From Candidatus Terraquivivens yellowstonensis (GTDB taxonomy: Archaea; Thermoproteota; Nitrososphaeria_A; Caldarchaeales; Wolframiiraptoraceae), in contig JAKCEW010000010.1 of the NCBI GenBank assembly GCA_023539445.1, positions 1-29,926 of the forward strand: a stretch of DNA of 29,926 nucleotides, written 5' to 3'. The first letter of the stretch is position 1. The number at the start of each line of letters is the position of its first letter. Under the pieces are notes generated by a model. It had not been told where the DNA came from. It did no database searches and worked only from the letters and a program-made list of their open reading frames with translations. Below are positions 1-29,926 of the stretch, in pieces. A program made the position numbers and the translations under genes.

Positions 1-20
1 TGAAAAATCCCAGGGGATTG

Positions 21-27
21 TATAAAA
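21..27. promoter_or_regulatory. Unassigned TATA-like box at left edge
   Basis: TATAAAA stands alone near the left edge. Read on the plus strand it would start a transcript near position 50, where no gene begins before 219. Read on the minus strand (TTTTATA) it could serve a divergent gene outside the window. The 1-218 stretch also holds two perfect palindromes: CTCTAATTAGAG at 74-85 and GGAAAAATTTTTCC at 113-126. Assignment is uncertain. Confidence 0.3.
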
Positions 28-218
28 CCTTTAGCTCCGTTTTCATGCGTATCGGGCCATGGTACGCTTTCTCCTCTAATTAGAGTATGAAGAGTATTTA
101 CTCAAGCATCCGGGAAAAATTTTTCCAATATCATGTTCGCCTTACAGGGTTTGGGTAAAAGATAGATTAATTTAACGTCTTGTTCTCGGAATAGGTGCCG
201 GGTTAGGGCGGTGTTGTC

Positions 219-1985
219 TTGGCGAGTAACGGAATTTCGGCTATCGCCTCGAGGTACAGGCTACTCTTCAGGATGCCGAGTCCAAAAGTTACCATAACGT
301 CCGTGGTATCGTTCTCGTTGCTTACAGCCCTGCTCATCTCTCTGCGTATAGGAGTACCGATTTTGACGGTGTATCTCTGCTTACTGCTACTCTTTTCGTC
401 CCTAGGTATGAACGTGCTATTTAAGAAGACTCTCCTGAAATACGAGTTCGTGTTTTCGCTCAACAGGCTTAACACGTTGTCGTTTGTCCAGACGGTAATT
501 CTCTTCTCAGCTTCGTTCATAGGCTTTCTGATATCATTTGCTACGAACAACATTTGGCACATGGTTATGGTGATTTACGTCGGTCTGTACGTATCAACAT
601 TTTTGGGTTCTTTGATATTTTTGTCGCTCAAATTTAGGCGATTTTCCCTGTTTTACATCTTTCTGCCAACGTTATTGCAGACTTTAGGTATAGCTCTCAT
701 TCTTGGACTCGATCTTAATGTAACGGTTGTGCTTGTCTTGGCGTCTTACGGTCTTGGTATTGCCTTCTCAGCACTCACTTTATTCATGATGGAGAAGTTT
801 GGCAAAATTTTGGGACAATCACCCATTAGGCTTCTCAAAGGTTTTATACTCAGCATGCTCGAAGGTGACGCCTCCTACCTTGAGAAGATGCTTTACGAAA
901 TCGGTAAAGCGACCGACATAATCGTAGACACGTTGCTCTTTAGAGATAAGATGGAAAAGACGCACATTCTATCCTTAGTTATTCCGCGCTTCCACCCCGG
1001 ACCCGTTAGGTCGATAGGGGGCAGTATAACACCATACATCATAGAGAGGGCGTTTGCCGCCTCAGGCTTGGAGGCAATAGTCCTCAAAGGATTGGCCGGT
1101 CATGAAATGGACATAGCGTCACGTGAAGACGGTCTAAGGCTAGCCAAGCAAGTTGTCGATTCTTCGCTCAAAGCATTGAAGGAAGGCGATTTTTGTGGAA
1201 TGGTCCTGAAGCCCATGACAATAACGTCCGGGAAGGCGTCAGCAAACGTGTTTGCCTTTGATGGCGTAAAGGTTGCCATAGTGAGCCTACATCCTAACCC
1301 GATGGAGGATTTGTTGCCCAGCATTATGCCGCAGGAATCGGACAGAATAGTGGTCGTAGATGCGCATAACTCCTTCGCGGAGCAAGGTGAGATTCAATTC
1401 AACTCCGACGTCCAGGATGTAGCAGATTTGATTAAGAAGGTCGAATCCATCCCCATAGATGAAGGCCGCAAGGATTTCTCCATAGGTTATGCAAGGATTG
1501 TTCCGAACGAATATGGACTGAACGACGGTTTAGGCCCAGGCGGAATATCGTGCTGGGTAGTAGGAGTTGATCACGAGGTGTTTGCCTACATCGTCGTGGA
1601 TGGTAATAACGCTTTACCGCGGGTGAGGTCTTTGGTGCAAGAAGCATTGCTAAGAGAAGGTGCATCGTTTAGCGAGTTGCTGACAACGGACACGCATCTC
1701 GTCTGCGCTATAAGCCTAGGTGGAAGGGGCTACCATCCGATTGGTGAGGTGCTTACACCGGAAACCGTCGCAGAGTATGCGAGGGTTTTATACAGGCAGG
1801 CGAAGGCCGCTATGAAGCCAGCTGAAGCACATTTCCAAAGACTGGTAGTGAAAGACGTTAGAGTCTTCTCGGAAAGCGTAATAAATTATATGGCAAAGAG
1901 TACTGTGAGGTCTTTCAGGATTTTTGTTGTCGGAATGTTATTGGGTATTGTAGCTTCGGCGTTGATGTTGCTGATGTTTATATAA
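219..1985 (+). CDS. DUF2070 family archaeal membrane protein
   Basis: 588 aa, recognised as the archaeal DUF2070 family, whose function is unknown. The N-terminal third (about residues 25-190) is strongly hydrophobic with several likely membrane segments. A long soluble domain follows, with motifs RFHPGP (about 257-262), GLAGHEMD and GGRGYHPIGE, and a single hydrophobic helix closes the protein (about 566-588). The histidine-rich motifs look like a metal or catalytic centre, but that is inference. The start is TTG at 219, preceded by a TTAATTTAA promoter element at 167-175 and a weak GGCGGTG site. It is separated from Alba by 55 bp, which holds its own promoter-like AT-rich tract, so this is probably a single-gene unit. 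The family assignment is confident; the role is not known. Confidence 0.85.
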   Translation: MASNGISAIASRYRLLFRMPSPKVTITSVVSFSLLTALLISLRIGVPILTVYLCLLLLFSSLGMNVLFKKTLLKYEFVFSLNRLNTLSFVQTVILFSASFIGFLISFATNNIWHMVMVIYVGLYVSTFLGSLIFLSLKFRRFSLFYIFLPTLLQTLGIALILGLDLNVTVVLVLASYGLGIAFSALTLFMMEKFGKILGQSPIRLLKGFILSMLEGDASYLEKMLYEIGKATDIIVDTLLFRDKMEKTHILSLVIPRFHPGPVRSIGGSITPYIIERAFAASGLEAIVLKGLAGHEMDIASREDGLRLAKQVVDSSLKALKEGDFCGMVLKPMTITSGKASANVFAFDGVKVAIVSLHPNPMEDLLPSIMPQESDRIVVVDAHNSFAEQGEIQFNSDVQDVADLIKKVESIPIDEGRKDFSIGYARIVPNEYGLNDGLGPGGISCWVVGVDHEVFAYIVVDGNNALPRVRSLVQEALLREGASFSELLTTDTHLVCAISLGGRGYHPIGEVLTPETVAEYARVLYRQAKAAMKPAEAHFQRLVVKDVRVFSESVINYMAKSTVRSFRIFVVGMLLGIVASALMLLMFI

Positions 1986-2040
1986 AGTGCGCGTTATGTT
2001 TTTATTTGATATTTTTAACAAATCTACTAAGCGATGAGCT

Positions 2041-2325
2041 ATGTCACAAACCGTGAAGCCTGGGCTGATACTAATAGGTAATAAGCCTGTGATAAGGTAC
2101 GTAACGGCTTGCATAACGCTCTTCAATCGAGGGGCTGAATTGGTCGTGCTAAGGGCTAGGGGTAAAAACATAAATAACTGCTTGGAAACCGTCAGGCTTT
2201 TACGCAACGGCTTCCTGAAGAACTTAAAGATTGTTGACGTAAAGATAGGTAGCGATGAGTACGAGACGCCTGATGGACGAAAGAGATATGCGAGCTACAT
2301 CGAGATTTTCTTAACTAAAGGTTAG
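2041..2325 (+). CDS. alba: DNA/RNA-binding protein Alba
   Basis: 94 aa, the usual length for Alba, the small dimeric archaeal chromatin protein that coats DNA and also binds RNA. The family pattern is clear: an N-terminal GNKPVIRYV segment corresponds to GKKPVMNYV of Sulfolobus Alba, followed by ELVVLRARGKNINNCLETV and a basic loop (DGRKRYASY) before the last strand. Only one of the two adjacent lysines of Sulfolobus Alba is kept (K15, preceded by Asn), so acetylation-type control would rest on a single residue. ATG at 2041 lies about 25 bp after an ATATTTTTAAC element near 2010-2019, fitting a leaderless or near-leaderless transcript. The gene appears to stand alone. Confidence 0.95.
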   Translation: MSQTVKPGLILIGNKPVIRYVTACITLFNRGAELVVLRARGKNINNCLETVRLLRNGFLKNLKIVDVKIGSDEYETPDGRKRYASYIEIFLTKG

Positions 2326-2364
2326 AAAAAGAATCTTATATTTTAGCACCGGTCTGCCCTAACG

Positions 2365-2374
2365 TTTAAATTTA
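2365..2374 (+). promoter_or_regulatory. TATA box for the eL42 translation operon
   Basis: TTTAAATTTA lies 42-51 bp upstream of the TTG start of eL42. The predicted transcription start is near 2395, leaving a leader of about 20 nt that contains a GTGATGA Shine-Dalgarno-like site just before the start codon. Confidence 0.55.
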
Positions 2375-2415
2375 GCCTTTGCTGAATGGTGTTAAGAATC
2401 CAAGAGTGATGACTT

Positions 2416-2694
2416 TTGAAAGTACCCGCAACGATTCGCACATACTGCCCTAAGTGCAACAAGCATACTCAGCATACTGTATCGCTTTACAAAAAGGGCA
2501 AAGAGAGGAGTCTAGCAATAGGTGCTAGGAGGCATCAAAGGGAGCTAAAGGGGTACGGTGGACAAAAGTACCCCATACAGCGTGATAAGGCTAAGACAAC
2601 CGACCGCAAAACTCTCATCCTCAAATGTCAGGTCTGCGGCTTCCAAGTTTTTAGGGGCGGAATAAGGCTGAAGAAGCTAGAGATTGTGAGGTGA
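2416..2694 (+). CDS. rpl44e: Large subunit ribosomal protein eL42 (L44e)
   Basis: 92 aa, full length for archaeal eL42, a zinc-binding protein of the large subunit near the E site. Two CxxC pairs bind zinc: CPKC (residues 11-14) and CQVC (about 74-77). Between them is the basic family-typical stretch with GARRHQRELKGYGGQ. The start is TTG at 2416 after a GTGATGA site. It is the first gene of a compact run with eS27, aIF2-alpha, Nop10 and a PAC2 protein. The same core order is conserved in many archaea, so co-transcription is very likely. Confidence 0.96.
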   Translation: MKVPATIRTYCPKCNKHTQHTVSLYKKGKERSLAIGARRHQRELKGYGGQKYPIQRDKAKTTDRKTLILKCQVCGFQVFRGGIRLKKLEIVR

Positions 2695-2700
2695 TTGTGT

Positions 2701-2907
2701 TTGGTAGGGGAGGCTGACTGGAGTAAGCTCATTCCCAAGCCCACGTCAAGGTTCTTGTTAGTAAGTTGTGATGAGTGTAATAATAAGCAGATAGTGTTCG
2801 AGCACGCGAAGACTGTTGTGAGATGCAAGGTTTGCAACTCGATTTTAGCAAAGCCAAGAGGCGGAAAGGCTCAGATAATCGGAAAGGTGCTGGACGTTTA
2901 TGAGTGA
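2701..2907 (+). CDS. rps27e: Small subunit ribosomal protein eS27
   Basis: About 68 aa. The zinc-ribbon motifs CDEC (about residues 24-27) and CKVC (about 43-46) and the segment ILAKPRGGKA are typical of archaeal eS27. Two in-frame TTG codons compete for the start. TTG at 2695 directly abuts the eL42 stop and overlaps its own ribosome site. TTG at 2701 lies 6 nt after GAGGTGAT (2687-2694) and is preferred. The 3' end overlaps the aIF2-alpha start by 8 nt, so translation of the two is probably coupled. Confidence 0.95.
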   Translation: MVGEADWSKLIPKPTSRFLLVSCDECNNKQIVFEHAKTVVRCKVCNSILAKPRGGKAQIIGKVLDVYE

Positions 2908-3682
2908 AAAAAGATTGCCGGAGGTCGGTGAGGTAGTCATCGGGACTGTGAAGAGGATTGACAAGTTTGGTGCTTACGTCTCATTGGATGAGTACGATAA
3001 GGCCGATGCCTTCATACATGTTTCTGAGATTTCGCTAAGATGGGTGAGGAACATCAGAGATTACCTTAGAGAAGGGCAGAAAGCAGTATTCAAAGTGTTA
3101 CGCTCTGATCCGACAACCATGCAGGTTGACCTCTCTTTGAGGAGGGTCTCAAAGAGGGAGAAGGTAGAAAAACTGATTTTATGGAAGAAGAAGCAGAAAG
3201 TCAAAAGGGTAATAAAACTTTTAGCGGAAAAGACTGGGCTTAATAGGGCGGAGCTTGAGAAGACTTTTCTCGAGCCTATAAAAGGGAATGAAGTTGAGCT
3301 TTACGATATTTTTGAAAGGCTGACAAAGGATGAAACAATCCCTGATTTTTTAAAGAACTTACCAGAGAATGTTCTTAACGCTTTGAAAGAGATCGTAAAG
3401 CAGGAGATAAAGAGGAAGAGCGTCGTGAATAAGGGCATACTTGTGCTTTACTGTCAATCCGGGAACGGTGTTGTGATTATCAGGAATGCTATCAAGGAAG
3501 CCATGTCGCTTGCAGGCAAGGACCAAAACGTGACAATAACGGTCATAGGACCTCCCAGGTACCTTCTCAAGGTAGAGGCAGAGGATAGTGAAACGTCCGA
3601 GAAACTATTAAACCAGGCGGCGGAGAGGTGTATAGAGTACGTAGTCAGCAAGGGAGGAAAAGGAGAGTTCAAGAAAAGTTGA
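2900..3682 (+). CDS. eif2a: Translation initiation factor aIF2 subunit alpha
   Basis: 260 aa, normal length for archaeal aIF2-alpha, the tRNA-proximal subunit of the heterotrimer that carries initiator Met-tRNA to the ribosome. The N-terminal S1/OB domain (about residues 1-85) shows GEVVIGTVKRIDKFGAYVSL and AFIHVSEISLRWV. A helical middle domain follows, then the C-terminal alpha/beta domain that contacts the gamma subunit (about 175-260). ATG at 2900 overlaps the end of eS27, and the TGA stop overlaps the TTG start of Nop10, so the gene sits inside a translationally coupled operon. Confidence 0.96.
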   Translation: MSEKRLPEVGEVVIGTVKRIDKFGAYVSLDEYDKADAFIHVSEISLRWVRNIRDYLREGQKAVFKVLRSDPTTMQVDLSLRRVSKREKVEKLILWKKKQKVKRVIKLLAEKTGLNRAELEKTFLEPIKGNEVELYDIFERLTKDETIPDFLKNLPENVLNALKEIVKQEIKRKSVVNKGILVLYCQSGNGVVIIRNAIKEAMSLAGKDQNVTITVIGPPRYLLKVEAEDSETSEKLLNQAAERCIEYVVSKGGKGEFKKS

Positions 3683-3852
3683 CAAAAATATGGAAATGTA
3701 CAGTATGCGGCAGGTACACGCTCTCAAGTGAGAGGTGCCCGTCATGTGGCGGGCCCGTAAAAACCCCGCATCCACCAAACATTAATCTTCAAGATAAGTA
3801 TATCAATACTGTCGTGAAATTAAGGAGGGAGATGAAGTGGAAACAAGCATAG
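3679..3852 (+). CDS. nop10: H/ACA ribonucleoprotein subunit Nop10
   Basis: 57 aa from the TTG at 3679. An upstream ATG in the same frame (3628) would add 17 residues lying inside the aIF2-alpha gene and is unlikely. Nop10 is the small scaffold that joins the Cbf5 pseudouridine synthase in H/ACA guide RNA complexes. The N-terminal zinc ribbon is plain (KCTVCGRYTL, then CPSCGGP), followed by the conserved PHPP and a C-terminal helix. The TTGA overlap with the aIF2-alpha stop and the overlap with the next gene at 3837 match the usual archaeal order aIF2-alpha, Nop10, PAC2. Confidence 0.94.
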   Translation: MTKIWKCTVCGRYTLSSERCPSCGGPVKTPHPPNINLQDKYINTVVKLRREMKWKQA

Positions 3853-4601
3853 TGCTCGAGAAGGCTGTAGACCTTAAGGGTGCGTACGCGATAGAGATAG
3901 CCCCCTCGCCTGGCGCCGCGGGTCTAATAGCAGGCGCCTTTTTGATTGATGCCTTAAAGGCCGAGAAGGTTGGTGAAGTATTATCACCACACTTCCCTCA
4001 AGTGAGCCTCGTAAATGAAGACGGTTTAGCGTTTCCGTCGCGTATAGAGTTGCATTTTTACATTAACAAGGAAATGGGCCTAAAACTCCTATTCATAGTT
4101 AGGAATTTCCCCATGGAGAGCGGTGACGGCAGTTATTTAGTGGCTAAAAAGATCTATGAGTTTTTAAAATCAAATGGTGTTGAAGCCCTTTATTGTCTGG
4201 GAAGCGGAAGGATAACAGGAAACGGCGAGGTTTTTATCTCAGCTACAAAGTTGGAACATGCTAAGGAACTTTTGGATGCAGGTGCCAAAATGGCACCCAA
4301 CCAAGACATTCTCCCGGTAGATAGGCTGACGTCTTTTCTTTTACTCTTCTTTACGAGGGATGGAAAGAGAGCATGCTTGTTATTGTCGGACTCGCCGTCC
4401 TATATACCAGACCCCAGCGCCGCCAAAAAGTTGTTGGAAACGCTTCTCAGGTCATTAAAGATGGAGTTAGATTTGAGCAAATTGGACGAAGACATAAAGA
4501 GGTATCAACAATTACTCGAAGGTCTTGAAAAAAGCGTACTCGGCCAAACTGAGCCTGCCCACGAAGAGAGGCCAACGAGAGAACCGTTCTATATAGGATA
4601 A
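3837..4601 (+). CDS. PAC2 family proteasome assembly chaperone-like protein
   Basis: 254 aa. The N-terminal half (IEIAPSPGAAGLIAGAFLIDAL) and the GSGRITG region mark the PAC2 family, archaeal relatives of the eukaryotic proteasome chaperone PAC2. Archaeal members (PbaA/PbaB) assist or modulate 20S proteasome assembly, though their precise role varies. The C-terminal part has a helical region (about 200-245) rich in Lys, Glu and Leu. The GTG start at 3837 is preceded by GGAGG about 8 nt away and overlaps the Nop10 3' end by 16 nt. It is the last gene of the operon and converges on the regulator at 4617. Confidence 0.85.
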   Translation: METSIVLEKAVDLKGAYAIEIAPSPGAAGLIAGAFLIDALKAEKVGEVLSPHFPQVSLVNEDGLAFPSRIELHFYINKEMGLKLLFIVRNFPMESGDGSYLVAKKIYEFLKSNGVEALYCLGSGRITGNGEVFISATKLEHAKELLDAGAKMAPNQDILPVDRLTSFLLLFFTRDGKRACLLLSDSPSYIPDPSAAKKLLETLLRSLKMELDLSKLDEDIKRYQQLLEGLEKSVLGQTEPAHEERPTREPFYIG

Positions 4602-4616
4602 TTTCGTTCACAATTT

Positions 4617-4817
4617 TCAGCGCTCGTTAGTGCTTGACTTAAATTTGCCTAGCTCGCTCTTTAAAAGGTCTCTCACCGCCATGCGCATCACAGCGCTTCT
4701 ACTCGGATACATGCCCTTTCTGACGAGTTCATCCATGCCTTCTATTAGGGCCTCTGGCATCTTGACGGATATCAACTTCATGCCTTTTTTCTCGTGTGTT
4801 TTTGTATCTTTTTCCAT
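4617..4817 (-). CDS. Ribbon-helix-helix (CopG/Arc-type) regulator
   Basis: 66 aa. After a short charged N-terminus, the segment KLISVKMPEALIEGMDELV forms the predicted beta-strand and first helix, and GMYPSRSAVMRMAVRDLL forms the turn and second helix, the standard ribbon-helix-helix pattern. These small dimers bind operator DNA through the paired N-terminal strands. A good GGAGGA site precedes the ATG. Targets cannot be read from the sequence. It is divergent from the GatC-like/amidase pair and shares its roughly 160-bp upstream region, so that pair is one candidate target (inference). Confidence 0.8.
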   Translation of the reverse strand: MEKDTKTHEKKGMKLISVKMPEALIEGMDELVRKGMYPSRSAVMRMAVRDLLKSELGKFKSSTNER

Positions 4818-4940
4818 GCGCTATCTTCCTCCGGTACAGATCAGTATAACTCGTGTCATCGTTACAAATGCTTGGATATAAGCTTCATTAGACCTAAGCA
4901 ACATAGGCAACATCAAATTATCAAAATAAATTTTTTACAA

Positions 4941-4950
4941 ATATATATTT
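4941..4950 (+). promoter_or_regulatory. TATA box for the GatC-like/amidase pair
   Basis: ATATATATTT is centred about 31 bp before the ATG at 4977. A start site near 4972 would give an almost leaderless mRNA. Confidence 0.5.
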
Positions 4951-4976
4951 TCCTTTTCAGCATTGAGTGAAAGAAC

Positions 4977-5186
4977 ATGGGTTGCGAGCATGAAGATTTA
5001 ACAAAGGTTATAAAAGCACGTTTAACATCGTTAGGTCTTAATCTTTCGGACGGCGAGCTTTCAAAGCTGTCTCATGATTTAAATAGTGTTCTTAAAATTT
5101 CCAAGCTGTTTGACGAAATCCTATCTTACGAAGAGGAGCCTGCGATCTTTTTCTTGTTAAGGGTTGAGGATTATGGGGAAGCGTGA
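4977..5186 (+). CDS. Short GatC-like protein
   Basis: 69 aa. The central part (ARLTSLGLNLSDGELSKLSHDLNSVLKISKLFDEIL) follows the GatC pattern of a conserved leucine-rich N-terminal helix pair that embraces GatA. It is shorter than usual GatC (about 90-100 aa), and the C-terminal belt region that normally reaches GatB is reduced to EEEPAIFFLLRVEDYGEA. It overlaps the amidase start, so the two are coupled. No gatB lies nearby. It may be a true GatC whose GatB is elsewhere, or a dedicated partner of a non-tRNA amidase. Confidence 0.6.
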   Translation: MGCEHEDLTKVIKARLTSLGLNLSDGELSKLSHDLNSVLKISKLFDEILSYEEEPAIFFLLRVEDYGEA

Positions 5187-6585
5187 CCTTCTCCACCTTT
5201 CCATAAAAGAGATCTCAGAAGCTATCAGGACCTGTGATGTTTCACCCGTAGAATTGACAGCCTCCGTCATCGAGAGGGCTAAGCGCCTGAATAGTTTGTT
5301 AAATGCCTACATCTCCATATTCGAGCAGTCCGCCATACAGGAGGCTGTCAAGGCAGAGGCTGAGATACGTGCTGGGAGGTGGTTGGGCCCTCTACACGGC
5401 GTGCCGCTATCTCTCAAAGACATATTTTATGTAAAGGACACGATAATGACGGCAGGCTCGCCCATCCTTAAAGGTTTCATAGCAAAGCATGATGCCTTTG
5501 TTGTGAGAAAGTTACGCGGGGCAGGTGCTATCCTCATAGGTAAGACAAATTTGCACGAATTCGCCTACGGTGTGACAAACATCAATCCATACTTTGGTGC
5601 AACAAAAAATCCTTGGAATCCAGACAGAATTGCGGGCGGGAGTAGCGGTGGATCTGCGGCGGCCGTGGCGGCTGGTATGTGTTTCGCCTCCTTGGGCACG
5701 GATACGGGCGGCTCGACCAGAATACCGGCGGCGCTCTGCGGCATTATAGGCTTCAAGCCGACTTACGGTTTAGTGAGTAGGTACGGTGTCTTTCCGCTTG
5801 CGTGGTCCTTAGATCATGTTGGTATACTGGCGAGAAGTGCTTGGGATGTAGGGATTTTGCTGGAGGCGATCGCAGGACGTGACCCGGCAGACAGCACAAC
5901 ACTCGTCTCAAAACCCTTTGAAGCAAAACAAATCGACACATATAACGTAAAAAGGTTGAAGGTCGGCGTACCAAGCGATAAATTCTTGGAACCGCTACAG
6001 GACGATGTTAAAAGACTTTTCTGGAGTTCTTTGAAAAAGTTGGAGGATGAAGGCTGGCAGATAAGTGAGTTCGAGTTTAAATATTTTGAACACGTCTCCG
6101 CTTGCAGGTACATCATTTTGTTGACAGAGGCAGCAGCTTTACACGTGGATTGGCTCAAAAAGAATCCGGAGCTTTACAGCGAAGAGCTAAGGCATAGGTT
6201 GATGCTGGGTTTGCTAGTCCCGCCAGAAGTTTACCTGAAAGCTCAAAGAGCTAGGAAAGTACTCATCAGGGAATTCTTAAGAGCAATGAACGATTTGGAC
6301 CTTGTAGCATGTCCCACAACATCCGTGACAGCTCCAAGATTAGATGAGGAAAAAATCTTAGTAAATGGTGCGGAGCTGAGCGTAAGGCTGGCTCTGCTGA
6401 GGCTGACGGAACCATTCAATGCGCTCGCGCTTCCTGCGATATCCGTACCTTGTGGTATGTCAAAGGACGGACTGCCGGTAGGTCTGCAGATGGTGTCTAA
6501 GCCTTTCCATGACGGTCTTCTACTCGCAGCAGCTTTGGCTTATGAGGAGATAACTGGCAACAGTTACAAAACACCGCCGCTATAA
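5173..6585 (+). CDS. Amidase signature family protein, GatA-like
   Basis: About 470 aa. The Ser-cisSer-Lys triad of the amidase signature family is complete. Lys lies in LSLKDIFYV (about residue 82), cis-Ser in AGGSSGGSAAAV (about 157), and the nucleophile Ser in GTDTGGSTRIPAAL (about 181). The segments FKPTYGLVSRYGV and GLPVGLQMV resemble GatA of the Asp-tRNA(Asn)/Glu-tRNA(Gln) amidotransferase. With a GatC-like gene in front, GatA is plausible. The lack of gatB and the divergent region at 270-370 leave a free-standing amidase possible. TTG at 5164 is an alternative start; ATG at 5173 is preferred. The gene converges on the GAPN gene with 75 bp between them. Confidence 0.82.
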   Translation: MGKRDLLHLSIKEISEAIRTCDVSPVELTASVIERAKRLNSLLNAYISIFEQSAIQEAVKAEAEIRAGRWLGPLHGVPLSLKDIFYVKDTIMTAGSPILKGFIAKHDAFVVRKLRGAGAILIGKTNLHEFAYGVTNINPYFGATKNPWNPDRIAGGSSGGSAAAVAAGMCFASLGTDTGGSTRIPAALCGIIGFKPTYGLVSRYGVFPLAWSLDHVGILARSAWDVGILLEAIAGRDPADSTTLVSKPFEAKQIDTYNVKRLKVGVPSDKFLEPLQDDVKRLFWSSLKKLEDEGWQISEFEFKYFEHVSACRYIILLTEAAALHVDWLKKNPELYSEELRHRLMLGLLVPPEVYLKAQRARKVLIREFLRAMNDLDLVACPTTSVTAPRLDEEKILVNGAELSVRLALLRLTEPFNALALPAISVPCGMSKDGLPVGLQMVSKPFHDGLLLAAALAYEEITGNSYKTPPL

Positions 6586-6660
6586 CTTTGCGCTAAAAAT
6601 CAGTAAGAGCATCAGACCTAGACGGTGCCTGCCGTACTCTTTTACGCATCTTTTGATAAG

Positions 6661-8214
6661 CTAAAGTGCTTTCTTAACCTTTCCGAGACCGGCAGGTTCT
6701 AAGTTGAACACGATAGTCTTGAGGACTGTCATCTCATCTATGCTGTAACCTATGCCTTCTCTACCTATGCCTGAATCCTTCACTCCGCCGAACGGGAAGA
6801 AACCGACACCGTGCCTAGGCATGTCGTTTATCGTAACCTCCCCAACCTGCAACCTCTTCGCAACTTTCCACATTCTGTAAAAGTTGTTCGTAAATACGCA
6901 GGAGTCGAGCCCGTACCTTGACCTTCGTGAAATCTCTATAGCATCGTCTTCGCTATCTATCCTGACGATTGGTATTACTGGACCAAACGTTTCCTCCCAT
7001 ACTATTTTAGCATCGAGCGGAACATTGTCAAGAACCGTCGGCTCAAAGTAGCACCCCCAATACCTTCCGCCCCTAAGCAGCTTGGCTCCTTTATCCAGAG
7101 CATCCTTCACCAAACCGTAAACATACTCTACGGCCCTTCTGTTGATCATGGGCCCCATCATGACATCCGGATCCCTAGGGTCTCCGAACTTCCAGCCATC
7201 CACTTCTTTCAACACTTTTTCAACAAAGACGTCCGCGACGCTCTTTTGGACCAGAACCACGCTTATTGCATCGCATCTTTGGCCCGCGTTCCTTAAGGAC
7301 CCCTCAACGCACTTCTTTGCCGCGAGGTCTAGGTCCGCATCGTCAAGAACTATCGCGAGTGCTTTTCCACCCAATTCAAGATGCATGGGCTTTATCGTCG
7401 AGGCCTTGTAAAGCTCTTTCCCTGTACTCGTGCTCCCGGTAAACGAAACCAAACGAACCTTCTCACTGGACGCCAATAGGCTAGCGATCTTCCCTGGACC
7501 TGTGACGACGTTTAGGCAACCACGCGGTAACCCAGCCTCTTCTAATATCCTAGCAAAGAGTAGCTGACTGAGCGGGTCATCGCTGGCAGGCTTAACCACG
7601 ACTGAGTTGCCCGATAAGAGCGCCGGTATGATCTTCGCCGCTGGTATGTAAAGCGGGTAGTTGAACGGACCTATCGCGCCAACCACACCTACCGGCTCGT
7701 GGATGACCAAAGCTATCTTTCCCACAGTGTCCTCTGACCAATCGCCCGGTATGTACTCGCCAAATATCTTCCTTGCTTCCTCCATCGTCAGTCGCATCCT
7801 ATCGATCGTTGCCTTTACCTCACCTAGCGCATCCCTCCTAGGCTTGCCAGCCTCCAGCATCAGCGTCTCTACAAAATCTTGAGTCCTTTCTTTCATGAGC
7901 TCGACCGCTAGATGAAATATCTCTATCCTACTGATTGCGGCGATATCCCTTATCCTTCCTTGGTTTTCTTTTGCTACGTCTATCGCCAACTCCATGTCCT
8001 TCTCCCCAGCTTTCTGTGCCCTTGCGATGACGCTGTCGTCAATCGGCGTATCTATATCGAACGTCTCATTCGTTGAAGCACTAACCCATTTACCGTCCAA
8101 AAACATCTTAAAGACTGGTATGCCGTCAGGACCAACCTCATAAATCTCGTCAAAGAATTTGCCGAGCTTTAGTTTAGGCGCCCCATATTCCAGCCTCGGT
8201 CCCGCGACGGACAA
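6661..8214 (-). CDS. gapN: Non-phosphorylating NADP glyceraldehyde-3-phosphate dehydrogenase (GAPN)
   Basis: 517 aa member of the aldehyde dehydrogenase superfamily. Catalytic features are all present: FNYP with the oxyanion Asn (about residue 184), the general base Glu in HLELGGK (E280), the nucleophile Cys in NAGQRC (C314), and the cofactor loop GSTSTGKEL (260-268). The N-terminal extension and overall pattern match the GAPN of crenarchaea, which oxidises glyceraldehyde-3-phosphate straight to 3-phosphoglycerate without making ATP. Another sugar-aldehyde dehydrogenase specificity cannot be excluded. The start is TTG at 8214, with AGGTGA 5 nt upstream. The gene is divergent from the glycerol genes, whose product dihydroxyacetone phosphate would feed it after isomerisation. 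Confidence 0.82.
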   Translation of the reverse strand: MSVAGPRLEYGAPKLKLGKFFDEIYEVGPDGIPVFKMFLDGKWVSASTNETFDIDTPIDDSVIARAQKAGEKDMELAIDVAKENQGRIRDIAAISRIEIFHLAVELMKERTQDFVETLMLEAGKPRRDALGEVKATIDRMRLTMEEARKIFGEYIPGDWSEDTVGKIALVIHEPVGVVGAIGPFNYPLYIPAAKIIPALLSGNSVVVKPASDDPLSQLLFARILEEAGLPRGCLNVVTGPGKIASLLASSEKVRLVSFTGSTSTGKELYKASTIKPMHLELGGKALAIVLDDADLDLAAKKCVEGSLRNAGQRCDAISVVLVQKSVADVFVEKVLKEVDGWKFGDPRDPDVMMGPMINRRAVEYVYGLVKDALDKGAKLLRGGRYWGCYFEPTVLDNVPLDAKIVWEETFGPVIPIVRIDSEDDAIEISRRSRYGLDSCVFTNNFYRMWKVAKRLQVGEVTINDMPRHGVGFFPFGGVKDSGIGREGIGYSIDEMTVLKTIVFNLEPAGLGKVKKAL

Positions 8215-8288
8215 ACAAATTCACCTGTATCATATCAAACCTTCTTGTGGTGTATTAAAAAGTTTTGTTATGCCAATCTTAGAGAGGC

Positions 8289-8298
8289 TTATATAGGT
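8289..8298 (+). promoter_or_regulatory. TATA box for leaderless glpK
   Basis: TTATATAGG is centred about 25 bp before the GTG start at 8318, placing the transcription start on the start codon itself. The 103-bp divergent region also carries a TTTTTAATA element oriented toward gapN (about 8255-8265), so the two promoters are close enough to be co-regulated. Confidence 0.6.
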
Positions 8299-8317
8299 TT
8301 TAAGATCTAGCAGTTTT

Positions 8318-9859
8318 GTGAGAGAAGGTAAGTATGTTGCGGCTGTTGACCAAGGGACGACCGGTACTAGGTGCATGATTATTGACGCGGAGAGCAATAT
8401 AATAGGATGGGTGTATGAGGAGCATAGGCAAATATATCCAATGCCCGGATGGGTTGAGCATGACCCTATCGAAATATGGGAGAAGACGCGGTACGTGATC
8501 TCTGAAACCTTAAAGCGCTCAGGCATAGATCCTAGAGAGATAGCGGCGATCGGTGTTACGAACCAGCGCGAGACTACTGTTATTTGGGATCCTAAGACTG
8601 GCAAGCCTTTGGCGAACGCAATAGTCTGGCAAGATACTAGGACCAAGGATATATGCGAGCAGCTGAGAAGGGAGAACTATGAAGAAACGCTAATACATCC
8701 AAGGACTGGTGTCTTTTCCTTCACCTACTTCTCAGGCCCGAAGATCAAATGGCTTCTCGAAAACGTTCCGGGTTTAATGGAGAAGGCTAAAAAGGGTGAG
8801 GTGAAGTTCGGAACAATAGATTCTTGGCTCATCTGGAATCTAACGGGCGGACCGAACGGTGGTGCGCACGTAACCGATTACACAAACGCATCCAGGACCA
8901 TGCTCATGGACATAGAGAAGCTTGATTGGTGCAGAGAAATTCTTGAATTATTAAAAATACCGGATGCTATTCTGCCTGAGATAAGGCCCTCCTCTGATAA
9001 GTCGATTTATGGTTACACGAAGCCCGACGGTCCTTTCGGAGCAGAAATACCAGTCTGCGGAGACCTCGGGGATCAGCAGGCCGCGCTGGTGGGCCAAGTA
9101 TGCTTTGAAAAGGGGATGGCGAAGAATACATACGGTACGGGTTGCTTCTTGCTTCAAAACATAGGCACAAAGCCGGAGCTCTCTAAGCACGGTCTGCTAA
9201 CGACCGTGGCATACAGCTTTGAAGCTGGCAAGTGCGCTTATGCACTTGAGGGGTCGATAGCCGTGACGGGTGCAGCGATACAGTGGCTAAGGGACAACCT
9301 GAAGATAATAAGTTCAGCATCCGAGACCGAAGCGATCGCAAAGTCCGTGGAGCAGGAAGGTTCCGGAGGTGTTTACTTCGTACCAGCTTTTAGCGGACTT
9401 TTCGCACCTTATTGGGACTTGGATGCCAGGGGCGTCATAGTGGGATTAACGAGATTCATAAGAAGGGAACACATAGTTCATGCGACGCTTGAAAGCATAT
9501 GTTATCAAACGAGAGATGTACTCGAATCCATAGCATCGGATACAGGTAGCCGGTTGACAGAGCTTAAGGTAGATGGAGGAGCGGCCATCAACGACTATCT
9601 AATGCAACTTCAAGCAGACATAATCGGTACCAAAGTTATAAGACCCAAGGTTACCGAAACCACTTCACTAGGGTGCGTTTATGCTGCAGGTCTTGCTGTC
9701 GGTTTTTGGAGAGACCTAGACGAATTAAGAAAACTCTGGAAGGTTGATAAGGTATTCCAGCCGAGATGGTCTGAGGAGAAAAGGGAAAGGATGTATAGGG
9801 GATGGAAAGCGGCCGTAAACCGTGCTAAAGGTTGGCTTAAGGACATAAGCGCTGCGTGA
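8318..9859 (+). CDS. glpK: Glycerol kinase
   Basis: 513 aa, full length for the FGGY-family glycerol kinase, which phosphorylates glycerol to sn-glycerol 3-phosphate in the cytoplasm. The N-terminal phosphate loop [11 protein letters not shown] (about residues 11-21), [22 protein letters not shown] and the C-terminal [15 protein letters not shown] region are family hallmarks. GTG at 8318 is the natural start given the TATA spacing; no Shine-Dalgarno is needed. It is followed after 6 bp by the G3P dehydrogenase gene and then by a CoxG-like gene, forming a glycerol catabolic operon. Confidence 0.96.
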
Positions 9860-9865
9860 TGTCCC

Positions 9866-11152
9866 TTGGAAAGGTATGATGCGATTGTAATAGGCGGTGG
9901 CGTGACCGGCTTAGCTGTTGCTTACGACTTAGCATCCAGAGGTCTCAAGCCATTACTGCTCGAGAGGAACGACCTCATGAGCGGTACGTCGGGGAAGTAT
10001 CATGGGCTTCTGCATAGCGGCGCAAGGTATGCAGTCAACGACCCTGAAGCGGCTTATGAGTGCGCAGTTGAGAACAAAATAATAAAAGAAATCGCGGGGC
10101 ATTGCGTAGAGGACACCGGCGGGTACTTCGTCCTATTGGATGAGGAGGAGTACTACGATGAATTCAAAAGAGGGTGCAAAGAAAACCAAATACCGATAAA
10201 GGATGTGGATGTCGGCGAAGCCTTAAGGGAGGAACCGAACCTTAATCCTAACATTAAGGCAGTCGTCGAAGTTCAAGATGCAGTCCTCTATGCCTATAGG
10301 TTCGCCATCAGCTTAGGCTTAGCCGCCAAGATGAACGGCGCTGAGATACGGACGTATAACGAGGTCATCGGGTTGCTAAAGGAAGGTAGACGCATCGTTG
10401 GTGCAAAAGTCTTCAACAAGATTAACAATTCTGTGTACGAGGCGAAGGCCGATGTAACCGTTGTAACGGCAGGCCCTTGGTCGGAGAAGATCATGTGCAT
10501 GGCAAATGTTCAGAACGTCAAGATGGTCTTGACAGCTGGCACGATGGCCGTGGTCCCGCGCAGGCTGTCCAAGAGAGTCATCAACAAGATGAGGATTCCG
10601 TCAGATGGTGACATAGTCGTACCGTATGGCAACAATTCTATAGTAGGTACGACCGCGTATGTGATAGAGGACCCCGATAATTACACAATACCACCAGAAG
10701 ATGCTGAGTTTCTCATGGATGAGGGTAGCGCTATATTCCCTATGATTAAAAATATAGGTTTCTCCAGAATGTATTCGTCCGTTAGACCGCTTATATCAGT
10801 GGGAGAGGAGATTGACACTAGAAAGATATCGAGACGTTACGAGATATACGATCACGAAGAACTGCATAACGTGGAGGGGCTGCTGACCGCCATAGGTGGC
10901 AAGTTTACGACGGCACGGGCCATGGCAGAGGCAATATCCGATCTCGTATGCAAGAAGCTTGGTGTTAAAAAGGGGTGCAAAACGAAGGAGACTAAACTAC
11001 CGAATCCTGTAGAAGTGTTAAGCGCTGAGCAGTTAAGAAAGAGCGGATGTCCTGAGAGTCTCATAAGGAGAGCCTTTGAGAAAAAGGGTACGATAGACGA
11101 AGAGCTTTTGATGAACGCTCTTTATGTGTTAATCGCATCCTTCTTGTGGTGA
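9866..11152 (+). CDS. FAD-dependent glycerol-3-phosphate dehydrogenase (short form)
   Basis: 428 aa. The N-terminal dinucleotide fold (AIVIGGGVTGLAVAYDLASRG) and the substrate/FAD segment SGTSGKYHGLLHSGARYA mark the GlpA/GlpD family, which oxidises sn-glycerol 3-phosphate to dihydroxyacetone phosphate and passes electrons to quinone or a partner. It is shorter than bacterial GlpA (about 540 aa) and GlpD (about 500 aa). The iron-sulfur or helical C-terminal domain is missing and the chain ends in a hydrophobic LYVLIASFLW. This does not look like damage, because the gene is cleanly followed by the CoxG-like gene 6 bp later. From memory, a similar short dehydrogenase in Sulfolobus acidocaldarius is membrane-anchored through a CoxG-like protein, and this cluster has the same order. 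The start is TTG at 9866. Confidence 0.88.
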   Translation: MERYDAIVIGGGVTGLAVAYDLASRGLKPLLLERNDLMSGTSGKYHGLLHSGARYAVNDPEAAYECAVENKIIKEIAGHCVEDTGGYFVLLDEEEYYDEFKRGCKENQIPIKDVDVGEALREEPNLNPNIKAVVEVQDAVLYAYRFAISLGLAAKMNGAEIRTYNEVIGLLKEGRRIVGAKVFNKINNSVYEAKADVTVVTAGPWSEKIMCMANVQNVKMVLTAGTMAVVPRRLSKRVINKMRIPSDGDIVVPYGNNSIVGTTAYVIEDPDNYTIPPEDAEFLMDEGSAIFPMIKNIGFSRMYSSVRPLISVGEEIDTRKISRRYEIYDHEELHNVEGLLTAIGGKFTTARAMAEAISDLVCKKLGVKKGCKTKETKLPNPVEVLSAEQLRKSGCPESLIRRAFEKKGTIDEELLMNALYVLIASFLW

Positions 11153-11158
11153 TATGCG

Positions 11159-11638
11159 TTGATAAAAATCTCCGACAAATTTTTGGTTAAAGCGAAGGTC
11201 GAGGATGTTTGGTCCATCGTGAGCAACATGTCGGAGGTTCTGTCTTGCTTCCCAAATGTGCAGAAGATTGAAACACTAAGCGATGGCAGCACGAGGGTTA
11301 CATTCAGGGTTGACGTATCTGGTGCCGAGGAGAGGAGTCTGACCTCATACCTTTCCAGAATTACTGGGAAGATTGACGCAAAGTACACAGAACTAAATCC
11401 CACAGAATCTTTGAAAGTGAGTGCTAAAGGCTCCGTTGCGGGCGTAAAAGTCAGCATAAACTTGTCTGTCAATCTCTCGAGTCTTCCGGACGGCTCTACG
11501 CAAGTTGCTTATCATGTGGAGGCGGATGTGGGCATGTTGGCGAAATTATTTGGTATGGGACTCATACAGAAGATCATTGAGAACAATGCCTCTGCATTCG
11601 TACAAAAGTTCAGAAAGATGCTTGAGAGAGAGGGTTAG
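11159..11638 (+). CDS. CoxG-like SRPBCC protein, likely partner of G3P dehydrogenase
   Basis: 159 aa of the SRPBCC/START fold, CoxG branch (VKAKVEDVWSIVSNMSEVLSCFPNVQKIE at the N-terminus, then the repeated beta pattern of the CoxG family). CoxG was named from the CO dehydrogenase operon of Oligotropha, where it helps anchor the enzyme to the membrane. No cox genes are present here. Its place directly behind a C-terminally short G3P dehydrogenase suggests it links that enzyme to the membrane; that role is inference from context and recalled work in Sulfolobus. The start is TTG at 11159, with GGTGAT a few bases upstream overlapping the preceding stop. Confidence 0.8.
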   Translation: MIKISDKFLVKAKVEDVWSIVSNMSEVLSCFPNVQKIETLSDGSTRVTFRVDVSGAEERSLTSYLSRITGKIDAKYTELNPTESLKVSAKGSVAGVKVSINLSVNLSSLPDGSTQVAYHVEADVGMLAKLFGMGLIQKIIENNASAFVQKFRKMLEREG

Positions 11639-11644
11639 ATAAGC

Positions 11645-12202
11645 TTGTTAAAGGGTTTAGTAGGGCTGTTAACCAAACGGCTGAGACCAGTCGATGAACT
11701 CTTATCACATGAAGGCTCCGCCGCTGTTGTACTGATATTGCACCCGACTGAGGATGGTATCGAGATACTTTTCGTGAAACGTAGAGACGATCCCAATGAC
11801 CCATGGTCAGGTCAGATAGCGCTACCTGGAGGTCGCCGTAACCCCTCGGACAGCTCCATGCTGGAAACCGCGATTAGGGAGACATTCGAGGAAGTTGGAA
11901 TACTGCTCGACGCTAAAAGGATGATACTCGGTGCCTTACCAAATGTAACGTCCTTGAGAAACCCAGGCATGTTGGTAACACCTTTTGTAGCCCTTCTAGA
12001 AGAAAAAATGCCGGTCAAGCTTTCACCGGAACTCTCAGAGTACTTCTGGGCACCCATCAAGGGTCTGAGTGAGTGCGAGGTCAAAGTCAGCCTACAAGAC
12101 GGTGAAGCAAAAACCGTTAAAGCGTATGTTTATGGAGGGCATGTAATATGGGGATTAACTGCACGGATAATCGAGTCGTTTCTAAAAATTTTAGAAGGTT
12201 AA
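11645..12202 (+). CDS. Nudix hydrolase, CoA pyrophosphatase-like
   Basis: 185 aa. The Nudix box runs from GGRRNPSDSSMLETAIRE through TFEEVGI (about residues 58-83), with the metal-binding glutamates REtfEEvG in place. The segment just before it (WSGQIALPGGR) resembles the motif of CoA/acyl-CoA pyrophosphatases of the NudL/Pcd1 type, so cleavage of CoA to phosphopantetheine and 3',5'-ADP is the best guess. Substrate specificity is not proven by sequence. The TTG start lies 6 bp after the CoxG-like stop, so it may ride on the glycerol operon transcript, although a functional link is not obvious. Confidence 0.8.
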   Translation: MLKGLVGLLTKRLRPVDELLSHEGSAAVVLILHPTEDGIEILFVKRRDDPNDPWSGQIALPGGRRNPSDSSMLETAIRETFEEVGILLDAKRMILGALPNVTSLRNPGMLVTPFVALLEEKMPVKLSPELSEYFWAPIKGLSECEVKVSLQDGEAKTVKAYVYGGHVIWGLTARIIESFLKILEG

Positions 12203-12264
12203 AAATATTCTAGTCGTTTACAACTCTGGCAAGAAATGCTAAAATACACAAAACGAGAAATCTT

Positions 12265-12504
12265 GTGCTGATGAACTGGATAACGCTTACCGGCATAATT
12301 CTGCTATTCGCCGGCATACTCATCATACTGCTCGCGATAGGTCTTTTGAAAGGCTTGGGTGGTAGCGGAAAGGCACGCATCGGCGGCGTGGTCCTCCTAG
12401 GGCCCATACCGATAGTCTTTGGGGACAGAAGCCTCGCCAGCGTTCTTCTAATCGTTGCTATGGTGTTTGTGATATTGTTTATAATACTTGCCCTTATTTG
12501 GTAA
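12265..12504 (+). CDS. DUF131 small membrane protein (copy 1)
   Basis: 79 aa with two hydrophobic helices (about residues 6-28 and 58-79). They flank the family signature GGVVLLGPIPIVFGD, which identifies the archaeal DUF131/TIGR00304 family of unknown function. Only 19 bp separate it from the next ORF, a second member of the same family. No catalytic residues can be recognised. It may start from its own promoter in the 62-bp gap after the Nudix gene. Confidence 0.7.
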   Translation: MLMNWITLTGIILLFAGILIILLAIGLLKGLGGSGKARIGGVVLLGPIPIVFGDRSLASVLLIVAMVFVILFIILALIW

Positions 12505-12541
12505 TAATTGAAAAGCATGACTCATGGTGGGGTGCGCTTTC

Positions 12542-12820
12542 ATGGAAGATTCCATGAAACGGAACCCATTGAGTGCTTTCGTACTGCTGGTGGTTGGCAT
12601 GCTCTTAATTTTCCTTGCCGTGTATTTGATAATCGTAGGCATGCTATCAACGTGGTCTACAGAAGTAAAAGGTGGCGCCATGTTCTTGATAGGTCCTTTC
12701 CCACTCATACTGACTTTCGATAAACCTGCATCTTGGTTGATAATGCTCTTGCCCGTTTTGTTAATCCTAATCCCTTTGTTAATCTTTATAATTTGGCTAA
12801 AGTATGGCGGCATGAAATGA
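12542..12820 (+). CDS. DUF131 small membrane protein (copy 2)
   Basis: About 92 aa from ATG at 12542; an upstream in-frame GTG at 12524 would add six residues. Two long hydrophobic segments (about 12-34 and 63-86) flank GGAMFLIGPFPLILTFD, a divergent form of the DUF131 signature seen in the preceding gene. The C-terminal copy ends in a short charged tail. The tandem pair is probably a local duplication that has diverged. The metallophosphoesterase follows after 21 bp, so all three may be co-expressed at the membrane. Confidence 0.65.
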   Translation: MEDSMKRNPLSAFVLLVVGMLLIFLAVYLIIVGMLSTWSTEVKGGAMFLIGPFPLILTFDKPASWLIMLLPVLLILIPLLIFIIWLKYGGMK

Positions 12821-12841
12821 GAAAAAGCCAGGGCCTGAGAT

Positions 12842-13558
12842 ATGCTGACTAGGCGTCAATTCATAGTGATATCCTCTCTGGCGCTTGCCGGGGCATGCAT
12901 CTCTGTAGGCTACGTAACCACAAAGGAGCTCGAGGTGACACGAATAGATCTCGGATTAGGCAGGAAGATCGCTTTCTTAGCAGACTTGCACATCCATAGA
13001 ATCGATGACGTCAAGGAGAATGTTCTAAGCATCTTAGAAAGGGAGCAGGCCGATGCCATTCTTATTGGAGGGGACACCGTGGACGCTTTAACCCTTAGCA
13101 TGGATGTAGTGGACAGCTACCTTTCGGAATTGGAAGCAAAGGAAAAGTTCGCCGTCATGGGAAACCATGAGTACTGGAGCGGCAAGGCTGAGGATTTTGC
13201 TAAAATCTTAAAGAAGAATGGGTTCATTCTTCTCAAAGATTCGTCAGCCCAGGCATCCTTTGGAAAGATACTCGGTCTTGACTGGAGGGACAATAGGAAG
13301 TACCCTGAGTGTAAGCCTGAAGGGCTTGTGATAGTGCACGATCCAAACGCTGCTTTGAGTATATCGGGTGCTCGAGCAATTTTGGCCGGGCATACGCATG
13401 GGGGCGTGGTTATCGCCGGCCAGACGGTCTACTCGAATTCTGTTTACACAAGGGGGCTGTACAGGCTTAATGATGGCGTCCTCTACGTCTCGAGAGGTTT
13501 AGGTCAAATTTTTCCGTTGAGATACACTTCACCCTTAGAACTCGTAATCGCTGAATAG
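12842..13558 (+). CDS. Metallophosphoesterase with Tat-like signal
   Basis: 238 aa calcineurin-like phosphoesterase of the YkuE-like group. The metal-binding motifs occur in order: DLHIH (about residues 46-50), GGDTVD (about 75-80), GNHEYW (about 106-111) and GHTHGG (about 181-186). The N-terminus MLTRRQF followed by a hydrophobic run of about 17 residues is a plausible twin-arginine signal or anchor, so the enzyme may act outside the membrane. Bacterial relatives act on UDP-diacylglucosamine or other phospho-substrates; the archaeal substrate is unknown. It follows the two DUF131 membrane proteins on the same strand. Confidence 0.8.
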   Translation: MLTRRQFIVISSLALAGACISVGYVTTKELEVTRIDLGLGRKIAFLADLHIHRIDDVKENVLSILEREQADAILIGGDTVDALTLSMDVVDSYLSELEAKEKFAVMGNHEYWSGKAEDFAKILKKNGFILLKDSSAQASFGKILGLDWRDNRKYPECKPEGLVIVHDPNAALSISGARAILAGHTHGGVVIAGQTVYSNSVYTRGLYRLNDGVLYVSRGLGQIFPLRYTSPLELVIAE

Positions 13559-13631
13559 GTTTTAGCGACAGTTGTCGAACAAGGCTTAAATTGTAGTCGT
13601 AGAAATTAAAGTACGAAGGGAGGTTAAGGCT

Positions 13632-13835
13632 CTGCGTTTCTGTCCAGATTGTGGAGGAGTGTTGTTCTACGACAGAGAAACTAGGCAATACGTTTGCAAT
13701 AGTTGCGGCGTTTCTTATACACTACAGGATCTTGTGATGATAAAAGAAAAGAGGATGGCTCTTAAGGAGGAGCAGGAAAGAAAGAAGCGACAGAAGGAAG
13801 AGTATCTAGAATGGTGGCTCAGCAAGAAGAAATGA
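13632..13835 (+). CDS. Small zinc-ribbon protein, apparent CTG start
   Basis: About 67 aa with no ATG, GTG or TTG upstream of the conserved part. The sequence begins LRFCPDCGGVLFYD, then YVCNSCGVSY, giving two CxxC knuckles at about residues 4-7 and 24-27. A long charged helix rich in Lys, Glu and Gln follows, ending EYLEWWLSKKK. The ribbon resembles the N-terminal ribbon of TFS/RPB9-type proteins but lacks their C-terminal ribbon. The in-frame stop upstream is at 13587-13589. A strong GGAGGT (13619-13624) sits 7 nt before CTG at 13632, which is why I choose that codon. It lies 73 bp after the phosphoesterase and converges with moaA. The function is unknown. Confidence 0.65.
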   Translation: MRFCPDCGGVLFYDRETRQYVCNSCGVSYTLQDLVMIKEKRMALKEEQERKKRQKEEYLEWWLSKKK

Positions 13836-13847
13836 TATGTTTTAGCT

Positions 13848-14843
13848 TTATTCATGAACGATAATAACGTCATCTGATGGTTGGACTTCTTTAGTCTTCC
13901 AGAAAGGCTCCCTTAGATAGACGGCTTTAATGAACAACCTTTCAAGCTCCTCATCCGAAGCACCGTTCCTCATTGGTGTCAAAAAGTCCACATGGTTATC
14001 GTCCCTCATCAGGCATGGTTTAAACTTCCCATCATGCGTTATCCTTATTCTTGAATCGTTCATGCAGAAATCACAATTTCTCATAGGTCTTACGAACTCG
14101 ACCCAAACGTTTTCTGGTAGAAGGTACTGCCGTCTCATCTGTAGTTTGCGCGTTACGCACTTTATTGCCCTCTTTTTTATGGAGTCCTCAACAGGACCGA
14201 GGTTGTAGTAATATTTTTGGAAAAATTCCGAGTCCGATGCATCGCCTTCGTGAACAAGCTCTATCAGCTGAAGTATGCAGTTATTGTACCCGAGATTTTT
14301 CACGAACCTAATCATATCCTCGATCTCATCTTCGTTAACACCTTTCATGACCACGACGTTGAGCTTCACGACATCCATGCCAGCATCGAATGCTGCTTTT
14401 ATTGCATCAATAGTGTATTGTAACCTTTTTTCACCATCGGTCGGTTTTGCGCCAGTTATCCAGCAGAACTTCTGCGCATTTATGCTATGCAGGCTGATGT
14501 TAACCCTGTTTAAACCAGCATCCCGTAACCTTTTTGCAAGTTGTGGAAATCTTGTGCCATTCGTCGTCATGGATATTTCTTCGAACCCGATGTTATGCAA
14601 CCTCTCAACTATCTCTACTATGTCGCTCCTTAGCATGGGCTCGCCGCCGGTCAGCTTAACGTTATTTATGCCGTACTTCTTCAGAATCTTCATCACTCTC
14701 TCTATCTCTTCTGGCGTCATAGTGGTCTTCGCATCCTCGTAAATTCCTTCCATGTGACAGAATATGCATTTGAAGTTGCACTTAGTGCTTGGTGTGAGTG
14801 ATATTCTCACGCCGCTTACAAGTCTGTTGTATCTATCGAACAG
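13848..14843 (-). CDS. moaA: GTP 3',8-cyclase (molybdenum cofactor biosynthesis MoaA)
   Basis: Radical SAM enzyme that starts molybdopterin synthesis from GTP. The SAM-cluster motif CNFKCIFC (CxxxCxxC) and GGEP (KLTGGEPMLR) lie near the N-terminus. The second cluster at the C-terminus is CDFC followed after 13 residues by C. The first ordinary start codon is GTG at 14810, but the frame stays open to 14855 and encodes FDRYNRLVSGVRISLT, the conserved MoaA N-terminus. The true start is therefore probably CTG at 14843 or ACG at 14849; ACG lies 6 nt after GGTGA. The terminal Gly-Gly typical of bacterial MoaA is absent (it ends VIIVHE). The molybdopterin oxidoreductase at 18973 is a possible client of the cofactor. 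Confidence 0.85.
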   Translation of the reverse strand: MFDRYNRLVSGVRISLTPSTKCNFKCIFCHMEGIYEDAKTTMTPEEIERVMKILKKYGINNVKLTGGEPMLRSDIVEIVERLHNIGFEEISMTTNGTRFPQLAKRLRDAGLNRVNISLHSINAQKFCWITGAKPTDGEKRLQYTIDAIKAAFDAGMDVVKLNVVVMKGVNEDEIEDMIRFVKNLGYNNCILQLIELVHEGDASDSEFFQKYYYNLGPVEDSIKKRAIKCVTRKLQMRRQYLLPENVWVEFVRPMRNCDFCMNDSRIRITHDGKFKPCLMRDDNHVDFLTPMRNGASDEELERLFIKAVYLREPFWKTKEVQPSDDVIIVHE

Positions 14844-14856
14844 TTGCGTATCTCGT

Positions 14857-14874
14857 CACCCTTTGTAAAGGGTG
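14857..14874 (-). promoter_or_regulatory. Inverted repeat covering the moaA ribosome-binding site
   Basis: On the minus strand, CACCCTTT and AAAGGGTG face each other across 2 nt. In RNA this gives a 7-bp stem (CACCCUU/AAGGGUG) with a UACA loop. The GGGTG of the right arm is part of the GGTGA Shine-Dalgarno sequence, so the folded leader would hide it. The element lies between the TATA box (ATTTATAT near 14902-14910) and the start codon, within the predicted 5' leader. It could equally be a DNA operator. Confidence 0.5.
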
Positions 14875-14901
14875 TCGTAAAATACATTTCCGTCTCGGTA
14901 A

Positions 14902-14910
14902 CATATAAAT
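14902..14910 (-). promoter_or_regulatory. TATA box for moaA
   Basis: ATTTATATG on the minus strand, centred near 14906, predicts transcription from about 14880. That leaves a leader of about 30 nt containing the inverted repeat. Confidence 0.5.
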
Positions 14911-14942
14911 GCTATGCCTTGCGTGCAGATAGTATTTACGGA

Positions 14943-17681
14943 TCAAAATTGAAAGAACTTTTCCACACTTCTCAGTATTTCGTGTAAACCTTCCGAATAG
15001 GGTGCCCCACCTTGCCCTAAGTCTGGCCTTCCTCCGCCCTTTCCTCCGAGCGCTGATGAAATCCTTGACGCGAGACGTCCCGCATCTATGCCTGCCCTTA
15101 TGCCATCGTCGTTCGCCATCGTTAAGACTTTCACGGATTCCGTTCCAGCCAAGAGTATTGCTACAGCAGGTCCAGATATTCTATTGAGAGCCTCAGCGGC
15201 CAGCAATATCAGATAATCTCTATCGTCTATTTCCTCGTAACTTTTTATTACAGATACTTCGCCAACCCTCTCGATTGTAGACACGAGCTCGGCCGCCCTT
15301 TTCTTCGCATAGAGCTCCGTGATTCTCTTAACGACCCTTCTGGCATCTTTCAACTCTATCATTAGCTCCTCAGCCTTCTTATCCAACTCTGATGCTGGGA
15401 CACCGAAAACTTCCGCAACTCTTCGCACAATTCTCTCTTGCTCTTGAATGTAGGGTAAAGCAGATGGACCTGCTGCGAAGATGAGACGCTCTACACCGTC
15501 TTGTATCCTTTCCGTCTTTATTATCTTTATGATTCCCACGTCCTCCGTGTTGGTACAGTGTAAGCCGCCGCATGCTTGAGCATCCCAACCGGGAATCTCA
15601 ACAACCCTTATAACAGCTGAAGGGACCTCGCCCCCTTGGTAAAGACGAAAGCCATACAACCTTTCAGCCTCATTCCTATCCATCATGCGGACGTGGACTG
15701 GTATGCCCTTCTGAACTATTGCGTTCGCCAAAGATTCAATCCTTTCAACCTCTTCTACTGTCAGTCTCTTATGGTGGGATATGTCGAGCCTTGCCTTATC
15801 CGGCTCCTTTTTGGCGCCGGCCTGCCATACGTGTTTTCCCAAAACCTGCCTCGCAGCGCTCAAAAGTATGTGCGTTGCTGTATGATGTCTCATTATCTTC
15901 AATCTTCGCTCGATATCGATCTCACCAACGACCTCTTCTCCTTCATTTGGCTTTGTTCCTAAAACCTTGTGCACGATTACGCCGTTTATGAGTTGCGCAT
16001 CAACGACCTTGCATTCACCAGAGCTGAAACGGAGAATACCGGTATCGCTAACTTGGCCGCCACTCTCAGCATAGAATAGCGTTCTATCCAATATCACGTA
16101 CTCGCCAGAAACCCGCAGGACCTTTGCCTCGAACCTCTTTTCAAACGGAAAATCGTAAAAGAGCTTGACAGTGGGACTCAAACCTTGGACCAAGGTCTCT
16201 AGGCTTTTTTCTACGCTGATAGACGCCGGTGTTTCTTGGAGGTGCTTGGATGCGACGTACTCGTAAAAGTTCTCGGGAACGTCGACCTTAAGTTGTAACT
16301 TCTGAGCTATCTGCTCGACTATCTCCGGCGTTATGCCCCTTTCATCATAAACCTTGACGAGGAATTCAACAGGGACGGTATCCGAGCGTTTTTTCAAGCT
16401 CGTCAACTCTCTCTCAACGTACGCCATGCCCTTCTCTATTGTATCCTCGAACTTTGAGACTTCCGTCATCACGATGTCCAGTACCTCATCACGCATCTCA
16501 GCCAAATGTGGAAAATCCATCGACCAGTATCCAATTTGCATATCGATCAGGTCCAGCAGTTTGTCCTTATGACCTATCGCCTGAAGTACCCTGTATGTCT
16601 TCCTGATAAGAAGCCTTGCCAAGTATCCTGATTTGACGTTTGATGGTACGATACCTTCGGATAGTATGAAGGATATGGACTTTGTATAGTCGAGCGATGC
16701 AAAGAATCTTTCCAGCGGCACTATCAGTCTCTCTATCGTCTCGATCGGTATGCCTGAGAGCTTCGAAATCTTCCTACGGATCTCGGCAATGCTTGTACCC
16801 TCCTTTGGTGTTACGATGGCCGTATGGGGCGAGTACGCATTAAGTATGTCCTCATCGGGTTGCTCGACACCAAGCATGTCCATTACCTTTTTGTAAAGCT
16901 CGCCATAAATTACCTCGAAAGAGCTGTACGTCCCTTGGCTAAACCACGCATACCTTTCGATACCATAACCGGTGTCTACAGTCTTTATCGGGATCTCGAC
17001 AAGCTCGCTGTCTAACGTCTTGTAGTACATGAACACAAGCGTCGCTAGCTCCAGCCCCTCCGAAATAGTCTCGAAACAGGGGCCAGCATTTCCGCCCCCA
17101 AACCATGCCGACTCCTTATAAGTTATGCTCTCCGGCTTTATTCCGAGCTCCTTGGTCGCAAACTCATGGTGGTACTCGACTGTCTTATCCTTCCAATAGA
17201 CTTCCTTATCGGGATAGTTGAAGGCATGTGCCCCGCCCATCTCAAATATAGTTAGGTGCCTGCCGAACGTAAGACCAACCTTGTCTATGTCAACGAGCCT
17301 TATACATGGTTGGCTTATCACGAGGGGGTTGGCAGGTGGTGGCGCTATGCCTGACGTGACCCATGGCTGGAAGTCCACGATACTCGCTGATACGAGGTAT
17401 AGGTCAGTCCTCCACCTAGGCACGACCGGATATGGTTTTATAATCTTGTGACCCTTACCTTCAAAAAACTTTAGGAACTTTTCACGTGCATCCCTTAAAG
17501 TTAGCCTTTCTTTGGTCAACCTTTTTCCTATGAACGTATAAGGCACGCACGGCGCTTCCCCGCAAACTTCCTTATCAGCATCGAGCGTCCAAAAGTACTC
17601 TCCGCATACAGCACATTTCTTCCTAACAAAACCGTTTTGCAGAAAAAATTCTAGTTCATATGTCTTCGGCGAAAATCTCAT
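14943..17681 (-). CDS. alaS: Alanyl-tRNA synthetase (archaeal type)
   Basis: About 912 aa, normal for archaeal AlaRS. The archaeal N-terminal extension has a zinc-like CAVC segment near residue 20. The class II catalytic core covers about 60-320 (TSGIAPPPANPLVISQPCIR, GRHLTIFEMGG, and motif 3 around GYGIERYAW). The editing domain carries HxxxH (HTATH, about residue 600) and CxxxH (CGGLH, about 703). The C-terminal DHHA1 domain ends with GGKGGGRPDLGQGG. The GTG at 17693 lies inside the AAAGGTG ribosome site; the ATG at 17681, 9 nt after it, is the better start. It follows the L12 gene after about 23 bp on the same strand, so the two are probably co-transcribed. Confidence 0.97.
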   Translation of the reverse strand: MRFSPKTYELEFFLQNGFVRKKCAVCGEYFWTLDADKEVCGEAPCVPYTFIGKRLTKERLTLRDAREKFLKFFEGKGHKIIKPYPVVPRWRTDLYLVSASIVDFQPWVTSGIAPPPANPLVISQPCIRLVDIDKVGLTFGRHLTIFEMGGAHAFNYPDKEVYWKDKTVEYHHEFATKELGIKPESITYKESAWFGGGNAGPCFETISEGLELATLVFMYYKTLDSELVEIPIKTVDTGYGIERYAWFSQGTYSSFEVIYGELYKKVMDMLGVEQPDEDILNAYSPHTAIVTPKEGTSIAEIRRKISKLSGIPIETIERLIVPLERFFASLDYTKSISFILSEGIVPSNVKSGYLARLLIRKTYRVLQAIGHKDKLLDLIDMQIGYWSMDFPHLAEMRDEVLDIVMTEVSKFEDTIEKGMAYVERELTSLKKRSDTVPVEFLVKVYDERGITPEIVEQIAQKLQLKVDVPENFYEYVASKHLQETPASISVEKSLETLVQGLSPTVKLFYDFPFEKRFEAKVLRVSGEYVILDRTLFYAESGGQVSDTGILRFSSGECKVVDAQLINGVIVHKVLGTKPNEGEEVVGEIDIERRLKIMRHHTATHILLSAARQVLGKHVWQAGAKKEPDKARLDISHHKRLTVEEVERIESLANAIVQKGIPVHVRMMDRNEAERLYGFRLYQGGEVPSAVIRVVEIPGWDAQACGGLHCTNTEDVGIIKIIKTERIQDGVERLIFAAGPSALPYIQEQERIVRRVAEVFGVPASELDKKAEELMIELKDARRVVKRITELYAKKRAAELVSTIERVGEVSVIKSYEEIDDRDYLILLAAEALNRISGPAVAILLAGTESVKVLTMANDDGIRAGIDAGRLASRISSALGGKGGGRPDLGQGGAPYSEGLHEILRSVEKFFQF

Positions 17682-17704
17682 GAGGCTTAGCACCTTTAAG
17701 GTTC

Positions 17705-18022
17705 TCAGCCGAAGAGAGCGCTCAGGCCAGCCAGTGCTTCTTCCTCTTCCTTCTTCTTAGCTTCCTCCTTCTTTTCCTCCTTTGGCTTTGCCTCCGGTTG
17801 GGCCGGTGCAGCAGGGGCTACAGCGGCCGTCGCTACGAAGGGTGCAGCCGTAGCGCTCTTTAAGACCTCATCTATGTTTATCTCTGAGAGCGCCGCTACG
17901 AGGGCCTTCACTCTACCATCATCTGGCTGTATGCCTGCCGCAGACAGGACGTTCTTTATCCCCTCTTCATTTATGGGCTTTCCGGCCTTATGAAGGAGGA
18001 GAGCAGCGTATATGTACTCCAT
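17705..18022 (-). CDS. rpl12: Large subunit ribosomal stalk protein P1 (archaeal L12)
   Basis: 105 aa. The N-terminal dimerisation helices begin [20 protein letters not shown]. An Ala/Pro-rich hinge, a Lys/Glu-rich stretch and the acidic tail ending [10 protein letters not shown] complete the archaeal/eukaryotic P1 pattern that recruits translation factors. GGTGGG precedes the ATG. The other stalk genes (L10/P0, L1, L11) are not beside it in this window. A TTTAAGA element on the minus strand near 18062-18070 is the likely promoter. alaS follows directly. Confidence 0.96.
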
Positions 18023-18223
18023 CTCGTCTAACCCACCTGAAACCTCTAAAAAGGGCTGGCTCTTAAACCTTTATCGTTTTGGAGAACGAACCTTGAGGCT
18101 TAACTTTTCCAGCAAACGGATGGCGGTCTCAAAAATAATTAACTCAGCATTCTGAACTAATTCAAGGACTAGGATGAAACCTTTAAGCGGAAAACGGGTT
18201 GGAGCCCCTATTTAGCACCCTAA

Positions 18224-18234
18224 GTTTAAATTTT
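18224..18234 (+). promoter_or_regulatory. TATA box for tRNA-Gln
   Basis: GTTTAAATTTT is centred about 29 bp before the first base of the tRNA, placing transcription initiation a few bases upstream of the 5' acceptor strand. Confidence 0.55.
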
Positions 18235-18279
18235 TCCGTAGAGAGCGTATTTTTAGTAGCCCGGTCGTCTAGCGGCCAA

Positions 18280-18299
18280 ACGCTGGTCAGATGGGCCAA
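18280..18299 (+). other. tRNA-Gln intron 1, in the D loop (20 nt)
   Basis: The insertion lies at the end of the D loop, before nucleotide 22. The hexamer GGCCAA occurs at both borders (18274-18279 and 18294-18299), so the exact cut point is ambiguous but the spliced product is the same. GGCC at the left border can pair with GGCC at the right, leaving AAA and AAG as 3-nt bulges. This resembles a relaxed bulge-helix-bulge motif for archaeal splicing endonuclease. The inner hairpin is weak. Confidence 0.7.
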
Positions 18300-18315
18300 G
18301 GATCGCGGGCTTTGG

Positions 18316-18335
18316 ATCCGCCGCGCGGAGGAGAA
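18316..18335 (+). other. tRNA-Gln intron 2, canonical position 37/38 (20 nt)
   Basis: A clear bulge-helix-bulge can be drawn. The outer helix is the anticodon stem. The 4-bp central helix is CUUU with GGAG (two G-U pairs), the bulges are GG^A and AA^C, and the inner hairpin is UCCGC-CGC-GCGGA. Cutting after the second base of each bulge removes exactly 20 nt between positions 37 and 38. Confidence 0.85.
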
Positions 18336-18383
18336 CCCCGCGGACGCCGGTTCGAATCCGGCCCGGGCTACTAACTTCCTTTA

Positions 18384-18677
18384 TTATCTGTTAACCTCCT
18401 CGTTTATCCTCTCGGCCATTATGTGATTCTTGCAGAAGACGACCACTTTCTTAACCCCATCAACCTTTGACGATATGGCCTTCAGCGCCATGGCGTAGCT
18501 GTATGCCATGGGGTTGTAGGGGCTGCTTGGTGTGAACTCTATCTGTATGACCCCCTCATCAACCTCCTTTACGGTGAGCATCGCTTGGCTTTCCACTATA
18601 TTCAAACCTGTTACTGGATCCCTGAAACTACGTAACTTCTCCTTGACCTTTTCTGCTAGCGACAAGATACAACACAT
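18384..18677 (-). CDS. MIP18/DUF59 family protein (Fe-S assembly-like)
   Basis: About 97 aa. The stretch VKEKLRSFRDPVTGLNIVESQAM followed by a VDEGVIQIEF strand and a helix matches the DUF59/MIP18 fold of SufT, PaaD and Cia2, proteins linked to iron-sulfur cluster maturation. The conserved cysteine of many members (in the TxxxCP loop) is replaced by SSPYNP, so direct metal handling is doubtful. The start is uncertain: TTG at 18695, ATG at 18677 and TTG at 18665 are in frame. A TTTATTT element at 18694-18700 argues for one of the later two. The end is 13 bp from the tRNA. Confidence 0.7.
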   Translation of the reverse strand: MCCILSLAEKVKEKLRSFRDPVTGLNIVESQAMLTVKEVDEGVIQIEFTPSSPYNPMAYSYAMALKAISSKVDGVKKVVVFCKNHIMAERINEEVNR

Positions 18678-18712
18678 CCATTCGGATACCCTCAAATAAA
18701 TGTTTTGACTTA

Positions 18713-18934
18713 TTATGCCGGCCCCAACACGAATAAGATTATCAGCGCAACTATCATGATCACGTAGATTATCAGCATCATCCTCTTGCTCTTCTTCTCC
18801 CTCTCCTTGCTCAGCTCAAGCTTCTCCCTGCAATCTGGTGAGCAGACTTGTTCATCGGGCGGAATTGCCTTGCCGCATATAACGCAGTGGCGGTGGTCAA
18901 TTATTTTTGGTTTTTCCTTCTTTTGCTGACTCAA
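18713..18934 (-). CDS. DUF2116 zinc-ribbon membrane protein
   Basis: 73 aa from TTG at 18934. The short zinc ribbon CVICGKAIPPDEQVCSPDC (two CxxC-like pairs) followed by a charged linker and one C-terminal membrane helix (LIIYVIMIVALIILFVL) is the archaeal DUF2116 layout; its role is unknown. A longer reading from GTG at 18952 is possible. However, TATAAA at 18954-18959 on this strand lies only a few bases from that GTG, while it is about 24 bp from the TTG, so a leaderless TTG start is more likely. Confidence 0.75.
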   Translation of the reverse strand: MSQQKKEKPKIIDHRHCVICGKAIPPDEQVCSPDCREKLELSKEREKKSKRMMLIIYVIMIVALIILFVLGPA

Positions 18935-18972
18935 TCTGTTACACCATCGCACCTTTATACGGAATTTTTGTT

Positions 18973-19545
18973 TTAAGTACTTTTGCTCCTGTACCTCTCT
19001 TCCAAATATACGTTACCGCGCTCATGGTATCCCCTAGCCTCCCAGTAACCGTCCACGTAAGACGGAATGAATTCTATGGAAACCAACCACTTCGCGCTCT
19101 TCCACGCGTACAGATGCGGTATAAATGGTCTAGCCGGAAAGCCTTGCTCGATGCTGAGCGGCTTGCCATTAATCTTTAGAACTATCAAGGATCTTTCATG
19201 TAAAGCATCCTCGAGAGGCACGGGTGCGGTATAGCCATCGGCACATCTAAACATGACCCACTTCGCCTCCGGCTTAACGCCCGCCAGCTCCGCCAGGTAA
19301 CGTAAACGGACCCCCTCAAACTCGAGAGAGCCTATACTCCAACCCGTGACGCAATGGAAATCGTCCAAAATCTTCGTCTGAGGCATGGAGGATAGTTCCT
19401 CGTAGCTCAAAACGAGTGTCCTTTCTGTAAGGCCACCAACTGTTAGTGTCCAAGACTTCAGGTCTATCTTGGGTATTCCCAGAGCAGAGTATATCTGCCA
19501 TTCCTCCACGAATTTCTGGCCTGGTGGTGCTCTCGGTTTATCCAT
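18973..19545 (-). CDS. Molybdopterin-dependent oxidoreductase (sulfite oxidase family)
   Basis: About 190 aa from ATG at 19545. The motif DFHCVTGWS carries the cysteine that coordinates molybdenum (about residue 65). The pattern LTVGGL, then ADGYTAPVPLEDAL and PARPFIPHLYAWKSAKWL is that of the sulfite oxidase/MsrP catalytic fold. It lacks the C-terminal dimerisation domain of true sulfite oxidase and has no signal peptide, so it is a small cytoplasmic member of unknown substrate. An in-frame start farther upstream (19710) would run across the divergent DUF72 gene and is rejected. The pterin cofactor would come from the pathway that includes the moaA in this window. Confidence 0.82.
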   Translation of the reverse strand: MDKPRAPPGQKFVEEWQIYSALGIPKIDLKSWTLTVGGLTERTLVLSYEELSSMPQTKILDDFHCVTGWSIGSLEFEGVRLRYLAELAGVKPEAKWVMFRCADGYTAPVPLEDALHERSLIVLKINGKPLSIEQGFPARPFIPHLYAWKSAKWLVSIEFIPSYVDGYWEARGYHERGNVYLEERYRSKST

Positions 19546-19620
19546 GAGCTCAAATAAGGTCGGACCGCATATGAACGTTTCGTCACAAGCGGTTATATCT
19601 GGGATTGACGTTATCCGATT

Positions 19621-20316
19621 TTGATGGGCATAATTAAGGTCGGCACGTCGGGCTATACTTACTACTGGAACGAGGGCAAGCCCACACCCTTCGAGTGGTA
19701 TCTTAACCAAGGTTTCAAGACGGTTGAGATAAACGCCTCGTTCTACAGGTTTCCGAGCAAGTCTTGGACGGTTACATGGCTAAAGGCACCCAGGGACTTC
19801 GACTTCAGCATAAAGGTTCACGGGTCCATTACACATAGAAGCAGGTTGGGCGATGCCGCAGTACGGTTATGGCCACGGTTTGTGAAACCGCTCGAAGAAA
19901 TGCTTGACAGGATAACGTTCTTCCTATTCCAGATGCCTCCGAGCTTCGTTGCTAGCCAAGCAAACCTTGAAAGGTTGGCCCAATTCTTTAGAAGGATAGA
20001 GCTTCCCTGTACTGCCGTCGTTGAGTTTAGGCATGCTTCGTGGTGGAGCAAGGTAAAGGAGGTGGAGTCGCTTGGTCTGGTATTCTGCTCGGTTGATTCG
20101 CCGGATTTGCCGAGAGACGTGTTTGCAACGAACGACGTAGTTTACTTAAGGCTACATGGAAGGGAGGCTTGGTATGCATACGTATACGATGAATCGGAAT
20201 TGATTGAGATTGCAAAAAAAGTGAAAGAATTGAGTGCATCGAAAAAGTACGTGTACTTGAACAACGATCATGGAATGCTAACCAACGGTAAGCTTCTCAT
20301 GAAGTTGCTGGGATGA
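19621..20316 (+). CDS. DUF72 (YecE-like) protein
   Basis: 231 aa TIM-barrel-like protein of the DUF72 family. Family marks are IKVGTSGYTYYWN at the N-terminus, EINASFYRFPS (about residues 36-46), FQMPPSF, VVEFRHASWW (about 132-141), VYLRLHGRE (about 177-185) and YVYLNNDHG (about 211-219). Several conserved Glu, His, Arg and Asp residues line the presumed active site, but no activity is established. The start is TTG at 19621 or ATG at 19624. It is divergent from the molybdoprotein with 75 bp between starts. It overlaps the convergent unknown gene by 20 bp at its 3' end. Confidence 0.85.
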   Translation: MMGIIKVGTSGYTYYWNEGKPTPFEWYLNQGFKTVEINASFYRFPSKSWTVTWLKAPRDFDFSIKVHGSITHRSRLGDAAVRLWPRFVKPLEEMLDRITFFLFQMPPSFVASQANLERLAQFFRRIELPCTAVVEFRHASWWSKVKEVESLGLVFCSVDSPDLPRDVFATNDVVYLRLHGREAWYAYVYDESELIEIAKKVKELSASKKYVYLNNDHGMLTNGKLLMKLLG

Positions 20317-20842
20317 TGAAAGCGATCTTCTCATAACATCCTATGTTGTCTCCGGTCCTTGCCCAAAGTATCAGTACGTTATCCGCTACCAAGTCCTTCT
20401 CCGTACTCACATTCACATCAACTATCTTGACGCTTGGTGGAAAGACCCAATAAACTTCGTAGTCGTACTCCGCAACCTCCTCGTTATAAAAACACTCGTA
20501 GATGTTCATGCCTTGTCTGAGTCTTGTCTTGAACTGAACGAAGAAAGTTATGCACGGTAGGTTTTCAGAGCCCCTGAAATCTAGCGTAGCTGTCAGAACC
20601 TCAGGCCTGCATCTTTCGCCATTAACCTTTACAACCTCATCTTCGAGAAGAGATTGCATGTTCCAGATAAGCTTGTTCATCTCTGCATAATAACGCTCCT
20701 CATCTTTGAGCAGGGAGCGGTAGAAGCCGAGGGGGTCGTGATAATCGAAATTGAGTATCTGGTTAAATAAACCGTCCGATGATACAAACATGAACTCGTG
20801 CGCGTGCAACGGCTTTACAGCCTCAGAGGCACGCTCCCACAT
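20297..20842 (-). CDS. Uncharacterised protein, 181 aa
   Basis: I do not recognise this family. The protein is acidic, soluble and rich in aromatic residues (for example FDYHDPLGFYRSLL near the start and YDYEVYWVFPP later). No signal peptide, membrane segment or metal-binding cysteine set is visible. The C-terminal half looks like alternating beta strands (ITFFVQFKTRL, YDYEVYWVFPPSVKIVDVNV, VLILWARTG). ATG at 20842 has a G-rich upstream stretch (GAAGGGGGTTTAGG). The 3' end overlaps that of the DUF72 gene. Good codon structure and no stop in 181 codons support a real gene. Confidence 0.6.
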   Translation of the reverse strand: MWERASEAVKPLHAHEFMFVSSDGLFNQILNFDYHDPLGFYRSLLKDEERYYAEMNKLIWNMQSLLEDEVVKVNGERCRPEVLTATLDFRGSENLPCITFFVQFKTRLRQGMNIYECFYNEEVAEYDYEVYWVFPPSVKIVDVNVSTEKDLVADNVLILWARTGDNIGCYEKIAFIIPATS

Positions 20843-20936
20843 CCTAAACCCCCTTCTCGTGTCAGATTCTTAGGGTAGTTAAGGATTTAAGAGGGACCTG
20901 TTTCCCTAAAAAACTAGGCCTATCGGTGGTGGTGAA

Positions 20937-22976
20937 ATGTTCTGGCTTTTACCAGTATCGGCCTCCATCGTAGCACTCTGCGCGGCCTTAGCTTTCACTG
21001 CATGGGTACTCAAACAAAATCCGGGAAACGAGGTGATGCGCAACATATCGAGCGCGGTTAAGACAGGGGCTCTTGCATTCATTAGAAGAGAGTACGTAAC
21101 TATCCTACCAATAGCGATAATCCTAGCAATCGTTATAGGACTTGCTTCTGGATACACCAATGCCATAGCGTTCGCTGTCGGAGCGGCGCTCTCGGCCGTA
21201 TCGGGAATAATTGCGATACTGGCAACGGTTAGTGCGGCACCGAGGGCGGCACAAGCGACCGAAAAGGGCCTTGGTTCAACACTTTCTGTCGCTTATAGGG
21301 GAGGTGCCGTAGCCGGCCTAACGATAACGGCAGCAGCACTCATAGCCGTTACGGCGCTTTATGCTATCTATCCAAGCCCGATAGCGATAGCGGGTGTCGG
21401 TGTTGGCGCTAGCCTGATAGCGCTTTTCATAAGAATCGGCGGCGGTATCTACACAAAAGCAGCAGACTTGGGCGCAGACCTTGTAGGAAAGGTGGAGGCA
21501 GGCATACCCGAAGACGATCCTAGGAATCCAGCCGTGATAGCAGACAACGTAGGCGACAACATAGGCGATGCGGCCGGCATGGGAAGTGACGTATACGAGT
21601 CGTACATTGTAACGATGTTAGCGGCGATGCTCTTGGGCTCGCTCATAGGTAATGTAGAATTCGTTATCTTCCCGCTCATGATAGGGGCTGCTGGCCTTCT
21701 TGCCTCTTTGATAGGCACCCTGACGGTTACATCAAGGAAAGTTACATCCCCTATGAGACCATTAACGCTATCCTTCGCGGTCGCCGCATTGATAACGGTT
21801 GTCCTAAACTTCTTCATTTCCACATACATGTTCGGCTGGAATGAAATGTCGTACGCTTTCTTCGTATCGACGTTGCTAGGCGCAATCATAGTTCCCATAA
21901 TACAGAAGATAACAGACTACTACACGAGTTATAGCTACAAACCGGTCCAAGAGGTCGCCGAGTCTACAAAGGTAGGACACTCAGCAAACATACTCACGGG
22001 CGTGGCAGTTGGTCTGAGGTCCACTTTCCCGATGGCCATAGTCATAGTCGTGTTCATAATAGTATCTTACTTCTTGGTATCTACGGTGACCGGTGAGCCC
22101 CTCATGGGCATATACTCGACCGCCATAATGACCGCCACTATGCTATCTTTGAGCGGCATAGTCCTGAGCATAGATAGCTTCGGACCTATTAGCGACAATG
22201 CTGGTGGCATAGTCGAGATGAGCGGGCTTGGCGAAGAAAACAGAAAGATAACCGATCAACTGGATGCTGTCGGCAACACAACGAAGGCAACCACCAAAGG
22301 TTTTGCCATAGCAAGCGCCGCCCTTGCAGCCATAGCGCTTATACAAGCTTTCCAGCATGAGGTCTGGACCCTTGCATCCATTCCGGGAAATCTGTTGTCT
22401 GGGAAGACCTTTGTTTACACATTAACGAACCCAGCCCTTATAGTAGGGCTCCTCATTGGAGCCTTGCTGCCGTTCTACGTCTCGAGCTACCTTCTGAGGA
22501 GCGTCAGTGTGGTTGCGTCTTCGATCGTCGAAGAGGTTAGGAGGCAGTTCAGGGAAATTAAGGGCATACTCGAGGGTAAGGCAAAACCGGACTACGCAAG
22601 ATGCATAGACATAGCGACGAGGCAATCGCTCAGGCAACTGTTTACGCCAGCACTCATAGTCATAGTAGCGCCGATAGTTGTCGGAATCATTTTGGGTCCC
22701 GTGGCCGTTGCAGGCCTCTTAACAGGCGCGGTTGCATCTGGGCTATACCTCGCATATTACATGGCCAACTCGGGCGCGGCATGGGATAATGCCAAGAAGT
22801 ATCTAGAGGCTTTAGGTCTAAAGAAAACGCCCCAACATGCTGTAGCGGTAGCCGGGGACTTGGTTGGCGATCCTTACAAGGATACTGCCGGCCCTGCGCT
22901 GAATACCGTGATAAAGTTGCTAAACACGGTCTCGATAGTCTTCGTTCCGATATTCATAGGCCTTATAGCGCTTTGA
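20937..22976 (+). CDS. hppA: Membrane-bound proton-pumping pyrophosphatase
   Basis: 679 aa integral membrane protein with about 16 hydrophobic helices. It hydrolyses pyrophosphate and pumps protons outward. Catalytic motifs are intact: ADLGADLVGKVEAGIPEDDPRNP and ADNVGDNIGDAAGMGSD (about residues 176-218), DNAGGIVEMSGL (about 420), and the C-terminal DLVGDPYKDTAGPALN (about 641-656). The segment GNTTKATTKG (about 444-453) has Lys where potassium-dependent enzymes have Ala, so this is predicted to be the potassium-independent proton pump. TTTAAG at 20886-20891 and GGTGGTG just before the ATG give a short leadered transcript. The gene converges on the PUA gene. Confidence 0.96.
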   Translation: MFWLLPVSASIVALCAALAFTAWVLKQNPGNEVMRNISSAVKTGALAFIRREYVTILPIAIILAIVIGLASGYTNAIAFAVGAALSAVSGIIAILATVSAAPRAAQATEKGLGSTLSVAYRGGAVAGLTITAAALIAVTALYAIYPSPIAIAGVGVGASLIALFIRIGGGIYTKAADLGADLVGKVEAGIPEDDPRNPAVIADNVGDNIGDAAGMGSDVYESYIVTMLAAMLLGSLIGNVEFVIFPLMIGAAGLLASLIGTLTVTSRKVTSPMRPLTLSFAVAALITVVLNFFISTYMFGWNEMSYAFFVSTLLGAIIVPIIQKITDYYTSYSYKPVQEVAESTKVGHSANILTGVAVGLRSTFPMAIVIVVFIIVSYFLVSTVTGEPLMGIYSTAIMTATMLSLSGIVLSIDSFGPISDNAGGIVEMSGLGEENRKITDQLDAVGNTTKATTKGFAIASAALAAIALIQAFQHEVWTLASIPGNLLSGKTFVYTLTNPALIVGLLIGALLPFYVSSYLLRSVSVVASSIVEEVRRQFREIKGILEGKAKPDYARCIDIATRQSLRQLFTPALIVIVAPIVVGIILGPVAVAGLLTGAVASGLYLAYYMANSGAAWDNAKKYLEALGLKKTPQHAVAVAGDLVGDPYKDTAGPALNTVIKLLNTVSIVFVPIFIGLIAL

Positions 22977-22989
22977 GCGAACCCAACAC

Positions 22990-23502
22990 TCATGCGTTGT
23001 GATAGCGCGATATTGCCTCCGCGCAAAACTTCCATATTTTATCGCCGACATAGTGCAGGTTTGTTATGACCTTACCTCTTTTTGCCTCCATAATGTTCTC
23101 CGAGTTATCTAAAGCCTTGCCGACCGCTATCGGTTTCTTGTGTTTTTCATCCCTAACTACGACAAACTCGCCCTCCTTAAACTTACCCTCAAGTGCGACT
23201 ATGCCAGGCCTCATCACATCTGCACCGTTAGCTATGTGCGGTATAGCTCCCATATCGACTATCACACTTGGCATGCTATCGAGTATGTTCTTGTTGAGTG
23301 CCTCAACCAGAATGGGCAGAAATGTGTCATCAACCTTTGCGAATGCGGCCAACCCCTCCAAAATATAAAGGGCAATTTTCTCGTTCTTCACTTCCCTTAC
23401 AGCAGTTTTTAGGTTTAGGTCGAGCTTTAAGTTAGGAAACTCTGAATTGATGCGTGCAACGAGCTCCTGCTTTTCCCTCTTGTTGAGCAACCTTACCTGC
23501 AT
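22990..23502 (-). CDS. PUA-domain RNA-binding protein (archaeal MCT-1-like)
   Basis: 170 aa. An N-terminal alpha/beta pre-PUA domain (about 1-80) precedes a PUA domain (about 84-160). The PUA domain shows PSVIVDMGAIPHIANGADVMRPGIV, the strand EGEFVVVRDEKHKKPIAVGKAL and ENIMEAKRGKVITNLHYVGD. This is the layout of the archaeal homologues of eukaryotic MCT-1/Tma20, thought to bind RNA and act near the ribosome or in tRNA modification. The assignment to a PUA protein is firm; the target is not known. ATG at 23502 has no strong ribosome site in the few bases upstream. Confidence 0.85.
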   Translation of the reverse strand: MQVRLLNKREKQELVARINSEFPNLKLDLNLKTAVREVKNEKIALYILEGLAAFAKVDDTFLPILVEALNKNILDSMPSVIVDMGAIPHIANGADVMRPGIVALEGKFKEGEFVVVRDEKHKKPIAVGKALDNSENIMEAKRGKVITNLHYVGDKIWKFCAEAISRYHNA

Positions 23503-23667
23503 CTTTCATGTCGAGGTTCAGACTAGACTAAAACCTTTCCTTTTTAACAGGTCAAGGTATATAACTTCGCAGTTTTTAGACGTTGATGAAGGAAGGGCTA
23601 TCCTAAGTTTAAAAAGGTAGTTTGCAGAAAGGCGCCGATATTTATAACGAAGGGCGTGATCAATGAG

Positions 23668-23718
23668 ATGAAGTATAGTGCGGTAATAATGGTCTTCTTG
23701 ATAGCTCAAGGTGGATGA
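23668..23718 (+). CDS. Possible 16-codon leader ORF before dph2
   Basis: ATG at 23668 lies about 25 bp after ATATTTATAA (23638-23647), exactly where a leaderless transcript would begin. It encodes a mostly hydrophobic 16-residue peptide, MKYSAVIMVFLIAQGG. Its stop overlaps the start region of dph2, and the dph2 ribosome site (AAGGTGG) lies inside it. It may be chance; coupling or attenuation of dph2 translation is speculative. Confidence 0.25.
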   Translation: MKYSAVIMVFLIAQGG

Positions 23719-23723
23719 GTTTG

Positions 23724-24731
23724 ATGAAGCCGGAGCACGTGATTGCCGAGCTGGAGAGGGTTGGGGCGAGGAGGGTTCTAGTTCAAGCGCCCCAAGGTCT
23801 TAGGGGTACTGCTATCCAGTTGTCTGAGGAGTTAAGCCGCCGCGGCTTCGATGTTGTGATATCCGGGGGTCCGTGCTGGGGTGGTTGCGACTTGGCCCTA
23901 AACGAGGCGGTAGAGGTATCGGCGGATGCTATAGTGCACCTTGGCCATACGGAGTTCGTGAAGCAGTCGAGCATACCGACGATATATCTTGAATGTAGGT
24001 ACGATCATGACGTAGATGTCGAACAGCTTGTGGAGAAGTCGATCCACGTTCTGCGTCCTGCGAAGAATATTGGTTTGGGCATGACGCTCCAGTGGTTAAA
24101 CCTATTAGAACGGGTTAAGAAAGCCCTCGAAGACCATGGTTTCTCGGTGTTTTACGGACAGCAAGAAAACGGGCGGCTTTATCCATCACAGGTTATAGGG
24201 TGCGACTATACCGCTGTGAAGAGCGTTGAAAGTAAAGTCGAGAAGTTCCTCATAGTGGGGAGCTTTTTTCACGGCCTGGGCCTCTCCATGATGACCGATA
24301 GGTGTGTTGTTGTCGCAGACCCGGAGACCATGCGCGTCGAAGATATGACACAAATCGCGAAAAGGGTACTCATGCAAAGGTATGCACAGATATGCGCGTT
24401 TAGGGGCTCGAAAAGGGTCGGCGTCATACTTTGTACAAAACCCGGGCAGAAAAGGGAGGGTCTAGCAACAACTATCGTCAGCATGTTAAGGAAGGCTGGA
24501 AAGGATGCATATTTACTCGTCCTGAACGAAGTGGATGAAAGGTTTTTGCCGGACGAGGTCTTTGATGCTTACGTTAATACAGCATGCCCACGCATCAGCA
24601 TAGATGACAATGCTAAGTTTAAGAGACCGATTCTGTTGCCCAGTGAGCTTATGGTTGCCCTAAATTTAATTTCATGGGAAGAACTCGTCTCCAGTGGCGA
24701 GTATTTCAGGTGGTGTGTAAAGAATGGTTGA
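23724..24731 (+). CDS. dph2: Diphthamide synthase first enzyme Dph2
   Basis: 335 aa. Archaeal Dph2 is a homodimeric 4Fe-4S enzyme. It cleaves SAM to a 3-amino-3-carboxypropyl radical and attaches the group to a histidine of elongation factor 2. The three cluster cysteines sit in GPCWGGCD (the first), VIGCDYTA and NTACPRIS, at about residues 51, 160 and 288. The start at ATG 23724 is preferred over ATG 23715 because AAGGTGG lies 9 nt before it. The gene overlaps csl4 by 8 nt, beginning a coupled row of csl4 and rpo11. Confidence 0.93.
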   Translation: MKPEHVIAELERVGARRVLVQAPQGLRGTAIQLSEELSRRGFDVVISGGPCWGGCDLALNEAVEVSADAIVHLGHTEFVKQSSIPTIYLECRYDHDVDVEQLVEKSIHVLRPAKNIGLGMTLQWLNLLERVKKALEDHGFSVFYGQQENGRLYPSQVIGCDYTAVKSVESKVEKFLIVGSFFHGLGLSMMTDRCVVVADPETMRVEDMTQIAKRVLMQRYAQICAFRGSKRVGVILCTKPGQKREGLATTIVSMLRKAGKDAYLLVLNEVDERFLPDEVFDAYVNTACPRISIDDNAKFKRPILLPSELMVALNLISWEELVSSGEYFRWCVKNG

Positions 24732-25317
24732 GGAAAAGCAACAGATAGCATTGCCCGGCGAGAAGTTATGCGTACTGGAGGAATTTTTATCTGGTAAAGG
24801 GACAAAAACTTCGGTGGATGGTACGGTATTTGCAACGGTTATTGGAAGGGTCGTATTCGATAGGAAGAGACGCGAAGTTCACGTAGAGGCTGTAAAGGAA
24901 CCGGATAACATAGCGGTTGGAGACATAGTCTTGGGCGAGGTCAAAGAGCTCCAGACAAGGTCTGCCGTAGTCAAGATTTTAGGTAAGAACGGCAAGCTTC
25001 TGAAGCATCATCGAACTGCAGTCCTTTTAACAAAGCAGGGGAGCAAGGAATCTTTGGGACGTCATGTAAGTGTAGGCGACGTGATACTCGCCAAAGTAAC
25101 CAGCATAATCTCGGGACTCATCAATATTTCTATATGGGAACCAGGCCTCGGCGTACTCCAAGCAGTTTGCGATAATTGTGGATCAATAATGACATGTGTC
25201 AAAAAAGATAAGTATAACGTGTACTGTCCAAAATGCAGAAAGTTCGATACAAGAAAGATGGTTAACCACTATGGAAATGAAAAGAAGTTACTTAGTTGGT
25301 TGGGGTTGACATCATGA
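24724..25317 (+). CDS. csl4: Exosome RNA-binding cap subunit Csl4
   Basis: 197 aa. The three-part layout of archaeal Csl4 is complete. An N-terminal domain has the LPGEKL start, the central S1 domain covers about 60-140 (VGDIVLGEVKELQTRSAVVKIL), and a C-terminal zinc ribbon has CDNC and CPKC knuckles (about 151-177). Csl4 caps the Rrp41/Rrp42 ring and helps feed and select RNA for degradation. ATG at 24724 overlaps dph2, and the stop overlaps the rpo11 start in an ATGA arrangement, so translation is coupled. Confidence 0.95.
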   Translation: MVEEKQQIALPGEKLCVLEEFLSGKGTKTSVDGTVFATVIGRVVFDRKRREVHVEAVKEPDNIAVGDIVLGEVKELQTRSAVVKILGKNGKLLKHHRTAVLLTKQGSKESLGRHVSVGDVILAKVTSIISGLINISIWEPGLGVLQAVCDNCGSIMTCVKKDKYNVYCPKCRKFDTRKMVNHYGNEKKLLSWLGLTS

Positions 25318-25589
25318 AGCTGAGCGTTGTTAAAGAGAGGGATGACTACGTCGAACTCATAATCAAGGGCGAGGATCAGTCTGTATTGGATGCGCTAAGC
25401 GAGGTTCTTCAAAGAATGCAAGACGTGGAATACGCTGGCCATGCACTACTTCATCCTTTAACGGGTGAAATAAGATTCGTAGTTAAGACAAAATCGCAAG
25501 AAATTAAGGCAAGGGACGCTTTATTGAAGGCCTTGGAGGAACTCGCAGATATAACTGAGAAGTTAAGGTCGTATGTAGAGGCGCTTTAG
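25314..25589 (+). CDS. rpo11: DNA-directed RNA polymerase subunit Rpo11 (L)
   Basis: 91 aa from ATG at 25314, the usual size. The core DQSVLDALSEVLQRMQDVEYAGHALLHPLTGEIRFVVKT matches the archaeal Rpo11/eukaryotic RPB11 fold, which pairs with Rpo3 in the RNA polymerase assembly platform. The start overlaps the csl4 stop. The upstream in-frame GTG-like start at 25296 would add six residues within csl4 and is less likely. Confidence 0.95.
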   Translation: MKLSVVKERDDYVELIIKGEDQSVLDALSEVLQRMQDVEYAGHALLHPLTGEIRFVVKTKSQEIKARDALLKALEELADITEKLRSYVEAL

Positions 25590-25663
25590 CCTTTTCAGAA
25601 GATTAATAAAATAGCGCCTCGTACGGATTGGTGCCCAACAGGCCGCATACACAAAGGTGATTA

Positions 25664-25993
25664 ATGATGGAATTTTGCCCGAACTGCGGAAAGGTTCTGA
25701 CGCTTGTGAAGAAGTCAGACACTGTTGTACTTGTATGCAAAAAATGTGGCTTCGAAAAGGTTGTGGAGAAAGCCGTGACTCAGGTGGCTTCAAAGAAGAA
25801 GGCAAAAGTTCCAACAGTCGAAAAGGAGGCACCTTCCGAAGAGGAAGTGTTACCTACGGTCGATGTCATATGCCCTGAATGCGGGAACAATAAGGCTTAT
25901 TGGTGGACTGTACAGACAAGATCTGCCGATGAACCTATGACGACCTTCTTCAGGTGTACACGTTGCAAGCATACGTGGAGAGAATATGGTTAA
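25664..25993 (+). CDS. tfs: Transcription factor S (TFS, cleavage-stimulating factor)
   Basis: 109 aa. Two zinc ribbons are joined by a basic/acidic linker. The N-terminal ribbon is CPNC and CKKC (residues 5-8 and about 26-29). The C-terminal ribbon is CPEC and CTRC (about 73-76 and 98-101). The C-terminal ribbon holds the hairpin QTRSADEPMTTFFRC, whose Asp-Glu pair reaches the polymerase active site to stimulate RNA cleavage in stalled complexes, as in TFIIS. AGGTGATTA precedes a double ATG. It lies 74 bp after rpo11 and overlaps the 3' end of the convergent HTH gene by 4 bp. Confidence 0.95.
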   Translation: MMEFCPNCGKVLTLVKKSDTVVLVCKKCGFEKVVEKAVTQVASKKKAKVPTVEKEAPSEEEVLPTVDVICPECGNNKAYWWTVQTRSADEPMTTFFRCTRCKHTWREYG

Positions 25994-26718
25994 ACCAGAA
26001 GTAGGCATTTTTTCTTACTGCCCGGTGGTAGAAGGACTTTTTTCCAAAGTTGTTCCTTTGCCATAATGCTGAACAGACCAGTTACCGATGCCCCCCTCTT
26101 CTGGAGCATGCTGACCGCAGAATTTACTAGGGAATCAGAATTTAGGAAAGAAGATATCATGAGTACGCTGTCCTTGCTCGACACCACGTTTTTTGGTAAC
26201 CACAGCTTGAACTTCTCTACGAATCCTGGAATCTTATACGTCAGCGTTATGGCCTCCTCATCATCCCAAAGCGGTCTTTCACTCAATAACAATATCCTCC
26301 TGTCTACGGTGATCGCCGAGACGGCCGATAACGGGATGCTGTGCACGTCTAAGGGCATTATGGCCGTCAGCTTGCTACCGGAAAATTCATTCATTATGAA
26401 GAAGTTGATCAACTTGAGCATGCTTGGGTTCGAGACGAGTTCGTAAACATTCACACCCTCATCACTTATCAAAGCCTTCTCCCTAATGATCTCCGCCATG
26501 TCTATAATCGGTGCAACTTTCTCGATGAGTTTCTTTACATTTTGGTTTCGTGGTACCGTTTTGTTTTTTATGTAACGGTTGAGTGTAGAAGTGGGTAAAC
26601 CGGTCATTTTGGATAGTGTTTTGTAATCGTACTTCTGTTTAAGAAGCTTGAGCAAATCAAGCGCTACAGTTTCCATACCATGCATTAACGGTGCACTTTT
26701 TACATATGTTTTAACCAT
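25990..26718 (-). CDS. HTH protein with degenerate phosphoribosyltransferase-like domain
   Basis: 242 aa. The N-terminal segment LKLLKQKYDYKTLSKMTGLPTSTLNRYIKNKTVP (about 23-56) is an XRE-type helix-turn-helix. The rest looks like a type I phosphoribosyltransferase fold: TAIMPLDVHSIPLSAVSAI, and then SVLMISSFLNSDSLVNSAVSMLQKRGASVTGLF where the PRPP loop should be. In active enzymes that loop has two acidic residues and a T/S-G pair; here it reads ISSFLNSDS, so catalysis is unlikely and a ligand-sensing regulator is more plausible. Archaeal HTH-PRTase regulators of this general build are known (GfcR, for example). A perfect palindrome lies just before the start. Confidence 0.65.
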   Translation of the reverse strand: MVKTYVKSAPLMHGMETVALDLLKLLKQKYDYKTLSKMTGLPTSTLNRYIKNKTVPRNQNVKKLIEKVAPIIDMAEIIREKALISDEGVNVYELVSNPSMLKLINFFIMNEFSGSKLTAIMPLDVHSIPLSAVSAITVDRRILLLSERPLWDDEEAITLTYKIPGFVEKFKLWLPKNVVSSKDSVLMISSFLNSDSLVNSAVSMLQKRGASVTGLFSIMAKEQLWKKVLLPPGSKKKCLLLV

Positions 26719-26723
26719 CTTTC

Positions 26724-26735
26724 GACTTTAAAGTC
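26724..26735. promoter_or_regulatory. Palindrome GACTTTAAAGTC before the HTH gene
   Basis: A 12-bp perfect palindrome sits 6 bp upstream of the ATG at 26718, near the transcription start predicted from a TTTATCATAT element about 26748-26757 (minus strand). That is a natural place for an autorepressor site. A partial copy, GACTTTAA, lies at 26836-26843. Confidence 0.4.
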
Positions 26736-26917
26736 ATCCACCAACTATATGATAAAGCTTTTTGCTCAAAACATTTTGCGGTAAAAATCATATACGCATC
26801 AAGTATTATCAGCTAGTTGTCTGATCACGCTAAAAGACTTTAATCACCCTCTAGACCGAAAATTAAAACACCCCTTAATTTTTTCCAATAAGATTCAGGT
26901 AAAAGTGAGGTGATGCG

Positions 26918-27052
26918 ATGATGGATAACATAAGTATTGATATATCAGTTGATGTTAGGAAGTCCAAGCTTAGAGGAGAGGGGTCTAGACCGATTAAAAT
27001 GTGTGACATGGAGGCTGATTTTCATGAGCATATATGCTCAGCATATGCTTGA
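26918..27052 (+). CDS. Small ORF, 44 aa, possibly a gene remnant
   Basis: Preceded by a strong GAGGTGAT (26907-26914), the ORF starts at a double ATG and begins MMDNISIDISVDVRKSKLRG. It ends with HICSAYA inside the tandem palindromes. I recognise no family. The excellent ribosome site combined with a very short product suggests the 5' part of a gene cut off downstream, but a genuine small protein is possible. Confidence 0.35.
   Translation: MMDNISIDISVDVRKSKLRGEGSRPIKMCDMEADFHEHICSAYA
27025..27048. repeat. Two adjacent perfect palindromes
   Basis: TGAGCATATATGCTCA (27025-27040) is a perfect 16-bp palindrome. GCATATGC (27041-27048) follows without a gap. They share the GCATAT core, so the array reads as repeated half-sites. 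Confidence 0.6.
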
Positions 27053-27203
27053 GTGTAGGAGTCTGTGGTAGGAGGTTTGGAAGTTCCGACATAGACGGCA
27101 ATAACTTCTTTTTCTATTTTTAGCCAAATATTTCGCCATAAAGCTCCTTTCAACCACCTTAACTGAAACTCTTCTTCCCTCTTGAAATTTATTATCCTTA
27201 GTT

Positions 27204-27660
27204 TTACGCTGAACTTAGCGAAGTCTTGTTTAAAAGTTGACTTTTATAGAATGACCTATTTCCAGTAAGAAAATAACTTACAGCAGCGGAAAAAACTGTG
27301 AAAATTATAAAGCTTGGACCCACGGTTTCAGCAACCAACGTTATGCTCGTCAAAAGGCTTTTGCTCGTTGCAGCTAACATCGCACTCATCGCCAGCATAA
27401 CACATAGAACGCGCGGCTCAAAGTTTAAAACCTGTGCATAAATAAGCCCAAGTGCTCCGCCAATGTATAATGATGGGATGAAAAGGCCACCGCTTCCTCC
27501 AAAATTTAGGGTAATGCTTGTGGCAACTATTTTTAGAATTAAAAGCACAATCAGGGTTGTCAAACTTGGTTCTCCTAATTTGGCTGTGATTGTTTTGTGT
27601 ATGAAATCATAACCCAAGCCAAGCACCTCGGGATAGACTAAGCCCATAACCCCGAAGACC
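27204..27660 (-). pseudogene. ClC chloride channel, C-terminal fragment
   Basis: About 150 residues matching the C-terminal part of a ClC channel/antiporter. VYPEVLGLGYD opens it, NFGGSGGLFIPSLYIGGALG carries the conserved GGxFxP anion-site motif, and MLAATSKSLLTSITLVAETVG and the last helices follow. A complete ClC has about 400 residues or more, so the N-terminal half, including the GSGIP and GKEGP anion-binding motifs, is missing. The first ATG (27647) lies inside the conserved region. The homology runs on to roughly 27655-27668, where the sequence becomes cas1 on the other strand. It cannot form a normal pore. Confidence 0.8.
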
Positions 27661-28070
27661 CATTCAACATATCGCTAAACTACATGTATTCACTGCTTGC
27701 ATCTCAGATATGGTTCGCCGTTGAACTTTCAGGTCTTGACCCCTTCATAGGATACCTCCACGAAGATAATAATAGGAGGCCAAGCCTAGTCATGGATTTT
27801 ATGGAAGAGTTCAGGCAGCCAGTAGTGGATAAGCTACTTATAACGTATTTTACAAAACATAAGGTTGAGAATGTTATAGATGAGAATAAGAGATTGAGTG
27901 ATGAATTTAGGAAGGTTTTGCTTAGAATGTTTTTCGAGGAACTCGATAGACAGGTCACATTCATGAATAGGACAATATCGGTTAAGGGTCACATGTACCT
28001 CCAGCCGAAGAGACTAGCTAAATATCTTCTCGCATTAACCTCATCATATACGCCTTATAACGTGATCTAA
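27660..28070 (+). pseudogene. cas1: cas1, C-terminal fragment
   Basis: About 136 residues corresponding to the C-terminal part of Cas1, the integrase of CRISPR spacer acquisition. The frame reads PFNISLNYMYSLLAS (with no start codon before ATG 27684), then the hallmark GLDPFIGYLHED and RPSLVMDFMEEFRQPVVD, which hold the metal-binding His and acidic residues. A full Cas1 has about 300-340 residues. The N-terminal beta domain and the first catalytic Glu are missing. An in-frame stop at 27639-27641 closes the frame. cas2 starts directly after its stop, as in an intact adaptation operon. Function is probably lost unless another cas1 exists. Confidence 0.85.
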
Positions 28071-28349
28071 ATGTACACTCTTGTTATATATGATATAACG
28101 GATGATATGTTAAGACTCAGGATTGCTGAGGCATGTAAAGAATTCGGATTGGTTAGGATTCAGAAAAGTGCTTTTCTGGGTAGAATAGACTTCCAGAGGA
28201 GGAAGGGCCTCAGGCATAGGCTTAAGGAGGTGCTCGGCAATAATCCCGGGAACATACAGATATTCCTGATATGTGAGGCCGATATGAGGTTCAGGGAGAT
28301 GATCGGAGAGCCGACAGGATACGAGGAAGAGGGAATAATGTTCTTGTAA
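28071..28349 (+). CDS. cas2: CRISPR-associated endoribonuclease-like Cas2
   Basis: 92 aa ferredoxin-like protein. The N-terminal strand LVIYDITDD carries the conserved Asp (residue 8). RLRIAEACKEFGLVRIQKSAFLGRI follows the Cas2 pattern, and IQIFLICEAD forms a later strand. Cas2 dimers bridge two Cas1 dimers in the spacer integration complex. The ATG immediately follows the cas1 stop codon, so the two were translated together. The gene looks intact although its partner is truncated. Confidence 0.93.
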   Translation: MYTLVIYDITDDMLRLRIAEACKEFGLVRIQKSAFLGRIDFQRRKGLRHRLKEVLGNNPGNIQIFLICEADMRFREMIGEPTGYEEEGIMFL

Positions 28350-28359
28350 GGCGACCCTC

Positions 28360-28941
28360 ATGGAGCAGGAATTCATAACACCGATACATGTAAGAGACTA
28401 CATATTCTGTCCAATGTTGTTTTATCATAAGTACGTTGTCGGCCTGCTAGAGCCAATGACGGAGATGATGCTGGAAGGATCCCGAGAGTATTTGAGGGAT
28501 GAAGCTCGATGGAGGGAGCGGAAGACATTATTAAATGAGAGGAGAATTAAAGCTGATCGAATGTTATTTTCATACCCTCTGACAAGCAAAAAATACAGGA
28601 TTCATGGTATTGCGGATACGATATTTTGGGTCAATCGTAAGATGAATATACTGGAAATTAAGTATGGTAGCTCCTCAGGCCCTTTTAGAAACCACTTATA
28701 TCAAGCGGCTGCATACGCATTGATGGCTGAAGAAGAGTTTAGTCAACCGGCCTATAAGATCATATTGTTCTATAAGACTCATAGAAAATGGGTTGAGCGG
28801 AGGTTTACGATGCAGCTTCGTGCCTACTTGATAAAAGTGCTGGAAAGAGCTTGGGAGGTCCTTGAGGGGAAGTTGGTTCTGGAGCCTAAGCCGAGGGCCC
28901 CTTGTGCTTCATGTTGGTATAGGCGATTCTGTTATCCATAA
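28360..28941 (+). CDS. cas4: CRISPR-associated exonuclease Cas4
   Basis: 193 aa RecB-like nuclease with an iron-sulfur cluster. One Cys lies near the N-terminus (IFCPMLFYH, residue 17) and three at the C-terminus in CASCWYRRFC. The nuclease core has GIADTIFW (Asp), ILEIKYG (Glu and Lys) and HLYQAAAYALM (QxxxY motif). Cas4 trims prespacers and selects those next to a PAM. It starts 10 bp after cas2 and appears complete. It is followed by the CRISPR leader. Confidence 0.92.
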   Translation: MEQEFITPIHVRDYIFCPMLFYHKYVVGLLEPMTEMMLEGSREYLRDEARWRERKTLLNERRIKADRMLFSYPLTSKKYRIHGIADTIFWVNRKMNILEIKYGSSSGPFRNHLYQAAAYALMAEEEFSQPAYKIILFYKTHRKWVERRFTMQLRAYLIKVLERAWEVLEGKLVLEPKPRAPCASCWYRRFCYP

Positions 28942-29079
28942 GGAGTCAGACCTCTAAAGAAAAGATAGGTTTATTAATAACCGATGGATGCTTATAAATG
29001 AATCCCACGATAGGGCTCCCACCAGCATCCTCGGTACAGAATCCCGGAATTAAGGCCTAGAAAGCTAGAAAATGGCTCG
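28942..29079 (+). promoter_or_regulatory. CRISPR leader with promoter
   Basis: A 138-bp non-coding stretch separates cas4 from the first repeat. TTATAAAT at 28992-28999 predicts a start near 29022, so pre-crRNA would begin about 58 nt before the first repeat. The heptamer GAATCCC occurs twice (29000-29006 and 29039-29045). The second continues GGAATTAAGG and resembles a worn repeat. These may be adaptation or leader-recognition motifs. Confidence 0.6.
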
Positions 29080-29926
29080 GAATCTCAAAAAGAGAATTGA
29101 AAGTCGACGACGCCCAAGGGCACCTCCGTCAATTGCCCCTTCAGAATCTCAAAAAGAGAATTGAAAGATTGGACTAAGGCCTGTTGGAAAGCCTTTCGAG
29201 TTTCCGCGGTGAATCTCAAAAAGAGAATTGAAAGAACGTTCTTCTCGCAGTGCACCACCACGCACCTCGAGAAAGAATCTCAAAAAGAGAATTGAAAGTA
29301 GTTATCGGGGCAACGCCCGTTTGGTTTACTGTTTTCCATTGAATCTCAAAAAGAGAATTGAAAGACATGCACTTGGATACCCGTCCCATATCCCCCGGGA
29401 CGGGGAATCTCAAAAAGAGAATTGAAAGCTACCGTGGCAGTAGTCAAATATTCTTTCAAGTGCCTTTTCCAAGAATCTCAAAAAGAGAATTGAAAGAAGT
29501 ATTTCATCTTCCAGTCTTTATTACTCCTGACCAAATTTATGAATCTCAAAAAGAGAATTGAAAGAATTTACAAGCATGTGGTGCAGGGGCGAGGTAACGG
29601 TCAGAATCTCAAAAAGAGAATTGAAAGAAAGCAGGCGGTCAAATCCTCATGGCGCCCATGACTCCTCCCCTTGAATCTCAAAAAGAGAATTGAAAGACAA
29701 ACCATATTTTAAATTTGTCGAACTGGTCAGGTTTTTCCGAATCTCAAAAAGAGAATTGAAAGGCTGGCGCTACTGCACCTACCCTTGCTCCAGCATACTG
29801 TCTAGAATCTCAAAAAGAGAATTGAAAGACCAGGTAAGTTCCCTAAAGGGGGGAGCCCAGGAGATGCCCTAGAATCTCAAAAAGAGAATTGAAAGTCGGC
29901 AGGTCCAGCAGGTTCAGGGTCGTTTC
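29080..29926 (+). CRISPR. CRISPR array, 13 repeats visible, runs off the edge
   Basis: The 24-nt repeat starts GAATCTC, continues with five A, and ends GAGAATTGAAAG. All 13 copies are identical. They start at 29080, 29144, 29211, 29275, 29341, 29405, 29473, 29541, 29604, 29673, 29739, 29805 and 29872. Twelve complete spacers are 39-45 nt long and all different; a thirteenth is cut by the window end. TCTC and GAGA can form a short stem around the A-tract. ATTGAAAG is the 3' end that becomes the crRNA 5' tag in archaeal type I systems. This orients transcription left to right, away from the leader. The repeat resembles those of thermophilic crenarchaea, so a type I-A-like system is the best guess. 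Confidence 0.97.

What the first reader, a model, noticed from the sequence alone, without database searches (positions are those of the whole stretch)
27640..27690. clc and cas1 both lose their N-terminal halves at one breakpoint
Seen: a minus-strand ClC fragment and a plus-strand Cas1 fragment meet head to head. Recognisable ClC sequence ends, and recognisable Cas1 sequence begins, within about 15 bp of each other (27650-27665). Each gene keeps only its C-terminal part. An inversion with one break in clc and one in cas1 would give exactly this picture, as would a deletion or an assembly chimera. If real, the organism broke its adaptation gene beside an array that still has perfect repeats.
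Basis: partly seen in the sequence, partly recalled or inferred. Interest (0 to 1): 0.7.

Follow-up and report, generated by a model that had tools for sequence, protein, structure and literature searches.

The report
Two gene remnants at one breakpoint
In a draft genome of an uncultured archaeon, a chloride-channel gene and a CRISPR spacer-acquisition gene each lost their front part and now meet at one point, most likely through an ordinary deletion (or, less likely, a sequencing artefact), and the genome carries another intact acquisition gene elsewhere.

Summary
The minus-strand ClC reading ends, and the plus-strand Cas1 reading begins, at about 27648-27656. In relatives' genomes, clc homology stops at window 27634-27655 and cas1 homology starts at 27646-27657. 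What remains is 149 C-terminal codons of a ~430-codon ClC and 140 of a ~340-codon Cas1. The csa1 gene that precedes cas1 in the relatives examined is also gone. Cas2, Cas4, a leader and 13 identical repeats follow intact.

The assembly (95.8% complete) holds no other N-terminal half of this clc and no csa1/cas1 N-terminus of this lineage, so there is no reciprocal junction. That weakens inversion and favours one deletion between divergently oriented clc and csa1-cas1, possibly at a few bases of microhomology. A library or assembly chimera cannot be excluded without reads.

The claim that the organism "broke its adaptation gene" is only half right. This locus's cas1 is broken, but contig C21 carries an intact csa1-cas1-cas2-cas4 with cas7, of another lineage and with another repeat. 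Identical repeats are also ordinary: the same 24-nt repeat occurs in several other archaea. This is an ordinary pseudogenised second CRISPR locus.

The parts
25990..26718 (-). left-flank backbone gene, adenine phosphoribosyltransferase-like with HTH; conserved in all five genus-mates
26831..26843 (+). TAAAAGACTTTAA: last stretch shared with genus-mates, where it lies just upstream of a tRNA-Leu gene; a near-copy (TAAAATACTTTAA) opens own contig C34, which carries that tRNA
26844..27203 (.). unassigned stretch between the conserved flank and the clc remnant; no family matches
27204..27653 (-). clc pseudogene remnant: C-terminal 149 codons with the natural stop, N-terminal ~270-280 codons missing
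27648..27656 (.). breakpoint interval joining clc and cas1 remnants (possible microhomology of a few bases, AACCCC)
27648..28070 (+). cas1 pseudogene remnant: C-terminal 140 codons, no start codon before ATG 27684; N-terminal ~200 codons missing
28071..28349 (+). cas2, intact
28360..28941 (+). cas4, intact
28942..29079 (+). leader, similar to the leaders of the Bathyarchaeota AUK082 arrays (L087)
29080..29926 (+). CRISPR array, 13 identical 24-nt repeats GAATCTCAAAAAGAGAATTGAAAG, runs to the contig end

Best explanation
A real deletion. An ancestral locus carried clc on the minus strand and a csa1-cas1-cas2-cas4 operon plus array on the plus strand, divergently oriented. One deletion with one end inside clc and the other inside cas1 removed the N-terminal ~270-280 codons of clc, everything between, csa1 and the first ~200 codons of cas1. 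The ends were joined with no or very short homology (end-joining or replication slippage, inferred). Both genes are now pseudogenes. The cas operon has lost its 5' end, so cas2 and cas4 are probably poorly expressed and the array is probably frozen, unless the intact Cas1 on contig C21 acts on it in trans. Shown: both truncations, the shared breakpoint, loss of csa1, no reciprocal junction in the assembly, and a second intact adaptation set. Inferred: the divergent ancestral order, the join mechanism and the functional state.
For: Breakpoint fixed by several independent clc carriers and several independent cas1 carriers, agreeing within about 20 bp on the clc side and 12 bp on the cas1 side. 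csa1 lies directly upstream of cas1 in the relatives checked (L029-L034, L087-L096) and is missing here; the only csa1 in the genome is the C21 one, 33% identical. No N-terminal clc and no second N-terminal cas1 of this lineage in the genome. A deletion between divergent genes gives this head-to-head layout in one step. Both remnants are still open and about 60-78% identical to the closest relatives, as after a recent event. Microhomology-mediated end joining is documented in archaea (PMC12019639).
Against: No relative was found with clc next to csa1-cas1, so the ancestral order is unseen. No close relative carries either gene in this place. Without reads a chimeric molecule is not excluded; own contig C34 also stops at the left edge of this variable segment, so the assembly is not straightforward here.
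Confidence: 0.6

Rival explanations
1. Library or assembly chimera: the clc side and the cas1 side come from two places, or two organisms, joined in a chimeric molecule or read.
For: The genome is a draft in 35 contigs. Whole-genome-amplification chimeras are mostly inverted with intervening deletions and often join at 2-21 complementary bases (PMC1855051), which fits a join with little shared sequence. The junction is seen in no other genome searched. clc is absent from four of five genus-mates. C34 ends at the left edge of the variable segment.
Against: k-mer assemblers need far more shared sequence than the few bases possible here (own knowledge). The missing halves are not elsewhere in this bin, though they could be in another bin. 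Nothing shows that this genome was amplified. GC changes little across 27650.
Confidence: 0.22
2. Inversion with one break in clc and one in cas1.
For: Gives the same local picture. The related L087 locus has inverted arrays flanking the adaptation genes, a possible substrate for inversion.
Against: The reciprocal junction is absent: no N-terminal clc, no second cas1 or csa1 N-terminus of this lineage in a 95.8%-complete assembly. Inversion between arrays would break in repeats, not in cas1.
Confidence: 0.06
3. Two separate events: a cas locus already lacking its 5' end was inserted into, or transferred together with, a clc fragment as part of an acquired patchwork segment beside the tRNA-Leu site.
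For: The segment right of 26843 is absent at this place from all five genus-mates; clc and this cas1 lineage are both foreign to the genus pattern. Near-duplicate 13-mers lie at window 26831-26843 and at the start of C34.
Against: No integrase or transposase seen in the segment; no match to phage or plasmid collections. Two losses ending at one point need one joining event anyway.
Confidence: 0.12

Closest known systems
csa1-cas1-cas2-cas4 locus with flanking arrays of Candidatus Bathyarchaeota isolate AUK082 (L087, JAGGUU010000171.1)
   Same: Cas1 C-terminus 74%, Cas2 79%, Cas4 67% identical; same 24-nt repeat; similar leader; DNA alignable from 27646 to the array
   Different: L087 has intact csa1 and cas1, a second inverted array upstream of csa1 and interference genes downstream; no clc in the held stretch
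Intact type I-A-like locus on own contig C21 (L036)
   Same: same genome; csa1-cas1-cas2-cas4, cas7 and an array
   Different: Cas1 only about 52% identical over 65 residues to the remnant; different repeat (GAATCCGAAGAGGAATTGAAAG); cas1 complete
ClC genes of G064, G070, G122, G280, G316 (same phylum)
   Same: about 75-77% identical over the remnant
   Different: about 420-450 codons where complete in the held stretch; not beside cas genes in the stretches read

Membership tests
ClC chloride channel/transporter (PF00654) | full-length conserved membrane domain | tested here: not met
   only profile positions 212-345 of 346 remain; a pseudogene remnant
Cas1 integrase (PF01867) | N-terminal domain plus the C-terminal domain with all three metal ligands (Glu, His, Asp) | tested here: not met
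   positions 184-281 only; the His and Asp motifs remain (invariant H38 and D50 in alignment A1), the upstream Glu motif present in relatives as EAEA..YW is missing; the roles of these residues are taken from general knowledge of Cas1
type I-A adaptation module | csa1-cas1-cas2-cas4 in order | tested here: not met
   csa1 and the cas1 N-terminus absent; cas2 and cas4 present
CRISPR array | regularly spaced identical repeats with unique spacers and a leader | tested here: met
   13 identical 24-nt repeats, spacers 39-45 nt, leader similar to L087's
microhomology-mediated deletion | short identical sequence at both parental ends | tested here: inconclusive
   6 bp (27648-27653) fit both parental families about equally (0.69 and 0.63 identity), but the true parents are unknown

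The most novel reading that the evidence does not exclude
The array beside the broken cas1 still gains spacers because the Cas1 on C21, of another lineage and normally paired with another repeat, serves it in trans.
Probability: 0.1. Interest if true: 0.4.

Novelty: new member of a known kind. Interest (0 to 1): 0.15.

Why it matters
It is a clean example of how a second CRISPR locus decays: the acquisition gene is lost while array, leader, cas2 and cas4 still look intact. It warns against calling a locus functional from perfect repeats, or a genome acquisition-deficient from one broken cas1.

Tried and rejected
Reciprocal junction: searched the own genome for ClC, Cas1, csa1 and the clc N-terminal part; none found beyond the known places. 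Same junction elsewhere: viral contigs by exact pattern and 398 genomes of the phylum by DNA: none. Mobile-element origin: no phage or plasmid DNA match. Self-targeting spacers as the cause: no convincing spacer match in the other fetched loci. GC composition: too even across 27650 to separate the sides. The genome-contig scan did not show the own genome's name.

Full report
What is there. The window is the whole of contig C26 in a draft genome of 1,158,832 bases in 35 contigs, 95.8% complete. Members of the same family recovered with names are Candidatus Geocrenenecus, Wolframiiraptor and Benthortus, so the genome most likely belongs to the Wolframiiraptoraceae (PMC9246946); the genus itself is not named by the tools. 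On the minus strand, 27204 to about 27653 reads as the C-terminal part of a ClC protein with its natural stop. On the plus strand, about 27648 to 28070 reads as the C-terminal 140 codons of Cas1, followed directly by cas2, cas4, a leader and 13 identical repeats running to the contig end.

Where the break is. Full-length clc and cas1 genes from relatives were placed in register on the window. The clc families fit to the left and the cas1 families to the right; the best breakpoint is 27648, with positions up to 27656 nearly as good. Independent genomes agree: the main clc DNA matches end at window 27634-27655 and the main cas1 matches start at 27646-27657. Six bases, AACCCC at 27648-27653, are compatible with both sides. 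That permits a short microhomology but does not prove one, because the true parents are not known.

What is missing. The relatives' clc is about 420-450 codons where complete; about 270-280 N-terminal codons are gone. The relatives' Cas1 is about 340 codons; about 200 are gone, including the segment with the first metal-binding glutamate motif (EAEA..YW in relatives; its role is from general knowledge of Cas1). In the relatives checked csa1 lies directly upstream of cas1; here it is gone too. The closest intact locus, Bathyarchaeota AUK082 (L087), has array, csa1, cas1, cas2, cas4, array; the window is alignable to it from 27646 rightwards at 68% DNA identity.

Where the other halves are. The genome has one other Cas1, intact, on C21, with csa1, cas2, cas4, csa3-like and cas7 genes and a different repeat, GAATCCGAAGAGGAATTGAAAG. 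It is the lineage shared by three genus-mates at 60-65% identity, not the window's lineage. No other ClC, no N-terminal clc piece and no second csa1 exist in the assembly. An inversion would leave the N-terminal halves joined elsewhere; their absence speaks for loss, that is, a deletion between divergent genes. In a 95.8%-complete draft this is strong but not final.

Setting. All five genus-mates share the sequence left of 26843 and then continue into a tRNA-Leu gene, with further genes beyond. In this genome that tRNA sits at the end of contig C34, whose first 13 bases nearly repeat window 26831-26843. The clc-cas segment is therefore a variable segment at this place. clc is absent from four mates, and the fifth has a distant one. 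The segment has no recognisable integrase, and no match in phage or plasmid collections.

Function. With its 5' end and csa1 gone, this adaptation operon most likely cannot acquire spacers by itself. The array may still be read for interference, or served in trans by the C21 proteins, but Cas1, repeat and leader tend to co-evolve (PMC4390879) and the C21 repeat differs. Perfect repeats say little about activity: the same repeat occurs perfectly in L087, in Wolframiiraptor and in genus-mates, and two arrays of one mate have no cas genes nearby.

Artefact. Amplification chimeras can look like this (PMC1855051), and reads were not available. I give this about one chance in five.

Verdict.

Noticed in passing
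window 26831-26843 and L080 (C34) 3499-3511: Near-identical 13-mers (TAAAAGACTTTAA / TAAAATACTTTAA) bound the variable segment; C34 ends exactly there and carries the tRNA-Leu that follows this site in all five genus-mates. Either an insertion at the tRNA promoter or an assembly break.
   Followed up: partly
L075 3629-3852 and L076 11295-12024 (genus-mate G005): Two CRISPR arrays with the same 24-nt repeat as the window and no cas genes recognised in the 8-16 kb held around them.
   Followed up: partly
L071 (genus-mate G003, contig C2): In this mate the same tRNA-adjacent place holds other variable genes, apparently CRISPR type III-like by reading (not tested with profiles), suggesting a defence-gene hot spot.
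   Followed up: no
L087 1135-2266 and 5403-6606: Bathyarchaeota locus with inverted arrays of identical repeats flanking csa1-cas1-cas2-cas4; a natural substrate for flipping the adaptation operon.
   Followed up: no
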